From positions 372,001 to 436,000 of the forward strand of contig JALHQT010000001.1 of NCBI GenBank assembly GCA_022841825.1: DNA of 64,000 nt, given 5' to 3'. Both the position numbers and the translations under genes were made by a program. Within the stretch, counting starts at the first letter, position 1. Each line of letters opens with the position of its first letter. Positions 1 through 64,000 of the stretch are shown in pieces. The notes under the pieces are model-generated. The model did no database searches and had not been told where the DNA came from. It saw only the letters and a program-made list of their open reading frames with translations. Source of the stretch: Anaerolineae bacterium. GTDB taxonomy: Bacteria > Chloroflexota > Anaerolineae > Aggregatilineales > Phototrophicaceae.

Positions 1-17
1 GTCACTCGGGTTGCCAT
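1..17 (-). CDS. Start of next ABC transporter gene (partial)
   Basis: Only the first five codons (M-A-T-R-V) lie inside the window; the gene runs off the left edge. A strong GGAGGG ribosome binding site (minus strand, 26-31) sits 8 nt before the ATG at 17. A second in-frame ATG at 23 is only 2 nt from that site and is less likely. The gene begins 18 nt after the stop of the upstream DppB-type permease. In this transporter family that place is normally taken by the second permease (DppC/OppC); that identity is inferred from context only. Confidence 0.45.
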
Positions 18-34
18 ACTCATTTCCCTCCGCG

Positions 35-1129
35 TCAATTAAAGCGAATGCGCGGATCGATCAGCGCATACAGAATGTCTGACAATAGGTAGCCCAGGAT
101 CGTCGCCAGTGAACCGATGATGACGAATGCCATCACGACCGGGAAATCCTGCTGAACGACCGACTCGAAGCCCAGGCGTCCCAGACCTGGCCAGGAGAAG
201 ATGGTCTCGGTCAGCACCGCGCCGCCGAGGACCCCGGTGATGGACGGGCCCAGGAAGGTCGCAATCGGGATGAGGGCATTGCGCGCGCCGTGCTTGAACC
301 AGGTCGTTCGCCCGGACAAGCCTTTGGAATAGGCGGTGCGCATGTAGTCCTGCTGCATGACATCCAGCATCGAGGCGCGCATGTAGCGTGAGAAGACGGC
401 GACGCCCTGTGAAGCCAGCACGAATACCGGAAGCACCAGATACACCAAACGCCCCTGAATGGGCGGACAGCCGCCGACCAGGACGGGTGGACACTGCCCG
501 CCCATCATGAACGGGTTCGGCGACACATCCGGGAACAACACCCTGCCGAACAGCAGGATGAGGATAAGACCGAGCCAGAAGATTGGGATTGAGCTGAAGA
601 CGACAGCACCAATGCGTGTCACACTATCAAACCAGCTTCCGCGGCGGACGGCGGCGAGGATGCCAATTGGGACGCCCACCAGCACGCCAACCGCGAGGGA
701 GATGAACCCCAGCTCAAAGGTCGCTGGGACACGCTCAAGAATCATATCGACGACGTTGCGCGGCTTTGTGAACGAGCGCCCAAAGTCACCTCGAATGATG
801 CCTCGGCGGTCGCCGGGCTGCTCATTGACGCCGTCGCCGTCGGCATCACAGGCGAGGATGATGCACTGGTCGCTCAGACCGTCCCCGTCGGTATCGCGGC
901 GCATCCAGTCGTCGCCCGTCAACCAGCGCAAATACTGAATGACTGCCGGGTCATTGACTCCCAGCTTTGCCGCCAGGGCATCGCGCTGTGCCTGAGTTGT
1001 GCTGGGTCCGAAGGTGAGGAGTGAGACGGGATCGCCCGGTGCAGCGAGCATCAGCATATAGGTCAGCAGGGTGATGCCAAAGAAGGTCGGGATCGCCTGC
1101 AAGAGACGGCGGAGGGTGTATTTGACCAT
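35..1129 (-). CDS. Peptide/nickel-type ABC transporter permease with Asp-rich loop insert
   Basis: Inner-membrane permease of the DppB/OppB type, 364 residues, which with a partner permease would move peptides or similar solutes delivered by the binding protein encoded just upstream. Visible signs are the N-terminal segment MVKYTLRRLLQAIP, the GDFGRSF motif, about six membrane segments, the cytoplasmic EAA-type loop (about 261-288, with KHGARNALIP) and the C-terminal DPRIRF. Unusual is an insert in the first external loop (about 72-110) with two loops, DTDGDGLSD (79-87) and DADGDGVNE (95-103), of the form DxDxDG seen in thrombospondin-3/dockerin calcium loops. Cys89 and Cys94 lie in the insert; a second loop has Cys213 and Cys221. 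The substrate cannot be read from sequence. Confidence 0.9.
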   Translation of the reverse strand: MVKYTLRRLLQAIPTFFGITLLTYMLMLAAPGDPVSLLTFGPSTTQAQRDALAAKLGVNDPAVIQYLRWLTGDDWMRRDTDGDGLSDQCIILACDADGDGVNEQPGDRRGIIRGDFGRSFTKPRNVVDMILERVPATFELGFISLAVGVLVGVPIGILAAVRRGSWFDSVTRIGAVVFSSIPIFWLGLILILLFGRVLFPDVSPNPFMMGGQCPPVLVGGCPPIQGRLVYLVLPVFVLASQGVAVFSRYMRASMLDVMQQDYMRTAYSKGLSGRTTWFKHGARNALIPIATFLGPSITGVLGGAVLTETIFSWPGLGRLGFESVVQQDFPVVMAFVIIGSLATILGYLLSDILYALIDPRIRFN

Positions 1130-1239
1130 GGTGGTTTGTTTAATACGTTCAAGGTTAACGACTGAAAAAAATCATAGCGCAATTTCGAGACAATAACAGT
1201 GCTTTTTGCAGTTGAAACCGGGTCACATGTCATGGCTTA

Positions 1240-1273
1240 AGTGCACGAGGGGCGCATCTGCCCCTCGTACACT
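1240..1273 (-). terminator. Hairpin between binding-protein and permease genes
   Basis: ACGAGGGGC (1245-1253) and GCCCCTCGT (1260-1268) form a perfect 9-bp stem with a 6-nt loop, extended by AGTG/CACT after one mismatch. It lies between the substrate-binding gene and the downstream permease, both on the minus strand. There is no U-tract, so it may be an mRNA-stabilising or partial termination structure that lets the binding protein be made in excess over the membrane subunits. Confidence 0.45.
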
Positions 1274-1287
1274 CAGGTACTTTCGGA

Positions 1288-1345
1288 AACCTCACCCCCT
1301 TGATCCCCCTCTCCGCACGCGGAGAGGGGGTTGGGGGGTGAGGTT
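1288..1345. repeat. Nested palindromic intergenic repeat, copy 1
   Basis: The outer arms AACCTCACCCCC (1288-1299) and GGGGGTGAGGTT (1334-1345) enclose a second dyad, CCCCCTCTCC (1305-1314) and GGAGAGGGGG (1321-1330). The same design recurs at 3450-3528. It is non-coding, sits between genes, and looks like a dispersed genome-wide repeat element. Confidence 0.7.
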
Positions 1346-1353
1346 GGGGGTTA

Positions 1354-3111
1354 TTAGGGCGTGTTGACTGCCCAGGTGTTGACGTTCCAGTACAACTGTG
1401 ACGGATATGGGCTGAAGCCCGACACGTTCGACTGCGCGGCATACATGCCCGCGACCGTAAACAGAGGTACGTACGGGAGGTCTTCCTGGAAGATCTCCTG
1501 CATTTCGACGTAATAGGGGCGGCGACCTTCGACCGTGCAACCATCGGTTTCCGACGGCGTGTTGGCGAGGCGGTTCAGCTCGTCAAAGCGCTCGTTGTAG
1601 TACGACGCGTTGTTGCTGCCGCTGGCGATGACATCGCCAGCGCCGGTGAGGATCTGGGTGACATCCGGGTCATCCGGGTAGCCATTGCGCCAACCGAGGA
1701 TGAAGGCGTCGAAGGTCTGGCTGTCCATGATGTCGAGCAGCACGTTGAAGTCGATGGTCTGGAAGTTGACCTGGAAGCCGATCTGCTGGAGCTGATCCTG
1801 GAAGATGGTGGCGATCGCTTCGCGACGGGCATTGCCTTCGTTGGTGAAGAGCGTGAAGCTGAGCGGCGTGCCGTCTTCAGCGTACATGGCACCCTGAGCG
1901 ACGCGCGGGGTGGAGGGGTCATTGTCGTCATCGACCCAGCCCGCTTCTTCGAGCAGCGCAGCGCCGGCTTCGGCATCGAAGGGCAGCATCGGCAGATCGT
2001 TGGCGTATGCCCACGACGACGGAATGATGAAGGAGGACATGCGGTCGCCTTCGCCAAAGACTGCGGCACCAATGATCGATTCGACATCCACGGCGAGCGC
2101 GGCGGCGCGACGAACGCGCGGATCGCCGAAGATCGGGTGGTTGCCCTGGTCGATGCGGTTGCCATCGGCGTCAAAGGCGTTTTGCGGGTTGTTCGGGTCG
2201 GCAAAGTTCATGGCGAAATAATCCCACGAGTTGCCGGGGTACGAGTAGACGGTCGCATTGCCTTCATCAGCATAGGCGCGCAGGTCGGCGCGGCGGCTGA
2301 CTGCCGGACCATTGATGACCGAGGTTTCACCCGCCAGGAACTGTTCGACCAGCACGGTGCTGTCCGGGACATTGCGCAGGATGTAACCTGCCGGGAGGAC
2401 ATCGCCATCCGGATAGGTTGTGTTGGCGATCAGACTTGTCTGTTCACCCGCACGCAGCTCGCCGAAGCCGAAGGGACCCCCGGTGACCGACGGAGCGAGG
2501 TTGAAAGTGCTGTCGTTCAGGCTTTCGACCGGACCCAACGCATGCGATGGTGCCAATGGTCCACCCAGGCTTGATGCATACGCGAGCGCCTGGCAATTCG
2601 CCTGCTTGTAATTGACGGTAAAGGTGAAGTCATCGACGATTTCCACGCTGTCGACGAATTCCGTGATGAAGACTGCTTGCACGTCGAGACCCAGCTCGGT
2701 GGCGCGGCTGATCGCTTCCCAGGCGTAGGCGACATCGGCGGTGGTCACCGGGACGCCATCGCTCCAGACGTAGTCTTCGCGCATGGTGAAGGTGATGCTG
2801 GTGCCGTCTTCGTTGACTTCCCAGCTATCGACCAGATAGCCACCCTGGAATTCTGGCGCGGCTTCCGAACGCTGGACAATCGATGCAGTCGAGGGGTCCG
2901 TCCCAAGCAAGCCGGGGAACATGAAGCCCGCGAGGTCGCGGTCGGTTGCGCCGCTGATGAGCAGGGGGTTGAGGCTGCCAGGGTCGCCACCGAAGCTGGC
3001 TTCGATGATGACACCGCCTGTGCCCTCTTCCTGCGCGATCGCAGGGATCGCCAGGAGCGCCGCAAGCGCGAGTACTGCGCCCACGAGCAAGAACTTCGTG
3101 ATTCGATTCAT
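1354..3111 (-). CDS. ABC transporter substrate-binding protein, family 5
   Basis: Secreted solute-binding protein of 585 residues, the usual length for the peptide/nickel/oligosaccharide family (SBP_bac_5). A signal peptide (residues 1 to about 26, ending AIPAIAQ) is followed by the family's opening (GGDPGSLNPLL), a central VDVESIIGAAVFGEGD region and an aromatic-rich C-terminal lobe (FILGWRNGYPDDPD). The AGAAGGAG-like site ahead of the ATG fits the start. It is the first gene of a leftward operon with the permease at 35-1129; two intergenic hairpins separate the two genes. Ligand unknown; peptides are the default for the family. Confidence 0.92.
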   Translation of the reverse strand: MNRITKFLLVGAVLALAALLAIPAIAQEEGTGGVIIEASFGGDPGSLNPLLISGATDRDLAGFMFPGLLGTDPSTASIVQRSEAAPEFQGGYLVDSWEVNEDGTSITFTMREDYVWSDGVPVTTADVAYAWEAISRATELGLDVQAVFITEFVDSVEIVDDFTFTVNYKQANCQALAYASSLGGPLAPSHALGPVESLNDSTFNLAPSVTGGPFGFGELRAGEQTSLIANTTYPDGDVLPAGYILRNVPDSTVLVEQFLAGETSVINGPAVSRRADLRAYADEGNATVYSYPGNSWDYFAMNFADPNNPQNAFDADGNRIDQGNHPIFGDPRVRRAAALAVDVESIIGAAVFGEGDRMSSFIIPSSWAYANDLPMLPFDAEAGAALLEEAGWVDDDNDPSTPRVAQGAMYAEDGTPLSFTLFTNEGNARREAIATIFQDQLQQIGFQVNFQTIDFNVLLDIMDSQTFDAFILGWRNGYPDDPDVTQILTGAGDVIASGSNNASYYNERFDELNRLANTPSETDGCTVEGRRPYYVEMQEIFQEDLPYVPLFTVAGMYAAQSNVSGFSPYPSQLYWNVNTWAVNTP

Positions 3112-3242
3112 GCGTACTTTCTCCTTCTAAGAACTTCACACGGCGTAAGTATCGTGGCTCTACGTCAGATTGCCAATGCCGCAAGCCGCGGAGCGTAGGT
3201 GGAGATGGCTGCGACCACAACGACATTTTGCGCAGAGTGATT

Positions 3243-3284
3243 GACCGTACGTGGTATTTTAACGGTCGTTTGAAAAAACAACAA
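3243..3284 (-). promoter_or_regulatory. Candidate promoter with overlapping inverted repeat
   Basis: On the minus strand TTGTTG (3279-3284) is followed after 17 nt by TAAAAT (3256-3261). The inverted repeat GACCGT/ACGGTC (arms 3262-3267 and 3243-3248) flanks the -10 hexamer, the position of a repressor operator. It would drive the binding-protein operon, leaving a leader of about 140 nt. The -35 match is poor, so this is a suggestion only. Confidence 0.3.
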
Positions 3285-3311
3285 AAAACGGACATCTGGT
3301 TCGATGTCCGT
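3271..3311 (-). terminator. Rho-independent terminator of tRNA-Pro
   Basis: Read on the minus strand, ACGGACATC and GATGTCCGT form a perfect 9-bp stem (3288-3296 with 3303-3311, 6-nt loop), followed directly by a T-rich run. It begins 6 nt after the tRNA gene. Confidence 0.85.
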
Positions 3312-3316
3312 TTGTG

Positions 3317-3390
3317 TCGGGGTAGCGGGATTTGAACCCACGACCTCTTGCACCCCATGCAAGCGCGCTACCAATCTGCGCCATACCCCG
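3317..3390 (-). tRNA. tRNA-Pro (anticodon GGG)
   Basis: A full cloverleaf can be drawn on the minus strand: acceptor stem CGGGGTA/TACCCCG, D arm with GCGCAGATTGGTAGCGC, anticodon stem CTTGC/GCAAG around the loop ATGGGGT (anticodon GGG), and T arm GTGGG-TTCAAAT-CCCGC. The C1-G72 pair is typical of bacterial tRNA-Pro. The discriminator base is A, and no CCA is encoded. A terminator follows. Confidence 0.95.
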
Positions 3391-3449
3391 TACTGAGGGT
3401 TAGTATACGCGGAGTGGGCGCGCGAGGCAAGGTGTAGGTTATGGTCATT

Positions 3450-3528
3450 AACCTCACCCCGCGAACGTGACTCTTTGCGCGGCGTGTTCACCCCTCTCCG
3501 TACACGGAGAGGGGACGGGGGTGAGGTT
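3450..3528. repeat. Nested palindromic intergenic repeat, copy 2
   Basis: The outer arms AACCTCACCCCG (3450-3461) and CGGGGGTGAGGTT (3516-3528) enclose CCCCTCTCCG (3491-3500) and CGGAGAGGGG (3505-3514). Sequence and arrangement match copy 1 at 1288-1345, but the left spacer is longer. It lies between tRNA-Pro and the membrane-protein gene at 3573. The rest of 3391-3572 shows no gene. Confidence 0.7.
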
Positions 3529-3572
3529 CTGAAAAAGGCATCTCCTCGCAGTCAATCAATCTCGATAATGCT

Positions 3573-4166
3573 TCAAACTGCGGGTTTCGTCTTGCCTTCG
3601 AGATACTCTCTGATTTCGGGATCGGTGTAGAAGAAGTAGGCGACGAAGGCGGCAAGCAGAAGCCAGAGGATGTTGCCGATACCATTGCCGCTGACCACAC
3701 CGACAATCCCCGTCACGGCAGCAAGCCCCGCGACGATGACAGTCCCCATCCGCGACCAGCGCTGGCGTGTGAACAAGCCGACCCCGACGATGATCGAGAG
3801 CGGTCCCGTGATGACACTCAGGATGCCGAAGCAGATCAGCATGGCGCTGATGCCCGCCAGTCCGCCGATCTCCTGCGACGCCGCTTGCAGCTCGTTCAAG
3901 CCCGCCTGCATGGTTGCCTGCGCGCTGGCGAACTCGGACTCGGACATGGTGCCCTGGGTCGCGGCGGCTTCCAGCGCCGCCTGAGAAAGCTCGCCCAACC
4001 CTCCCGCCGAACCGCCGATGACCGCGCCCAATCCGGCGGCAGCCCCGCCGATGAAGAGCAGGGCACCGCCACAGATCCCCAGAATGCCCGTTATCACCAG
4101 GTATCCTGCGACTACTTTTGCGATCATCGCCCTGTCAACGCCGGGCAGCTTCAAGAACTCTGGCAT
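3573..4166 (-). CDS. Membrane protein of unknown function
   Basis: I do not recognise a family. The 197-residue product has a hydrophobic Gly-rich segment near the N-terminus (about 18-55), a soluble Ala/Glu/Gln-rich helical stretch (about 58-98), then two or three further membrane segments (about 100-170) and an acidic/basic tail (about 180-197). The start is supported by GAGGGGGAA ahead of ATG. It lies 59 nt downstream of the EEP-family gene on the same strand and could be cotranscribed with it. Confidence 0.75.
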   Translation of the reverse strand: MPEFLKLPGVDRAMIAKVVAGYLVITGILGICGGALLFIGGAAAGLGAVIGGSAGGLGELSQAALEAAATQGTMSESEFASAQATMQAGLNELQAASQEIGGLAGISAMLICFGILSVITGPLSIIVGVGLFTRQRWSRMGTVIVAGLAAVTGIVGVVSGNGIGNILWLLLAAFVAYFFYTDPEIREYLEGKTKPAV

Positions 4167-4225
4167 ATTTCCCCCTCAGTATGTAAGTAAGCCATCCCCA
4201 CTATAGCATGATTCGCGGTCGTGCT

Positions 4226-5248
4226 TTACGGCGTCGTCGGCTTGGGATCGTCAAGCTCGATTTGAGCGACCACCTGCGCATGGTCCGACTGCCAGACAGG
4301 CGTCGGGTCGTTGATCTGCGTGTCGTCGATCAGGTGGTCGTTGAAGAGGCGAACGCCTTCGACGACGCCGATGCGCCCGCTGCGGTTCTCGGCGATCCAT
4401 TCTTCGCTGACGAATATGTGGTCGAGCGAGTCGAAGTGTCCGTTGTAGATGTGCGTGTAATAGACATCCTGGTAGCTGCGTCGTGAGACGATGTCCTTGA
4501 CGTTGTAGAGATAGACATCCCAGATGCGCTTCTTGTCCTCAAATCTGAGGTTGCGCCAGGGTTCGCTGCCAGAAATCACGTCGTTGGTGACGGCGCGCAC
4601 ATCGTCGTTCAGGTCGCCCAGCACGATGACTGGCGCACTGGTGTTGCGTGTGATGTCCAGGATCATGGTTCGCAGGGCGACCGCTTCCGCTGCGCGCCGG
4701 ATGAGCGAGCGCGTCTTGCCCAGCGCTTCGACCAGCGGGTCTTTGGCGTCTTCGCCATCCTCGATCATCGGACGCTTCGACTTGAGATGGGCGACAAAGA
4801 CGTGGGCGAGGTGCTCGTGGATTTGCACCCGTGCATAGAGGACAGGGCGTGAGAATTCTTCAATCGGTACCGTTTGCCCGCCGTAGGTGACCCTTGCACG
4901 AGGCGGAAACTGGCTGATCATGTGACTGCTGACGATTGGGAAGAGTGAGACCAGCGCATTGGCTGGCAGCGGAGAGCCGTCACCCGGATCGGTGCGGTCG
5001 GCGGCAACCACCTGCGCATCGGGGTAGATGCCGCTCGCGCCAAGCGCCTGTTGGAGCGCCTGAGCGTTGAAGCACTCCTGAAAGCCGATGATCGAACTGT
5101 TCATGCTGCGAAGCTGCCCGGCGATCCAGGCGATCTTGCGGTCAAACATCTTCTGGCTGAGTTTACGATTTCCGTAGTAGGTGGTGTTCGGCAGGATCAG
5201 GTTGTAGAGGTTGAATGTGCCGATGCGGAATACTCGTGGTAGTGCCAT
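4226..5248 (-). CDS. Endonuclease/exonuclease/phosphatase family protein
   Basis: Metal-dependent hydrolase of the EEP (DNase I/exonuclease III-like) fold, 340 residues. The expected motifs appear in order: GTFNLYN near the N-terminus, IGFQECF (metal-binding Glu), VAHLKSKR, VLGDLNDD (catalytic Asp/Asn) and a C-terminal SDHAQV (Asp-His pair). No signal peptide is seen, so a cytoplasmic role is likely, but family members act on DNA, RNA, inositol phosphates or lipids and the substrate cannot be told. AAGGGGA precedes the ATG. It is divergent from selD across a 115-bp gap. Confidence 0.85.
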   Translation of the reverse strand: MALPRVFRIGTFNLYNLILPNTTYYGNRKLSQKMFDRKIAWIAGQLRSMNSSIIGFQECFNAQALQQALGASGIYPDAQVVAADRTDPGDGSPLPANALVSLFPIVSSHMISQFPPRARVTYGGQTVPIEEFSRPVLYARVQIHEHLAHVFVAHLKSKRPMIEDGEDAKDPLVEALGKTRSLIRRAAEAVALRTMILDITRNTSAPVIVLGDLNDDVRAVTNDVISGSEPWRNLRFEDKKRIWDVYLYNVKDIVSRRSYQDVYYTHIYNGHFDSLDHIFVSEEWIAENRSGRIGVVEGVRLFNDHLIDDTQINDPTPVWQSDHAQVVAQIELDDPKPTTP

Positions 5249-5306
5249 CGTCGTCCCCTTTTTGTGCGCGAAGGCGTTTGCAGATCTGCTGATGATAGCA
5301 CCTCCA

Positions 5307-5336
5307 TCGACTGCCCAAGGTTAAATCTGCTATACT
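5307..5336 (+). promoter_or_regulatory. Candidate sigma-70 promoter of selD
   Basis: TCGACT (5307-5312) and TATACT (5331-5336) are separated by 18 nt. Transcription from here would begin shortly before the AGGAG site at 5354-5358 and supports a selD start at 5364, well upstream of the first long stop-free frame. Confidence 0.5.
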
Positions 5337-5363
5337 GTCACCGCTGACCAGACAGGAGAATTG

Positions 5364-6410
5364 ATGTTGACGCCCATCCGCCTGACGGCGTATGCGGCGT
5401 GCGCTGGTTGAGCTGGCAAGCTCGGACCGAGTGATTTGGCGCACGTGCTGCAGCCGCTAACTGGAATATTCAAACCTGAAGATTATCCTGACCTGCTGGT
5501 CGGGCTTTCTGAACCCGATGATGCGGCTGTCTGGCGCATGGGACCGGATCGTGCGATCGTGTCTACGGTGGACTTTTTCCCGCCCGTTGTCGATGATCCC
5601 TACCACTTTGGGGCGATTGCCGCTGCAAATGCGTTGAGTGATGTTTACGCGATGGGGGGTGAGCCGTTATTTGCCATCAATCTTGTCGCTTTTCCCGACG
5701 GACTGGGCTTGGATGTGCTCACGGAAATTCTGCGTGGGGGCGCGGACAAGGTGCGCGAGGCTGGGGCGGTCATTGCCGGCGGACATACGGTGACGGACAA
5801 AGAACCGAAGTATGGGTTGTCCGTGACTGGGGTCGTTGATCCCGCTCACATGATGACGAAAGGCGGCGCTCAAGCGGGCGACGTGCTGGTTCTGACGAAG
5901 CCTTTGGGCGTGGGCGTCATGACGACCGCCGGCAAGCAAGGTCTTGCGAGCGCGTCGGATATGCAGGCTGCAATCGCGAGCATGAGCCGCCTCAACCGCG
6001 CAGCGGCGCAGGCTGCCCGGTTGTTCCAGGTGCGCGCGGCGACGGACATCACGGGCTATTCGTTGCTCGGTCATGCGCATGAGATGGCGCACCTCGCCAA
6101 CGCCGCATTTCGGCTGAATTTTAGTGCGTTGGAATGGCTGCCTGGTGCTAACGAGCACGCGCGCAACGGGGTTTTTCCGGGTGGTATGGGACGCAATCGG
6201 GATTTTTATGAGCGTTGGGTGCGCTTCGATGCCGATCTCCAAGACTACGAGCAGTCGCTGCTGTTTGACCCACAGACCTCCGGGGGACTTTTGCTCGCGG
6301 TAGCTGCCGATAAGGCGTTTGCCCTGCGCGATGCCCTGCGCGAGGCTGGCGAACCTGCCGTGATCATCGGCAGTGTGGTCGAAGGTTCCGGCGAAATCTA
6401 CGTGGGCTGA
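5364..6410 (+). CDS. selD: Selenide, water dikinase; selenoprotein with in-frame UGA
   Basis: Makes selenophosphate from selenide and ATP, the selenium donor for selenocysteine and selenouridine. Reading from ATG 5364 (AGGAG at 5354-5358) gives M-L-T-P-IRLTAYAACAG, then TGA at 5409-5411, then AGKLGPSDLAHVLQPL. This aligns with the E. coli N-terminus IRLTQYSHGAGCGCK, so the UGA falls on the catalytic Cys17 position and is read as selenocysteine (Sec16); Lys19 matches the essential Lys20. The second Cys of the usual UxCK is Gly18 here. Downstream are the usual SelD features (DFFPPVVDDPYHFG, GGHTVTD, QTSGGLL). The product has 348 residues, normal for the family. A start at 5436 would drop the nucleotide-binding N-terminus and the catalytic residue. 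Confidence 0.93.
5409..5438 (+). promoter_or_regulatory. Candidate bacterial SECIS element
   Basis: Just after the UGA, CTCG (5421-5424) pairs with CGAG (5428-5431) around a GAC loop. The stem can extend, past a bulge, through CAA (5417-5419) with TTG (5436-5438). An alternative hairpin, GAGCT/AGCTC (5410-5414 with 5419-5423), starts inside the UGA. Bacterial SECIS stem-loops lie within about 40 nt after the codon and have a G in the apical loop, which fits. Folding was done by eye. Confidence 0.5.
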
Positions 6411-6513
6411 CGCTGCATAGAGAAACTGAAATACTCACGGTGATTTGTCTCTCTCATGTTACAGACTTTTCAGAATGTGGTTAAATCATCATATGAATGC
6501 AGCGGGAGGCGGC

Positions 6514-6942
6514 ATGGACGAACGGCGCTCATATGGACTGGGATATAATCTATTTGTCGCGCCGAAAACCAGTACGCATTCGATTGTCATCGGCGGGATG
6601 GCAGAAGACACCTCGCGCTGGACGAGGGTTATCTCGCGGCGTGCCGCGCTCCTTTTATGGTTCTACCTGACGAAACACCTGTTTCCGGAAAAGGCGGTTC
6701 GCGTCACGGCTTTGGTGCAGACGATGCCAGCTCGGACGGTTGAGCTTCCGACGATTACGCATCACATTGAGGTCACCAGGCTGCCCAATGAGATGCTGGA
6801 AATTACCGGGCGCGTTGCACAGCAGACCTGGCTGCTGCGTCTGACGGCGAGTGAATCCCAGCGCCTGTGGGATGCCCTAGACGTTGCGCTAAATCCCAAG
6901 GGCTGGCAGTCGAGCATGCCTGCCGTCATGGCGGATGATTGA
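6514..6942 (+). CDS. Hypothetical protein
   Basis: A 142-residue soluble protein that I do not recognise. The start at 6514 (MDERRSYGLGYN) is chosen because GGGAGG (6504-6509) sits at a good distance; a longer frame from 6445 exists but lacks such a site. The middle contains a basic, aromatic stretch (RRAALLLWFYLTKHLFPEK) and the C-terminal half reads like alternating beta strands with a final helix (SESQRLWDALDVAL). It lies about 100 nt after selD on the same strand, with no sign of a shared function. A hairpin terminator begins at its stop codon. Confidence 0.65.
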   Translation: MDERRSYGLGYNLFVAPKTSTHSIVIGGMAEDTSRWTRVISRRAALLLWFYLTKHLFPEKAVRVTALVQTMPARTVELPTITHHIEVTRLPNEMLEITGRVAQQTWLLRLTASESQRLWDALDVALNPKGWQSSMPAVMADD

Positions 6943-6967
6943 GGGGTGCCGACGCACCCCTCGCACT
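6941..6967. terminator. Bidirectional hairpin terminator
   Basis: GAGGGGTGC (6941-6949) and GCACCCCTC (6954-6962) form a perfect 9-bp stem with a 4-nt loop. A short T-run follows on the plus strand. It separates the convergent genes ending at 6942 and 6973. Confidence 0.7.
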
Positions 6968-6972
6968 TTTGC

Positions 6973-8808
6973 CTAACCTGAGACCCCGTTCACTGCGCCA
7001 TTCGGGTCTGTCGTAAGCCGGACTTGATCACTTGCTGATCCCCCAAGCTGCTGCGTAAGCAGGATTCCGAGCAGCGCCTCGACCATGCTGTTGCCATTCT
7101 GACCCCCGACCATCACATCCGGAATGATACGGACGCCACGTTCGCCAATGATCTGCATCAGTTGGACCGCCGTGAAGCTCTGTGCACCCATGGCAGAAGC
7201 ACCCGCTTCGTATGCCGAGGCTTGTGCTTCGCCGCGCGCACGGATGGCGTCGGCTTCGCCCTGCGCACGCAGTTTCGTCGCCTCGGCTTCACCGTTTGCC
7301 TGCTTGATGTACGCCTGCGCCTGAAGTTCGGCGATGGTCACGCCCTGCTCGCTCTTGACGACTTCCTGCTGGATGTCCGCCAGCGCCGTTTCGCGCACGA
7401 GCTGCTGCCGCTGCTGCTGCGCCGCCTGCTGGACTTCATAGGTCTTCTGCTGTTCTTCGGCGATCTTACGGTCCGTCAGCGTGCTCATCAGCTCCGCAGG
7501 TGGGATAATGTCGCCGATCAGGGTGTCTATTCCTTCGACATCATAGGTGCGCAGCGCACGGTTGATGTGTTCCGAGGCTTCATGCTGACGTTCACTGCGG
7601 TCGCTGAGGAAATCCAGCACTGTGTAGCTTTGCCCCGCGTTGCGGAAGTAGTTGCCTACGATCGGCTGCAAGACGTGATCGACCAGGTTCTGAACAGAAC
7701 CCACGCGCGAAATGACCTTTGACGCTTCGAGCGCGCTGATGTGAATGACCTGCGAGACATCCAGGCTGAAGGCGAACCCGTCACGCGAACGTACATTGAT
7801 CGACGACAGTCGCGAGTCGTAGTTGTGTGCCTCGGTTCGGGTCGCCCAGTTGAGGACGATGTTGGTCGTAGGCACCAGTTCGATACGCATGACGCGCGTG
7901 TTGATAGGGTGCTTGCCGGGGTAGAGTGGGGTCGCCCAGACGCCCTTGTGCCCTTCATTAACGAGGTCGCCATGTTTGAACTCGCTGCCTGAAATATCGA
8001 CATGCGCCTTGCCGATGAAACTGATCACGACGCCGACATGCCCAATGGGAATTTCGGTCATGGGAACCTGCTCGACCTGGACGAACCAGGGATTGAGATT
8101 CCAACTGCCTGAAAGGAGCACCTGTTCCTGAAGACCACGCTGCCCACCGGCGTCTATGAACGCCTGGGCATTCTGGTAATTGTCGTGCCCTGGCAGGAAC
8201 AACCCAGCGATTTCGCCTTCTGGCATGGGTTTGCCGTCCATCGTGGTGATGATGCCGACCATATCCGGGTGAATGACGTGCACCCCCAGGGCTTCCGGAG
8301 ACATGCCATGAACGGGCGAATTGTGTTTCGTGATGACAGTAAACAGTGCGGTGTTGATGCGATAGCTGCCCGCTGTCAGGATCATCAACTGGCGTCCCTG
8401 CTCGCCGCCGTTGGTCAGGAATTTGCGCGCGTTCTGGAAGTTGTCACAGTCGATCACTTTGCCCAGGATGCGGTCTGGCGGGACGGGCGACCCGCTGGCT
8501 GCCACCACCAGCCCGATTTCGCCTTGTGGTATGACGGTTACAGGTGCCTTGGTGACATTGTACATCCACGACCAATAGCCGAAGTGCCAGCCTGGTGCGA
8601 GCGTATCTGCCTGGTACCCAGGCTCGCCATTCAGGGCGACCAAGCGCCCGGCGGGAAGCGATCTGCCATTGAAGGCAAAGCGACGAACGACAATACCTAC
8701 CTGCCTTTCGCCGATGATGACAAGCCCCAGGATGACTCCTGGCAGAATGACGATCCCGGCGAGCAAAAGCAGCACAATCGGAACCACGATAATCAGCATA
8801 TCCAACAT
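6973..8808 (-). CDS. SPFH/Band 7 (flotillin-like) membrane protein
   Basis: Membrane-anchored scaffold-type protein of 611 residues. A hydrophobic N-terminal segment (about 1-35, LIIVVPIVLLLLAGIV) is followed by a long beta-rich SPFH region with repeated PVPPDRILGKVIDCDNFQNA-like units, then a helical coiled-coil (about 430-560, rich in Ala, Glu and Gln, e.g. EVVKSEQGVTIAELQAQA and GEAEATKLRAQGEADA) and a short C-terminal domain. SPFH proteins form oligomers that organise membrane proteins or regulate proteolysis. The start at 8808 is preferred because AGGGAG lies 6 nt upstream; a GTG at 8844 would add 12 residues. No NfeD partner is adjacent. Confidence 0.88.
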   Translation of the reverse strand: MLDMLIIVVPIVLLLLAGIVILPGVILGLVIIGERQVGIVVRRFAFNGRSLPAGRLVALNGEPGYQADTLAPGWHFGYWSWMYNVTKAPVTVIPQGEIGLVVAASGSPVPPDRILGKVIDCDNFQNARKFLTNGGEQGRQLMILTAGSYRINTALFTVITKHNSPVHGMSPEALGVHVIHPDMVGIITTMDGKPMPEGEIAGLFLPGHDNYQNAQAFIDAGGQRGLQEQVLLSGSWNLNPWFVQVEQVPMTEIPIGHVGVVISFIGKAHVDISGSEFKHGDLVNEGHKGVWATPLYPGKHPINTRVMRIELVPTTNIVLNWATRTEAHNYDSRLSSINVRSRDGFAFSLDVSQVIHISALEASKVISRVGSVQNLVDHVLQPIVGNYFRNAGQSYTVLDFLSDRSERQHEASEHINRALRTYDVEGIDTLIGDIIPPAELMSTLTDRKIAEEQQKTYEVQQAAQQQRQQLVRETALADIQQEVVKSEQGVTIAELQAQAYIKQANGEAEATKLRAQGEADAIRARGEAQASAYEAGASAMGAQSFTAVQLMQIIGERGVRIIPDVMVGGQNGNSMVEALLGILLTQQLGGSASDQVRLTTDPNGAVNGVSG

Positions 8809-8954
8809 CGGAATCTCCCTCATTCGCTGCCACAAATGCAGCACACACAGGATTCAGCATACGGCTGTTCGCCCACTATATCCTCCCACTTTGTGGGGGG
8901 CATATTGCATAACATTTCTTGCTTTGCGCAGGAACTGTGAAGTGGCTGTGCGGC

Positions 8955-8983
8955 GCTTTCGTTTTTTAAACCAGCGGTATAAT
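8955..8983 (+). promoter_or_regulatory. Candidate promoter of the SH3b/M23 gene
   Basis: A perfect TATAAT (8978-8983) lies 36 nt before the ATG at 9019. The matching -35 position (8955-8960, GCTTTC) is poor. A small hairpin (CCTCCCAC/GTGGGGGG, 8882-8900) lies further upstream in the same divergent intergenic region. Confidence 0.4.
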
Positions 8984-9018
8984 GGCTGCAAACCATTTAC
9001 ATACCCTGGAGTGCGCAC

Positions 9019-11136
9019 ATGAGCACCTTTCCTCCCCCGGTACCCAAACCTGCCAATGCAGGTGCTGCCAAGACAGCTCTTGCCATCACAACCGGGGCGT
9101 ATGTCAACATCCGCAATGGTCCGGGCGTCAATTTTCGAGATATCGGCGATCTGCGCCGCAATTCGCTCGTCGCTTATTTTCCGGCTTCACGCCGCCCGGA
9201 TGGTTGGATCTGGATCGAGCAATTCGGATTGGGCGGCTGGGTGCTGACGACTGTCGTGACCTTTGAGGATGTGAATGTTCCGCCGCCTGTGCCACCGGAT
9301 CGCCAAACGCCGTTCGACGGCAAAGTCGGCATGTGGCACTGGAAGGGTGATGCGATCCAGGAAAACACGATTGACGACTTTGCGCGCAACCTGAAGGCGA
9401 ACGCGCCCGGAGCAACGCAGGTCTGGGTCAAGACGAGTGATATCACGCAGAGCGCAGGCGCGCAGTGGCAGGGCTTCTGGGATACAAAGCGTGCGTTGGC
9501 AATCGACGGACCTGCGAGCATTGACCGCTGGGTACAGGGGTTGGCACGCCATGGGCTGGAATTCGTCGCCTGGTGCATCCCGCGCGGCATGAATGTTCAG
9601 ACGGAAGCCGACCTGATTATCCAGGCGTGCCAGCGCCCCGGCGTGCGCGCAATGGTGCTGGATATCGAGCCGTATGAGGGCTTTTGGGTGGGTGGGCGCG
9701 AAGCGGTGCGTCCCTTGATGACGCGCGTGCGCCGTGCGCTGCCCGGTGCGTTTCACATTGGCTTGTGCATCGACCCGCGCCGCCAGTGGTTCGACAAAGT
9801 TCATCCTCAGGAGTGGCGACCGTTCGTCAACAGCGTTCATCCAATGGTGTATTGGGCAACCTTCCGCCGAACGCCTGAGGATTCGCTGCAAGAGACCTAC
9901 GAAGTGTGGGGCAACTATGGTCTGCCGATCATCCCAATCTTGCAGGGCGATGCAGAAGTTGCCGACATGGGAGTCGCTTCGACACTTTCAGTTAATCGGC
10001 ATGGCGCGCGAGGTGTGAGCTGGTGGCGGTTGGGCGTAATGAATTCTGCCCAGCTCCGCACTGCGGGGCGTGCACTCGGAAACAATCCGAATACGCCGCC
10101 CGATAAGCCGACGGTGGAATACGGGGCGACTCAGATCGTCCGCCCAACCGACCGAGGGTTTACCAGCTTCAGCTTTACGCCCACCCCTGATCTTCAGGAG
10201 TTCATGGGTACGTGGGGATGGAAAGTCTATTTCTCCAGTACGGAAACACAGCAAAGCAAGGTGACTGCTCAATGGCGCCCGACCAACATTGAGACTGCGA
10301 AGTACGAGATCTCGACGTTTGTCCCGGCGCGCCACGCCACGTCCCAGAACGCACGTTTCAAGATTCACGGCGTTCGCGGATCATCGAGCGAGGTGACTAT
10401 CGCCGTCGATCAGGCGAAAGAGCGCAATGTGTGGGTGACGCTTGGGGTGTTTGACATCGATCGTAACGCGATCAATGCGGGGTCGGTCTTCCTCAACGAC
10501 CTGACGGGCGAGTTGGGAAAGGAAATCGCTTTCGACGCGGTGCGCTGGCGGGTTGTGCTGGACAGACCGGTTGACGGCGGTGGTTCTACGACACCGTTCA
10601 CTGGCGATGGTTATGACGCGCCGGTGGGTACTTCGGAGGAACGGCGTGGCAGTAAGGTGTGGCCAGGTCGCTGGCTGGATGCCAGCCCGTTTGGGCGACT
10701 GTATTTCGTCGGAACGCCGAGCGAGGCTTATCACACGGGTGCGGATCTTAACCTGCCACAGGATGCCGACCGAGGCGCTCCTGTCTACTCGACCGCGAGC
10801 GGAGTCGTGGTCTTTGCCAGTCGGCTGCCCACCTGGGGCAATGTGATCATCGTCAAGCAGGACCCGCTGCGCAGCACCGGGATCGTCATGTATGCCCGTT
10901 ATGCGCATGTCGGTCCAATGCTGGTCAAGGTGGGCGACCGGGTGACGCGCGGGCAGCAGATCAGCACGGTCAGCAATGCATTTGGGCGCTGGGCATTCCA
11001 TTTACACTTTGACCTTAGCCCGACGACCATTCTGGAGACCGACCCAGGGCACTGGCCCGGCAAAGACCGCAATGAGACGTTTACACACTATGTCGATCCG
11101 CGCGAGTTCATCATGTCGAACCGCCCACGCGCGTAG
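9019..11136 (+). CDS. SH3b / TIM-barrel-like / M23 peptidase multidomain protein
   Basis: A 705-residue protein that probably acts on the cell wall. About residues 25-90 form a bacterial SH3 domain (YVNIRNGPGVNFRDIG). About 105-345 resemble a glycoside-hydrolase-like TIM barrel (KVGMWHWKGD at the start, MVLDIEPYEGFW with candidate acidic residues, HPMVYWATF). A beta-rich middle (about 370-540) is unassigned. The C-terminus is an M23 metallopeptidase with HTGAD (His572, Asp576) and HLHF (His661, His663). M23 enzymes cleave peptidoglycan cross-bridges. No ordinary signal peptide is visible at the N-terminus (MSTFPPPVPKPANAG), which is odd for such a protein. The amidase gene begins 3 nt after its stop, so the two are probably one operon. 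Confidence 0.85.
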   Translation: MSTFPPPVPKPANAGAAKTALAITTGAYVNIRNGPGVNFRDIGDLRRNSLVAYFPASRRPDGWIWIEQFGLGGWVLTTVVTFEDVNVPPPVPPDRQTPFDGKVGMWHWKGDAIQENTIDDFARNLKANAPGATQVWVKTSDITQSAGAQWQGFWDTKRALAIDGPASIDRWVQGLARHGLEFVAWCIPRGMNVQTEADLIIQACQRPGVRAMVLDIEPYEGFWVGGREAVRPLMTRVRRALPGAFHIGLCIDPRRQWFDKVHPQEWRPFVNSVHPMVYWATFRRTPEDSLQETYEVWGNYGLPIIPILQGDAEVADMGVASTLSVNRHGARGVSWWRLGVMNSAQLRTAGRALGNNPNTPPDKPTVEYGATQIVRPTDRGFTSFSFTPTPDLQEFMGTWGWKVYFSSTETQQSKVTAQWRPTNIETAKYEISTFVPARHATSQNARFKIHGVRGSSSEVTIAVDQAKERNVWVTLGVFDIDRNAINAGSVFLNDLTGELGKEIAFDAVRWRVVLDRPVDGGGSTTPFTGDGYDAPVGTSEERRGSKVWPGRWLDASPFGRLYFVGTPSEAYHTGADLNLPQDADRGAPVYSTASGVVVFASRLPTWGNVIIVKQDPLRSTGIVMYARYAHVGPMLVKVGDRVTRGQQISTVSNAFGRWAFHLHFDLSPTTILETDPGHWPGKDRNETFTHYVDPREFIMSNRPRA

Positions 11137-11139
11137 GAG

Positions 11140-12531
11140 ATGACGATGAACCTGGTCGATTTCACGATTGCCGACGCTGCGCCCCTGCTGCATGAGCGGA
11201 AGATTTCGCCTGTCGAGCTGACGCGCGCCTACCTGGAACGCATCGAGCGCCTGAACCCGCTGCTGAACGCCTACATCACGGTGACAGCGGAGCAGGCGCT
11301 CGACGCCGCGCGGCAGGCGGAAGCCGAGATCATGCGCGGCGAGTATCGCGGGATGCTGCACGGTATCCCGATTGCGCTCAAGGACAACATCGAGACGGCG
11401 GGCATCCGCACGACGGTGGGGTCGTCTTACCTGCGCGACTACGTGCCGACGGAAGATGCCGAGGTCGTCAAGCAGCTTAAGTCGGCGGGCGCGATCATCC
11501 TCGGCAAGACGAACCTGCATGAGTGGGCGTTCGGCGTCATCAACAACAACCCCTGGTACGGCGACACGCGCAACCCCTGGGATACCTCGCGCATCACGGG
11601 CGGCTCGTCAGGGGGCAGCGCGTCGGCGGTGGCGGCGAAGCTGTGCATGGCGGCGTTGGGGACCGACACGCGCGGCTCGGTGCGCGTCCCAGCGGCATTG
11701 TGTGGGGTGGTGGGGTATAAGCCCGCGAAGTCTCGCATCAGCTTGCTTGGAGTGATACCCCTTAGCCATACGCTCGATCATGTTGGCGTTTTGGCACGTA
11801 CCGCGGGCGATGCTGAGATGGTGGTTCAGATGTGCGTGGGCAATCGCTTCGGGGAAAGAGGCGATGTGCCCGAAGCAAATCGGGGCAAGTCCGGGCAGCG
11901 CGACTCGATCCGACGTATTGCCATGGCGCGCGATGTTTTCACAAGCGCGGTTTCCGAGGTTGTTGAGAGCCACATGAACCATCTGCACACCCGATTGATT
12001 GAACTCAGTTTCGAGGTCGAGTATGTAGATTTGAGCTTCCTTGAAGAGGCATGGAAGGCAAGTCGCATCATCAGTTCCGTGGAGGCGGCGGAATACCATG
12101 CGCAGCGGTTAGCAGAGAATGCGGATGGATTTGGCGCTGATGTTCGTCCTCGGCTTGAAGAGGGAATGGGCTACAGCGCTGTGCAATATGTTCGCGCGCT
12201 GCGGAGTATGGATCTATTGGAGCGCTCGCTTCAGGTTGTGGTTGACAAATATGACGCCATCCTGCTCCCAACCCTGCCGATGACCGCACCCCGCCACGAC
12301 GACGCTGTCGCTGTGGCAGATGCGCGCAAACTCTGTTCTGCCTTCAACGCGCCTTTCAACATGGTGCGTTATCGCGCAATCAGTATTCCAACTGGAACAG
12401 ATGATCAGGGTTTGCCCGTCGGCATTCAGCTCGTCACAAATGAAGCGCATGTCACTGACTTGGCTTTCATCGCGTTTGCGCGGCAGTTGCAGCGAGCGGC
12501 GGGGTGGGATGGGCGGCTGCCAGAGCTGTGA
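11140..12531 (+). CDS. Amidase signature family protein (GatA-like)
   Basis: Amide hydrolase of the amidase-signature family, 463 residues. The Ser-cisSer-Lys triad is visible: Lys81 in IALKDNIET, Ser156 in the Gly/Ser loop RITGGSSGGSAS and Ser180 in TDTRGSVRVPA; the 24-residue spacing between the two serines matches characterised members. Substrates range from aliphatic amides to Gln-tRNA; no GatB or GatC is nearby, so a tRNA role is not supported here. The gene starts 3 nt after the SH3b/M23 gene (ATG at 11140, or ATG at 11146). The middle and later part (about 11730-12470) reads visibly less GC-rich and with different codon endings from the first 580 bp, suggesting a mosaic origin. Confidence 0.88.
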   Translation: MTMNLVDFTIADAAPLLHERKISPVELTRAYLERIERLNPLLNAYITVTAEQALDAARQAEAEIMRGEYRGMLHGIPIALKDNIETAGIRTTVGSSYLRDYVPTEDAEVVKQLKSAGAIILGKTNLHEWAFGVINNNPWYGDTRNPWDTSRITGGSSGGSASAVAAKLCMAALGTDTRGSVRVPAALCGVVGYKPAKSRISLLGVIPLSHTLDHVGVLARTAGDAEMVVQMCVGNRFGERGDVPEANRGKSGQRDSIRRIAMARDVFTSAVSEVVESHMNHLHTRLIELSFEVEYVDLSFLEEAWKASRIISSVEAAEYHAQRLAENADGFGADVRPRLEEGMGYSAVQYVRALRSMDLLERSLQVVVDKYDAILLPTLPMTAPRHDDAVAVADARKLCSAFNAPFNMVRYRAISIPTGTDDQGLPVGIQLVTNEAHVTDLAFIAFARQLQRAAGWDGRLPEL

Positions 12532-12538
12532 GCCGCCC
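12511..12538 (+). terminator. Possible terminator after amidase
   Basis: GGGCGGCT (12511-12518) and AGCCGCCC (12531-12538) can pair across a 12-nt loop that contains the last codons and most of the stop codon. Only a weak T-run follows. It lies between convergent genes. Confidence 0.35.
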
Positions 12539-12555
12539 CGATTTCCAGCGCGGCG

Positions 12556-12936
12556 TTAGGGATTTGTGCGCGCTTTTTCCAGAATGGTGCGCGCGGTTGC
12601 GACCGCTTCGTCGTAACTGCCGCAAAAGGCGAACTGAATGCCCATCGTGCGCATCAGCGCGGAGGCAAGCGCTTTGATCGTACTGGGAGCGGTGATGAAG
12701 ACATAGCCTGCCGTCTTGAACTGATACATATTCGCGTTTGCCTGCTTGAGCGTCTCGATGGAGAGCGGATACTGCTTGCATTGGCTGGTATCCACGACGA
12801 TCACGATCTGCGCATCGCCATGCTCCTCGACCAAGCCTCTGAGTGGTCCGACGTCGTTGAACTCTTCCGCCGTCAGTCTGCCGACCCAGGCGGACAGGTA
12901 AATGCCAGACTCTATGCGCGAAAGGTTGACAGGCAT
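12556..12936 (-). CDS. STAS/SpoIIAA-like small protein
   Basis: A 126-residue soluble protein of alternating strands and helices, with VIVVDTSQCKQYPLS at the place where STAS domains have a conserved DxS/T segment. The assignment rests on this pattern and on length, not a firm motif. STAS-like proteins act as anti-anti-sigma factors or regulatory domains; some short members have unrelated roles. GGAGAG precedes the ATG by 6 nt. The gene lies 28 nt downstream of the SufT-like gene on the same strand, so the two are probably cotranscribed. Confidence 0.6.
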   Translation of the reverse strand: MPVNLSRIESGIYLSAWVGRLTAEEFNDVGPLRGLVEEHGDAQIVIVVDTSQCKQYPLSIETLKQANANMYQFKTAGYVFITAPSTIKALASALMRTMGIQFAFCGSYDEAVATARTILEKARTNP

Positions 12937-12964
12937 GGCGATCTCTCCACAAGCTATTGGATGA

Positions 12965-13270
12965 TTAGAACAAGCCCCAATCGTCTGCTGCGCCTTCTTC
13001 CATCATCGTTGGGTCCCACATCTCCAAGCCCATTTCGATGGTCGTCGGCAAACCTGAATATTCCTGGGCAGCACGGCGCGTCTGCTCAAGGAGCTGCGGC
13101 GCATACGGGCAGAATGGGGTGGTCATGATCATCGTCAGGTGCGCGCGCTCGTCGTCCAGCTCGATCTTGCGGATCAAACCCAGCTCGATGATGTTCATGC
13201 CGATTTCCGGATCGACCACGACGCGCAGTGCTTCGCGCAGCCCTTCTTCCGTCTTCACGATCTCGCTCAT
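12965..13270 (-). CDS. MIP18/DUF59 family iron-sulfur assembly protein (SufT-like)
   Basis: A 101-residue protein of the MIP18 (DUF59) family, which helps mature Fe-S proteins. It shows the family core VVDPEIGMNIIELGLI followed by a strand and the TTPFCPYAP motif with the conserved Cys. The C-terminus is acidic and Met-rich (MWDPTMMEEGAADDWG). The start at 13270 (MSEIVKTEEG) is favoured by AAGGA 8 nt upstream; a longer frame reaches 13336. The gene is divergent from sufCBD across about 220 bp, which supports a Suf role. Confidence 0.85.
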   Translation of the reverse strand: MSEIVKTEEGLREALRVVVDPEIGMNIIELGLIRKIELDDERAHLTMIMTTPFCPYAPQLLEQTRRAAQEYSGLPTTIEMGLEMWDPTMMEEGAADDWGLF

Positions 13271-13387
13271 GGGGGCATTCCTTCCCTCAAATTCGCTGAT
13301 TTTACGCATCCTAACATGCAGTGATAGGGGAGTCAATTTGCTGGGCGCAGAGTCGTGGATTTTTGATGATAGAAATCTGAGAAATCG

Positions 13388-13416
13388 TTGACCCCCCCTT
13401 AACCTGCTGCTATACT
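13388..13416 (+). promoter_or_regulatory. Sigma-70 type promoter of the suf operon
   Basis: TTGACC (13388-13393) and TATACT (13411-13416) are separated by the ideal 17 nt, each with five of six consensus bases. It lies 72 nt before the sufC ATG. No clear IscR or Fur operator was recognised. Confidence 0.75.
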
Positions 13417-13488
13417 GCCCATAATTGTTCTACACAGGGTATGTTTGAAAGTTAACCGCCCTTAATCCTCCTGAGGAGCCGCAAGGGA

Positions 13489-14262
13489 ATGACCGCAGTC
13501 CTAGAAATCCGTAATCTGCATGTCTCTGTAGAAGATAAGCCCATCCTGCGCGGCGTCAACCTGGTCGTCAAGCAGGGGGAAGTTCACGCCATGATGGGAC
13601 CCAACGGCAGCGGCAAGAGCACGCTCGCCAACGTCATGCTTGGCAACCCTGCCTACGTGGTCACCGAAGGCGACATCATCCTCGATGGCGAAAGCGTCCT
13701 GGAGATGGAGGCGAACGAACGCAGCCGCGCGGGCTTGTTCCTGGCATTCCAGTATCCGGTCGCCATTCCGGGCGTGACTCTGGCGAACTTCCTTCGCCTG
13801 GCGATCAACAGCCGCATGAAGGCAGAAGACCCGGATAGCAAGGGCATTTCGATCCCCGAATTCCGCCGTATGATGAAGCAGAAGATGGACTTCCTGGGTG
13901 TGGATCATTCTTTCGCGGGGCGTTACCTGAACGATGGTTTCAGCGGCGGCGAAAAGAAGCGCGCCGAAGTCCTGCAAATGGCAGTCCTGAACCCGAAGAT
14001 CGCCATCCTTGACGAAACCGACAGCGGTCTCGACATTGATGCGCTGCGCATTGTCTCTGACGGCGTCAATAAACTGCAAGAAGCCGACCAGCTCGGCGTG
14101 CTGGTCATCACCCACTATCAGCGCATGCTCAACTACGTGAAGCCGGAATATGTGCATGTCATGTTCCAGGGACAGATCGTCGAAAGCGGCGGTGCTGACC
14201 TGGCGCTGAAGCTCGAAGAGCTGGGCTACGATTGGATTCGCGAGCGCAGCGCCGTCGGCTAG
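13489..14262 (+). CDS. sufC: Fe-S cluster assembly ATPase SufC
   Basis: Cytoplasmic ABC-type ATPase of the SufBC2D scaffold on which Fe-S clusters are built. The 257-residue protein has Walker A GPNGSGKS (about 38-45), the SufC-typical SGGEKKRAE signature, Walker B IAILDETDSG and a switch His in VITHYQRML. GAGGAG lies about 11 nt before the ATG. It is the first gene of sufCBD, transcribed from the promoter at 13388-13416. Confidence 0.97.
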   Translation: MTAVLEIRNLHVSVEDKPILRGVNLVVKQGEVHAMMGPNGSGKSTLANVMLGNPAYVVTEGDIILDGESVLEMEANERSRAGLFLAFQYPVAIPGVTLANFLRLAINSRMKAEDPDSKGISIPEFRRMMKQKMDFLGVDHSFAGRYLNDGFSGGEKKRAEVLQMAVLNPKIAILDETDSGLDIDALRIVSDGVNKLQEADQLGVLVITHYQRMLNYVKPEYVHVMFQGQIVESGGADLALKLEELGYDWIRERSAVG

Positions 14263-14317
14263 GCGACACCCGGAATGTTGATCGCGTCAGCAGAGCAAAA
14301 CAGGGGACTTTAATCAC

Positions 14318-15766
14318 ATGGTCGATATGGTACTGGGCGACAAGCAGCTCACCGAAAACGAGGCAGCACTCAAGGACCTGAACGCTGCTTATACTGAGAA
14401 GTACGGTTTCCACGATCTCGAAAATTACGCATTCAAGAGCAGCAAAGGATTGGATGCTAAACTCGTTCGCCAGATCAGCGAGATGAAGAACGAGCCGGGC
14501 TGGATGACCGAGTTCCGACTGAAGGCATACGACGAGTTCCTGCGCCGTCCGATGCCGCAGTGGGGCAGTCAGCTTCTGAATGACATTGACTTCGACGACA
14601 TATACTACTTCGTCCGCGCGATGGATGAGCAGGGGCGCAGTTGGGATGAAGTGCCGGAGGAGATCAAGCGGACGTTTGACCGCCTGGGCATCCCGGAAGC
14701 AGAGCAGAAGTTCCTCCAGGGCGTGACGGCGCAGTACGAGAGTGAAGTCGTCTACCACAGCATCCGCAAGGATCTGGAGGATAAGGGCGTCTACTTCACG
14801 GATATGGACAGTGGGCTGCGCGAGCATCCCGAACTCGTCAAGGAATACTTCGGCTCGATTATTCCTTATACCGACAATAAGTTCGCGGCGCTCAACAGCG
14901 CGGTCTGGTCGGGCGGCTCGTTCGTCTATGTGCCGAAGGGTGTCCATATCGAAATGCCCTTGCAGGCATACTTCCGTATCAATACCCAGAACATGGGGCA
15001 ATTCGAGCGCACCCTGATCATCGTCGATGAAGGCGCATATGTTCACTATGTCGAGGGCTGCACCGCGCCGGTCTACAGCAGCGACAGCCTGCACAGCGCT
15101 GTGGTCGAAATCCTGGTCAAGGATGGTGGACGCTGCCGCTACACGACGATTCAGAATTGGTCGTCCAACGTGTACAACCTCGTCACCAAGCGCGCGGTCG
15201 CCAAGAAGCACGCGACGATGGAATGGGTGGATGCCAACCTCGGCTCGAAGTTGACGATGAAGTACCCGGCGGTCATCCTCGATGGCGAGGGTGCCCACGG
15301 CGAAGTCCTCAGCATCGCATTCGCGGGCGCTGGGCAGCACCAGGACGCGGGCGCGAAGATCACGCATCTGGCTCCGAATACGACCAGCCAGATCCTGAGC
15401 AAGTCGATCAGCAAGGACGGCGGACGCGCCAGCTATCGCGGGCTGCTCAAGATCGCCGAGGGTGCGGATAACGTCAAGAGCAACGTCGTGTGTGATGCGC
15501 TCCTGCTGGACGACCACAGTCGCTCGGACACCTATCCGACCATCGAATGCGACGCCAAGAACGTTACGATGGGGCATGAGGCGTCGGTGACGCGCGTTGG
15601 TGAAGACCAGCTCTTCTACGCGATGAGCCGAGGCATGACCGAGGACGAGGCGAACGCCATGATCGTCAACGGGTTCATCGAGCCGCTCGTCAAGGAGCTG
15701 CCGATGGAATACGCACTTGAAATGAACCGCCTGATCCAGATTCAGCTTGAGGGCAGCATCGGGTAG
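14318..15766 (+). CDS. sufB: Fe-S cluster assembly protein SufB
   Basis: Core scaffold subunit of the SufBC2D complex, 482 residues, as expected for SufB. The N-terminal helical part has [19 protein letters not shown]; the beta-helix core has [15 protein letters not shown] and [12 protein letters not shown]; the C-terminal region has [20 protein letters not shown]. Recognisable are the Cys in EGCTAP and the [17 protein letters not shown] stretch. It follows sufC after 55 nt and precedes sufD by 26 nt. Confidence 0.97.
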
Positions 15767-15792
15767 CGTAACGCCCGGAGGAGTAGAGGACT

Positions 15793-17175
15793 GTGGTTGT
15801 AGCACGTCAACGGCGCGACATGCCGAGCGCGCCGCTTTATACACGCGCGGATGTCGTCGCCCTGAGCGACGCCAGCGCCGACCCCCAGTGGCTGCGCGAG
15901 GCGCGCCTTGCGGCGTGGGATCTGTACGAACATCTGCCCATGCCCTCACGCCAGCAGGAAGAGTGGCGGCGCACCGATTACCGCCACATCCGCTGGGATG
16001 AAGTGAGCAAGTTGCCCAACGGCGTGACGCCGAGCATCGACCGCGTGCCGGAGCATATGCTCCAACCGCTGGTCGAAGGCGAGCAGGGCGGCATGATTGT
16101 GTTCGTCGATGGCAAACTGGTACGAAATCAATTCAGCGAGCGGCTGGCGGCGCAGGGCGTTATCTTCACCGACCTGCACACGGCTGCGCGCCAGCACGAA
16201 ACGCTGCTGCGCACCCATCTCATGACCAAAGCGGTTAAGCCGACCGATGGCAAGTTCGCGGCGCTGCACGCGGCGTTGTGGACTCACGGCGTATTCGTGT
16301 ATGTGCCGCGCGGCAAAATGATTGAAGAGCCGATGCATGTCGTCATGTACCAGTCTGCCGACGGTATGACGACGATGGGGCATGTGCTGGTGGTGCTGGA
16401 CGAAGCGTCTCAGGCGACCGTCCTGGTCGATTACCAGGGCAAGGCGGGAGAGTCGCAGTCCAGCTATGTCGGCGTGACCGAACTGCTGGTCGGCGATGCC
16501 GCTAACCTGAAGTACGTCGGCTTGCAGGATTGGAGTCGTCAGACGTTCGAGTTCAGCCATCAGCGCGCGCGCGTCGGGCGCGATGGGCAGCTCGATTGGG
16601 TGATCGGTACGATGGGCGGCGAATTCGTCAAGGCGTTTGTCGAAGTCGAGCTGGATGGGCAGGGCGCGCACGGTCGCGTGAGCGGCATGTTCTTCGCGGA
16701 TCAGGCGCAGCTCTTCGACCATGACACGCAGCAGAACCATAACGCGCCGCTGACCACCAGCGACTTGCTGTTTAAGGGCGCGGCAAAGGACGAAGCGCGC
16801 ACCGTCTGGCAGGGCATGATCAAGAGTCTGCCGCAGATGCAGAAGATTGACGGCTTCCAGGCGAGTCGCAACCTGCTCCTCAGCCCGGACGCGAGGATGG
16901 ATGGTATTCCCGGACTGGAAATCGAGGCGGATGATGTTCGCTGCACGCATGCCGCTACCTTTGGCACGCTCGAAGAGCAGCAGGTCTTCTATCTGATGAG
17001 TCGCGGCATTGACCGCGCGGATGCTGAGTTGATGGTGACCGAGGGCTTCTTTGACGAGCTGCTTGCACGCATTCCTTTTGAGCGCGTGAGAGCGCGGTTG
17101 CGGGCATCGCTGGACGAGAAGATCGTTGGGCACGACCTTGACCACCGCGATGTTCTTGAGGTCTGGGTGGCGTAA
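15793..17175 (+). CDS. sufD: Fe-S cluster assembly protein SufD
   Basis: Partner of SufB in the scaffold complex, 460 residues. It shares the beta-helix core (FVYVPRGKMIEEPMHV, VDYQGKAGESQSSYVG) and the SufB/SufD C-terminal pattern (RCTHAATFGTLEEQQVFYLMSRGI, then FFDELLARIPFERVRARL). The GTG start at 15793 is preferred because GGAGGAG lies 9 nt upstream; an internal ATG at 15820 is possible. No sufS, sufU or sufE gene follows, so the sulfur-supplying desulfurase must be elsewhere. A terminator ends the operon. Confidence 0.95.
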   Translation: MVVARQRRDMPSAPLYTRADVVALSDASADPQWLREARLAAWDLYEHLPMPSRQQEEWRRTDYRHIRWDEVSKLPNGVTPSIDRVPEHMLQPLVEGEQGGMIVFVDGKLVRNQFSERLAAQGVIFTDLHTAARQHETLLRTHLMTKAVKPTDGKFAALHAALWTHGVFVYVPRGKMIEEPMHVVMYQSADGMTTMGHVLVVLDEASQATVLVDYQGKAGESQSSYVGVTELLVGDAANLKYVGLQDWSRQTFEFSHQRARVGRDGQLDWVIGTMGGEFVKAFVEVELDGQGAHGRVSGMFFADQAQLFDHDTQQNHNAPLTTSDLLFKGAAKDEARTVWQGMIKSLPQMQKIDGFQASRNLLLSPDARMDGIPGLEIEADDVRCTHAATFGTLEEQQVFYLMSRGIDRADAELMVTEGFFDELLARIPFERVRARLRASLDEKIVGHDLDHRDVLEVWVA

Positions 17176-17198
17176 AACTCAGATTGGGTCTAAAACGG

Positions 17199-17237
17199 AC
17201 GGGCGTCCATGTAGCAGTATGGATGCCCGTTTCGTTT
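17199..17237 (+). terminator. Terminator of the suf operon
   Basis: ACGGGCGTCCAT (17199-17210) pairs with ATGGATGCCCGT (17219-17230), a 12-bp stem with one G-U and an 8-nt loop, followed by TTCGTTT. Confidence 0.85.
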
Positions 17238-17255
17238 AGATGAGGAGAGTTCGAG

Positions 17256-18308
17256 ATGCATCGTGTCAGAATTGTGATGGTCGTCGTGTTGGTCGGGCTG
17301 CTCGCAGGAGCGGCGTTTGCGCAAGTCATGGAGTATGAGATCGTTGCTGAGGGTCTCAACAGCCCACGCCAGATCACGGTGTCCGACGATGGCAGCATCT
17401 TCATCGCCGAGGCGGGCGTCGGCGGCGAAGAGATCGGCGTAGACGAATTCGGCAGCGAAACGCCCATTGGTGCTTCCGCTCGTGTCACGGTCGTGTCGCC
17501 GGATGGCGAGCAGAGCGTTTACGTCGATGGCTTGTTCAGCCGAGGCTACTTTGGTGGCTACCTGGGCGCACATAAGCTCTTGCAGGCGGGTGGCTTGGAT
17601 TGGCTGCTGCTGGGCGAGGGGCTGCCGGCGGAGAACATGCCCGCCGATGCGTCGCCTGTGAGCGCGCTGGTCACTGTCGCGGAGGGTGAATTCACTCTGG
17701 TCGCCGATGTTCTGGCGGCGGAGACTGCTGAAAACCCGGACGGCGAAGAAGTCGTCTCCAATCCTACTGATTTTGCCGTCGGCGTGGATGGCGAAATCTA
17801 CATCATCGATTCGAGCGCGAATACGCTGTGGGTGTATACGGAAGCGGACGGCGTTGCGCCCGCAGCATCCTGGCCCGTCACGAATGATGTCAGCGCGGTG
17901 CCAACCTCCGTGGCGGTTGGGGCGGACGGCAGCATCTATGTGGCGTTCCTCGGCGGTTTCCCATTCCTGCCTGCTGACCAGGGGGGCACGTCGCGGATTG
18001 AACGCTGGGTGGATGGCGAGCTTGCCGAGACAATCACGGGGGTCAATCTGGTGACGGACTTCGTAGTCGCTGAAGATGGCACCATTTACGCCGTCCAGTT
18101 TGCCGACAGCTTCGGCGACGCAGGTTATACGCCGGACAGCGGCAGCGTCGTGGCAGTCACAGCCGATGGCGTGGAGGTTATTGCCGAAGGGCTGCCGTAC
18201 CCGTATGGAATCGCAGTCGATGCCAATGGCGACCTGCTGGTCGGCATCAGCACGACATACGTTGCACCGGATGCGGGGCAGGTGGTGCGCATTCCGATGG
18301 GAATGTAG
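17256..18308 (+). CDS. Secreted ScyD/ScyE-like beta-propeller protein
   Basis: Exported protein of 350 residues. A signal peptide (about 1-23, VVLVGLLAGAAFA) is followed by repeated beta-propeller blades with motifs such as SDDGSIFIAEAG, GVDGEIYIIDSS, GADGSIYVAF and AEDGTIYAVQF. The opening EIVAEGLNSPRQI is typical of the ScyD/ScyE family; members have unknown or pigment-related extracellular functions and the activity here is not known. GAGGAGAG precedes the ATG. It stands alone after the suf terminator and is convergent with the next gene. Confidence 0.8.
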   Translation: MHRVRIVMVVVLVGLLAGAAFAQVMEYEIVAEGLNSPRQITVSDDGSIFIAEAGVGGEEIGVDEFGSETPIGASARVTVVSPDGEQSVYVDGLFSRGYFGGYLGAHKLLQAGGLDWLLLGEGLPAENMPADASPVSALVTVAEGEFTLVADVLAAETAENPDGEEVVSNPTDFAVGVDGEIYIIDSSANTLWVYTEADGVAPAASWPVTNDVSAVPTSVAVGADGSIYVAFLGGFPFLPADQGGTSRIERWVDGELAETITGVNLVTDFVVAEDGTIYAVQFADSFGDAGYTPDSGSVVAVTADGVEVIAEGLPYPYGIAVDANGDLLVGISTTYVAPDAGQVVRIPMGM

Positions 18309-18359
18309 TGACCGGCTGCTAGCAAGGGTGCTGCGAACCTTTTAGAGAGCGTCAGCACG

Positions 18360-18412
18360 AACGCGGGATGTCTTTGGCGCGCACCGCGCCCGCCTTCAGG
18401 ACATCTCGCGTT
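18360..18412. repeat. Branched inverted repeat between convergent genes
   Basis: AACGCGGGATGTC (18360-18372) pairs with GACATCTCGCGTT (18400-18412) with one G-U. A second dyad, GGCGCG-CAC-CGCGCC (18376-18390), sits inside the loop. The right arm lies over the last codons of the minus-strand gene. There is no T-run, so it may block transcription from both sides without being a classical terminator. Confidence 0.6.
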
Positions 18413-19025
18413 GGAAGAGATTGCCGCTGGTCGCTTCTGTCGTAGGTGAGAAACCCATCCGCAGCAGGTACTTCTGATGCGCCTCATTGCCAGGCACGCT
18501 GTAGAGCGTACGTACCCCTTTGGCGGGCAGCAGGCGGCTGAGTTCTTCGTACAGGAATTTGCCGGGTCCGAGGTCACGATAGCCCGCGATGACATAATCG
18601 AGATCGATGAGATAGCGCCCCGCCGCATCTTTTTCCGTGATGAACAACCCCACAGGCATCATGTCGCGCAGGATCAGGAATGTCAGGTCGTTGGCGTGAG
18701 GCTTGTGCTCGAAACTGGGAACAAAGCGCGCGATGTCCTTGCGATGAAATTCGATGAAGCTGCGCACATACGCAGAGTCTGGGCTGACTTCGAGCAGGCG
18801 GAAATAATGCTTTGTCGTCAGCATTTGGACGAGGAAATAGATGTTGATGGCGATGATGATGCCATTGGTGATAAATATCGGCGGAGCAGTGAGCATCCAT
18901 CCATATATGAACCATGCAATCGATCCGATGAGGCTGACGAAGCGCAACCGGAGAACGGACGTCATCGTTAGGGAGATGATGACCAGTATTGATGCGATAT
19001 AGCCGATAATCTCGATGGTCGTCAT
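18396..19025 (-). CDS. YgjV-like membrane segment fused to GNAT-like domain
   Basis: A 209-residue protein in two parts. Residues 1-75 form three membrane helices with a pattern like the YgjV family (GYIASILVIISLTM, GSIAWFIYGWM, GIIIAINIYFLVQM). Residues about 80-205 look like a GNAT-type acyltransferase fold (FLILRDMMPVGLFI strand pair, DYVIAGYRDLGPGKFLYEEL where acetyl-CoA would bind, and VPGNEAHQKYLLRMGF near the end). The activity is unknown. GGAAG lies just upstream of the ATG. A branched dyad covers its stop codon. Confidence 0.72.
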   Translation of the reverse strand: MTTIEIIGYIASILVIISLTMTSVLRLRFVSLIGSIAWFIYGWMLTAPPIFITNGIIIAINIYFLVQMLTTKHYFRLLEVSPDSAYVRSFIEFHRKDIARFVPSFEHKPHANDLTFLILRDMMPVGLFITEKDAAGRYLIDLDYVIAGYRDLGPGKFLYEELSRLLPAKGVRTLYSVPGNEAHQKYLLRMGFSPTTEATSGNLFQREMS

Positions 19026-19167
19026 AACTACTTCCCAAAAAACTCAGCACCATGACGAGTATCATCCGCAGCGCCACGAATTTCAACCTGCGTACTCACT
19101 GACTTCTTAGACCAGTGTGCCGCCTGGGCAAGCATAATTTCGCTATCAACGGTAATGGAGGGATCAC

Positions 19168-19500
19168 ATGGCAGAACAAGCGCCGACGTTCGTGACGGTT
19201 TGCAGGATGGATGAACTCCCGCCTGGAAACCGGATGGTCGTCGAAATTGGACGGAAGTGGATTGTCATCTTCAACGTCAACGGCGAGTTTCACGCCATCG
19301 AAGACCTGTGCAGCCATGACGAAGTTGCGCTTTCCGAGGGAACTCTGATTGACGACTACACGATTGAATGCAGCGCGCATGGCGCATGCTTCGACATCCG
19401 CACCGGCGCTGTCAAAGCCCCGCCCGCGAATGTCCCAGTCCGGCGTTTCGGGACTCGTGTGGTGGACGGTGAAGTGCAGGTCACGGCGCGCCCCGTGTGA
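19168..19500 (+). CDS. Rieske [2Fe-2S] ferredoxin
   Basis: Soluble Rieske-type electron carrier of 110 residues. The ligands are Cys48 and His50 (CSH) and Cys68 and His71 (CSAH), giving C-x-H-x17-C-x2-H, the spacing of dioxygenase-type Rieske ferredoxins. There is no membrane anchor and no oxygenase nearby, so its partner is unknown. GGAGGG precedes the ATG. It is a single-gene unit. Confidence 0.92.
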   Translation: MAEQAPTFVTVCRMDELPPGNRMVVEIGRKWIVIFNVNGEFHAIEDLCSHDEVALSEGTLIDDYTIECSAHGACFDIRTGAVKAPPANVPVRRFGTRVVDGEVQVTARPV

Positions 19501-19584
19501 TGTGAAGGGCGTGAATCTCTAGACACCTGCGCACAAAGTGGCGTTATCCTACACTTAGAGTTGTGGAAGTGTTGAGGATGTGCC

Positions 19585-21048
19585 ATGAAGACGTTGTGCG
19601 TTATGGCTATCGTGATGCTCTCGGTGATGCCTGCATTTGCACAGGAAGCTCCGATATGTGAGCCTCTGGACGCGGCAGGTGTTTTTGCTGCCTGCGGCGA
19701 CCTGGACTCCGGCGAAATCTGTATCTCCAAAGGCGCGCCTCAGGTGAGCCTGCGCGAAGATATCGCGCTCTCGGCGGTTGACGAGCGCGTCTCCGTCAAT
19801 AGTTTTGACTCGGTCATCACGCAGCAGGGTGATACTCTTCGCGTTCGACTCCCGGCAAATCTGGATGATGAACAGGCGTTGGAGGGCGTGCTCTTTGGCG
19901 GCGCGACTCTCACCAATGTCGTGCCGAATGTTGGGACGTTGGATGCGGTCACCGCCGACAATGCGCGTGTGCGTTCGACGCCCGATACTTCAACTGACGC
20001 AAATATCCTCGACGTACTGCCTGCCGGCAGCGGCGTGACGGCTGTCGGTCGCGACGAGACGGGTGACTGGCTGCAAATCCGCTATGGCGATGGCTCAGTC
20101 GGCTGGACGGCGGACTTTCTGCTGCGGGTGAGCGGCGACATCATGACCCTGCCGATTGGGCAGGCAGAAGTGCCCGTATTCAGCCCCATGCAGTCATTCA
20201 CGCTCGCCGCGCTTCCCGAAGCGACTGCCTGTGCAGAGAGCGTGCCGCCGGGAATGTTGCTTTATTCCGCCACGCCGAATACCCGCTTCACGGTCAACGG
20301 TGCCAATGTCACGTTCGACGGCGTGCTCTTCGCCATGCCGACGCAGCAGGTTGGGCGTCCAGCGGTGCGGCTGGAACTCTTCTCAGGGCGTGCGGTTGTC
20401 CAGACGGAACAGGGAGTTCAGTTCGTCGTGCCGGGCAGCGCGACGACGGTCGTCGTCAGCGCCGACCTGACGACGCCACTCGACGCACCACTGGAGGTTA
20501 TCCCCGCGACATCCGGCTTGGCAGCCCTTCTGGCACCCCTGGTTGCCCAGCTTTCCAACAACGCCGTACAGACGCTCGCGGAACCTGCGCAGGGCGGTCA
20601 GATCGACGCGCAGATGTTGAGCCTGTTCGCGCCAGATGGTCTGCTGCCAGGGCAGTATCGCCTGACAAACCTGATCGTCGATGCGCCGACGCCGCTGCCA
20701 GATTTTGACTGCGCGCTCGGAAGCGCGGCTGTGTCCGAAGATTGGACGGAGATGGTCGTGCCGCAGATTGGCAGCCTGACGACGTTCTCTCCGGATATGG
20801 GCGCTGCGCTGCTGGAGACGTTTCAGGTGGATGTACTGCCCGGCGTGCAGATCATCGGCGCGTCGCTGAACGATCATAACAACCCGTTGTACCGCACGAT
20901 TCCTGAGAGCAACGGCGAAAATGCGGCACGCACAATCGTCGTCAATTCGCTGACCTCGTTCACCTACATCGAATCGTGGGCAGTGCGTTCCGGTGACCTC
21001 GCCGCCGCCTGTTACAACCAGTTCACCTGGGAGTGGACAGCCCCGTAG
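19585..21048 (+). CDS. Secreted protein with SH3b domain
   Basis: Exported protein of 487 residues. A signal peptide (about 1-20, VMLSVMPAFAQ) is followed by a Cys-containing segment (CEPLDAAGVFAACGDLDSGEICIS) and a bacterial SH3 domain at about 120-180 (AVTADNARVRSTPDTSTDANILDVLPAGS). The C-terminal half is beta-rich and resembles a FecR-like region (VRLELFSGRAVVQTEQGVQFVVPG). The role is unknown; SH3b domains often bind wall peptides. A hairpin follows the gene. Confidence 0.75.
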   Translation: MKTLCVMAIVMLSVMPAFAQEAPICEPLDAAGVFAACGDLDSGEICISKGAPQVSLREDIALSAVDERVSVNSFDSVITQQGDTLRVRLPANLDDEQALEGVLFGGATLTNVVPNVGTLDAVTADNARVRSTPDTSTDANILDVLPAGSGVTAVGRDETGDWLQIRYGDGSVGWTADFLLRVSGDIMTLPIGQAEVPVFSPMQSFTLAALPEATACAESVPPGMLLYSATPNTRFTVNGANVTFDGVLFAMPTQQVGRPAVRLELFSGRAVVQTEQGVQFVVPGSATTVVVSADLTTPLDAPLEVIPATSGLAALLAPLVAQLSNNAVQTLAEPAQGGQIDAQMLSLFAPDGLLPGQYRLTNLIVDAPTPLPDFDCALGSAAVSEDWTEMVVPQIGSLTTFSPDMGAALLETFQVDVLPGVQIIGASLNDHNNPLYRTIPESNGENAARTIVVNSLTSFTYIESWAVRSGDLAAACYNQFTWEWTAP

Positions 21049-21115
21049 CTGGTGCCAAAAATTGAGCTGCGACTGCAAGGCATGGCGCTCCAGCAATCGC
21101 TTGTATTCTGATGAT

Positions 21116-21156
21116 CTCCGGGGTTCAATTCGCGCATGCGAAGACGAACCCCGGAG
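21116..21156 (+). promoter_or_regulatory. Hairpin that buries the GDPD ribosome binding site
   Basis: CTCCGGGGTTC (21116-21126) pairs perfectly over 11 bp with GAACCCCGGAG (21146-21156); an inner dyad TTCGC-GCAT-GCGAA fills the loop. The right arm ends in GGAG (21153-21156), which is exactly 7 nt before the ATG at 21164 and is the only visible ribosome binding site. The structure could end the upstream transcript or control translation of the downstream gene. Confidence 0.6.
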
Positions 21157-21163
21157 TTGATCT

Positions 21164-21895
21164 ATGTCAAATCGCCCCCTCGTGATCGGACATCGCGGCG
21201 CGAGCGCCTACGCGCCCATGAACACTATCCCCGCTTTCGAGCTTGCCGCCGACCAAGGTGCGGACGGTATCGAGTTCGATGTCTGGTTGTCGAAAGATGG
21301 CGTTCCGGTCATTCTGCATGATTTCGAAGTTGATGCGACAACCAATGGGCACGGCAGGATCTGCGACATGACCCTGAGCGCGCTGAAGCAGTTGGACGCC
21401 GGGTCATGGAAGAGCAGCGCTTATGCCGACACGCGCATCCCAACGCTGGAAGAGGTCTTTAGCGCACTGGGAGAGCGCTTCAAGCTGATCAATGTCGAGA
21501 TCAAATCGGATGACGCGATGATCGCGGGTGTGGAAGCGGCGGTGCTGAGCGTCATTCAGCGACACAGGATGCAAGAACGCATCATCGTCTCGTCGTTCGA
21601 TCCGCGCGTGTTGCAGCGTTTTGCTGCCATCGCGCCAGACATTCAAATCGGCTTTCTGGAATGGGAGGGCACGCCGCCGGAAGCCTATGGGCTGGCGAAG
21701 CTGGTTCGGCACGAGGCGCTTCATCCGCATCATACGCAGGTCGATGAAGGGTATATGCGCCGCGCCAAAGATGTTGGACGCAAGGTGAATACCTGGACTG
21801 TGAACGACACAGCGGAGGCGCTGCGCTTGCAACGGTTAGGCGTGGATGCCATCATTACTGACATGCCAGACGTAATGCTGGCGCTATTCAGATAG
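21164..21895 (+). CDS. ugpQ: Glycerophosphodiester phosphodiesterase
   Basis: Metal-dependent enzyme that cleaves glycerophosphodiesters to glycerol-3-phosphate and an alcohol. The 243-residue sequence shows the family order: VIGHRGAS (catalytic His-Arg), GIEFDVWLSKDG (metal Glu and Asp), VILHDFEVDATTNG (second His), NVEIKSD (metal Glu), IVSSFDP and a C-terminal VNTWTVND followed by GVDAIITDMPD. One oddity: the usual PENT is PMNT here; that Glu is not one of the metal ligands in known structures. There is no signal peptide, so it is cytoplasmic. Its ribosome site lies in the hairpin at 21116-21156. The GNAT gene starts 7 nt later. Confidence 0.93.
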   Translation: MSNRPLVIGHRGASAYAPMNTIPAFELAADQGADGIEFDVWLSKDGVPVILHDFEVDATTNGHGRICDMTLSALKQLDAGSWKSSAYADTRIPTLEEVFSALGERFKLINVEIKSDDAMIAGVEAAVLSVIQRHRMQERIIVSSFDPRVLQRFAAIAPDIQIGFLEWEGTPPEAYGLAKLVRHEALHPHHTQVDEGYMRRAKDVGRKVNTWTVNDTAEALRLQRLGVDAIITDMPDVMLALFR

Positions 21896-21902
21896 GGGCT
21901 AG

Positions 21903-22358
21903 ATGACCAACATATCGCTGAGGGACATCAACAAGCAGAACTGGCGGACTATCGCGCGCCTGTCTGATCAACTCTCCGAAGAACAGCGCAAGTTTGTCGC
22001 GCACAATGCGATTTCGATGCTTGATTACCACTATGACCAGGATACGCTCGGTCAAAAGGCAATCTACATCGATGATACGCCTGTCGGGTATGTGCTGTAC
22101 GGGATTGATGAGCAGGATGCCACAACCTGGTGGATCATCCGCTTGATGATTGCGCCTGCGTACCAGGGGCGCGGGGTTGGGCGCAGCGCCATGCAGCAGA
22201 TCATCGCGATGCTTCGGTTGATGCCAAACTGTCGAGCCATCGACATTAGTTTTGTACCCGCGAACAAAGGCGCAAAGCATTTGTACGAACAGCTTGGCTT
22301 CAAGGACACGGGGAAAGTCGAGGATGGTGAGATCGTGTTTCGTTTGGACATCACTTGA
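21903..22358 (+). CDS. GNAT family N-acetyltransferase
   Basis: A 151-residue GNAT-fold acyltransferase. The acetyl-CoA loop is clear: MIAPAYQGRGVGRSAMQQII (Q/RxxGxG/A), followed by the late strand and helix AIDISFVPANKGAKHLYEQLGFKDTGK. The substrate is unknown. AGGGG lies shortly before the ATG. The gene is in a three-gene group with the GDPD upstream and the methyltransferase downstream, the latter overlapping by 4 nt. Confidence 0.9.
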   Translation: MTNISLRDINKQNWRTIARLSDQLSEEQRKFVAHNAISMLDYHYDQDTLGQKAIYIDDTPVGYVLYGIDEQDATTWWIIRLMIAPAYQGRGVGRSAMQQIIAMLRLMPNCRAIDISFVPANKGAKHLYEQLGFKDTGKVEDGEIVFRLDIT

Positions 22359-23032
22359 AAGTGCTTTGGGCTTCAGCTATACGCTTTGGCTTTCGGCTGC
22401 TCTATTACGAGATGGCGTGGACGTATGATGTGGTCAGCCGTCTCGTCTCGTTTGGGCAGTGGCGCGATTGGACACGCGCGGCGCTTGACCACATCCCGGC
22501 GCAGTCAGACGGTGTGGTGCTAGAAATCGCGCATGGTACGGGGAATTTGCAGCTCGACCTTCATGCGCGTGGCTTCCGTGCGGTCGGGTTGGACTTGTCG
22601 CCGGAGATGGGGAAGATCGCCTGGGGAAAACTCAGGCGCGCGGGATTCCGTCCTCAACTTGTGCGCGGCAGCGCGCTGGCGCTGCCCTTCGCGGACGCAT
22701 CGATTCACAGCATCGTCTGTACGTTTCCGACACCGTTCATCCTGGAGAGCGCAACGTTGAGCGAGGCGCATCGAGTCTTGCAACCAGGCGGGCGTATGGT
22801 GATTGTGCCGAATGCGGTGCTGGTGGGCGCGGATGCAGGGACTGCGGCGCTGGAATGGCTGTACCGGGTCACAGGACAGCGCGGTGGCGAGAAATTTGAT
22901 GTTACGGGCTACTTTGCGCGCTTCGGCTTTGAGGTACAAATCCACCTGCAAACCATGCGGCAAAGCGTCGTCACCGTGATTGTCGCGGAAAAAGCCTCCG
23001 CGGTCATGCGGCAAGACCCTTCTCAGTCGTGA
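22355..23032 (+). CDS. SAM-dependent methyltransferase
   Basis: Class I methyltransferase of 225 residues. Motif I is VLEIAHGTGNLQLDLH, with motif II as AVGLDLSPEM and a later GSALALPFADASIHSIVCTFP region typical of the Methyltransf_11 type. The N-terminal amphipathic helix (YYEMAWTYDVVSRLVSFGQW) may sit on the membrane, as in small-molecule or quinone methyltransferases; the substrate is unknown. The start is TTG at 22355, overlapping the stop of the GNAT gene (TTGA), which implies coupled translation. Confidence 0.85.
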   Translation: MKVLWASAIRFGFRLLYYEMAWTYDVVSRLVSFGQWRDWTRAALDHIPAQSDGVVLEIAHGTGNLQLDLHARGFRAVGLDLSPEMGKIAWGKLRRAGFRPQLVRGSALALPFADASIHSIVCTFPTPFILESATLSEAHRVLQPGGRMVIVPNAVLVGADAGTAALEWLYRVTGQRGGEKFDVTGYFARFGFEVQIHLQTMRQSVVTVIVAEKASAVMRQDPSQS

Positions 23033-23058
23033 CATGTTGTGCTATATTCTGGTCATAT

Positions 23059-23131
23059 GGTGGATGTAGCTCAATGGCGGAGCTCTTGATTGTGGATCAA
23101 GTGGTTGTGGGTTCGAGCCCCATCATCCACC
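23059..23131 (+). tRNA. tRNA-His (anticodon GTG)
   Basis: G(-1) at 23059 pairs with C73 at 23131, the tRNA-His identity pair. The acceptor stem GTGGATG (23060-23066) pairs with CATCCAC (23124-23130). The anticodon stem CTTGA/TCAAG surrounds the loop TTGTGGA with anticodon GTG. The T arm has GTGGG-TTCGAGC-CCCAT. A TATATT (23043-23048) lies just upstream as a possible -10. Confidence 0.95.
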
Positions 23132-23135
23132 CAAG

Positions 23136-23166
23136 GCGACTTCAGCAATGAAGTCGCTTTTTGTTT
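23136..23166 (+). terminator. Terminator of tRNA-His
   Basis: GCGACTTC (23136-23143) and GAAGTCGC (23150-23157) form a perfect 8-bp stem with a 6-nt loop, followed by a T-run. Confidence 0.9.
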
Positions 23167-23175
23167 GGTGTATCG

Positions 23176-24342
23176 CTAGACGTGTGGGCGTAACTTGACC
23201 AGTCGCCTGCGCATCTGGGTGCGCAGCCCTCGGCTCATACCTCCAACGGCGGCAAAAGGCATGAATGCTACGGGATCTGGCTGCGGTTCAGGAGCGGGTG
23301 CTGCTGACGCTTTCTTACTGCGGGATGCCTTGGGCTTTTGGCTGACTTCCGTAGCTTCTGGCTTCGCTTCCTCGACGGCGACTTTTTGGTATTCGCCGGT
23401 CTCGCTAGGGCGGGCGACACCGAAAACCTCCCAGATGCTCATGTTGCTGGTATCCATGAGCCGCTGCGAATCGGTTGGCGCTGGCTCTGGAATGACAAAC
23501 GCGGGCTGGAGAGCCGACGATTCCTCATCAAGCTCCCGGCGTACTGCATCGATGTCGATGGGCTGTGCATTCCCCAGCATATCGCGCACCGGTAGGGTGT
23601 CGTCCGTCACATTCGGCAGATCGGCAATGAAATCTGGCTCGTGGGTGGGCGCGGCGGTCGTAGAGGCGGGATAGGACGCGATCTGCTCGTCTGTGATCGC
23701 TGGGACGGCGCGTGTCGGACGTGTGTCATCCTGGTTAATCGGCGGCTCGAAAATTACGGGTCCGCCAGAGACAGGTGGGTTGACAGGGTGATCGCTCTCC
23801 AGCACTGCGCTGGGATGGCGCGGCTTGTACTGCGCGCGCGATTCTGCATCGGGCGCATCACGCATCAGTGCCTTGGTGTCGATGTTGGTATCCAAGGCAC
23901 GGGCGCGGTCGGTTTTGAGCTGAAGATAGAGCTTCTTCAGGCTGCCCTGTATGGAAGAGTCGAGCTGGCGGCTGACAGTCAGCGCATTGCGGACGCCGCT
24001 CAGTACGCCGCCCATTTCATACTCGAACGTCCACTGGACGATCGTGCCTTCTGCAATTTCCTGAAGGCGAATTGTGCTGATCGCGCGCTTAAGGGGGGGG
24101 CGTTCGACGTAAACGTACTGATAGCCAAGTCCCTCGTACCACGCTCGTATTTCGGCGACGAATTCGCGCCCGTTTTCGTGGGTTTCGCGCCAGCGCGTGC
24201 CGACCCCTTCGCTCTTGCTGGTCAAGATCGAAACCCCTTTGAGGTCGAGTTGCCAGCGCGGCGTATTGGCGAGTTTGCGTATGTACTCCCATACCACGCC
24301 TTGGGGTACGGGAATGAGAATGCGATGATCTACTGTGGTCAT
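23176..24342 (-). CDS. SRPBCC-domain protein with long disordered tail
   Basis: A 388-residue protein. Residues 1-145 form an SRPBCC/polyketide-cyclase-like domain (DHRILIPVPQGVVWEYIRKLANTPRWQ at the start, WRETHENGREF, and the TIVQWTFEYEMGG strand), a helix-grip fold that binds lipids or other hydrophobic ligands. The rest (about 155-388) is a low-complexity region rich in Pro, Glu, Ala, Asp and Ser, ending in a basic stretch (RGLRTQMRRRLVKLRPHV). No signal peptide is seen. The function is unknown. It is divergent from the small-membrane-protein group and ends about 10 nt after the tRNA-His terminator. Confidence 0.8.
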   Translation of the reverse strand: MTTVDHRILIPVPQGVVWEYIRKLANTPRWQLDLKGVSILTSKSEGVGTRWRETHENGREFVAEIRAWYEGLGYQYVYVERPPLKRAISTIRLQEIAEGTIVQWTFEYEMGGVLSGVRNALTVSRQLDSSIQGSLKKLYLQLKTDRARALDTNIDTKALMRDAPDAESRAQYKPRHPSAVLESDHPVNPPVSGGPVIFEPPINQDDTRPTRAVPAITDEQIASYPASTTAAPTHEPDFIADLPNVTDDTLPVRDMLGNAQPIDIDAVRRELDEESSALQPAFVIPEPAPTDSQRLMDTSNMSIWEVFGVARPSETGEYQKVAVEEAKPEATEVSQKPKASRSKKASAAPAPEPQPDPVAFMPFAAVGGMSRGLRTQMRRRLVKLRPHV

Positions 24343-24454
24343 AATGGGGGAATTATAAACAGGCAGGGCTGCTTATCCAAATTCAGTCCATGGTTGGGTG
24401 AAACTTATGCGCCGGTCAGGTACAATCTGTTCAATCGCCTGTAGAAGATTGTGA

Positions 24455-24742
24455 GTGCCTGTGCCCGCACCCGGCATTACCTTCGCTTTCATGATTGCTA
24501 CCCTTGTGGGGGGCACCTTTCATCTGATCGTTGGCGGTGACTTTCGCCGCCTCGCTTTGTATCTTCTTTGCAGTTGGGCTGGATTTGCACTGGGGCACGT
24601 TTTGGGCATCCTTCTCGACATTAACACATTCAACATCGGGACACTGCGCATCTTCCCCGCTATAATGGGGAGCGTCATCGCGTTGATTGTGGCATTCAGT
24701 CTGAGTACGGGGCGTGCAAGACGGCGCACCACCAGACGTTAG
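24455..24742 (+). CDS. Small membrane protein
   Basis: A 95-residue protein with three predicted membrane helices (about 7-25, 32-53 and 65-84) and a basic C-terminus (TGRARRRTTRR). The GTG at 24455 is the likely start; a TACAAT at 24421-24426 may be its -10. I recognise no family. It is the first of three short membrane-protein genes on the plus strand with gaps under 10 nt. Confidence 0.7.
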   Translation: MPVPAPGITFAFMIATLVGGTFHLIVGGDFRRLALYLLCSWAGFALGHVLGILLDINTFNIGTLRIFPAIMGSVIALIVAFSLSTGRARRRTTRR

Positions 24743-24749
24743 GGGGGGT

Positions 24750-25241
24750 ATGGCGGACGAAATCAAACAGGCTGCCGAAGAAACGGCTGAGAATGGAATG
24801 ACCGTCACCCGCATTGCGATCATCGCCGTTGCGGTGCTGTTCCTGATCGTCGCGTTTATCGTGGTGATAGCGCTGCTTCTCTCTCAGGGTGATGTCGGCA
24901 ATACTGCATCGGTGATCCAGATTGTGCGGGATGTCTTCCTGATATTCCTGTCACTGCAAGGCGTCATGATCATCCTCGCATTGACGATCCTCATCGCGCA
25001 GATTGCGCGGCTGATCAATTTGCTGCAAAACGAAGTTCAGCCCATCCTCAAGAATACGCAGGAGACCGTCAAGACGGCGAGCGGGACCATTCGCTTCGTC
25101 AGCGAGAATGTGACGTCACCGCTGGTGAAAGTGGGCGGGTTTCTGGCGGGGGTGGGTGTGGTCGTCAGTAATCTGGGGGGAATACGACGTGCTTTGCGGC
25201 ACACGACTCCTCCCGCTGTAGCAGAGACTCGCAAAGATTGA
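24750..25241 (+). CDS. Two-helix membrane protein
   Basis: A 163-residue protein. A short acidic N-terminus (MADEIKQAAEETAENG) leads to membrane helices at about 19-43 and 53-82, then an amphipathic helix rich in Gln and Thr (NLLQNEVQPILKNTQETVKT), a layout like DUF948-type proteins, and a basic tail. The start at 24750 follows a run of seven G; the longer frame from 24714 would overlap the preceding gene. The function is unknown. Confidence 0.75.
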   Translation: MADEIKQAAEETAENGMTVTRIAIIAVAVLFLIVAFIVVIALLLSQGDVGNTASVIQIVRDVFLIFLSLQGVMIILALTILIAQIARLINLLQNEVQPILKNTQETVKTASGTIRFVSENVTSPLVKVGGFLAGVGVVVSNLGGIRRALRHTTPPAVAETRKD

Positions 25242-25250
25242 GGACGATCG

Positions 25251-25493
25251 ATGGGATCTTTTCTCTGCAGTGGGTTAATTGGGCTTTTGATCGGTTTGGC
25301 AGGCGCGCTCTGGTACCTGCCCAAGAGCGGCAGACGGCTGGGGGATAGCCTCGTGCGGATGGCACGTCAGACCACGCGCACGCTCCAAACGCAGGTCGAG
25401 GCTGCTGTCCCTTCAGACCCGGTTGCCGAGAGCATTGCGCAGGGCAAAGCTGCTGCTCGCCGCCGCCGTGATGAGCTTGGACTAGGGGGATAA
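25251..25493 (+). CDS. YtxH-like small membrane protein
   Basis: An 80-residue protein with one N-terminal membrane helix followed by a basic, helical tail (LPKSGRRLGDSLVRMARQ and AAARRRRDELGLGG). The GLIGLLIGLAGALWYLPKSGRRL opening resembles YtxH-domain proteins, which are stress- or envelope-associated and of unclear function. GAGGA precedes the ATG. It is the last gene of the three-gene group and convergent with nnr. Confidence 0.7.
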   Translation: MGSFLCSGLIGLLIGLAGALWYLPKSGRRLGDSLVRMARQTTRTLQTQVEAAVPSDPVAESIAQGKAAARRRRDELGLGG

Positions 25494-25539
25494 CCGCAGC
25501 CCAAGCTGTATTGAGTCCCGTCTTCAGTCGTACTGCAGC

Positions 25540-27252
25540 TTAGGAAGCGCCTTCCAGCGCCGCTAATGCTGCCTGGATGTGATCAACCACCTCACTTGCA
25601 ATCACGCTGCGAGCCGTTCCGACGGCTGCCTCGGCAAGCGTTCCTGCGAAACCATGTAGATACGCAGCACATACCGCCGCATCAAAGGCTTTCATGCCCT
25701 GCCCCAGGAAGCCGCCACACATTCCTGCAAGAACATCGCCGGTTCCGGCTTTTGCAAGTGCGCTGGTCTTGAACGGAAGCAGTGCGATGCGCCCGTCAGG
25801 GGAGGCGATGACGGTATGGGCACCCTTGAGGAGTACGACGCACTTCCAGAGTTTTGCTTTTTCGCGCGCCAGGTCGACTCGATTGTTCTGCACGTCGCTT
25901 GTCTCAGTTCCGCACAGCCGCGCCATTTCGCCAGGGTGCGGCGTCAGTATCGTGGACTCCGGGAGCAGCGTGTACCATTTGTCTAGCTTCGCCAGGAGGT
26001 TCAGCGCGTCTGCATCGATCACGAGGGGAGGAAACTGCCGGGTCACTGCCTCCGCAGGTGGGGATGGCGGCAGCACTGGCTGGAAGCCGATTGTTCGTGG
26101 CACGCCGGGCTTTGCACTGTGCTGTTGGAGCAGCGTGGTCAAGAATTCGAACGTGGGCTGCTGGGTGCCCAAGCCTGGACCCAGCACGAGCGAAGCGACC
26201 CCTGCCATTTCGTCCGTGATCACGCGGGCGGCATCCTGGGCGATGACGCCGTCTTCACCCGGCAGTATGACCCAGGTCGCCTCGGTCAGTCTGCCTGCGT
26301 GTGCCACGCTTACGTCTGCGATGGAGGCGACTGTGACCAAGCCTGCCCCACTCCGATAGGCTGCGAGCGCAGCCAGCGCGGGCGCGCCGAGGTAGTTCAT
26401 GCTGCCGCCAATGACCAGCGTCTTGCCGAAGCTGCCTTTATGGGAGTCGGCGGGGCGAGGTGGAAGCCGCGCGGACACATAATCGGCATCGACGAGAAAT
26501 GTCTTGGTCTCTTTGAAGGGCTTCAGCGACGGCGGAATGCCCAGGGGTGCTACGGTGAGGCGTCCGACGGCAGCCGCGCCAGGAAACCTGAGCAGACCCG
26601 GTTTTGGCGCGATGAAAGTGACCGTCTCGTTGACATGGACTGTGTTCGCGTCGTGTTCGCCCGTGTCCGCGTTCATGCCGCTGGGGCAGTCGCAGGCGAG
26701 GATGAATGGGCGCGGCGTCGGCTGTGGGGCGTGCTCTGGCTCGATCACCCAGGTAGGGGGCGGTTCGGGTTTTTCTCGCAGCGCCTGTGCCGCCGCCCGG
26801 AGCAGCTTGCTGGCTTCTGGGCGGAGCGGGGGAGTCGTGCCGATCCCGTACAGCGCATCGATGACGAGGTCCGCACTGGCGACGAGCTGCGTGAGGACGC
26901 GGTAGCGCAGGTCGTCTTCCGCAACAACGACCAGATGCCCGGCATCCACGATGGGCTGCATCAGCGGATCATCATCGGGGCGCTTGCGGACGAGGTAAAA
27001 GCGGACGAGAGCATTGGTGTTTTCTGCCAGCACGCGCCCTGCTACAAGCCCATCGCCTCCATTCTTGCCGGGTCCAATCAGGCAGGTCACCCGTGCCTGT
27101 TCAATTGCAGCAGGTAAGGATCGCAGATACGCGGCGGCGCGGCGCGCCAGGGCGGTGCCAGCGCGCGTCATCATTTCGCTTTCCGGAATGCCTTCGTTGA
27201 CGGCGAGCGCTTCGATCTCACGGATCGCGGCAGTGGTTAGTATCTGGAGCAT
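25540..27252 (-). CDS. nnr: Bifunctional NAD(P)H-hydrate repair enzyme (epimerase/dehydratase)
   Basis: Repairs hydrated NADH and NADPH. The 570-residue protein has the YjeF N-terminal epimerase domain (about 1-235: TCLIGPGKNGGDGLVAGRVL, VIDALYGIGTTPPLR, ACDCPSGMNADTGE) and the C-terminal ADP-dependent dehydratase domain (KGSFGKTLVIGGSMNYLGAPALA, LGPGLGT, VIDADALNLLA, TPHPGEMARL, GTGDVLAGM). All hallmark motifs are intact. An inserted stretch (about 405-425, FQPVLPPSPPAEAVTR) precedes the VIDADALNLLA core. The start at 27252 (MLQILTTAAIREIE) fits the family N-terminus and an AGGTGG site; the longer frame to 27315 adds an unlikely leader. Confidence 0.93.
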   Translation of the reverse strand: MLQILTTAAIREIEALAVNEGIPESEMMTRAGTALARRAAAYLRSLPAAIEQARVTCLIGPGKNGGDGLVAGRVLAENTNALVRFYLVRKRPDDDPLMQPIVDAGHLVVVAEDDLRYRVLTQLVASADLVIDALYGIGTTPPLRPEASKLLRAAAQALREKPEPPPTWVIEPEHAPQPTPRPFILACDCPSGMNADTGEHDANTVHVNETVTFIAPKPGLLRFPGAAAVGRLTVAPLGIPPSLKPFKETKTFLVDADYVSARLPPRPADSHKGSFGKTLVIGGSMNYLGAPALAALAAYRSGAGLVTVASIADVSVAHAGRLTEATWVILPGEDGVIAQDAARVITDEMAGVASLVLGPGLGTQQPTFEFLTTLLQQHSAKPGVPRTIGFQPVLPPSPPAEAVTRQFPPLVIDADALNLLAKLDKWYTLLPESTILTPHPGEMARLCGTETSDVQNNRVDLAREKAKLWKCVVLLKGAHTVIASPDGRIALLPFKTSALAKAGTGDVLAGMCGGFLGQGMKAFDAAVCAAYLHGFAGTLAEAAVGTARSVIASEVVDHIQAALAALEGAS

Positions 27253-27302
27253 TCGCTTATGCCACCTTTCAGATCGAAATGGTCTCGTACACCAGTGTAA
27301 AC

Positions 27303-27329
27303 AAAAAAAGGACACCTGGGGTGTCCTTT
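27303..27329 (-). terminator. Terminator of the polyprenyl synthase gene
   Basis: On the minus strand AAAGGACACC pairs perfectly with GGTGTCCTTT over 10 bp with a 3-nt loop, then a T-run (complement of 27303-27309). It lies just before the nnr gene. Confidence 0.9.
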
Positions 27330-27351
27330 GGGGCGGGAAGGGGGCTAATGT

Positions 27352-28314
27352 CTAGAGTTCGCGATCGATAGTGGACAGGGCAAGTGCAATCAGTTCGTCC
27401 TTGGCATCACTCTCAGGCAGTACATCAAGGTGCGTAATGGCAACATTGACCAGCGCCTGTGCCTGCGCTTTTGCCTGCTCAATCGTATCGCCTTCCAGCA
27501 TCCTGCTCTTGACTGAGTCCATCAGGGCTTCCCCCTCACCGCCGTGGGCGACGCTGAAGCCACGACCCTGTTCAATATCGATATGAGCAGTCTTGCCCAG
27601 CTTCGCCTCATCACCGACTATGTCGAGAACATCGTCGATGATCTGGAAGGCAAGCCCAACGTTGAAGCCAAAGTGACGCAGGGCTTCAACCTGTTCATGG
27701 GTACCCTTGGCAAGCTGCGCGCCCATGTCGGCTGCCGAGCGGAACAGCGCTGCCGTCTTGCGGGCGATGATGTCGTAGTAGACGGCACGCGAGAAATTGC
27801 CGTCCTTGACGGCTGCTGCCTGGAGCGTTTCGCCTTCGACCAGGGCGACTGTCCCTTCAGCAAGGCTGACGTTCAGGTCACCGAATGGTGCCATGAGTTC
27901 GTAGACCTTGGTAAACAGAAAGTCACCCGTAAGCAGCGCAAACGTACGCCCCCAGATGCTGTTGACCGATGGACGACCGCGCCGCATGATACCATGATCG
28001 TTGATGTCATCATGGACAACGCTGGCGGTGTGTACCAATTCAACCGCCGCTGCGACATCAACCGTGGCAAGCTCGTCATCACCTCCGAGCGCGAGGTAGC
28101 TGAGGAAAACCAGGCGTGGGCGAATTCGTTTGCCGCCCGATGTGATGATATGCCGGCTTGCATCTCGCAGCACGGTGACGTCACTGTTGACTACTTCAAC
28201 CATGCGCGCCTCGACCGCAGCCAGCGCTGCGTTGAGACGCTGCTGAGTGCCTAAGTGTGGCTCGTGGGCATGTGAAGCCTCCTGTAACGAGCGCACCGGG
28301 GTGATTTCGAGCAT
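27352..28314 (-). CDS. Polyprenyl diphosphate synthase
   Basis: Trans-isoprenyl diphosphate synthase of 320 residues that extends allylic diphosphates with isopentenyl diphosphate, probably for quinone or lipid-carrier chains. The signs are GGKRIRPRLVFLSYLAL, the first Asp-rich motif VHDDINDHGIMRRGRPS (DDxxD) and the second, FQIIDDVLD, followed by GKTAHIDIEQG; in many members this last stretch is GK-x-DLxxGK, so the end of the motif is altered. Chain length cannot be read securely. The final residues are ordinary. It has its own terminator at 27303-27329. Confidence 0.92.
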   Translation of the reverse strand: MLEITPVRSLQEASHAHEPHLGTQQRLNAALAAVEARMVEVVNSDVTVLRDASRHIITSGGKRIRPRLVFLSYLALGGDDELATVDVAAAVELVHTASVVHDDINDHGIMRRGRPSVNSIWGRTFALLTGDFLFTKVYELMAPFGDLNVSLAEGTVALVEGETLQAAAVKDGNFSRAVYYDIIARKTAALFRSAADMGAQLAKGTHEQVEALRHFGFNVGLAFQIIDDVLDIVGDEAKLGKTAHIDIEQGRGFSVAHGGEGEALMDSVKSRMLEGDTIEQAKAQAQALVNVAITHLDVLPESDAKDELIALALSTIDREL

Positions 28315-28486
28315 AGCGCATCCTGTCTACTGAACGAATATTGGCGCTTTTGAGAATTCAATGGGTCAGAATCTCATCTGATCGGCAACTGCCCCAACAT
28401 TGATTGTGATATTCAGAACAATCTAAATCTTATAGTCGATTGTAACGAGAACTGGTTTGAGAGTCAACGTGGTACGGATGAAGAAC

Positions 28487-29632
28487 CTATGAATGCGGGG
28501 GATCGAGAGGCACGATTCGCAGGGCAAAGGAAAAGCGCGCCCCACGACCCAGTTCGCTCTCGACAGTGATTTCGGCATGATGACGATCAAGGATAACTCT
28601 CACGATGGTTAGCCCGATCCCCATGCCATCGAAGCGCCGCGTGGAGGTGAGATCACCCTGAACGAACTCGCCAAAGATCGCCTCGTGCATATCGCGCGGA
28701 ATACCAATCCCGCTATCTTGAACGCTCAACAACACCGTATTGTCGTTGCGTACCGCCCGGACAATGACCATGCCGTCGCTGAACTTCAATCCGTTTTCGA
28801 TCAGATGGGTAAGCACGCTGCCTATTGCACGCTTGTCTGCCAGCACCGCGGGCAGGTTCGGTTCAATCTCCAGCGCGATACGGTGGATGTTCGTGCTGTT
28901 ACGCCAGGAGTTGCGCAGGCTGCGGAGTGCCAATTCGACCGAGTCGTTGACGAACGCGGCGTCGAGTGAGATGTTGGTGCTCTGGGAAATCTGCAGCACG
29001 TTCTGAACGTTTTCTTCCAGACGCGCCGTTGCCTTCACCGCGAGATCGATCAGTGTTCGGTTGGATGGGTCCTGTGCAAGCATCGCCAGCGCCGCTTTCA
29101 TTTGCAGGAGGGGAGTGCGGAGTTCGTGCCCCACATTGTTGAAGATATAACGTTTGAAAAGCTCAAGGTCGATATCGACGTGGGGTTTGGAACGTTTGCT
29201 GGGCTTCTTGCGCAGTCGCACATTCTCTTCGCGAAGCGCCATGATCTGGGCACGCATCCGAAGGAGCGGAAGGAGCTGCGCACTCCATGACGTGCTGTCT
29301 AGGGTGAGTACCGCGTCGGCGGGCGAAGTCTCGGACACAGGCGCATTCGGATAGGGGAGCAGCACGCGGAACGGCGCTTGCTCAGGTTTCTGCTCGATGC
29401 TGCGAAACAGCTTGGCGATACCGGGCGCGTTAGGAGCGAGGATGGCGTCTGGGCGATGGCGGGCTAGCGCATCAGCCGCCTTCTCTGGTGGAACGGCGAG
29501 GACAAGGTAGCTCTCTGATGGAAATGCTTTCGCCACTGTATCCACCGGGTATGGCGAGTCCGGCGTGCTGCACACCAGTAAGGTGAAACGCGCAGTGCCA
29601 TGAGCAGATGCAGTGTGGGACAATGCCATCAT
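28487..29632 (-). CDS. Histidine kinase with degenerate receiver-like N-terminus
   Basis: A 381-residue soluble sensor kinase. Residues 15-128 look like a receiver fold without the phosphoryl-accepting Asp set (RFTLLVCSTPDSPYPVDT at the start). A short helix follows (about 129-145), then the HisKA domain with FNNVGHELRTPLLQMK (phospho-acceptor His169) and an HATPase_c domain with the N box HLIENGLKFS, G1 DSGIGIP and G2 GMGIGLTIV. There is no membrane segment and no adjacent response regulator, so it is an orphan kinase. It lies 41 nt downstream of the Cys-rich gene and may be the last gene of the dinG operon. Confidence 0.9.
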   Translation of the reverse strand: MMALSHTASAHGTARFTLLVCSTPDSPYPVDTVAKAFPSESYLVLAVPPEKAADALARHRPDAILAPNAPGIAKLFRSIEQKPEQAPFRVLLPYPNAPVSETSPADAVLTLDSTSWSAQLLPLLRMRAQIMALREENVRLRKKPSKRSKPHVDIDLELFKRYIFNNVGHELRTPLLQMKAALAMLAQDPSNRTLIDLAVKATARLEENVQNVLQISQSTNISLDAAFVNDSVELALRSLRNSWRNSTNIHRIALEIEPNLPAVLADKRAIGSVLTHLIENGLKFSDGMVIVRAVRNDNTVLLSVQDSGIGIPRDMHEAIFGEFVQGDLTSTRRFDGMGIGLTIVRVILDRHHAEITVESELGRGARFSFALRIVPLDPPHS

Positions 29633-29673
29633 GTATACCCGTCGGTCTTCCAGGGCAAGTTCTAACCTTACTA

Positions 29674-30063
29674 TTATGACGGATCTTGATCGTTCGTAGG
29701 GTTAGAAGGTGGTTCGCTTTCTTCCAGTGCTTTCAAAAAAAGTTCTAACCCTGGCTTGCTGGCATTGCACCTGGGGCAGCCCACATGTGGATCGTCTATG
29801 GCGATTCGGTGCAGGGTACAGTAGGCGTTGACAGAGAGCGCACGCCCAAAGATGAAGAACTTGTTGCTAATCGTCAGTGTCAGTTCCATGTCCGGGCTGG
29901 CGTTGGCGCGCAGGATGCCGGGGACGGGGCAGTTGGCGCAGTCGCGTGGCTCCCAGGGAAGCGATTCCCGATTTGTTTTCTGCAGGCGACATTCCTGAAG
30001 GTTGCGCCCGCGATGAAAATCCTGATAGTAGTAGCGGCACTCGTGACCCGCAGGTGTTTTCAT
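29674..30063 (-). CDS. Cys-rich, probable metal-binding protein
   Basis: A 129-residue protein that I do not recognise. It has seven cysteines: Cys9, Cys25, Cys42 and Cys45 (CANC), Cys82 (with His85, CTLH), and Cys96 and Cys99 (CPRC). These could bind zinc or an Fe-S cluster. The C-terminus is acidic and Pro-rich. It lies 41 nt after dinG and 41 nt before the kinase gene, so cotranscription is likely. The ribosome site before the ATG is weak. Confidence 0.65.
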   Translation of the reverse strand: MKTPAGHECRYYYQDFHRGRNLQECRLQKTNRESLPWEPRDCANCPVPGILRANASPDMELTLTISNKFFIFGRALSVNAYCTLHRIAIDDPHVGCPRCNASKPGLELFLKALEESEPPSNPTNDQDPS

Positions 30064-30104
30064 ATCGTCTCGTGGTTTCTGACTCGTTGGCGTTTCGCCC
30101 GATC

Positions 30105-32870
30105 CTATTGTACGGTATCTCCGCTCGGTTCATTCAGCCAACTTGTGATCGAGTGCCCCATGCCCGCCAGATTGCCGCTGATGCGTGTGGTCACGGGCAG
30201 CGAATCCAGAAACGCCTGACCGTATTTCTTACCCGTTAGTCGCCCATCCAGCACCACGAACACGCCCCGGTCGCTTGATCGCCTGATCAATCGCCCGAAG
30301 CCCTGTCTGAACTTCAGAATTGCGTCGGGCAAGCTGTAATCATTGAATGAGTCGGTATAGCGGTCTCCGCGTGCGGCAAACACTGGGTCGGTCGGCACGC
30401 TGAAGGGCAGACGAACAATCACGACGCCACGAATGCTGTCGACGGGCAAGTCGATGCCTTCCCAGAAGCTGCGCGTGCCCATCAGCACCGCGCGCGGCGC
30501 GATCTTGAAGTTATCGAGCGCCGCGCCGCGCCCGCCGCCATCCAGTGAGTCGTAAACTGCGATGTCGCCCAGCGCGAGACGGGCTGAAATCGCCTGCGAC
30601 GTTTGTCGAAGCTGCGCAAAGCTGGTGAACAAGACCAGGAGTTTGCCCTCTAGCGCCATTGCCAGGTCGATGATGGCGCGTTCGACGGTTGCCTGATAGC
30701 GACTGCGGTCGGAAGGATCGGGCAGGTCGCTGATCTGGTAATGCAGCACCGCGCGTTTCATATCGAACGGTGAAGGGATCGATACGCTGTCGACGTCCTG
30801 CGCGGATAGGCGGTCGCGGATGAAATCGAACGACGCGGCGGTTTGCAGGGTTGCGCCTGTCATGATGACGCTGCGTTTCGCGGACCAAAGCCGCTGATCC
30901 ACCATTCTGCCAATGTGAGCAGGTGCGGTATTGAGGGTGACTCCCCGTTCGTCGTAACCTGTGCCCAGCCAGTAGATGCCATTGGGATCGGGTTGGACGA
31001 AGAACGCTTGTAGCTCACGGGTTGTGGTCGAAAAGAAGCGCGCGGCGGCTTCACACGCGCTGGCGAGGTCAAGGCGATTCGGGATTGGGTACTTACTCAT
31101 GCGGCGCAGACCGTCTGCCAGCTCGGTCATCTTCTCACTCAGGGCGATCATGAAGTCCGCAAGGGTATGCCAGGCTGCCCGCGTCTGCTCGAACGCAGAT
31201 TGACGACGAAGCTCGTCGGTGATGCGAAAGGTCTGGGTGTCCGGTCGCTGTTCCCGCCACTCCGCCAGCATACCTTCCAGGGCGTTGAAGAGCGCGGTTG
31301 CATGGGCGGACATTTCGCGGACGGCGTCGCGTACGACGCTGCCATATTCCTGGAAGCGCACGGCAATGTTCTCTGGCGCTGCGCTGCGCACTGCCTTGAG
31401 CAGCGCGTCCATGACGACGGCGCGTCCATCGCCACCCAGCTCGCGCAGGCGCGCGCGGAGTGCAGGGGCATCCAGGCTGAAGGTTTCGTGTTGGGTCGTT
31501 GCATCCTCAAGTTGATGCGCCTCATCGATGACGGCGATGTTGTAGTCGGGGAGGGCGCTTTGCGGCTGCGCGGAGTCCGCGACGAGCAAAGCGTGATTGA
31601 CGACGACGATTTGCGCTGCTTGTGCAGCCTGACGTGCACGATAGAAGGGACAGTGACCGCCGATGCCTTGGCAAACGTCGTCTGTGCAGTTCTCTTCCTG
31701 AGCGCTCAGGCGCGCCCAGCCCTGGTTTTCCATCCCGCGCAGCGTTATATCCCCTCGGTCACCGCTGCCGGTTTCATGTTGCCAGATCAGCAGCTTGGCG
31801 AGAAGCTGCAACTCTTCCAGCGTTACGGGTCCCCTGGCGCGCAGCGCTGCCATGCGACGGGGGCAGAGGTAATTGACTCGCCCTTTCATCACGGCTGCCG
31901 GAATGTTTGTTCCCAGGGCTGCCTGGAGTGTTGGCAGATCTTTTTTGATAAGCTGGTCTTGCAAGGTGAGGGTGCTGGTCGAGATGAGCACGCGCTCACC
32001 CTGCTGTGCTCTTGCAAGCGCAGGCACGAGGTAGGCGTAGGTTTTGCCGATACCCGTCGCCGCTTCGATCAAGAGATGCCGACCGGCGTCCATCGCCTCC
32101 CCGACAATCGCCGCCATCTGGCGCTGACCGTCACGTGGCTCGAAGCCAGGTAGCGCCTGAGCTAATGCGCCGCCCGGCGCGAATGCGTCAATGGTGTCCA
32201 GTGCGACGGGTGCGTGGGAGGGAACGAATGGGGGATCGATTGCCTGAAGCGCGGCGGTCTGCGCCGCTGTGACGCGGTTCTGTGCCAGATCCAATGCCGC
32301 CGCGAAGACGGGTCGGGCATCCCAACGGAATGATGCCGACGCCGTGACGATTTCGTCAATCAGCTCACGCGGCAGTGCGCAGGTGCGCTCCCAGAGTTCC
32401 CAGTAGAGCAGAGCGGTCGCCCTCGCGTCGTCGAGCGCGCGGTGTGCCCGCACGAGATCGACGCCCACATAGGCTGCCAGCGCACCAAGGGTGTAGCGCG
32501 GCGCACGCGGGAGAAGCGTTGCGCCAAGCTCATAGGTGTCCAGGCGTAGGTTGTTTTGCAGCGCGCCGACCTTGTTCAGAAAGCCAGCATCGCTGCTGAT
32601 GTTGTGCGCGATGATAGGCGCATCCCCGGCAAAGGCGATGAGCCGGGGAATTGCCTGGGCGATGCGCGGTGCGCCGACGACATCGTCGTCCGTCAGTCCG
32701 GTGATCTGTGTGACAATCGCTGGGATTGAACGAGCAGGATCGACCAGGGTCGAGAATTCTTCGATGATAGCGCCATCCTGAAACCGCACGGCGGCGATTT
32801 CGAGGATGGCATCCTGGTTAGGGTCTAAACCTGTCGTTTCCAGGTCGAGTGCAATCAGTTCACCGCGCAT
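30105..32870 (-). CDS. dinG: DinG-family helicase with N-terminal DnaQ-like exonuclease
   Basis: A 921-residue fusion of a 3'-5' exonuclease-like domain (about 1-165: ALDLETTGLDPNQD, HNISSDAGFLNKVG, HRALDDARATALL, the DEDDh set) and an XPD/DinG-type superfamily 2 helicase. The helicase has Walker A LIEAATGIGKTYAYLVPAL, the Fe-S region with YLCPRRMAAL and ENCTDDVCQGIGGHCPFY (four Cys), the DEAH box VIDEAHQLEDA, and late motifs GTRSFWEGIDLPVDSI and QGFGRLIRRSSDRG. This arrangement matches Gram-positive and Chloroflexota DinG proteins, which unwind 5'-tailed DNA or RNA-DNA hybrids in repair. It begins 14 nt after the stop of the phosphate-binding-like gene. Confidence 0.93.
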   Translation of the reverse strand: MRGELIALDLETTGLDPNQDAILEIAAVRFQDGAIIEEFSTLVDPARSIPAIVTQITGLTDDDVVGAPRIAQAIPRLIAFAGDAPIIAHNISSDAGFLNKVGALQNNLRLDTYELGATLLPRAPRYTLGALAAYVGVDLVRAHRALDDARATALLYWELWERTCALPRELIDEIVTASASFRWDARPVFAAALDLAQNRVTAAQTAALQAIDPPFVPSHAPVALDTIDAFAPGGALAQALPGFEPRDGQRQMAAIVGEAMDAGRHLLIEAATGIGKTYAYLVPALARAQQGERVLISTSTLTLQDQLIKKDLPTLQAALGTNIPAAVMKGRVNYLCPRRMAALRARGPVTLEELQLLAKLLIWQHETGSGDRGDITLRGMENQGWARLSAQEENCTDDVCQGIGGHCPFYRARQAAQAAQIVVVNHALLVADSAQPQSALPDYNIAVIDEAHQLEDATTQHETFSLDAPALRARLRELGGDGRAVVMDALLKAVRSAAPENIAVRFQEYGSVVRDAVREMSAHATALFNALEGMLAEWREQRPDTQTFRITDELRRQSAFEQTRAAWHTLADFMIALSEKMTELADGLRRMSKYPIPNRLDLASACEAAARFFSTTTRELQAFFVQPDPNGIYWLGTGYDERGVTLNTAPAHIGRMVDQRLWSAKRSVIMTGATLQTAASFDFIRDRLSAQDVDSVSIPSPFDMKRAVLHYQISDLPDPSDRSRYQATVERAIIDLAMALEGKLLVLFTSFAQLRQTSQAISARLALGDIAVYDSLDGGGRGAALDNFKIAPRAVLMGTRSFWEGIDLPVDSIRGVVIVRLPFSVPTDPVFAARGDRYTDSFNDYSLPDAILKFRQGFGRLIRRSSDRGVFVVLDGRLTGKKYGQAFLDSLPVTTRISGNLAGMGHSITSWLNEPSGDTVQ

Positions 32871-32884
32871 GGCGGACCTTTCGA

Positions 32885-34771
32885 TTAGCCCGACGGCGTG
32901 GCGGTGAGGTCGGGTGTGGGTTCCGGCGTTGCAGCGGCTGCGACTGCCGCGTCAAACTCGGATTGGAGTCCTTCGCGGACGGCGGGAAGCTCGCTCAGCT
33001 CAATTCCGTGCAGGTCGTTCAGATCAAGGCGTGCAAAGTTCTCGTCGCTAAAGATGTACCAGAGGAAGGATTGGATCTCCTGGCGGTTGAGCGCGCGCTG
33101 GCTAACGACAAGTTGTACGTTGCGCGTGAGGGCATAACTGCCATCTTTGATGGTGTTGATGTCTGGCAGGATGCAGCCATTGCCATTATCAATGCGCACA
33201 AGCCGGATGCCGAACTGCTGGTTTTCCAGAACACGCAGGTATTCGCGCCAGCTCATGAAAGTCATCGCGCCGTCCACGACGGCGACAGAAGCCGCGCGGT
33301 AGAGTGGGTCGCCTTGTGTTTGCACATCAGCACGCAGCGCATCGCTGATACCCGTGCTGCTGCTCAGGACGAGGTCGGTGCTTTCACTAAAGGACGTGGG
33401 CACCAGAAGGGTGATCGGCAGATCCGGAAAACCCTCGCCAATCTCTGACCAGTTGGTGGGCAATCCGTCGGCACGCGCAGCCCAGACCTGCCCGACCTGT
33501 TCGGCACGAAGGCAGAAGAGCGGCTCGTTGACGTCATTCGCGCCCACCAGCAGCACCGCCGCCTGGGTTCCCAGGTTGTAGCTTATCGGGGTAACCCCGT
33601 TTGCCGTGCAGTTGGCAAGCTGTTCTTCTGTAAGCGGGCTGGTCAGGGTCAGTACTTCGATTTCGCCGTTGCAGAAGCGGCGTGCGCCCGCGACGCGACC
33701 CTCGAAGTCCGCAGTGGGTGTAACGCCCTGGTAGGTTTGCTGGAATGACGCGGTCATATCCTGCATGTAATTGAACCCTGCTGCATCGCCACCGATGGTA
33801 AACGCGCCGACGACGCCGGGGGGGATCGTGAAGACGACTGGCGGGATGCTGAAGGTACGACCGAGGGTCAGGTTTTCGATCACGCTTGCGTTCTGCGTTA
33901 GGAGATCCTCAGCCGGTGGCAGATAGCCTTGCGCTTCGATCACCGTCGAAGCGTCCGCGGTGCCAAGAAACGCAAGCACGGGTGCGAGGTCCTGGCGCGC
34001 GACAACATCATCGTTGACATAGGCGAAGAAGCGCTGGACAGCGGGGTATTGACCGCTTTCTACTGTCGAGGCAGACGGCGCGACACAAACGCCCTCCGCG
34101 CTAGTGAGGTCGAGGATTTTCACCTGTTCACCCGCCGCAAACGCCGCGCTCCAGTTTACAACGCCGAGTGCGCCGGGTGTAGTGGCGACCGCGTTGATGA
34201 TCGCTGCGTTATCCGGCTGCGTGACGGCGTCCGCGCGAATTCCGTCGCCTTCGATCAGCGAGTCCATCAACGCATACACTGCCGAATCGTTTGGCGGTAC
34301 AATAATGCTCAGGTTGAGGTCAGGATTGGCTGCGTTTAAGCCGCGCCAATTGGTGATTTGTCCCTGGGCGCTGGGTGCAAACCCCAGGGCAAGGTCGGAC
34401 TGGGATAAACAGGTGGCGAAGTCGTCAGCGGGGTTGCCGATGACGGCGACTGCTTCATCACCGAGCAGGAGTTCAACATAGTCGACTGCGTTGGTGACAC
34501 AGGCAGCGGCTTCTGCGTCGCTCATCCCGCGGTTGGTGAGCGCGATCTGTGCCTGGTTCTGGCAGAAACGTTCGATACCGATGCGTGAACCGGTAACTTC
34601 TGTCGCTAATTCTGGATTGGTGCCGCTTGCGCTGACGAGCGCATCGAACAACGGGGCTGCAAGCCCGGAGCCGACGACATTAAGTGGACTCTCCTGGGCG
34701 AAGAGCATCGTCGGGAAGCTGCTGAGAACAAGAAGCGCGATGAGACCGACGATACGCCGGAACAATTTCAT
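32885..34771 (-). CDS. Secreted tandem PstS-like substrate-binding protein
   Basis: A 628-residue exported protein made of two successive periplasmic-binding-protein-like domains of the phosphate (PstS) type. After a signal peptide (about 1-25, ALLVLSSFPTMLFAQ), domain 1 (about 27-285) opens with LNVVGSGLAAPLFDALV and has GIERFCQNQAQIALTNRGM; domain 2 (about 305-600) has the same order (FTIGGDAAGFNYMQDM, RVAGARRFCNGEIEVLTLTS). Both carry FC near the same place. The tail is Pro/Thr-rich (EPTPDLTATPSG). No phosphate transporter subunits are adjacent; the next gene, 14 nt downstream, is dinG. Ligand unknown; duplication within the chain is the notable feature. Confidence 0.8.
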   Translation of the reverse strand: MKLFRRIVGLIALLVLSSFPTMLFAQESPLNVVGSGLAAPLFDALVSASGTNPELATEVTGSRIGIERFCQNQAQIALTNRGMSDAEAAACVTNAVDYVELLLGDEAVAVIGNPADDFATCLSQSDLALGFAPSAQGQITNWRGLNAANPDLNLSIIVPPNDSAVYALMDSLIEGDGIRADAVTQPDNAAIINAVATTPGALGVVNWSAAFAAGEQVKILDLTSAEGVCVAPSASTVESGQYPAVQRFFAYVNDDVVARQDLAPVLAFLGTADASTVIEAQGYLPPAEDLLTQNASVIENLTLGRTFSIPPVVFTIPPGVVGAFTIGGDAAGFNYMQDMTASFQQTYQGVTPTADFEGRVAGARRFCNGEIEVLTLTSPLTEEQLANCTANGVTPISYNLGTQAAVLLVGANDVNEPLFCLRAEQVGQVWAARADGLPTNWSEIGEGFPDLPITLLVPTSFSESTDLVLSSSTGISDALRADVQTQGDPLYRAASVAVVDGAMTFMSWREYLRVLENQQFGIRLVRIDNGNGCILPDINTIKDGSYALTRNVQLVVSQRALNRQEIQSFLWYIFSDENFARLDLNDLHGIELSELPAVREGLQSEFDAAVAAAATPEPTPDLTATPSG

Positions 34772-34855
34772 GAAGACCTTCCTTAACCGCTGCGAGGTGA
34801 TTTGTTTTCCAAAGCGGCGAAATTGTACCAGTGAATGCAGGATGACTAAAGGCTC

Positions 34856-35260
34856 ATGATGAATAGCGATGCCGAGATGTCTGTATATGAGTTTGTCGGC
34901 GGGGCGGAGACTTTTCGCAAACTCGTCAATGAGTTCTATCGACGGGTAGAGGCGGATGACACGTTGCGCGCGATGTTCCCGGATGATCTTGCGGCGGGGA
35001 AAGAATTCCAGTTTCTATTTCTGTCGCAGTATTTTGGCGGACCCACGACCTATATTGAGCAGCGCGGTCACCCTCGCCTGCGAATGCGCCACATGCCTTT
35101 TGCCATCGATGAGGCGGCGCGTGACGCCTGGTTACGCCACATGCTGGCTGCGATTGATGTGGTACAGATCGAAGAGCCTGCCCGCTCTGCCATGCGTGAA
35201 TACTTTGAACGCGCAAGCGAAGCTATGATCAATACATATCGCCCATCAGGGAGTGCATGA
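34856..35260 (+). CDS. Truncated hemoglobin, group II
   Basis: A 134-residue 2-on-2 globin of the GlbO type, which binds heme and is tied to oxygen or nitric-oxide chemistry. Residues show FRKLVNEFYRRV (Tyr28 on helix B), FGGPTTYIEQRGHPRLRMRHMPF (His79 as the heme-ligating proximal His) and DAWLRHML (Trp92, the group II marker). ATG 34856 or 34859 may be used. It is divergent from the PstS-like gene and overlaps the next gene by 8 nt. Confidence 0.93.
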   Translation: MMNSDAEMSVYEFVGGAETFRKLVNEFYRRVEADDTLRAMFPDDLAAGKEFQFLFLSQYFGGPTTYIEQRGHPRLRMRHMPFAIDEAARDAWLRHMLAAIDVVQIEEPARSAMREYFERASEAMINTYRPSGSA

Positions 35261-35672
35261 GCCAGTGGGACGTAAACCGAAAGCGCGCACCGTACAGGCA
35301 GTATCACCATCCGTTGATAAGCCGATCCCGATGGATATTCTCGCACAAACGCTGGCACTGGCGCGCTGGCAGCGGCTGGTGCTCACTGCGTGCTTTGCGA
35401 TTGGGGCGACCCTGTTGGTGACGCCGGTCATCGATAATCTCTACGTTGCGTATTTCTTTCACATGGATACGCGAATGATACCGACGTTCATCTCGACCGG
35501 ATTGGGTGTTTTGGTCTACGGATTGGGGCATTGGCTGCTGATTGGGCATGTCGGCGAGGCTCCGCCACCGCGACGGGCAGCGCTCTGGTACTTGCTTGCG
35601 GGTTGTTTCGTGCTGGCATTCGCCCTTGTGCTGGTCGTCATCGGTGTGTACACAAACGTACTGAGGGGATGA
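35253..35672 (+). CDS. Three-helix membrane protein
   Basis: A 139-residue integral membrane protein with helices at about 40-60, 75-100 and 110-135 and a basic, soluble N-terminus. The GTG at 35253 overlaps the globin stop by 8 nt; an ATG at 35331 (MDILAQTLALARW) would give a tighter N-terminus. No family is recognised. The overlap suggests a role connected with the globin, but nothing in the sequence shows it. The lipoprotein gene follows after 4 nt. Confidence 0.75.
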   Translation: MHEPVGRKPKARTVQAVSPSVDKPIPMDILAQTLALARWQRLVLTACFAIGATLLVTPVIDNLYVAYFFHMDTRMIPTFISTGLGVLVYGLGHWLLIGHVGEAPPPRRAALWYLLAGCFVLAFALVLVVIGVYTNVLRG

Positions 35673-35676
35673 AGCG

Positions 35677-36234
35677 ATGCGAGTTTGGCTGCTTATTGTG
35701 ATCGTCGGCGCGATGACGGGCTGCGCGGGGCAGGAGGCGGCGACTAACACGCCCGCACCACCAGCGCAGGAGAACGCCACCTTAGTACCCACCGAGGGCG
35801 CAGCGACAGACGCCCCGACACTCGTGCGCCCAACCCTGCCACCTACGTGGACACCCGGCATTCAGCCCACGCCTACGCTCGCGCCGTTTGTGACGTTAAC
35901 GCCGGATGGTACGCTGGACGCGCTCCGCGCGCTGCCCACTTTTCCTGCGTGCGGAAGTTTTGTTGTGGATTTGAGCCGCACGCCGCAGGTATTCGCACAT
36001 CAGCAGCCGCTGACCGTCGTGTGGGGCGCGGCGGCGGGGGCGGATGTTTACCGCGTCTCGCTGTTTGATGTTTCCGGACAAACTGTCTTCGTCGATACAA
36101 CCCGCGACACGAGCTACACGTTTCCGGGGAGTCTGTTCTTTTTTGGTGGTTACTATGGATGGGAAGTGCGCCCATTTGACAGCGTGGGCATACAGTTTTG
36201 TATGCCCATTGGCGATGACGTGACGGGGCAGTAG
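35677..36234 (+). CDS. Lipoprotein
   Basis: A 185-residue exported lipoprotein. The signal peptide (about 1-17, RVWLLIVIVGAMTGC) ends in the lipobox MTG-Cys. A Thr/Pro/Ala-rich linker follows (about 20-65), then a beta-rich C-terminal domain (AYxVSLFDVSGQTVFVDTT-like strands; DSVGIQFCMPIGD at the end) that could be fibronectin- or CARDB-like. The function is unknown. A 10-bp inverted repeat (36185-36208) lies in its last codons. It is the third gene of the globin group and convergent with thyX. Confidence 0.8.
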   Translation: MRVWLLIVIVGAMTGCAGQEAATNTPAPPAQENATLVPTEGAATDAPTLVRPTLPPTWTPGIQPTPTLAPFVTLTPDGTLDALRALPTFPACGSFVVDLSRTPQVFAHQQPLTVVWGAAAGADVYRVSLFDVSGQTVFVDTTRDTSYTFPGSLFFFGGYYGWEVRPFDSVGIQFCMPIGDDVTGQ

Positions 36235-36247
36235 GTTGTGTGCAGGC

Positions 36248-36979
36248 TCACTCGCCTGCGTTCATGGCGAATTCTTCAAATGCCTCGGCTGTCCAGGGTA
36301 GGGCGGGCTTGAAGAATTCGCGGTAAATGGCTTCGGCGTAGACGCGGATTTCGTACTGGGCGTCGGATGCCATACGCAGGCGCAGAAAGTTCATCAGGTT
36401 CAGCGCATCGACTTTGACCACCCAGGTGTAGTAGACGCTGAAGCCTGGTAGAAAGAGTCGTGCCATTTCTTTGGCGACACCTTTTTCGAGCGCCTCTTCG
36501 TACAAGCGATAGCCTTCGTCATAAAAAGCGATCAGTTTCTCTGTCAGCTCCTGGCTCTCCGCGTCGGGGAGGTTCGCGCCACTTGCCTGCTTATTGCTCG
36601 TGTGCTGCTGTCGCCACGCTGCCGGAACGTAGAAATCATTCTCATCAAACTCGGTATACCGTCCGGACTGTGCGTTCGCCGACTGGTAGTGGAATGTTCG
36701 ATGGCGCACCCACTGCCAGTAGGTGATCAGTGGCGCGCGCAGGCGAAACTTGAATTCGACCATCTCGAACGGCGAATTATGCTCATGGCGCATCAGGTAA
36801 AAGAGCAGCTTCTTGTCTTTTTCTTCGCCTTTGCTTTCGCCCATGAACGAGACCCGGGCTGCGGAGACGATGGCAAGGTCGCCACTGACCCCTGCGGCGG
36901 GGTGCGGCATGAGGTCGATGAGTTCGATCCACCCCTTGTCGAGAACGGGTACACGTTTGCCGATGAGTTCTTGCGTCAT
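36248..36979 (-). CDS. thyX: FAD-dependent thymidylate synthase
   Basis: Makes dTMP from dUMP with methylene-tetrahydrofolate, FAD and NADPH. The 243-residue sequence has RHEHNSPFEMVEFKFRL, the ThyX motif beginning RHRTFHYQSANAQSGRY (Arg92-His93-Arg94 to Ser105), KGVAKEMARLFLPG and NLMNFLRLRMASDAQYEIR. The usual motif is RHR-x7-S; here ten residues lie between RHR and the Ser before GRY, a three-residue lengthening. It is the last gene of yebC-ruvC-ruvA-thyX (18 nt after ruvA). No thyA is seen in the window. Confidence 0.93.
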   Translation of the reverse strand: MTQELIGKRVPVLDKGWIELIDLMPHPAAGVSGDLAIVSAARVSFMGESKGEEKDKKLLFYLMRHEHNSPFEMVEFKFRLRAPLITYWQWVRHRTFHYQSANAQSGRYTEFDENDFYVPAAWRQQHTSNKQASGANLPDAESQELTEKLIAFYDEGYRLYEEALEKGVAKEMARLFLPGFSVYYTWVVKVDALNLMNFLRLRMASDAQYEIRVYAEAIYREFFKPALPWTAEAFEEFAMNAGE

Positions 36980-36996
36980 CAGATTGCTTCCTCGGA

Positions 36997-37578
36997 TTAC
37001 CGGGTGAAATAGGCGAGGGCGGCGCGCATCCGTTCCTCAAAGTCCGCCGGAGTATCCCGGGGGATCGATTGGATGGCGGCTGAGGCTTCCGCCTGGCTGT
37101 AGCCGAAGGTCAGCAGCGCTGCGGTCACGTCACTGTCAACATCTGCGCTATCGCCTGATGACGCGGCGGCAGCTCCGGTGCTGCCGCGCAGTTTGTCACG
37201 CAGTTCAAAGACGATCTTCTCGGCAAGTTTCTTGCCAATACCTGGCACGCGGGTCAGCAGTTCAGGCTGTTTATTCAGTACTGCCTGTCGAAGCCGCTCG
37301 AGGCTCATGTGGCTGAGGATGGCAAGACCGAGGCGGGGTCCGATGCCGCTCACCGTAGTGATGAGGTCGAACAGTTCGCGCTCTGCTAGCGTGGGGAAAC
37401 CAAACAGCGTGAGCGCATCTTCGCGCACGATCAGCGTTGTATGCAATAGAAGGAAATCGCCTTCCGGGGTCGCCAACGCCGCGGGGGTTGTAAAGACGCG
37501 CAGCCCAACACCGCCAACGACCACAACCACGTAATCCGCGCCTGCCGCGCTGACGCGCCCCTCAACACTCGCAATCAT
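36997..37578 (-). CDS. ruvA: Holliday junction branch-migration subunit RuvA
   Basis: Tetrameric Holliday junction-binding protein, 193 residues. An N-terminal OB-fold (MIASVEGRVSAAGADYVVV) is followed by two helix-hairpin-helix motifs (TTVSGIGPRLGLAIL and LTRVPGIGKKLAEKIVFEL) and a C-terminal three-helix domain that binds RuvB (about 145-193). The ATG overlaps the ruvC stop by 4 nt (ATGA). No ruvB lies in the window. Confidence 0.95.
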   Translation of the reverse strand: MIASVEGRVSAAGADYVVVVVGGVGLRVFTTPAALATPEGDFLLLHTTLIVREDALTLFGFPTLAERELFDLITTVSGIGPRLGLAILSHMSLERLRQAVLNKQPELLTRVPGIGKKLAEKIVFELRDKLRGSTGAAAASSGDSADVDSDVTAALLTFGYSQAEASAAIQSIPRDTPADFEERMRAALAYFTR

Positions 37579-38111
37579 GAATAGTCTTCGCTTTCAAGTG
37601 ACGTGTAGCTTCCGATCTGGATTGCTGTGATGGCGATGGCAAGGGCGTCTGCTGCGTCATCCGGCTTTGGGATCTCTTCCAAGCCGAGCAAGAGCCGCAC
37701 CATCTCCTGCATCTGAGGTTTCTTCGCGCTCCCGTAGCCGGAGACGGTCTGCTTGATAATGCTCGGCTCGTATTCGGCAATGGGGAGATTCGCTCGTGCC
37801 AGCGTGATCAGGATTGCGCCGCGACCCTGAGCGACCGTGATCGCCGTCGTCACATTCTTGCCAAAGAAGAGCTTCTCGACAGCGGCGATCTCCGGGTGAT
37901 GCTGCTCGATCAGCGCCGTCAGCCGGTCATGGATGATGAGCAAGCGTTTTGGCATTGCTTCACTGGATGGCGTCGTGATCACGCCATAATCGACTAACTG
38001 GAGCGAACCGTCGCTGCGGGTAGACACCACGCCGTAGCCAACACTCGCCGTTCCGGGGTCAATGCCAAGTGCGAGCACGTCAGGCAGTCTCAAAGGCGGC
38101 GATAGCATCAT
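37575..38111 (-). CDS. ruvC: Crossover junction endodeoxyribonuclease RuvC
   Basis: Resolves Holliday junctions; 178 residues. The motifs are LGIDPGTASVGYGVV (first catalytic Asp), AAVEKLFFGKNVTTAI (Glu), YEPSIIKQTVSGYGSAKKPQMQ and PDDAADALAIAITA (last acidic pair). The start at 38111 (MMLSPPLRLPDV) overlaps the end of yebC by 32 nt; a GTG at 38078 gives the more usual short N-terminus VLALGIDPG and would not overlap. The choice is open. It is translationally coupled to ruvA. Confidence 0.93.
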   Translation of the reverse strand: MMLSPPLRLPDVLALGIDPGTASVGYGVVSTRSDGSLQLVDYGVITTPSSEAMPKRLLIIHDRLTALIEQHHPEIAAVEKLFFGKNVTTAITVAQGRGAILITLARANLPIAEYEPSIIKQTVSGYGSAKKPQMQEMVRLLLGLEEIPKPDDAADALAIAITAIQIGSYTSLESEDYS

Positions 38112-38832
38112 CCGTGATGAGCATGTTGCTGCTGACCGACTGCACGTCGTCGAGTTCTTCGATGGTGTTCATCAGCCGCAGGTTCTGGAGAATCTTCTCG
38201 GCGTCAATTTCGGTCTCGTTCTTGGCAGACCACTTCAACATCGAGTCTTCAATTTCGTAACCGTTCGACGCCAGTGCATGCTCGACAGCACCGAGCTTTT
38301 CACGCGGGGTATAGACGACAATTGTGCCCTCGTCATTGACGACATCATCCGCGCCCGCTTCCGCAGCGGTCATGAAGATGGTGTCGAAATCGAGGTTTTC
38401 CCCCTTAAGCTCGATGAAGCCGACACGGTCGAACTGCCACAGCACCGATCCTGCGGAAGCCATGCTGCCGCCGCCTTTATTGAAAGCATTCTTGAGCGCT
38501 GCCAGGGTGCGGTTTTTGTTGTCGGTCAGAACGTCAATGACGATGCCGACGCCATCGATGCCGATGCCCTCGTAGGTGATCTCTTCGTAATCGATGCCGT
38601 CGAGCTTGCCTGTGCCGCGGGCAATGGCGCGCTCGATGTTGTCTTTGGGCATATTCACCGCTTTCGCCTTCAGGATGGCGATTCGCAGTTTGGGGTTCGC
38701 GTTTTCGTCGCCGCCGCTTTCACGAGCTGCCTGGGCGATGTCACGCGCAACACGCGTGAATATCTTGCCGCGTTTGGCGTCCTCTGCGCCCTTCTTGCGC
38801 TTAATCGTCGACCATTTGCTGTGACCGGACAT
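38080..38832 (-). CDS. yebC: YebC/PmpR family regulatory protein
   Basis: A 250-residue member of the YebC/PmpR family, described as transcriptional regulators and more recently linked to translation of proline-rich stretches. The start at 38832 (MSGHSKWSTIKRKKGAED) is the universal family opening; a frame from 38856 adds eight spurious residues. Recognisable are FTRVARDIAQAARESGG, LRIAILKAKAVNMPKDNIERAI and EGIGIDGVGIVID. First gene of the ruv operon, the common neighbourhood in bacteria. Confidence 0.95.
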   Translation of the reverse strand: MSGHSKWSTIKRKKGAEDAKRGKIFTRVARDIAQAARESGGDENANPKLRIAILKAKAVNMPKDNIERAIARGTGKLDGIDYEEITYEGIGIDGVGIVIDVLTDNKNRTLAALKNAFNKGGGSMASAGSVLWQFDRVGFIELKGENLDFDTIFMTAAEAGADDVVNDEGTIVVYTPREKLGAVEHALASNGYEIEDSMLKWSAKNETEIDAEKILQNLRLMNTIEELDDVQSVSSNMLITDDAIAAFETA

Positions 38833-38876
38833 ACACGTCTCGCTTTCTGAACTCACCCCGACTTAACAAATGTGAT

Positions 38877-38882
38877 TATAAT
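38877..38882 (+). promoter_or_regulatory. -10 element upstream of the membrane-anchored protein
   Basis: TATAAT at 38877-38882 is a perfect -10. Transcription would begin near 38889, after the first in-frame codon of the longest frame (38872), so the ATG at 38914 is the likely start. The -35 region is poor. Confidence 0.5.
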
Positions 38883-38913
38883 GCGTGCGGTTCAATCTAT
38901 CGAGGTCAGGCGT

Positions 38914-40341
38914 ATGACCATAGTGACTGCCGAGCATCGTGTGGCAAACCCGGCTGCGGAACAAGTTGCCTGGGGCGTCATTTGGATGGCGTTTGCTGTA
39001 TTCTGCGTCACGGTAGGGCTGCTCGCCGTTGGCGTCTATTACTTTCTCTACAATTCAGTGGTGCCGATGCCCTCTATTCTGCAAGTCAGTCGTGGGACGT
39101 TGGGGGTTATGACGACGGACCTGCTGGAGCTGGTCGTCCGTGACGACCGCGCGCTGCTGCCCGGTGAAGTCGTCTCGGTGCCCCCGGACACGCAGGGTGT
39201 TCTCGTGATTGGTGACGATTCTGACCAGGCTACGCCATATCTCATTGCCGTTACACTGCGTGGCGAAAGCGAGATTCGCTTTGTGAATGCGCTGCGTCCC
39301 CGGTTTGACTGGGGTGTCGAAGCCTATCGCATCACGCTGACGGGCATGAGTGGCGATTTTGACATCTGGGTTTCGCCCCAGGCGAAGCGAGAGGTACAGG
39401 TTGAACTCATCGCCAGCGGCGGAGATCTCGTCATTCTGGACAGGGCTGGCGATTACACAGTGAGCGTCCGGGGCGACCAGCTCCAGGTGGTCAGCTACGA
39501 GGGCGCAGCGCTGTTGGTCGCAGATGACCGCAGCGCAGCAGAGATCCCCGCCGGCAGCCGGGGCATCCTGACCATGAGCACAAATCTGATTTCATCCCTG
39601 CCTGGCTATGTCGATTTGCTCGGTGGGTTGACCTTCAACCCCGACACCCTGATCAGCGGAAGTTCAGAAACACCTACGGAAGTCCTTGCGTCGCCGCTGA
39701 CCTGGATTTGCTTTAACCCCGCCGATACTCAGGAGCCTCGCGGTACCTATGGCGTAGAAACGATCGATGGACGACTCGCCGTGCATCTGATACGCGGGCA
39801 AAGCGCGACGACGCATGGTGAAACGCGCTGCACGCAGCGGTTTGGTCCTGGTTCGCTTGGCGTTGACATCAGCGGCTACAATCACCTGTCGCTGCGCCTC
39901 ACCTTTCGTATAGTCAGTCAATCACTTGCAGTGTGTGGTGTCGCTGGGAGCGAATGCCCACTGATGCTGAATATGCAATTCATCCCTGCGATCTATGAGA
40001 CAGAAGCACAGCAATCGCGCGATACGGACGTATTTGGCTCAATTTTCGATCCGCTACGACCCAGCCCTGCGCGTAATTGGCGTAAGGGCTTCTATGTCAT
40101 GCCGCGTGGCGAGCTGGATTCCCCGCAGCGCTGCGACACCTGTTTTCAGGAACACTCTCTGGTACGTGCCAACGAGTGGTACACCTTCGACAGCGGCAAT
40201 CTGCTCACACCATTCGCACCCGAAGATCGACCGCGCTACCTTCTGAATTTCAGCTTTTATGCATCGGGTCATCAGTTTGACGTGTATGTGAGTGAGATGA
40301 TGCTGCTGGTTGGGAATGTTGAGTCGATCAGCGCGCCATGA
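38914..40341 (+). CDS. Membrane-anchored extracellular protein, FecR-like
   Basis: A 475-residue protein. A membrane helix at about 20-48 (WGVIWMAFAVFCVTVGLLAVGVYYF) anchors a large exported part. Residues about 50-250 are beta-rich, with EVVSVPPDTQGVLVIGDD and DRSAAEIPAGSRGILTM, which resemble FecR-type domains; the C-terminal half (about 265-475) is beta-rich with several Cys (CFNPADTQE, CGVAGSECP, CDTC). The function is unknown. The 3' end overlaps that of the convergent radC gene by 14 nt. Confidence 0.72.
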   Translation: MTIVTAEHRVANPAAEQVAWGVIWMAFAVFCVTVGLLAVGVYYFLYNSVVPMPSILQVSRGTLGVMTTDLLELVVRDDRALLPGEVVSVPPDTQGVLVIGDDSDQATPYLIAVTLRGESEIRFVNALRPRFDWGVEAYRITLTGMSGDFDIWVSPQAKREVQVELIASGGDLVILDRAGDYTVSVRGDQLQVVSYEGAALLVADDRSAAEIPAGSRGILTMSTNLISSLPGYVDLLGGLTFNPDTLISGSSETPTEVLASPLTWICFNPADTQEPRGTYGVETIDGRLAVHLIRGQSATTHGETRCTQRFGPGSLGVDISGYNHLSLRLTFRIVSQSLAVCGVAGSECPLMLNMQFIPAIYETEAQQSRDTDVFGSIFDPLRPSPARNWRKGFYVMPRGELDSPQRCDTCFQEHSLVRANEWYTFDSGNLLTPFAPEDRPRYLLNFSFYASGHQFDVYVSEMMLLVGNVESISAP

Positions 40342-41020
40342 GTCCAAGCTCTTTGAGCGAGCGCCAGCCATCTCGCCCCATGACGATGTGATCGATCAGG
40401 GGAATATCCAGCAAGAGACCTGCTGCCGCTACCGCCCGCGTGAGTTCGATGTCTTCCGGGGATGGCGTTGGGTCGCCGGATGGATGATTGTGGGCGAGGA
40501 TGAGCGCCGAGGCGCTGCGCTGCACTGCCTCACGATAGACTTCCGCCACGCGCACAACGGCTGTGCTCACCGTACCCATGTAGAGTGTTGGCAGCGCGAT
40601 GACCCTCTTTGCGCTGTCCAGCAGGATTACGCGGACCTGTTCTTGTGAAAGATGTGCCATATCCGCTACCAGTTGAGCCGCATCTTTTGCGCTTGCGATC
40701 GATGTGCGCTCTGGCGGTGGCAGTGCCGCAATGCGGCGAGCCAGTTCGGCAGCGGCGATCAACTGCGCGCGCTTGGAATCACCGATGCCTTTTAGCGCGT
40801 TCAGATCGCCGAGTGAAGCCCGCAAAAACCCCTCCAGACCACCCAGTCGCGTGAGGATGCGCTCGGAGAGCCGGAGTACATTTTCTCCACTCGTCCCGCT
40901 GCCCAGCAGGAGGGCGATCAGTTCCGTATTTGTGAGCACTGAAGGACCTAGCCTAAGGAGGCGCTCGCGAGGGCGCTCGCCGTTGGGCAGGTCCTGGAGC
41001 TTTGGCGTGGGAATCGTCAC
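40328..41020 (-). CDS. radC: RadC-family JAB1/MPN domain protein
   Basis: A 230-residue member of the RadC family. The N-terminal helix-hairpin-helix part (LRLGPSVLTNTELIALLLGSG, LNALKGIGDSKRAQLIAA) is followed by the JAB1/MPN metalloprotease-like domain with the HNHPSGDPTPSPED motif (metal His and Asp). Despite the name, a role in DNA repair is not established. It is divergent from the zinc-ribbon gene across 84 bp. Confidence 0.93.
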   Translation of the reverse strand: MTIPTPKLQDLPNGERPRERLLRLGPSVLTNTELIALLLGSGTSGENVLRLSERILTRLGGLEGFLRASLGDLNALKGIGDSKRAQLIAAAELARRIAALPPPERTSIASAKDAAQLVADMAHLSQEQVRVILLDSAKRVIALPTLYMGTVSTAVVRVAEVYREAVQRSASALILAHNHPSGDPTPSPEDIELTRAVAAAGLLLDIPLIDHIVMGRDGWRSLKELGLMAR

Positions 41021-41104
41021 GACTGCTACCTCGTAGAGCGAGCTGTGTTATACTCGACGATTGTACCGGTTTGACACAAACCGCGCCTTTCGCGGAGGAT
41101 ATGC

Positions 41105-41701
41105 ATGTTCGATTTCAGCGCGCAGGATGCCAATAACCTGGTCGTCGGCGCAGCCGTATACCTCGGCATGGTGGTCGTCGCATTCTGGCTGGCAATGATT
41201 GTCTGGGCTTACCGAGACATGCGCGCCCGTTCGCGTGATTCGCTGGCACAAATCCTGGTCGCGGTGTTGGTCGCGGTTCTGAATCTGCCCGGACTGCTCA
41301 TCTATCTATTCCTTCGCCCGCGCGAGACGCTCTCTGAAGCCTACGAGCGGTCGCTGGAAGAGGAAGCACTGCTGCAAGAAATCGAAGAGAAGCCCGTTTG
41401 CCCCGGTTGTCGTCAGCGGGTACACAGTGAATGGCAGGCGTGCCCGTCATGCCATACCCGTCTCAAGAAGCCATGCGTGCGCTGTGGGCGGATGCTGGAT
41501 CTGTCCTGGGATCTGTGCCCACACTGCGCAACAGGTCAGCCGCCCGGTGACTTGACTCGCGCCGGTTATGCGCCGCCTGCCACAAGCGCAGACGTAGATC
41601 TGCCACCACCCGGATATAGCCGCCGCGAACGGCGCGGGCGCGCAGAACGCGGCACAACGTCCGGCAGTGGTGAGACGATCCAGTTTGTCGACGGTGAGTA
41701 A
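41105..41701 (+). CDS. Membrane protein with double zinc ribbon
   Basis: A 198-residue protein with two N-terminal membrane helices (about 13-35 and 47-70), an acidic helix (YERSLEEEALLQEIEE) and two zinc-ribbon-like modules: Cys99/Cys102 with Cys113/Cys116 (CPGC, CPSC) and Cys124/Cys127 with Cys138/Cys141 (CVRC, CPHC). The C-terminal tail is disordered and charged. Zinc ribbons of this double type often bind nucleic acid or proteins; the function here is unknown. The -10 TATACT (41049-41054) and CGGAGGA before the ATG support the start. Confidence 0.8.
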   Translation: MFDFSAQDANNLVVGAAVYLGMVVVAFWLAMIVWAYRDMRARSRDSLAQILVAVLVAVLNLPGLLIYLFLRPRETLSEAYERSLEEEALLQEIEEKPVCPGCRQRVHSEWQACPSCHTRLKKPCVRCGRMLDLSWDLCPHCATGQPPGDLTRAGYAPPATSADVDLPPPGYSRRERRGRAERGTTSGSGETIQFVDGE

Positions 41702-41707
41702 CTGCGC

Positions 41708-43180
41708 TTACTCTAATTCGCCGGATTCGCCCACGCTGTGGATCTTCATGAAGTTGGTCTGACCGGTCACGCCGAAGGGCACACCCGCGATGATGATGAT
41801 ACGGTCGCCCATCTTGACCAATCCCTTGTCTGCTGCGGCGCGTACGACCACGCGCAGCATCTCGTCAATCGTCGTGAATTCGCTGACGATCAATGGGATG
41901 ACGCCCCAGACCAGCGCCATTCGCGTGTAGGTCAGCTCGCTGGGCGTGGCGCAGATGATCGGCGTCTTGGGACGTTCCCGTGCGACACGACGAGCGGTAT
42001 ATCCCGAAAGTGTGAGCGTGATGATTGCCTGGCATCCCAGTGCATCGGCGATTGCCGTTGTCGCCTGGCAGACGGCATCTGCGGTAACTTCCGGCGATTC
42101 GACTGTAGTCTCACTGTTATTGTCATCATCCAGGACAAACTTCGGCTTTTCGATGTGGCGTTCGGCAATGTTGGCGATGTTGACCATCGTCTCGACTGCG
42201 CGTGTCGGGTACTGACCGCTCGCCGTCTCATTGCTCAACATGACGGCGTCCGTGCCATCGATAATGGCATTGTAGACGTCGCTGGCTTCTGCCCGCGTGG
42301 GGCGTGGATTTTCGGTCATCGAGCTTAGCATCTGGGTGGCAGTGATAACCGGTTTACCCGCCTGATTACAGAGCGCGATGATGCGCTTCTGATGAAATGG
42401 AACTTCTTCGGCAGGGGTCTCGACACCCAGGTCGCCGCGCGCGACCATGATGCCATCCGAGGCATGAATGATCGAAGCGATGTTTTCCAGCGCTTCATGC
42501 TTCTCGATTTTGGCGATGATCGACGCATTGCCTCCCAGATGTCGGATCAGCCAGCGCATCTCGCGGATGTCACTTTCTGAGCGGACGAACGACATCGCGA
42601 TGTATTCGGTGTTCTTGCTGAGAGCGAACTGCACATCCGCCCGGTCTTTGTCGGTGATGGCGGTCATCGTGTGCTTGGCAGTGGGCGCGCTCACCCCTTT
42701 GCGTGAGGTGAGATCACCACCGACAATGACGTCGCAGATTAAGGAACGTCCGGTTGTCGCCTTGACGATGAATTCGAGCTTGCCGTCGTCAATCAGCAGA
42801 TTCATGCCCGTCTTGATATCTCGCATGAACTCCGGATGGGGGAGGGTGACAATACTGTTGCTGCCATCCGCCGCATCCAAAGTCAGGGTGATTGTGTCGC
42901 CCTCTGCCAGGACGAGCGGCTCCTGGGCGATCTTTCCGATGCGGATCTTCGGTCCCTGGATGTCACATAGGATGGAGACGACGATACCTTCGTCATGAGC
43001 GATGCGTCGCACATCATCAATCGTCTTGCTGTGGGTTTCATGTTCGCCATGCGAAAAGTTGATTCGCGCCACATCCACACCAGTGCGGATGATTTGGCGT
43101 AACGTCGCTTCGTCGCTTGAGGTAGGACCAATGGTCGCGACGATTTTTGTGCGTTTGCCGTCGATGCGGATGTGGGTCAT
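41708..43180 (-). CDS. pyk: Pyruvate kinase
   Basis: Final glycolytic enzyme, making pyruvate and ATP from phosphoenolpyruvate and ADP. The 490-residue protein has the family opening RTKIVATIGPTSSDE, the INFSHGEHETH and DIQGPKIRIG motifs, the active-site helix SIIAKIEKHEALENI, MVARGDLGVE and AVMLSNETASGQYP. The C-terminal domain (about 360-490) is the usual allosteric one. It starts 2 nt after the enolase stop, so the two glycolytic genes form an eno-pyk operon. Confidence 0.97.
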   Translation of the reverse strand: MTHIRIDGKRTKIVATIGPTSSDEATLRQIIRTGVDVARINFSHGEHETHSKTIDDVRRIAHDEGIVVSILCDIQGPKIRIGKIAQEPLVLAEGDTITLTLDAADGSNSIVTLPHPEFMRDIKTGMNLLIDDGKLEFIVKATTGRSLICDVIVGGDLTSRKGVSAPTAKHTMTAITDKDRADVQFALSKNTEYIAMSFVRSESDIREMRWLIRHLGGNASIIAKIEKHEALENIASIIHASDGIMVARGDLGVETPAEEVPFHQKRIIALCNQAGKPVITATQMLSSMTENPRPTRAEASDVYNAIIDGTDAVMLSNETASGQYPTRAVETMVNIANIAERHIEKPKFVLDDDNNSETTVESPEVTADAVCQATTAIADALGCQAIITLTLSGYTARRVARERPKTPIICATPSELTYTRMALVWGVIPLIVSEFTTIDEMLRVVVRAAADKGLVKMGDRIIIIAGVPFGVTGQTNFMKIHSVGESGELE

Positions 43181-43182
43181 GG

Positions 43183-44601
<1,419 letters not shown>

Positions 44602-44626
44602 CTAAGAATAGCTGGGAATCGGGTTT

Positions 44627-44640
44627 CGTCGAATTCGACG
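44627..44640. promoter_or_regulatory. Perfect 14-nt palindrome upstream of a promoter
   Basis: CGTCGAATTCGACG is a perfect palindrome lying 20 nt upstream of a plausible -35 (44661). Its position fits an activator or repressor site, but no regulator is known to bind it. Confidence 0.35.
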
Positions 44641-44660
44641 TGTTGTCCCCAACGAACCAG

Positions 44661-44690
44661 TGGACTTTCTCCCGTAGTTTGGACTAGAAT
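44661..44690 (+). promoter_or_regulatory. Candidate sigma-70 promoter
   Basis: TGGACT (44661-44666) and TAGAAT (44685-44690) are separated by 18 nt, with four and five consensus bases respectively. It would serve the polytopic membrane protein starting at 44739. Confidence 0.4.
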
Positions 44691-44738
44691 TACTTAGCGT
44701 GACAAAATAAGTGGGTGATGAGTGTTAGGAGGAGTTGT

Positions 44739-45899
44739 ATGGGTGTTGCTGCCGTACCGTTGGGAAGCCGCGTTTCGAGTCAGGAGCGTGGTACGCTTTG
44801 GCTGCGGAGCCGCAATTGGGATCTGGCATTCATTACACTGAGTGTCATCCTGGTACCGATGCCCTATCTGTTCTATCTACTGGGTAAACAATTGGGGCTG
44901 GACGAAGATACCAGTCGCAATCTTGTAAATGGCTTTGTCGCCATCGCCATCGGCGGACCTCACATGATGTCCACTTTTCTGCGTACGGGGCTGGACAGCG
45001 ATTTCCGCTCGCGCTATCCGATGTTGATCCGGTCGTCGATCATCATTCCGATTGTGGTGATCTCGCTTGCGATGCTCAATCTGACCCTGCTGCTCACGGT
45101 GTTTTTCTTCTGGGCGGCGACCCATGTGCTGCATCAGGTCACCTACATTGTCGAGCTCTACAGCCACAAGGAGCACAAGTTCGTTCGCCCCGGCAGCGCG
45201 GTGAGTCTTCCGGCGCGGCTGATTGACTACGCGGTGATTCTGACGTGTCTGTTCCCGGTCGCGTCATATAAGATCAGCATGGATAACTTCTGGATCGGTG
45301 CCAATGACCTGGGGCAGGTGATCCCAGAGTTCATCAAACATCCCTGGTTCTTCTATGTTGTGACAGCGGTGTTCGCAATCGCGTTGATCGCTTTTGTCGT
45401 CAAGTCCGTCCGCGAGTATCTCGGCGGATACCTGAACGTCCCGAAGACGGTCTTCATCGTCCTGACGATGGTCGTCTCATTCAGTGTTCCCGCGCTTCCC
45501 AACATGGACACTGCGTTCCAGGGCATGAATACCTGGCATTCCTTCCAGTACCTTGCGATCACGTTCTACATCATCAAGATACGCCAGACGTACGGTGATT
45601 TGAAAGGCGCGCCGCTGGTCGAACGGTTTGCGAAGTCTACCAAGGATAGCAAGGGCTTGTTCCTTCTCAGCACGATGATGCTGACAGGCTCGGTGATCGT
45701 CTTCATCCTCGTCAGCGTTCTCGTGCGGCTTGTCCGACCCGACCTGCCGCCTGAACAAGCGCACCAGTACTTTGACATTCCGTATTACACGGCGATTCTG
45801 TCCTTCCTGTGGATTCACTACTACCACGACCACTTCCTGTTCACCAACTTTGAAGCGCTTGACAAAGCCTACGGTGAAGTCGCCACAAAGAATGCGTAA
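44739..45899 (+). CDS. Histidine-rich polytopic membrane protein
   Basis: A 386-residue integral membrane protein with about eight helices and an unusual set of conserved-looking His at helix ends: GGPHMMSTFLR, ATHVLHQVTYIVELYSHKEH, NTWHSFQYLA and the C-terminal WIHYYHDHFLF. Such spacing recalls membrane di-iron hydroxylases, desaturases and related enzymes, but no exact motif (HxxHH) is seen, so the family is not recognised. The start at 44739 follows AGGAGG; a frame from 44715 is weaker. It stands alone after a candidate promoter and palindrome. Confidence 0.75.
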   Translation: MGVAAVPLGSRVSSQERGTLWLRSRNWDLAFITLSVILVPMPYLFYLLGKQLGLDEDTSRNLVNGFVAIAIGGPHMMSTFLRTGLDSDFRSRYPMLIRSSIIIPIVVISLAMLNLTLLLTVFFFWAATHVLHQVTYIVELYSHKEHKFVRPGSAVSLPARLIDYAVILTCLFPVASYKISMDNFWIGANDLGQVIPEFIKHPWFFYVVTAVFAIALIAFVVKSVREYLGGYLNVPKTVFIVLTMVVSFSVPALPNMDTAFQGMNTWHSFQYLAITFYIIKIRQTYGDLKGAPLVERFAKSTKDSKGLFLLSTMMLTGSVIVFILVSVLVRLVRPDLPPEQAHQYFDIPYYTAILSFLWIHYYHDHFLFTNFEALDKAYGEVATKNA

Positions 45900-46234
45900 T
45901 TCTCCAGGGTGGGGCGATTGATTGCCGCCTCACCCTCGTCGACTCCTCTCAGCGTTCCAATCTCACGTCCGCAAACCCATTATTCTCCGCCAAAAGTCGT
46001 GCACAGGCTCGATCACTGGACCGATGTCGAAGTTTTCACGACGGCATATCATACGTAAAGTCATGAGGCTGTGTGATTTTTGTTCGTCTGAAAGGCAAAA
46101 CGGCTGTAATCTAGCAACGCAGGGTTGCGTAACATGACGACTACCCAACGTGCATGATACTCGCATGCTGGAATCCGCGTATTGAGGGCTACAATCACGT
46201 CGCTGATGCGTGCGACTGAGGAGCAAAACACCAC
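45900..46234. other. Intergenic region without a recognised gene
   Basis: 335 bp between two plus-strand genes. I see no gene, RNA or repeat. TACAAT at 46190-46195 could be a -10 for the gene at 46235, with a weak -35. GAGGAG lies before that gene's ATG. Confidence 0.5.
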
Positions 46235-47167
46235 ATGGCGAATCCTACTGCATCACTCCCAGGGTCGAGGACCATCATTCTGCCGCGTGAACCTCGTCGT
46301 GGTTTGTTTGGTCACTTCCTGGCAGTACTCCTTCAACCGGTGGCATTTTTTCGCCAAATGCCGACGACACGCCAGTGGGTTGGTGCCGCGATCATCATCC
46401 TCGTTTTGGTTGGTGCGGCGGAAGTACGGCGCACGTCACTTTCAGAGGACAGCGGCGGCGTCACTGATCTCCCATTCGATCCAACTGTTGGTGTGCCGAC
46501 GTTGCCTGATGGCGTGCCTGGCGGTGGCATTCAATTGGAGCCTCCAATTCCGGTGGGCATCATTCCCGGTGAAACGAGCACCGGGAGTTCCATCACTGAA
46601 ACGACAGTCACACTACTCGTGGCTGCCAGCGGGGTTGTGCTGGCGTGGATGCTTCAGTCAATAGTGCTGTCACCGGTTCCGATGTTTAATGCCGCACCTC
46701 CATCATTCGCTCGCAACATCCAGGTCGCGGTCTGGGCGAGTGTTCCGCTTGGGCTTCTTGCACTTATTCAACTGATCTATTACAGCCTGGGTGGGGAAGT
46801 CGGCAGTATTGGGGTCTCGATCCTGTTGGAGCGCTGGGAAGGTTACGAGAGCCTTTCGCCCTTTGCCCAAGCTCTGCTCCACAGCCTTGCGCTTCATATG
46901 ACGCTCTTCTGGTTGTGGAGTCTCATTTTACTGTTCATTGGCGCGCGTCGTGCGCTTGGCGGGCGCTGGTGGGTTGCAGCACTCATCTTGGCGATTTGGG
47001 TCGCATTTGTGATCCTGCTCCCCGTGCTTACCGGGGCAATCCAACCGCTGGAGATGTCTTCAACGGGAGACGAATTTGGGACAGCCGGAGATGCCAGCCT
47101 GCTGACCGAGGAGTTTCCCGTTGAGAGACCCGGAAGCCCACAGGTGCCTGGGGGCAATGCGCCATGA
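46235..47167 (+). CDS. Yip1-like membrane protein of an ABC exporter operon
   Basis: A 310-residue membrane protein. An N-terminal segment with LFGHFLAVLLQPVAFFRQMP resembles the entry of Yip1-domain proteins. Helices lie at about 48-60, 128-145, 165-187, 223-240 and 250-270, with an exported Pro/Gly-rich stretch (about 75-120) and an acidic tail. Yip1-like proteins in bacteria have no settled function. The next gene starts inside its last codon (ATGA), so it is probably made with the ABC transporter. Confidence 0.75.
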   Translation: MANPTASLPGSRTIILPREPRRGLFGHFLAVLLQPVAFFRQMPTTRQWVGAAIIILVLVGAAEVRRTSLSEDSGGVTDLPFDPTVGVPTLPDGVPGGGIQLEPPIPVGIIPGETSTGSSITETTVTLLVAASGVVLAWMLQSIVLSPVPMFNAAPPSFARNIQVAVWASVPLGLLALIQLIYYSLGGEVGSIGVSILLERWEGYESLSPFAQALLHSLALHMTLFWLWSLILLFIGARRALGGRWWVAALILAIWVAFVILLPVLTGAIQPLEMSSTGDEFGTAGDASLLTEEFPVERPGSPQVPGGNAP

Positions 47168-47898
47168 CGCAGGGCATCGAAGTCCGCAATGTGCACAAGC
47201 TCTTTCGCATCGGTGATGCGCAGCTCCATGTATTGAAGTCGGTCAGTCTGACGATTGGGGCAGGAGAGTTTGTGGGGATCATGGGTCCGAGCGGCAGCGG
47301 CAAGAGCACGCTGCTCTACCTGATCGGCGGACTGGATCGCCCCACTGACGGGCAAATCGCGGTTGGCGGCGCACGGCTGGACACGATGAGCAGTGATGAT
47401 CTCGCTTATTTTCGCTCTCAGACGGTTGGATTTGTCTTTCAGAGTTTTCATCTCGTGCCGACACTGACCGCGCTTGAAAATGTGGCTTTGCCTGGAATTT
47501 TCGCCAAAGTTCCGCATGACGCGCGGATGGCGCATGCCACCGCGCTGCTTCACAAACTGAAGATGTCAGATCGCGCGGAGCATCGACCGTCACAGCTTTC
47601 GGGCGGACAGCAGCAGCGCGTGGCAATCGCGCGGGCGTTGTTCAACGACCCGCCCATCATCATGTGTGATGAGCCGACCGGTGCCCTGGACACCCAGACC
47701 GGGCGACTGGTGATGCGAATGCTGCGCGCACTGTGTACGCGCGCGGGCAAGACTGTTGTCGTCGTCACTCATGATCCTGGAATCGAAAACTACGCAGATC
47801 GCATGATCCTGCTGCGCGACGGGCGCGTCATCGACGATTACGCGACGCGACAGCGACCTGCCTTGGATGCGCTTGAAGAAAGTGTTCCGAACCCTTGA
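47164..47898 (+). CDS. ABC transporter ATP-binding protein, LolD/MacB type
   Basis: Cytoplasmic ATPase of 244 residues powering the FtsX-type permease encoded at 49931. It has Walker A GPSGSGKSTL, the Q-loop FVFQSFHLVPTLTALENVALP, the signature LSGGQQQRVAIARAL, Walker B IIMCDEPTGALD and the switch VVVTHDPG. The start overlaps the Yip1-like stop by 4 nt. LolD/MacB-type systems do not import; they extract lipoproteins, export peptides or act by mechanotransmission. Confidence 0.95.
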   Translation: MTQGIEVRNVHKLFRIGDAQLHVLKSVSLTIGAGEFVGIMGPSGSGKSTLLYLIGGLDRPTDGQIAVGGARLDTMSSDDLAYFRSQTVGFVFQSFHLVPTLTALENVALPGIFAKVPHDARMAHATALLHKLKMSDRAEHRPSQLSGGQQQRVAIARALFNDPPIIMCDEPTGALDTQTGRLVMRMLRALCTRAGKTVVVVTHDPGIENYADRMILLRDGRVIDDYATRQRPALDALEESVPNP

Positions 47899-47914
47899 CG
47901 GTTCGTGGGAGCGT

Positions 47915-49927
47915 ATGATGTTGAACTGGAAAATACTGCTGCGACTACTTGTGACTGGTGCGTTTGTCGCAATGTTTGCGCTACGCGGCGCACCCGCGCA
48001 TGCACAAGCGATTTCCGTGACGGGTGTCGAACCGACCCAACTGATCAGCGGAACTGGCGGGACTGTGTCGGTCTTTGGGCAGGGTTTCGCCAGCGGCGCA
48101 GCAGTGCGCGTTGTCGGCTTTGGTTTGCTTGCGACGACGGTGGTCAGCCCAACGGCGCTCACGGCGGTCGTTCCCGCAAGTATCGGTCCTGGTGTTTATG
48201 GCATCGAAGTTATTGATCCGATCAACGGCACGGTCGTCGCGCCATTCGCGCTGATAGTATCGGCACCGGTCGTTGTGACCACGCCGCCGCCGCCGCCGGA
48301 ACCTGCGACAGCGACACCCCAGCCTACGGTTATTCCGGGGCAGCCGTCCCTCGTGGTGCGGAGTTTCGTCGCCAACCCAACTGTGATCCCGCAGGGTGGG
48401 ACGACTACCTTTGAATTTGAACTCGTCAATCAGGGTAATCGCACTGCGCAGGGCATTTCGCTCACCCTCAATCCTGACTCGCGTTTTTCACCTGCGGGTG
48501 GGCAGGCAGGACTCACCGTCCCTGATCTGCTGCCGGGGGCGGTCGTTCGGCTGCGCCTCTCGGCGATTGCGCGCGAGGATGCACCGGCAGGACCCAACAG
48601 CGTGGGCATCACGATGAGTTACCGGGACTTTGAAGGGAAGACTTACACCTCCAGCGGTTCCCTCAGTGTTCAGGTTGAGGATGTCAACCTTGCCGCGCGT
48701 GTGGTGATCGCGCAGTACCGGGTCGAACCCTCGCCTGTGGTCCCCGGCGCGCGTGCCCGCGTGGTCCTTACCCTTCAAAATCAGGGGAACGCCCCCGCAT
48801 CGGCGGTGCTGCTGCGCGTGGCTGGCGAGGGTGGGCTGCTCATCCCCGACTCAGGGGGCGACAGCTTCAGCTTCGGCGATTTGCAGCCCAGCGATGTTGT
48901 TGACCTCACATTCACAATGATCGTCCGCAGCGATGCGCGGCGGGGTCCACAGCCGCAGCCGGTGTCGATCAGCTACGTCGAAAACGGGGAGACGCAAACG
49001 GTCACCACTTCGATTGGGATCGATGTCGCGCCCGTGATCACGGAGTCACCTGTCATCCTGCTGGATTCGTTGGATACCGGGGACGGGCTGCTGGAACCTG
49101 GCAAGCGCTTTACCCTGACATTTACGCTGCGAAACGTAGGCGATGCAGATGCCCAGGGCATGCTGGTGACCTACGGTACCATGGACGTCTCGAACAACCC
49201 GCCCCCGCAATCGACACCCAGCGGGTCGCCACGGGAGCCTGGCAGCGGCAGCAGCACGACGAGTACGCCAAGCACCGTTTTTGCCCCGGTTGGCAGCGGC
49301 AACACCATCTTCGCAGGCGATCTGCCATTTGGGGAGGCGCTAACGCTGACGCAGGACTTTGTCGTGAACCTGAATGTGGAGAGTGGCATACAGACTCTGC
49401 CTATAACGGTGCGTTACAACACGTCCGAGGGCAGCAGCGGGCAAACCGTCTTACCTGCCAGCCTGGTTGTGATTGTTCCACCTCGGTTGCAGGTCGATGT
49501 TGCCGAGACACTGCCTGAAACGATCAATCAAAATGAACCCTTCGCTTTAGGACTACAGGTGACGAATCTGGGTCGGGGAAATGAGATCATTGACCGCGCG
49601 GAGGTGAGTGTCACGGGCGGCGAAGTTATCGAGGGTACGACGGCGACCGTAGGCATACTGCGCCCAGACGACGATGCCACGATAAATGCCCTGGTTGTAC
49701 CGACTGAATTGGGGCGATTCAGTGTGACATTTACGCTGATCTATACCGACGATCTGGGCGCGGAGCGCGATCTGCAATACACCTACGGATTCGACGTTGT
49801 CGAGCCACCTCCACCGCCCCCTGAAGTGGAACAACTTCCCGACCTGGGTGTGTCGCTTACGCCGGAACCTGAGCCGGACGATCTGCTTGGACGCCTGTTG
49901 TTAGGGTTCCTTGGGTTAGGAGGCTGA
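47915..49927 (+). CDS. Secreted CARDB/IPT-domain protein
   Basis: A 670-residue exported protein. The signal peptide (about 1-28, ending RGAPAHAQ) is followed by an IPT/TIG-like domain (about 30-105: ISVTGVEPTQLISGTGGTVS), a Pro/Thr linker (PPPPPEPATATPQPT) and several CARDB-type repeats (LVVRSFVANPTVIPQGGTTTF, ARVVIAQYRVEPSPVVPGA, VILLDSLDTGDGLLEPGKR), then a long tail. The architecture is that of surface or S-layer-like proteins. The start at 47915 (ATG) is preceded by GGGAG; a longer frame starts in the ATPase gene. Lying between an ATPase and a permease, it probably works with the exporter, perhaps as its extracellular partner. Confidence 0.85.
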   Translation: MMLNWKILLRLLVTGAFVAMFALRGAPAHAQAISVTGVEPTQLISGTGGTVSVFGQGFASGAAVRVVGFGLLATTVVSPTALTAVVPASIGPGVYGIEVIDPINGTVVAPFALIVSAPVVVTTPPPPPEPATATPQPTVIPGQPSLVVRSFVANPTVIPQGGTTTFEFELVNQGNRTAQGISLTLNPDSRFSPAGGQAGLTVPDLLPGAVVRLRLSAIAREDAPAGPNSVGITMSYRDFEGKTYTSSGSLSVQVEDVNLAARVVIAQYRVEPSPVVPGARARVVLTLQNQGNAPASAVLLRVAGEGGLLIPDSGGDSFSFGDLQPSDVVDLTFTMIVRSDARRGPQPQPVSISYVENGETQTVTTSIGIDVAPVITESPVILLDSLDTGDGLLEPGKRFTLTFTLRNVGDADAQGMLVTYGTMDVSNNPPPQSTPSGSPREPGSGSSTTSTPSTVFAPVGSGNTIFAGDLPFGEALTLTQDFVVNLNVESGIQTLPITVRYNTSEGSSGQTVLPASLVVIVPPRLQVDVAETLPETINQNEPFALGLQVTNLGRGNEIIDRAEVSVTGGEVIEGTTATVGILRPDDDATINALVVPTELGRFSVTFTLIYTDDLGAERDLQYTYGFDVVEPPPPPPEVEQLPDLGVSLTPEPEPDDLLGRLLLGFLGLGG

Positions 49928-49930
49928 GGC

Positions 49931-51229
49931 ATGTTCTGGGAATTGGGACACCTTGCCACGCATAATCTGATGCGTGCCCGCGCGCGCCTGGCAATGACCT
50001 CTGGTGGAGTGCTGGTCGGCACCGCGGCAGTGGTGCTGCTCGTCGCTATGACCGTGGGGTTGCAGACCGCAGCGGAACAGGGCATCGGTCAAAGCGGTGC
50101 TCTCACCGAAGTGATGGTTGGTCCGAGCTACGAGTACAACCCCAACAGCGATGTTGAGCCGCCGCAGTTGACACCGGCGATGGTGGAGCGTCTGTGGCGC
50201 ATTCCCGGCGTATCGGTCGTCGTGCCGTTGGTCAACTTCCAGAGCTGGGGCGAGCTTCTGGCAGATGATTACTCAGGCGGCGGGCAGATCATGGGCGTGG
50301 ACGCACGACTGCTGCCGTATATGGGGATTGAAGTTGCAGAGGGGACGCTGACGCTCGAACGGGGTCAAGTCCTGGTCGGCTCCCAGATTCCGATAAACTT
50401 CTATGATCCGCAGGCGACAGAGTATCGCCCGATCCAGGTCGATGTTTTGAACACGCCGCTGGAGATGCGCACGTTCAGTCCGCGCGGCGAAGAGCGCCGA
50501 TTGGATCTCTCGCCAGTAGGCATCCTCGCGCCCAACCCAAATTACGATTATGCCATCATCATGCCTGTTCAGCAGGTCATTAGTCTGAACGAGTGGTTGA
50601 ACGGTGAGCGCGCCGACCCCCGTGACTTTAAGTATGACTTTGCACTGATCCGGGCGGAGTCTCGTGAACAGACGACCGCGATCAGCGATGCCATCAAGGA
50701 GATGGGATTTAGCGCAGGCGGGTTGGGCGACTTCATCAATCAATTGAACGGCTTCTTCACCACCATGCGGTTGGTGCTGGGAGGCGTGGGTGGCGTGGCG
50801 CTGCTCGTTGCCGCGTTTGGCGTGGCGAACACGATGACGATGGCGATCCTGGAACGCACGCGCGAGATCGGTTTGATGAAAGCCGTTGGCGCGACTGATC
50901 GTGATGTGCTGACCGTGTTCCTGATCGAGGCGGCGCTGGTCGGATTAGTGGGCGGTGCACTTGGCGTACTCATCTCGTACCTTGCGGGCGAAGGGATCAA
51001 TCAGGGCATCGCAAATCTCGCGCAGCAGGCGGCACAAAGCGGGCAGGGGAGTGGTCCGATGTTTCTTCCCGTCGATATTTCGCAGCTTCAGGCTGGGTTG
51101 GTCATCATCCCGACAGAGCTGGCGCTGTTTGGTTTAGGTCTCGCGACAAGTGTGGGGATCATTGCGGGGCTGCTGCCAGCGCTGCGCGCCGCACGAATGA
51201 CGACTGTCGTAGCGCTGAAGACAGAGTGA
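49931..51229 (+). CDS. FtsX/MacB-type ABC transporter permease
   Basis: A 432-residue permease. It has an N-terminal helix (about 22-44, MTSGGVLVGTAAVVLLVAMTVG), a long extracellular MacB_PCD-like domain (about 50-270) and three C-terminal helices of the FtsX domain (about 280-305, 330-355 and 390-415), with the conserved NTMTMAILERTREIGLMKAVGATDRDV. Partner of the ATPase at 47164. A terminator follows. Confidence 0.93.
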   Translation: MFWELGHLATHNLMRARARLAMTSGGVLVGTAAVVLLVAMTVGLQTAAEQGIGQSGALTEVMVGPSYEYNPNSDVEPPQLTPAMVERLWRIPGVSVVVPLVNFQSWGELLADDYSGGGQIMGVDARLLPYMGIEVAEGTLTLERGQVLVGSQIPINFYDPQATEYRPIQVDVLNTPLEMRTFSPRGEERRLDLSPVGILAPNPNYDYAIIMPVQQVISLNEWLNGERADPRDFKYDFALIRAESREQTTAISDAIKEMGFSAGGLGDFINQLNGFFTTMRLVLGGVGGVALLVAAFGVANTMTMAILERTREIGLMKAVGATDRDVLTVFLIEAALVGLVGGALGVLISYLAGEGINQGIANLAQQAAQSGQGSGPMFLPVDISQLQAGLVIIPTELALFGLGLATSVGIIAGLLPALRAARMTTVVALKTE

Positions 51230-51234
51230 TGGCG

Positions 51235-51264
51235 AAGACCCCGTCGCCGTGGGCGCGGGGTCTT
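51235..51264. terminator. Bidirectional terminator
   Basis: AAGACCCCG (51235-51243) pairs perfectly with CGGGGTCTT (51256-51264). It lies between the convergent exporter operon and sucD. Confidence 0.7.
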
Positions 51265-51278
51265 GTGCTCAGTCACAA

Positions 51279-52136
51279 TCAGGCGAGAAGCTCAGGGAAC
51301 TGCTCTGGGTTGTCTGCAATTCGGACGCCTGCGGCGCGCAGTGCGTCGATCTTTTCTTCTGCGGTGCCTTCGCCACCCTCGACGATTGCCCCGGCGTGAC
51401 CCATGCGTGTCCCTTGCGGGGCGGTGCGCCCTGCGATAAAGGCTGCAACCGGTTTTGTCATGTTTGCTTTGATGAATTCGGCGGCGTCAATTTCTGCACG
51501 TCCACCGATTTCGCCCATCAGACAGACTTTTTCGGTTTGTGGATCTTCCTCGAACATTTGCAGCACGTCGATGAAGTTGGTTCCGATGACGGGGTCGCCA
51601 CCGATTCCGACGCAGGTACTTTGCCCAAGCCCACTCTGTGTCAGCGCGTAAACGACCTCGTAGGTGAGCGTTCCGCTCTTGCTGACGACGCCGATGCTGC
51701 CGGGCTTGGCGATATAGCCAGGCATGATACCGATTTTTGCCTGTCCAGGGGTGAGCAAGCCAGGGCAGTTCGGTCCAATGAGCCGGATGTTGCCGTCGCG
51801 CAGGTAGTCATAAACGCGCATCATATCGCTGACCGCGACGCCTTCAGTAATGCAGACGACTAGCTTGATGCCTGCGTCAACGGCTTCGAACATGGCGTCG
51901 GGCGCGTACGGTGCCGCGACGTAGATGATGCTGGCATCCGCACCGGTGGCTTCGACAGCGGATTTTACCGTATCGAACACCGGGACACCGTGTACCCACT
52001 CGCCGCCTTTACCCGGGGTAACACCGCCGACGACCTGTGTCCCATATTCGATCATCTTCTGCGTATGAAAGCTGCCTTCGCGCCCTGTGATGCCCTGGAC
52101 AATCAGCTTCGTGTTCTTATCGGCGAGGATCGCCAT
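51279..52136 (-). CDS. sucD: Succinate-CoA ligase, alpha subunit
   Basis: TCA-cycle enzyme subunit of 285 residues that carries the phosphohistidine. The signs are [16 protein letters not shown] (CoA-binding), [34 protein letters not shown] and the active-site region [20 protein letters not shown] with the catalytic His. It follows sucC by 2 nt. The complex makes GTP or ATP from succinyl-CoA. Confidence 0.97.
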
Positions 52137-52138
52137 GA

Positions 52139-53296
52139 TTAGAGTTCTCCTTTGGCAGCCTGAACCGCGAGCTGGGCGGCTTGTGTTAAGGTGCTGGCGT
52201 AGCGAACGTTGGGCAGATTTGCTGCTTCGATTATCCTGCGACCCTCCTCGGCGTTTGTCCCGTTCAAGCGGACAATCAATGGGACGTTGGTCGGTACTTC
52301 GCCCAATGCCTGGAGGATACCACGCGCCACTTCGTCACCCCGTGTGATGCCGCCGAAGATGTTGAAGAGGACGGATTTGACTTGTGGGTCGTTGAGGATA
52401 ATGCGCAGCGCCATCGCCACTTTGTCCGCCTGGGCACCGCCACCAATGTCGAGGAAATTGGCGGGACCGTAGCCTTCGCCGCCGTACAGCTTGGTCATGT
52501 CCATCGTCGTCATCGCCAGCCCAGCTCCATTGACCATACAGCCGATGTTGCCGTCGAGTTTGACATAACTTAAGCCTGCATCTCTGGCATGGATGACTTC
52601 AGGGGGATCATCGGACACATCTCGCTGCGCTTCGAGTGCCTGCTGGCGGAACAGCGCGTTATCGTCAATGATCATTTTGCCGTCGAGCGCGAGCAGTTCA
52701 TTCGCATCGGTCACGACCAGCGGATTAATCTCTGCCAGCACTGCGTCAGAACCCACGAAACTTGCGTACAGATTCATCGCTATCTTGGCGAAGGCGCGCC
52801 AATGCTCGCGGGAGAGTCCCATCGCAGCAGCGACATTGCGCGCCTGGTATTCACGAAGACCGAGGAATGGATCGATGTGCTGTTTGATGATCGCGGTCGG
52901 ATTGTCCCTGGCAACGATCTCGATCTCGACGCCACCCTCAGCAGATGCCATCAGCAGAGGTTTTCCGGCAGCGCGATCATTGGTGACGCTCAAATAGATC
53001 TCTTTGGCGATATTGGCAGCCGGTACGACGAGTACTTTGTGGACAATGTGCCCTTTGATTGACATGCCCAGGATCGCGCTGGCTTTTTCCCTCGCTTCTT
53101 CAGGTGTCTGCGCTAACTTGATGCCACCTGCTTTGCCACGCCCACCGACCAGCACCTGCGCCTTGACGACGACCGGAACAGCCATTTCGCGTGCGATGTT
53201 GTAGGCGGCTTCTGCGGTATTGGCGACTCTGCCGGTTTGCACCGGGACGCCATATTTGGCGAACTGTTCCTTCGCCTGATATTCGTGCAAATTCAC
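52139..53296 (-). CDS. sucC: Succinate-CoA ligase, beta subunit
   Basis: ATP-grasp subunit of succinyl-CoA synthetase, 385 residues. It starts (GTG at 53296, GAGG about 7 nt upstream) as [18 protein letters not shown], the family opening; an ATG-like frame from 53341 adds 15 spurious residues. It shows [55 protein letters not shown] and [16 protein letters not shown]. Nucleotide specificity is not assigned. It forms an operon with sucD. Confidence 0.96.
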
Positions 53297-53439
53297 GTAT
53301 CTGCCTCGCTTCCGTTGGGTAATGCCACACGAATATAGCAAGTATACCCCTCTGCACGGCTGAAAGCAGAAGCAGGATCATTTAGAACTTGGTGAGGCGG
53401 GCTTTACGAGGCGTACCGTGGGCGCGAAGAAGGGGGCAA

Positions 53440-53478
53440 GGCGAGCACTGTGCTTGCAGCCTGGGCTGCGTGCTCACC
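53440..53478. repeat. Branched hairpin in the sucC upstream region
   Basis: GGCGAGCAC (53440-53448) pairs with GTGCTCACC (53470-53478) with one mismatch, and GCAGC-CTGG-GCTGC (53456-53469) is nested within it. It lies between the DUF503 gene and sucC, both leftward, with no T-run. It may be a leader or partial terminator. The remainder of 53297-53507 shows no gene. Confidence 0.45.
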
Positions 53479-53507
53479 ATTCCGCAGGTGTGCGGGTCGT
53501 CAACCGC

Positions 53508-53798
53508 TCATAAGATCTCGATTTGCTGGTCGCTGATCTCACCGTCGTTCCAGTTCTGCTCTATCCAATTGATGATGTTATTGACCATGCTGTTGGCATG
53601 TGAAGCCGAGTTGCTGACGGTTGCAAATGCGACGACCGCGATTTCCAGCTCATCCTGATCGGCGATTTCGGCGACTGCAAGATTGTATTCGGCACGCATT
53701 TTGGTGAAAAGCGACTTCAAGATACTGCGTTTGAGTTTGATGGAATCGACGCCGCCGAGGTCGAGCGTCAGTGTGCATAGCCCAACGTTGACTTTCAT
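53508..53798 (-). CDS. DUF503 (YlxP-like) protein
   Basis: A 96-residue protein of the DUF503 family, often found beside translation or ribosome-assembly genes. It opens with MKVNVGLCTLTLDLGGVDSIKLKRSI and continues with KMRAEYNLAVAEIADQDELEIAVVAFATVSNSASHAN, matching the family from start to end. The start at 53798 is chosen for this reason; a frame to 53987 reads through unrelated sequence. The function is not established. Confidence 0.88.
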   Translation of the reverse strand: MKVNVGLCTLTLDLGGVDSIKLKRSILKSLFTKMRAEYNLAVAEIADQDELEIAVVAFATVSNSASHANSMVNNIINWIEQNWNDGEISDQQIEIL

Positions 53799-53915
53799 GA
53801 TGATAATTCTGTGGTGCCCTACGCCATGTCTCAAGGGGAAACGCGAGCAAGATCGTCTAGGATTAGGATACCTGAAGCAATCCACTTTTACTACTACTAG
53901 GAAAGCGTGAGGAAC

Positions 53916-54284
53916 ATGGCACGGGTTCTTTGCATTGAGGACGAAACCGAGATGTCCCAGCTCATGGAGATGATATTGAGCCGTCACGGGTATGAGGTGG
54001 ATCTCGCAGCTACAGGGCGAGACGGGTTGTCAATGATTGAACGCCGTCGCCCGAACATTGTCCTGCTCGACCTGATGATGCCCGACATGGATGGATGGCA
54101 GGTTTACAACCAGCTCAAGGCGAATCCTGACACGTCATCTATCCCTGTCATCATCGTGACCGCGCGCGCGCAAGCTACTGAAAAGACGATTGCGATGAAG
54201 GTGGCGCAGGTCGATGACTATATCGTCAAGCCATTTAATCCAACGCAACTGGTTGAAACAGTTGCCGAAATTCTTGCACGATAA
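53916..54284 (+). CDS. CheY-like response regulator, single receiver domain
   Basis: A 122-residue receiver domain without output domain. Motifs: VLCIEDETEM (acidic pair), IVLLDLMMPDMDGWQ (phospho-acceptor Asp), VIIVTARAQ (Thr switch) and YIVKPFNP (Lys). ATG 53916 gives the family opening MARVLCIEDE; a GTG at 53907 is also possible. No kinase is adjacent; the orphan kinase at 28487 is one candidate partner, by inference only. Confidence 0.93.
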   Translation: MARVLCIEDETEMSQLMEMILSRHGYEVDLAATGRDGLSMIERRRPNIVLLDLMMPDMDGWQVYNQLKANPDTSSIPVIIVTARAQATEKTIAMKVAQVDDYIVKPFNPTQLVETVAEILAR

Positions 54285-54430
54285 CCGACAGCATTCGAGC
54301 GCAGCAGGGGAGCCGGGTTTGCCCCCGAATACGCGAACCGGAATACTTCGGTTGCCATGTAATTGAACGAATTTGTGTTATAGTTCCGATAGGTTTACCC
54401 AGTCATGGCTTAATCAATCGGAGTCTGTTT

Positions 54431-55999
54431 ATGCGCAAACGACTTTTCCTCGCAACACTCTTGATTGTGGCTCTTTTTGTGATTGCGGTGCCCGCCGCGT
54501 TTGGGCAGAGCAATCTGCTTGTGAATCCCGGATTTGAGCCACCATTCACCGCAGTCGGTGGTAACCAGCTTGTCCAGGTTGCTGAGGGCTGGACACCCTG
54601 GAACGTGGCACAAGCTGCGGGCGACTCCTCGTCACAGAATGTGCAGCCGGAATACCTCCCCGCTTCCAATACCAGTGACAGCCTTGGTATCCCGCGCATC
54701 CAGGCTGGTTCTGACGCACAACAGTTTTCATCCTTCTTCGCAACATTCACGGGCGGCGTGTTCCAGCGCGTGTCCGGGCTGCCAAGCGGAACGGATGTCA
54801 CATTCCGCGTTTCCGCGTATGTGTGGTCATCGGCATTTGATGACCCAGATCTTAGCGATGATGACGGCGGTGTCCTCGTCCAGGTCGGTATTGATCCGAC
54901 GGGTGGCGAGGATGGTGAAAGTTCGAGCATTATTTGGTCACCTGCGGTACAGCAGTATGATGCTTTTGTCGAACACTCGGTGACCACGCGGACGACAGGC
55001 GCAAGTGCCAGCGTTTGGATCCGTGCTATCGTCAGCTTCCCAACCAAGAATAATGTCGTCTACGTGGACGAAGCCTCGCTGCAGGTCGCAGGCGGAACGG
55101 CACCGACGGCAACTCCTGTTGCGCCAACCGCGACCCCTGTTGCAGCGACCGCGACACCCGTACCGCCCACTGCGACACCGGTTGCGCCGACCGCGACTAC
55201 AGCCGCAGGCGTTTCTACCAATACTCCAGCGCCCGCGACATCCACGTCTACGACCACCGCACCGACGGCAACGCCTGTGCCGCCGACAGCCACACCTGTG
55301 CCGCCGACGGCGACCACCGTGCCGCCGACCAATACGCCAATTCCGGCGACCAATACACCGCCACCCATTTCGTCCGATTTTCCAGGACGGATCATTCATA
55401 CTGTACGCCCAGGCGACACCGTGTCGCGCCTTGCGACATTGTATGGCAGTACAACCCAGGCGATCATTTCGGCAAATGGACTTGACGAACAGGCGTTGAT
55501 CTTCGTTGGGCAGGGGCTGGTGATTCCTGTTCGGTTGTCGGCACCTGCTACGGCGACCCCGACTGCTACGCCGCAGGTCATCGTCGTAACTGCAACGCCC
55601 GTTGTCCCCGCACCGACCGCAACCCCACAACCTGCACCCGGTGGGACGACCGTCTATGTGGTTCAACCCGGAGACACTCTGCGCCGCATCGCGCTGCGCT
55701 TTAACACGACAGTCTCAGCTCTGGCGCAGTTGAACGGTATCACCAACGTGAACTACATCCAGGTTGGGCAGCGCCTGACGGTGCCCGGTTCGGCACCCGC
55801 GCCAACGCCCGTACCGCCGACGTCGGCACCCGGACCCACCGCGACCCCAGCACAAGCCCGGACGTATCGCGTCCAACCCGGCGATACGCTTTATCGGATC
55901 GCGCTGCGTTTTGGCGTGTCGATGCGTGGGCTGCAACAGGCGAATGGCATCACCGATCCGAACCGCATTTTCTGGGGACAGGTGTTGACAATTCCATAG
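54431..55999 (+). CDS. Secreted protein with three LysM domains and Thr/Pro linker
   Basis: A 522-residue exported protein. The signal peptide (about 1-27, FVIAVPAAFGQ) is followed by a carbohydrate-binding-like beta domain (about 30-215, NLLVNPGFEPPF, SGLPSGTDVTFRVSAYVW), a long TATPVPPTATP-type linker (about 217-315) and three LysM modules (about 320-365, 400-445 and 478-522) that open IIHTVRPGDTVSRLA, VYVVQPGDTLRRIA and RTYRVQPGDTLYRIA. LysM modules bind glycan of peptidoglycan or chitin. It is the first gene of an envelope cluster and probably has its own promoter near 54379. Confidence 0.87.
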   Translation: MRKRLFLATLLIVALFVIAVPAAFGQSNLLVNPGFEPPFTAVGGNQLVQVAEGWTPWNVAQAAGDSSSQNVQPEYLPASNTSDSLGIPRIQAGSDAQQFSSFFATFTGGVFQRVSGLPSGTDVTFRVSAYVWSSAFDDPDLSDDDGGVLVQVGIDPTGGEDGESSSIIWSPAVQQYDAFVEHSVTTRTTGASASVWIRAIVSFPTKNNVVYVDEASLQVAGGTAPTATPVAPTATPVAATATPVPPTATPVAPTATTAAGVSTNTPAPATSTSTTTAPTATPVPPTATPVPPTATTVPPTNTPIPATNTPPPISSDFPGRIIHTVRPGDTVSRLATLYGSTTQAIISANGLDEQALIFVGQGLVIPVRLSAPATATPTATPQVIVVTATPVVPAPTATPQPAPGGTTVYVVQPGDTLRRIALRFNTTVSALAQLNGITNVNYIQVGQRLTVPGSAPAPTPVPPTSAPGPTATPAQARTYRVQPGDTLYRIALRFGVSMRGLQQANGITDPNRIFWGQVLTIP

Positions 56000-56030
56000 C
56001 CTTGACCTGCGTCGACATATGGTAGGGTAG

Positions 56031-56058
56031 CAAGGGGCGCGAATGCTCGCGTCCCTTG
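56031..56058 (+). terminator. Strong hairpin after the LysM gene
   Basis: CAAGGGGCGCGA (56031-56042) and TCGCGTCCCTTG (56047-56058) pair over 12 bp with one G-U and a 4-nt loop. No T-run follows, so it may act as a stabiliser or partial terminator. Confidence 0.5.
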
Positions 56059-56091
56059 TGCATCCTTGATGTGGATTAAAGGTTGGGATCA

Positions 56092-56472
56092 ATGGCGTCG
56101 TGGCGTATTCTGCAAAATGACAGTACTCAGCAGATTATCCTGAAGCGAGTTCAATTGTGTGAGAGTTTCTGGTGTCATTTTCGCGGATTGATGCTGATCA
56201 AACACTTGCCTGCGGACAATGGGTTGTTGTTTGTGACCGGGCGCGAGAGTAAGGCACAAACGACCATACACATGTTCTTCATGCGCTTTCCCATAGGCGT
56301 GGTCTGGCTCGACAGCGAGCGGCGGGTGGTGGATGCCCAGCTTGCAAAGCCCTGGCGTCCTGCTTACGCTCCCTGCGCTCCTGCGCAGTACTTTCTTGAA
56401 GCCAATGTCAGCATCCTCGACCGTGTAAAGGTGGGCGATGTCCTCCGCTTTGATGAGCCTTCTAACCCGTAA
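56092..56472 (+). CDS. DUF192 family protein
   Basis: A 126-residue protein with the DUF192 core: FRGLMLIKHLPADNGLLFV, TIHMFFMRFPIGVVWLD, and the C-terminal ANVSILDRVKVGDVLRF. Many members are exported, but no signal peptide is visible here. The function is unknown. The start at 56092 (MASWRILQND) is the likely one. The next gene starts within its last 35 bases, which suggests coupling. Confidence 0.9.
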   Translation: MASWRILQNDSTQQIILKRVQLCESFWCHFRGLMLIKHLPADNGLLFVTGRESKAQTTIHMFFMRFPIGVVWLDSERRVVDAQLAKPWRPAYAPCAPAQYFLEANVSILDRVKVGDVLRFDEPSNP

Positions 56473-57745
56473 ATCGGCGCGTACGCTTTGGTGGCGTGTG
56501 GTTCCAGCAGTGCTTGTGTGGTTTGTCCTGGCAGCATCACTCGCTGCGCAGGACAATCCGCCTGGTGTTGGCATTCATGTTGTCCAGCGCGGTGAAAACC
56601 TCTACCGAATTGCGCAGTCCTACGGGGTGCCGCTCGATACTCTTGTGCAGATGAACGGAATGGCTGACCCTGGTAGGCTTCAGGTCGGCGACCGCTTGCT
56701 GGTGCCTCTCGCAGTGGCAGGCGGGGAACCACAAATTTCCGCGCCTGTGATCGCCCTGAGTGATGAGGTGTACCATGTTGTGCTGCCCGGCGAGACGCTC
56801 TTTCGTATTGCGACTCAGTACGGTGCGAGCCTGAATGCGGTGGTCGAAGCCAACGCCATTACTGACTCCAGCCTGATTTACCCCGGACAGACGCTTCTCA
56901 TTCCGGGAGTGCAGCCGCCTCAGCTTTCGGGAGATTTGCCGCCGATTGTCAGCGACATCAGCATCCAGCCGCAGGTCTTTGTCACAGGGCGCACTGGGAT
57001 GATCAGGCTTGTTACGTCAGCACCTGCCGCCGTGAGCGGTTCGTTTCTGGGGAGGTCGCTTCGTGTTGCGTCCGATCCAACAGGGCTGATCCACTCGCTG
57101 ATCTTTGGATTGCCAATGGACAGCGCCGCTGGGATCTCTCCTGTGACATTGTCTGTTGCCGACAGTGCGGGAGGGACATTCACGGTGAGTGCGGATGTTC
57201 AGGTTGTGGCGAACCAGTTTGCGACCGAATCCCTGACAATTCCGGATGATCGCCTGGTGTTGCTCGGCACAGAGGTCGATGCTGCAGAAGGTGAGACGAT
57301 ACGTGCGGCGATGAGTGGCTACACTAACGATCGGTTGTTTAATGGATTGATGGGGCTGCCCGCAGCGGCAGCCGTGACGTCGCCTTTTGGCTCGACTCGT
57401 TCCTACAACGGAGGTGTTCTGCAACGCCTGCATCTCGGCACTGACTTCGCTGGCGCGCCAGGGTCAGCTATCTTTGCCCCGGCAGATGGGATTGTGGTGT
57501 TTTCGGGTGCCCTGGATGTACGTGGTCTGGCAACAATAATCGATCATGGTTGGGGTGTCTACACAGGTTATTGGCATCAGACGGAAACCTACGTGGTTCC
57601 CAGCGATCGAGTCGTTGCAGGTCAAGTGATCGGCACGATTGGAATGAGCGGGCGGGCAACGGGACCTCATCTGCATTGGGAAATGTGGGTGAATGGTGTT
57701 CCGGTTGACGCGATGCAGTGGGTTCAACAGTCGTTTTCGCCATGA
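56438..57745 (+). CDS. LysM and M23 peptidase protein
   Basis: A 435-residue exported cell-wall protein. A signal/anchor segment (about 18-37, VVPAVLVWFVLAASLAAQ) is followed by two LysM modules (about 46-92 and 110-155: IHVVQRGENLYRIAQSYGV and YHVVLPGETLFRIATQYGA), an unassigned beta-rich domain (about 165-305) and an M23 peptidase domain at about 310-435 with HLGTDFAG (His, Asp) and GPHLHWEMW (His). It probably binds and cuts peptidoglycan. It overlaps DUF192 by 35 nt and the GH31-like gene by 4 nt. Confidence 0.9.
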   Translation: MSSALMSLLTRKSARTLWWRVVPAVLVWFVLAASLAAQDNPPGVGIHVVQRGENLYRIAQSYGVPLDTLVQMNGMADPGRLQVGDRLLVPLAVAGGEPQISAPVIALSDEVYHVVLPGETLFRIATQYGASLNAVVEANAITDSSLIYPGQTLLIPGVQPPQLSGDLPPIVSDISIQPQVFVTGRTGMIRLVTSAPAAVSGSFLGRSLRVASDPTGLIHSLIFGLPMDSAAGISPVTLSVADSAGGTFTVSADVQVVANQFATESLTIPDDRLVLLGTEVDAAEGETIRAAMSGYTNDRLFNGLMGLPAAAAVTSPFGSTRSYNGGVLQRLHLGTDFAGAPGSAIFAPADGIVVFSGALDVRGLATIIDHGWGVYTGYWHQTETYVVPSDRVVAGQVIGTIGMSGRATGPHLHWEMWVNGVPVDAMQWVQQSFSP

Positions 57746-60249
57746 TCAGTCGACTCTTTCGACGCGGGCTATCCCCTGGGCGTACGGAACCCCCCGCGCC
57801 ACCGTCGCCCATTGTGCGCTATCGGAAGCGGGCGCGCTACGGTATTTTGTCACTTACGCCAGAAGAGGTCAGCACGCTTGCTGCCGAGGAGAAGGCTCAC
57901 CGCCCGGCAGGTCGGGCGGCGCTGATCTCGCAGACAGGCACTGCGAGCGGGAACATCAAGCGCATAGCCCCTACGGAGCGAGGCGCTGAAATCCTCGGCG
58001 ATGCAGGGAGAACCCGACTCGAATGGATCGCGGCAGACTGCCTTCGCATCTCGCGTTCAAGTGGCGATGCATTCGTGGTATCCGAGGCGACTGACGCACC
58101 GAGCGCACCCCTGAGCCTGGAATGGGCGGATGAGGCGGATGTTTTTCGGATGTCATCGGGGTCTGCTTCGTGCATGATCAGCAAACGCGATGGCTCTGTT
58201 TCGATGCGCCTCGGCGACGGTCCAATCGCGTACCAGGAAATACTCCCCCCGCACATGACTCCCGATGGGCGGATGCAGCATGCTGTTGCGCTGCCGCCTG
58301 GCGTGATGTGCAGCGGCTTTGGCGCTCATGTCAACCCGATCAACGTGCGCGGTATGCAACTTGATGTTTATTCGAGTGCGAGGAATGGATTCATTGCTCC
58401 CGTACCGTTCATGTTGCTGACAGCTCCCGACTTCAGTTGCGGCGTATTCTGGCGCACTTCAGCACCACTATCTGTGGATGCTGGCAGAAGACGTGACGGC
58501 GAGTTGACCGTCACGCTGGATGAGGAACAACTCGATTACACGATCATGGTGAGTTCGTCGCCGGTGGGCGTACTCGCGCGCTTCTCCTCCTTGCTGCCCT
58601 CGCTGGCGCTGCCCCCGTTATGGGCGTTGGGTCTTCATGTTGGGGGCGATGCATTTGATAGCGCGCATCACGTCAATCTCCTGATGCGTGAGCTGCGCGA
58701 TCGTGGGCTGCCGGTCGCCGCGCTCCAGTTAGGTGGCATGGCGATGGATGATGGTCGCCCGCTGACTCTCAACGCGGAAAGATTCCTAGACCTTTCCGAG
58801 ATGGTGGACAATCTGCACCAGGTTGGCATCCAGGTCATTCTCGAAGTTCATCCCGCAATTCGAGTGGATGAGACCTATCCCTTGTATGCGAGCGGCACGA
58901 GCCGAAGTGTCTTCGCTGCCTATGCCGATGGCACATCTGTTCGCGCTGCTGCTGCGATGGGGATCAGCGTCTTTCCGGACTTTATGCGAGAGGAGGTGCG
59001 CACCTGGTGGGCAGAGCAGATGCGCCCGCTCGTGCGCTCCGGCATCGATGGTATCGGTGTCTACTCCGCTGGTCCCGATGTTATTCGTGAGGGGGAATTC
59101 GATGACCTGCCGGAAGGGACACAACACCAGCTTAACGGCGCAGCCATCGCACATTCGTCCGTGCGGTCACGCTACAGTGGTCAGATGTCCAGCGCATGTT
59201 GTGCTGCCCTGGAGAAAGATCGGAGTGCGCTGCGCTCGTTCGTGCGTCAGGCGAGTGGTGGGACAGAGATTTCGCAGTATGGTGCCCTTTCGGTCGAGAC
59301 CGCGGGCGACTGGGATGGCTTGAAGGCAGCAGTGCGGGGCGTTCTGAATGCAGGCGTGAGTGGCATACACCTCGCGGGCTTGGAGATTGACGTGCGTGAT
59401 GGCGAGATGATGGTTCGCGCAATGCAGGCGGGAGCCTTGATGCCCAGTCTTCTCATGACGATGAGTCGAACTGCTGACGTGTCTCCCTGGCGTTTTGACG
59501 AGGAGATTGATCAGGCAATTCGCGAAACGCTGACTCTGCGCACGCGCCTGCTTTCATACCTCTATACGTGTGTTGCGTTGGCACGCGAGTATGGCGCTCC
59601 CATTATTCGTCCGCTTTGGATGTTTGACCCTGCCAATGCATCGCGCTACGACTCTGACGATGCGTTTATGATTGGTGACCATGTTTTGGCGGCACCCGTT
59701 CTTAGCGAAGGCACAAGGGCACGCTCGCTGTACCTCCCGCACGGCTTGTGGTACAACTATTGGACGAACGAGCCACTCGATGGTGGCACAGTTCATCAGC
59801 TTCAAGCACCGCTGAATCGGCTGCCGCTGCTGGTGAGGGCTGGTGCTGTGCTGCGTATTTCGCCGGACATGGATGAGGCAGGCGGAAGACTGCGCGTATA
59901 CGCGGGCAGCAGCGACTCGACATCTTATGATGATGCTGGAGAGGGATACTCGTATCTGCATGGGGATTACCGTTGGGTGTACCATACCTGCCGATGGGAA
60001 ACGAACCGGAATTTCGTAGTCACTCGTCGCCGTACCGGTGGGTTTTTTCCATCGGATAAGCGTCTGCGCATCGAGGTGGTCGGGTTGGGTGAGACCCCTG
60101 ATGAGGTACGCCTGGATCGCTACGGTGCCCCGCTCTGGTACTTCGATCAGGGTGTCCTGGAAGTTGTCGCCGACGACGAGGTCGCCCGTGTGGAAGCCTG
60201 GTTAGCGGGCAGCCCGACATCACCGACCCGCAAAAGACGGGCGCTATAG
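57742..60249 (+). CDS. GH31-like protein with altered active site
   Basis: An 835-residue protein of the glycoside hydrolase 31 fold, which usually cleaves alpha-glucosides, xylosides or galactosides. The scaffold is clear: PPLWALGLHVGG, REEVRTWWAEQMRPLVRSGIDG, VLNAGVSGIHLAGLEID, RTRLLSYLYTCVALAREYG, PIIRPLW and VLAAPVL. However, the segment that should read FWxDMNEP after SGIDG is IGVYSAGP: Tyr441 lies where the nucleophile Asp is expected. The early IWLDIDYM region is LGGMAMDD. The general acid candidate Asp523 (TAGDWDGL) is kept. ATG 57742 overlaps the LysM-M23 stop. It is probably a non-hydrolytic relative or a binding protein. Confidence 0.83.
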   Translation: MISRLFRRGLSPGRTEPPAPPSPIVRYRKRARYGILSLTPEEVSTLAAEEKAHRPAGRAALISQTGTASGNIKRIAPTERGAEILGDAGRTRLEWIAADCLRISRSSGDAFVVSEATDAPSAPLSLEWADEADVFRMSSGSASCMISKRDGSVSMRLGDGPIAYQEILPPHMTPDGRMQHAVALPPGVMCSGFGAHVNPINVRGMQLDVYSSARNGFIAPVPFMLLTAPDFSCGVFWRTSAPLSVDAGRRRDGELTVTLDEEQLDYTIMVSSSPVGVLARFSSLLPSLALPPLWALGLHVGGDAFDSAHHVNLLMRELRDRGLPVAALQLGGMAMDDGRPLTLNAERFLDLSEMVDNLHQVGIQVILEVHPAIRVDETYPLYASGTSRSVFAAYADGTSVRAAAAMGISVFPDFMREEVRTWWAEQMRPLVRSGIDGIGVYSAGPDVIREGEFDDLPEGTQHQLNGAAIAHSSVRSRYSGQMSSACCAALEKDRSALRSFVRQASGGTEISQYGALSVETAGDWDGLKAAVRGVLNAGVSGIHLAGLEIDVRDGEMMVRAMQAGALMPSLLMTMSRTADVSPWRFDEEIDQAIRETLTLRTRLLSYLYTCVALAREYGAPIIRPLWMFDPANASRYDSDDAFMIGDHVLAAPVLSEGTRARSLYLPHGLWYNYWTNEPLDGGTVHQLQAPLNRLPLLVRAGAVLRISPDMDEAGGRLRVYAGSSDSTSYDDAGEGYSYLHGDYRWVYHTCRWETNRNFVVTRRRTGGFFPSDKRLRIEVVGLGETPDEVRLDRYGAPLWYFDQGVLEVVADDEVARVEAWLAGSPTSPTRKRRAL

Positions 60250-60407
60250 AGCGTTGTCCGACGCGCCCAAGGCATACTTCTCTCCGTGCATGTTGTTTCT
60301 TGTAATAATGTTCATGACCTGTGGCAACACGCTCCCGGATTGCCCCTGACTTGACTGCATCGTCGAAGATCGCATGTGAACAGCGAATTATGGTTGAGGA
60401 TGGCAGG

Positions 60408-61631
60408 ATGTATATCGAGGCGAACAGCACGAATGTGCCCGATGCGCGGGGTTACTTTGGTGATTTTGGCGGGCGATTCGTGCCGGAAACGCTGATGCCC
60501 GCGCTGGACGAACTGACGACCGCGTACTATGAAGCGTTAGCCGATAGCGAATTTCAGGCGCGTCTGGCGAACATCCAGAGGACGTACACCGGTCGCCCGA
60601 CGCCCTTGACTTACGCGGCACGCCTGAGCGAACAGCTAGGCGGTGCGCGTATCTACCTCAAGCGCGAAGACCTGGCACACACCGGCGCGCACAAAATCAA
60701 CAACGCTCTGGGGCAGGCGCTCCTTGCGCAGCGGATGGGCAAGAAGCGCGTGGTGGCGGAGACGGGCGCGGGGCAGCATGGCGTCGCCAGCGCAACGGCG
60801 TCGGCACTGCTGGGGTTGGAATGCCATGTGTACATGGGTAGCGTGGATATTGCACGTCAGCGTCCGAATGTCTTTCGGATGAAACTGCTCGGCGCGAATG
60901 TCATCCCGGTGGAGAGCGGAAGCAAGACGCTCAAGGATGCCATCAACGAGGCGATCCGCGACTGGGTGACCAACGTCGAGACGACCTTTTACTCGCTGGG
61001 TTCGGCGCTGGGTCCCCATCCATATCCCATGATGGTGCGCGACTTTCAGAGCGTGATCGGAATTGAAGCGCGCGGGCAAATCCTGGAGCAGGCGGGGCAG
61101 CTCCCCGATGTGTGCATCGCCTGCGTCGGCGGCGGTAGCAACGCGATTGGGTTGTTTCATGCCTTTCGTCAGGATGAGGCAGTCGATCTTGTCGGCGTGG
61201 AAGCAGGCGGGCATGGCGTCGCAAGCGGCGAGCACGCCGCTCGTTTCGCCGATCCGGACATCGGTCGTCTGGGGGTGCTGCATGGGACAAAGTCGTTCGT
61301 GATGCAGGACTCAGACGGGCAGATCGTGAATACGCACAGCATTTCGGCGGGGCTGGATTACCCATCCGTCGGACCTGAACATGCCTTCCTGCGCCAAAGC
61401 GAGCGCGCATACTACACCTACGCGACGGACGACGAGGCATTGGATGCCTTGCAGACGCTCAGTAAGCTGGAAGGGATCATTCCCGCGCTCGAAAGCGCGC
61501 ACGCTGTCGCCGAAGCGATCAAGCGCGCGCCGACTATGCCGAAGGATGCGGTCATGCTGGTGAATTTGTCCGGACGCGGCGACAAAGACCTCGATACGGT
61601 CATCTCGGCACTGGCGGGGCGAGAAGGATGA
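60408..61631 (+). CDS. trpB: Tryptophan synthase, beta subunit
   Basis: PLP enzyme subunit, 407 residues, that joins indole and serine to form tryptophan. It shows [21 protein letters not shown], the PLP lysine in [12 protein letters not shown] (Lys96), [30 protein letters not shown] and the C-terminal [11 protein letters not shown]. The start at 60408 is preferred because GAGG lies 8 nt upstream and the length fits; a frame from 60321 adds an unlikely leader. First gene of a compact group that ends with trpA and aroH; the upstream 158 bp show no T-box or trp leader peptide. Confidence 0.97.
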
Positions 61632-62092
61632 GAGAGGGTTTTCAGCTTACCGAACGGAATCGCGCGGTGGTAGGCATGATTCTTTACACCGACGATGGGC
61701 GAGTACTCTTGCAGCAGCGCGATGATAAGCCGGAGATTCCATATCCAGGGTTCTGGACGTTGTTTGGCGGGGCAGTCGAAGCGGGCGAAACACCCGACGA
61801 GGCAGTGCACCGCGAACTGATGGAGGAGCTTAGTATTTCACTGCCGATGGCGTTTTGGCACGACTATGTGTGCCCGGTGCGCAGCAAACCTGGCGGCGTC
61901 ACGACGCGCAACTTTGTATACACGGCACGGTTGGTGCAGCCTGTCGAGTCTCTGACCCTGTACGAGGGGCAGGCGATGCGGCTTTTCTCGCCTTCAGAAG
62001 CGATGCGGCTTGAACTGGCGTATGCGCAGAGCGGGGTGCTGCGTGGGTGGTTTGATGTCGGCATCAATGGCGGCGGGTGCGGCACCGTATGA
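61628..62092 (+). CDS. NUDIX hydrolase
   Basis: A 154-residue pyrophosphohydrolase of the NUDIX family. The NUDIX box reads [24 protein letters not shown], i.e. G-x5-E-x7-RE-x2-EE-x-S with the last Gly replaced. Substrates could be nucleoside diphosphate derivatives, dinucleotides or sugar nucleotides; the sequence does not tell. It overlaps trpB by 4 nt (ATGA) and the following gene by 4 nt, so it is translated with the tryptophan genes, though no known step needs it. Confidence 0.9.
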
Positions 62093-62853
62093 GCATCGCG
62101 CTTGCATCGACCTGGCAGCCGCGGGGAGAGCTTGCCCGCTTGCAGCGTTATCGCGCCCGACTGATGGAGATCTTCGAGAGTCTGACCATCGTGATGCCGC
62201 CATCGGCGGGGGATATCCTTGTGGCGACACTCGGCAGCATGTCAGGTGTACATCCTTTCGTCGCGCATGACTGGACCCGCGGGCGGCATATCGCGCTGGA
62301 ACGTGCGCTTGGGCACTCAGCCTCGCACATCCTCTACTGTGACCTCGACCGCCTGATCCGCTGGGTGGAACTCTATCCTGACGAGTTAACCATGACGACG
62401 CGGCGCGCGCAGTCGGGCGACTGCCTGGTCGTGGGGCGTACGTCGTATGCGTGGGAGACGCACCCGCGCTCGCTGCGGCACACCGAGAAGATCATAAATG
62501 ATGTCTTCGCGCACATGATGGGTTGTGAGATGGATATCTGCGTGGCGACACGCGGCTTTAGTCGTGCCGCTGCCGAGCGCGTACTTCGGGAGAGCAAGGC
62601 GGAGTCGTCGCTTGGCGTGGATGGCGAATGGCTGTACATCGTGCGTCGTGCGGGGATGGCGTTGGACTACGTTCAAGTCGATGGAATGGACTTTGAGACG
62701 GCAGACCAGGGATTGGACGCGGCGGCAGACGGCGAACGTCAGCGAACATATGGCGAGGCGTATGATGCCGAGGCGTCCAGTTGGGCGCAGCGCGTCTTTG
62801 TGGCAAATCAAATCATCGGCGCGCTTTTGAGTATTGCGAGGGACCAAAACTGA
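62089..62853 (+). CDS. Glycosyltransferase-like protein
   Basis: A 254-residue protein. Its N-terminal region ([20 protein letters not shown]) and the HILYCDLDRLIRWVE segment with a DxD-like Asp85/Asp87 resemble GT-A-type glycosyltransferases; the later part has GRTSYAWETHPRSLRHTEKI and VDGEWLYIVRRAG. The assignment is tentative, because no donor-binding motif beyond DxD is clear. It overlaps the NUDIX stop by 4 nt; the trpA ATG overlaps its own stop (TGATG). Functionally unrelated to tryptophan synthesis as far as known. Confidence 0.6.
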   Translation: MSIALASTWQPRGELARLQRYRARLMEIFESLTIVMPPSAGDILVATLGSMSGVHPFVAHDWTRGRHIALERALGHSASHILYCDLDRLIRWVELYPDELTMTTRRAQSGDCLVVGRTSYAWETHPRSLRHTEKIINDVFAHMMGCEMDICVATRGFSRAAAERVLRESKAESSLGVDGEWLYIVRRAGMALDYVQVDGMDFETADQGLDAAADGERQRTYGEAYDAEASSWAQRVFVANQIIGALLSIARDQN

Positions 62854-63662
62854 TGAGTGATGCACGGACGCAGGGCGTGACCGCGCTTGAAACCATGTTT
62901 GCAGCGGCGAAGGCAGAAGGGCGGTCGGCATTCCTGCCCTATTTCCCCATCGGGTATCCGAATTACGAGGAATCGCTGGCGGTGATTGAGGCCCTGGCGA
63001 AGACGGGTGTCGATGGGTTTGAGATCGGCATTCCGTTCAGCGATCCGCTGGCGGATGGCACGGTCATTCAGGCGGCGACCCAGAAGGCGCTCGAAAACGG
63101 CACCACTCTTAGAGCATGCCTGGCGGCAGTCCGTGAGCTGCGCGTGCGCGGTGTCGAGCAGCCGATGATGCTGATGGGGTATATGAACCCTTTTATGCGT
63201 TATGGGTTAGAGCGCTTCACCCGTGACGCGAAAGCGGCAGGCGCGGATGGGTTGATCATCCCAGATTTGCCGCCAGAGGAAGGCGCTGTTTTCGCGGAGC
63301 TGTGTCGCAAAGAGGGCTTGGCGCTGGCATTCTTCCTGGCACCGACCAGCAGCAGCGAACGCATTGCTCTGGTGGCACAGCAGGCAAGCGGGTTCATCTA
63401 TGTTGTTGCATTGACGGGGGTTACAGGCGCACGCACTGAGCTACCAGCGGATCTGACGAACTTTATCCAGCGCGTCCGCCAGCAAAGCGGCGATGTGCCG
63501 CTTGTCCTTGGATTTGGCATCAGCCAGCCAGAGCATGTGCAGGCAGTCCAGAAGCTGGTGGATGGGTATATCGTTGGCAGCGCCTTGGTGCGGGCGGGTG
63601 AGCATGGTGCCGAGGCGACACGCGCGCTTGCCGAACGCCTTATGCCGCGCGGCGCGCTATAA
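62853..63662 (+). CDS. trpA: Tryptophan synthase, alpha subunit
   Basis: Alpha/beta barrel subunit, 269 residues, that cleaves indole-3-glycerol phosphate to indole for TrpB. It shows FLPYFPIGYPN, the catalytic acids in GFEIGIPFSDPLADG, MLMGYMNPFMRYG, GLIIPDLPPEEG, FLAPTSSSERI and GFGISQPEHV. The ATG overlaps the preceding stop by one base, a sign of coupled translation. trpB comes first here and trpA is separated from it by two genes, whereas trpBA is usually adjacent. Confidence 0.97.
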   Translation: MSDARTQGVTALETMFAAAKAEGRSAFLPYFPIGYPNYEESLAVIEALAKTGVDGFEIGIPFSDPLADGTVIQAATQKALENGTTLRACLAAVRELRVRGVEQPMMLMGYMNPFMRYGLERFTRDAKAAGADGLIIPDLPPEEGAVFAELCRKEGLALAFFLAPTSSSERIALVAQQASGFIYVVALTGVTGARTELPADLTNFIQRVRQQSGDVPLVLGFGISQPEHVQAVQKLVDGYIVGSALVRAGEHGAEATRALAERLMPRGAL

Positions 63663-63716
63663 TCACCCTTTCTTTGCAGTCCTCACGGACCTATCACCGT
63701 CATAGGAGTCTGGATC

Positions 63717-64000
63717 ATGGTCATGGTGCGCGGTGTGCGCGGCGCGACGACCACACATGCCAACGACGCGGACTTGATTCGCGCAGCCACTGTAGAACTG
63801 CTGCAGGCGATGATTGCCGCCAATGGGATCGATGAGGAGCATGTCGCCAGCGCGTTGTTCACGACAACCCCCGATTTGAATGCGACATTCCCGGCGGCGG
63901 CGGCACGCGGTATTGGCTGGACGCAGGTTGCTTTGCTCGGCGCGCAGGAACTCGATTGCCCCAATGGCGTGCCGATGTGTATTCGCGTGTTGATTCACTG
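63717..64000 (+). CDS. aroH: Chorismate mutase, AroH type (partial)
   Basis: Converts chorismate to prephenate for phenylalanine and tyrosine. The first 94 residues are present, and the right edge cuts the gene. They match the monofunctional AroH family: MVMVRGVRGATTTHAND, FTTTPDLNATFPAAAARGIGW and NGVPMCIRVLIH. AGGAG (63704-63708) lies 8 nt before the ATG at 63717. It follows trpA after 54 nt and probably belongs to the same aromatic-amino-acid group. Confidence 0.9.
   Translation, partial: MVMVRGVRGATTTHANDADLIRAATVELLQAMIAANGIDEEHVASALFTTTPDLNATFPAAAARGIGWTQVALLGAQELDCPNGVPMCIRVLIH

Follow-up and report, generated by a model that had tools for sequence, protein, structure and literature searches.

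Why does an Anaerolineae genome keep, directly behind the gene of a LysM-M23 endopeptidase, a GH31-type gene in which the catalytic nucleophile has been replaced? The locus lies in the window analysed here, a stretch of 64,000 nucleotides. A preliminary description had read its product as a GH31-family protein with Tyr441 in place of the nucleophile Asp, perhaps a glycan-binding or scaffold protein of the cell envelope rather than a glucosidase. The family assignment was confirmed by a Pfam scan of the 835-residue translation, in which four GH31 domains (PF13802, PF01055, PF21365 and PF17137) all scored above cut-off. A wrong reading frame was ruled out, since Pfam and the relatives agree, and the gene overlaps the LysM-M23 gene as had been noted. 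The best matches among solved structures, by sequence, were a two-domain maltase-glucoamylase and the archaeal α-glucosidase MalA. The three other GH31 genes of the genome are distant paralogues. The features discussed below are collected in Table 1.

The window protein was modelled with AlphaFold using nine sequences, giving a mean pLDDT of 76 and a pTM of 0.81; an intact relative (both catalytic Asp kept) modelled with the same nine sequences reached a pLDDT of 85. Superposition of the window model on human GAA by VIA-align 2 aligned 693 residues with a Z of 43.1 and an rmsd of 2.6, and Z was 43 against both GAA and glucosidase II. The Pfam and VIA-align results thus agree with the earlier statement that the GH31 scaffold is kept, and they show a full predicted GH31 fold.

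Table 1. Features of the GH31-like locus (coordinates in the window).
Feature	Position	Strand	Remarks
LysM protein	54431..55999	+	conserved neighbour (synteny)
Putative DUF192-type gene	56083..56472	+	conserved neighbour (synteny)
LysM-M23 endopeptidase	56438..57745	+	upstream; zinc motifs HxG(T/A)D and HLH in 20/20 genomes aligned
ATGA overlap of GH31-like start and LysM-M23 stop	57742..57745	+	possible translational coupling; same overlap in G002 and G013
GH31-derived putative pseudoenzyme (P0001)	57742..60249	+	835 aa; ATG at 57742, stop ends at 60249; translation, Pfam, AlphaFold, VIA-align
N-terminal β-sandwich domain, residues 68-288	57943..58605	+	least conserved part; 22-25% identity to G013/G002 over residues 60-288
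(β/α)8 barrel, residues 289-609	58606..59568	+	pocket erased
Gly331, canonical -1-subsite Asp position	58732..58734	+	Gly in all three pocket-erased species (window, G002, G013)
Glu368-Val-His370	58843..58851	+	carboxylate (Glu/Asp/Asp) and His common to the three pocket-erased species; rare or absent in intact relatives
Tyr441, nucleophile Asp position	59062..59064	+	codon TAC; alignment to intact relatives
Glu519, acid/base Asp position	59296..59298	+	codon GAG; alignment
Asp523, acid candidate of the preliminary description	59308..59310	+	four residues past Glu519; column varies among intact relatives
C-terminal β-sandwich domains, residues 600-823	59539..60210	+	best conserved part; stand alone in four relatives

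Aligned to the GIDGxWNDM(N/C)EP motif of intact relatives, the segment G434-IDGIGVYSAGP-445 shows no gap from GIDG to P, and its Tyr441 falls in the nucleophile column. As the preliminary description had said, the (W/Y)LDIxYMD region is altered as well, its Asp being replaced by Gly331 at the position of D327 in NtMGAM numbering. Asp523 had been named as a retained acid; this proved wrong, the acid/base column being occupied by Glu519 and Asp523 lying beyond it. The substitutions differ among the three pocket-erased species, with Tyr, Gln and Glu at the nucleophile column and Glu, Val and Thr at the acid/base column in the window protein, G002 and G013, respectively. Tyr441 is therefore not conserved among same-genus relatives and was rejected as a nucleophile. 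The search for an alternative nucleophile found no Asp or Glu common to the three within four residues of that column. The nearest shared one is Asp436, the Asp of GIDG, which also occurs in 26 of the 51 intact relatives.

The loss extends to the rest of the sugar pocket. Near-invariant positions were defined as those conserved in at least 95% of 51 same-order relatives with both catalytic Asp, giving 97 columns of which 15 belong to the pocket. Thirteen of the pocket positions we take from NtMGAM numbering. The other two came from PMC4742823, and equivalents were matched by motif rather than by structural alignment. That paper gives Asp443, Asp482, Trp517, Asp556, Arg617, Trp630, Asp633, Asp662, His691 and Asp303 as catalytic or ligand-binding residues of glucosidase II, and so covers counterparts of many of the thirteen as well. 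PMC9061262 states that several of these also occur in a bacterial GH31 and that replacement of the acid/base by Ala was used to obtain an inactive form. The window protein retained none of the 15 pocket positions but 53 of the remaining 82 near-invariant ones (Fisher p 1.5e-6). Which letters fall opposite F575 and H600 depends on the alignment, and neither alignment shows the canonical residue. G002 and G013 retained 1/15 pocket positions each, next to 63/82 and 64/82 of the others, and the next relative, G014, kept its nucleophile, carries Ala at the acid/base column and has 7/15 pocket positions. With the catalytic motif gone by this count and the fold retained by VIA-align, the window protein is very probably a dead GH31, an inactivity that we infer from sequence. 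A role as glucosidase, which the preliminary description had doubted, is very unlikely. Forty-one positions are common to the three pocket-erased species and present in at most 10% of 31 relatives, among them Gly331 and His370; some of the shared positions belong to the old pocket or its vicinity and might reflect a new pocket function.

An order-wide search matched 62 of 154 genomes with a single match each at E 1e-110, so that none of the matching genomes has a second close copy. Both catalytic columns are spanned by 60 of the 62 rows (the partial rows G006, G018, G034 and G065 of a 64-row census were left out); 51 of these keep both Asp residues and nine do not, namely the window protein, G002, G013, G014, G069, G148, G048, G143 and G144. 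The nucleophile is Ser in G069 and the acid/base is Ser in G148. In the partial row of G065, which is not in the count, the acid/base column reads Gly. Catalytic loss required four changes on a quick tree from which 13 pocket columns had been removed. A family tree from three neighbour proteins, in which reduced forms were scored and absent ones ignored, required three; only 15 of its 29 inner branches are well supported, and G014 (20% of columns) does not group there with the remaining dead-form genomes of its genus. Taken together, catalysis appears to have been lost at least four times: in the window genus, in a subclade of genus g13, in G018 and at least once in family f7. The counts themselves carry no direction of change, and loss is their natural reading. 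Among 396 sampled genomes of the class, a profile search matched 17 at E 1e-150; three of these lie outside the order and all three are intact. The scan of viral_contigs confirmed no relative. Internal TGA recoding was considered for G039 and G046 and rejected, the TGA codons lying at the C-terminal end and resembling ordinary stops read through.

The position behind the LysM-M23 gene is a feature of the family. Of the 17 other GH31-bearing family genomes that were read first, 16 have the M23 gene directly upstream of the GH31 gene, the exception being G020. It is missing from that place at all three loci read outside the family (G048, G051, G042). The two genes overlap by ATGA in the three pocket-erased species and are separated by 8-16 bases in most others. 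M23 itself was found in 87 of 98 family genomes and in all 63 of the cleaner ones (E 1e-60). Where the slot behind it was read, it holds an intact GH31 in 12 cases, a dead full-length form in five, a form with a large barrel deletion in two and a C-terminal-only form in four.

Searching with residues 597-835 recovered the shorter frames. In G071 and G066 the C-terminal domains and parts of the N-terminal one remain, but roughly half of the barrel is missing in the first and roughly two thirds in the second. The C-terminal-only proteins comprise the C-terminal domains preceded by the last part of the barrel (G063, 343 aa; G061, 342 aa; G070, 329 aa; G018, 356 aa); their starts lie 10, 10, 13 and 34 bases downstream of the M23 stop codon. 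All four scored above cut-off for PF21365 and three for DUF5110, for which G070 reached 20.9 against 27. Because G069, G071, G066, G070, G063 and G061 form one clade in the neighbour-protein tree (100/99), point loss, barrel deletion and C-terminal-only forms occur side by side in a single lineage, within which that tree leaves the steps unordered. Many of the genomes are draft assemblies, with contamination of 7 and 10% in G061 and G063; in these two, SucCD, LysM, DUF192 and M23 are on the same contigs as the C-terminal-only gene.

Conservation was compared by domain. Between the window protein and G002 identity was 25% in the N-terminal domain, 39% in the barrel and 50% in the C-terminal region. 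In intact pairs the barrel and C-region identities were 86/80, 79/75, 81/67 and 90/90%, and 97/100% in the closest pair, whereas in dead pairs they were 62/75% (G002-G013) and 67/77% (G048-G144). The barrel is thus at least as conserved as the C-terminal region in four of five intact pairs and less conserved in both dead pairs, which marks a shift in the pattern of constraint in the dead forms. Codon models rejected ω = 1 for three C-terminal-only pairs (2ΔlnL 170, 166 and 143), for the N-terminal, barrel and C-terminal segments of G002-G013 (119, 144 and 109) and for the branch of the window protein (77). Since the dead N-terminal domain and barrel of G002-G013 also reject ω = 1, more than the C-terminal domains is kept. 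The models are simple, and synonymous distances on the protein's own branch and in most pairs are saturated, so the rejections were used and the ω values taken as unreliable: an own-branch ω of 0.013 at a branch length of 24.5 (the upper bound) was discarded as an estimate, and a stem ω of 7.4 for the C-terminal segment (upper bound, short branch) was treated as noise. By these sequence models, and with synonymous saturation as a caveat, the dead and the C-terminal-only forms are not evolving neutrally, which points to maintenance by selection.

These results bear on the possibility that the gene is simply decaying, a useless glucosidase under relaxed constraint whose dead, trimmed and C-terminal-only forms would be steps toward disappearance that acquire no new function. 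At 15 of 18 further M23 loci a C-terminal-domain profile found no match (best E 0.47), so the gene is dispensable; of the remaining three, a GH31-like frame begins at the contig end in G079, and the contigs of G006 and G073 stop at or just after M23. The branch of the window protein is very long (1.63 changes per site), as would also fit a gene on its way out. Median GH31 identity equals that of M23 among 13 other genomes (78 pairs; the group includes G069, whose nucleophile is lost) and is 14 points lower between the three pocket-erased species and these 13 (39 pairs) and 20 points lower among the three (3 pairs), from which it follows that constraint has been relaxed in the pocket-erased species. 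Against decay stand the rejection of ω = 1 in the dead and C-terminal-only forms, the C-terminal-only architecture common to three related genomes with 54-68% C-region identity, and frames that remain intact over long divergence, the window gene having no stop in its 835 codons although a rough count predicts 39-50 for a neutral half path. We therefore regard simple decay as rather unlikely.

Persistence of a changed enzymatic reaction is far less probable still. It would use Tyr441 with Glu519, or a migrated carboxylate at position 368 beside His370. Tyr nucleophiles exist in sialidases, Glu519 does occupy the acid/base column, and the residue at position 368 (Glu in the window protein, Asp in the other two pocket-erased species, mostly Ile in intact relatives) lies together with His370 where a predicted barrel strand (364-369) ends, the two being at and near a former pocket position. 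The catalytic columns nevertheless differ among three close relatives, and residues 376-410 of the window model, from a barrel region containing one of the former pocket positions (Trp, now Ala405), have a pLDDT below 50, whereas such values occur in the model of the intact relative only at its two ends (1-20 and 801-811). The cell-envelope role of the preliminary description also seems improbable. It draws on the ATGA overlap with the LysM-M23 gene, and β-sandwich domains could in principle bind glycans. A hydropathy scan of the first 60 residues found no hydrophobic stretch, and hence no signal peptide or membrane anchor, in the window protein or 16 syntenic relatives; the highest 19-residue hydropathy was 0.82 in this set and 0.22 in the window protein. 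From this we infer that the full-length proteins are cytosolic. The LysM-M23 protein starts, judged by eye, with a signal-like stretch; it appears to be secreted and the GH31-like protein does not. Glycan binding through the old pocket is likewise unsupported because the sugar-binding residues are gone. What remains of the earlier proposal is a scaffold-like, non-catalytic role, which is also our best guess.

The window protein is probably a pseudoenzyme derived from a cytosolic GH31 and selected mainly for a non-catalytic job of its C-terminal domains. The ancestor would have been a cytosolic GH31 α-glucosidase encoded behind the LysM-M23 gene in this Anaerolineae family. In the window lineage the sugar pocket has been erased and the fold kept, giving a presumably inactive protein. 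Domain conservation, codon models and the C-terminal-only relatives indicate that selection still protects it, chiefly in the paired C-terminal β-sandwich domains. In the cytosol these would most likely bind a partner, either a protein or some other ligand. The tight placement behind the M23 gene may serve co-production with the wall enzyme. Glucosidase activity would then be the dispensable half of a two-part protein. More tentatively, we suggest as a possibility that PF21365, DUF5110 and the tail form a functional unit of their own serving the LysM-M23 operon in Anaerolineae, the glucosidase having been discarded repeatedly through its catalytic residues or by barrel deletion and the unit kept.

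The protein shares the four-domain fold of the GH31 α-glucosidases MalA (2g3m), glucosidase II (5dkx) and GAA (5nn6) over approximately residues 65-820, and differs from them in having neither the nucleophile nor the acid/base Asp and no canonical pocket residue. Klotho and the SLC3A heavy chains are non-catalytic relatives of glycoside hydrolases in which, as here, an enzyme fold is kept, catalysis is lost and the gene is maintained. The same holds for the beetle GH28 pseudoenzymes described in PMC6549527. Unlike all of these, the present case is a bacterial GH31 in a genome without a close intact copy, and its relatives delete part or nearly all of the barrel and keep the C-terminal domains. 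We are not aware of any published case in which the C-terminal domains of a GH31 protein persist by themselves. The literature search covered open-licence papers on GH31 or bacterial glycosidase pseudoenzymes, and no GH31 pseudoenzyme was found among the matches listed.

Gene duplication is described in PMC6549527 as a driver of evolution toward pseudoenzymes. Here, in contrast, a gene without a close second copy appears to have lost its catalytic function in situ, and to have done so in four lineages or more, and one operon slot holds forms ranging from point loss to a free-standing remnant. Dead GH31 genes of this kind would be annotated as α-glucosidases. The C-terminal domains, among them DUF5110, a domain of unknown function, are where GH31 proteins may carry a second function.

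Family f7, one of the family-level groups of the genomes compared, holds a second clade of full-length GH31 proteins that appear dead from sequence, represented at three loci (L154, L155 and L025). For one of these, L025, the surroundings (locus L070) were inspected and M23 was not found near the GH31 copy. A very divergent relative, L158 from genome G123, keeps both catalytic Asp residues, but four other pocket positions are occupied by Ser, Ser, Ala and Asn. The genome of the window organism itself carries three further GH31 genes (L001, L002 and L003), which are distant paralogues; their scores exceed the Pfam cut-off and both catalytic motifs, read by eye, contain Asp.

Two gene arrangements flank the GH31-like gene. 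The names trpB, trpA and NUDIX-like downstream were assigned by eye from translations. Those of the upstream genes were in part likewise assigned by eye. The upstream order recurs, whole or partial, in the genomes read from the window organism's family, also in those without GH31.

Gene arrangements flanking the GH31-like gene
Feature	Window position
SucD-SucC / response regulator / LysM / DUF192 / LysM-M23 (upstream)	51279-57745
trpB and trpA, with a NUDIX-like gene and an unknown 258-aa gene between them (downstream)	60408-63662
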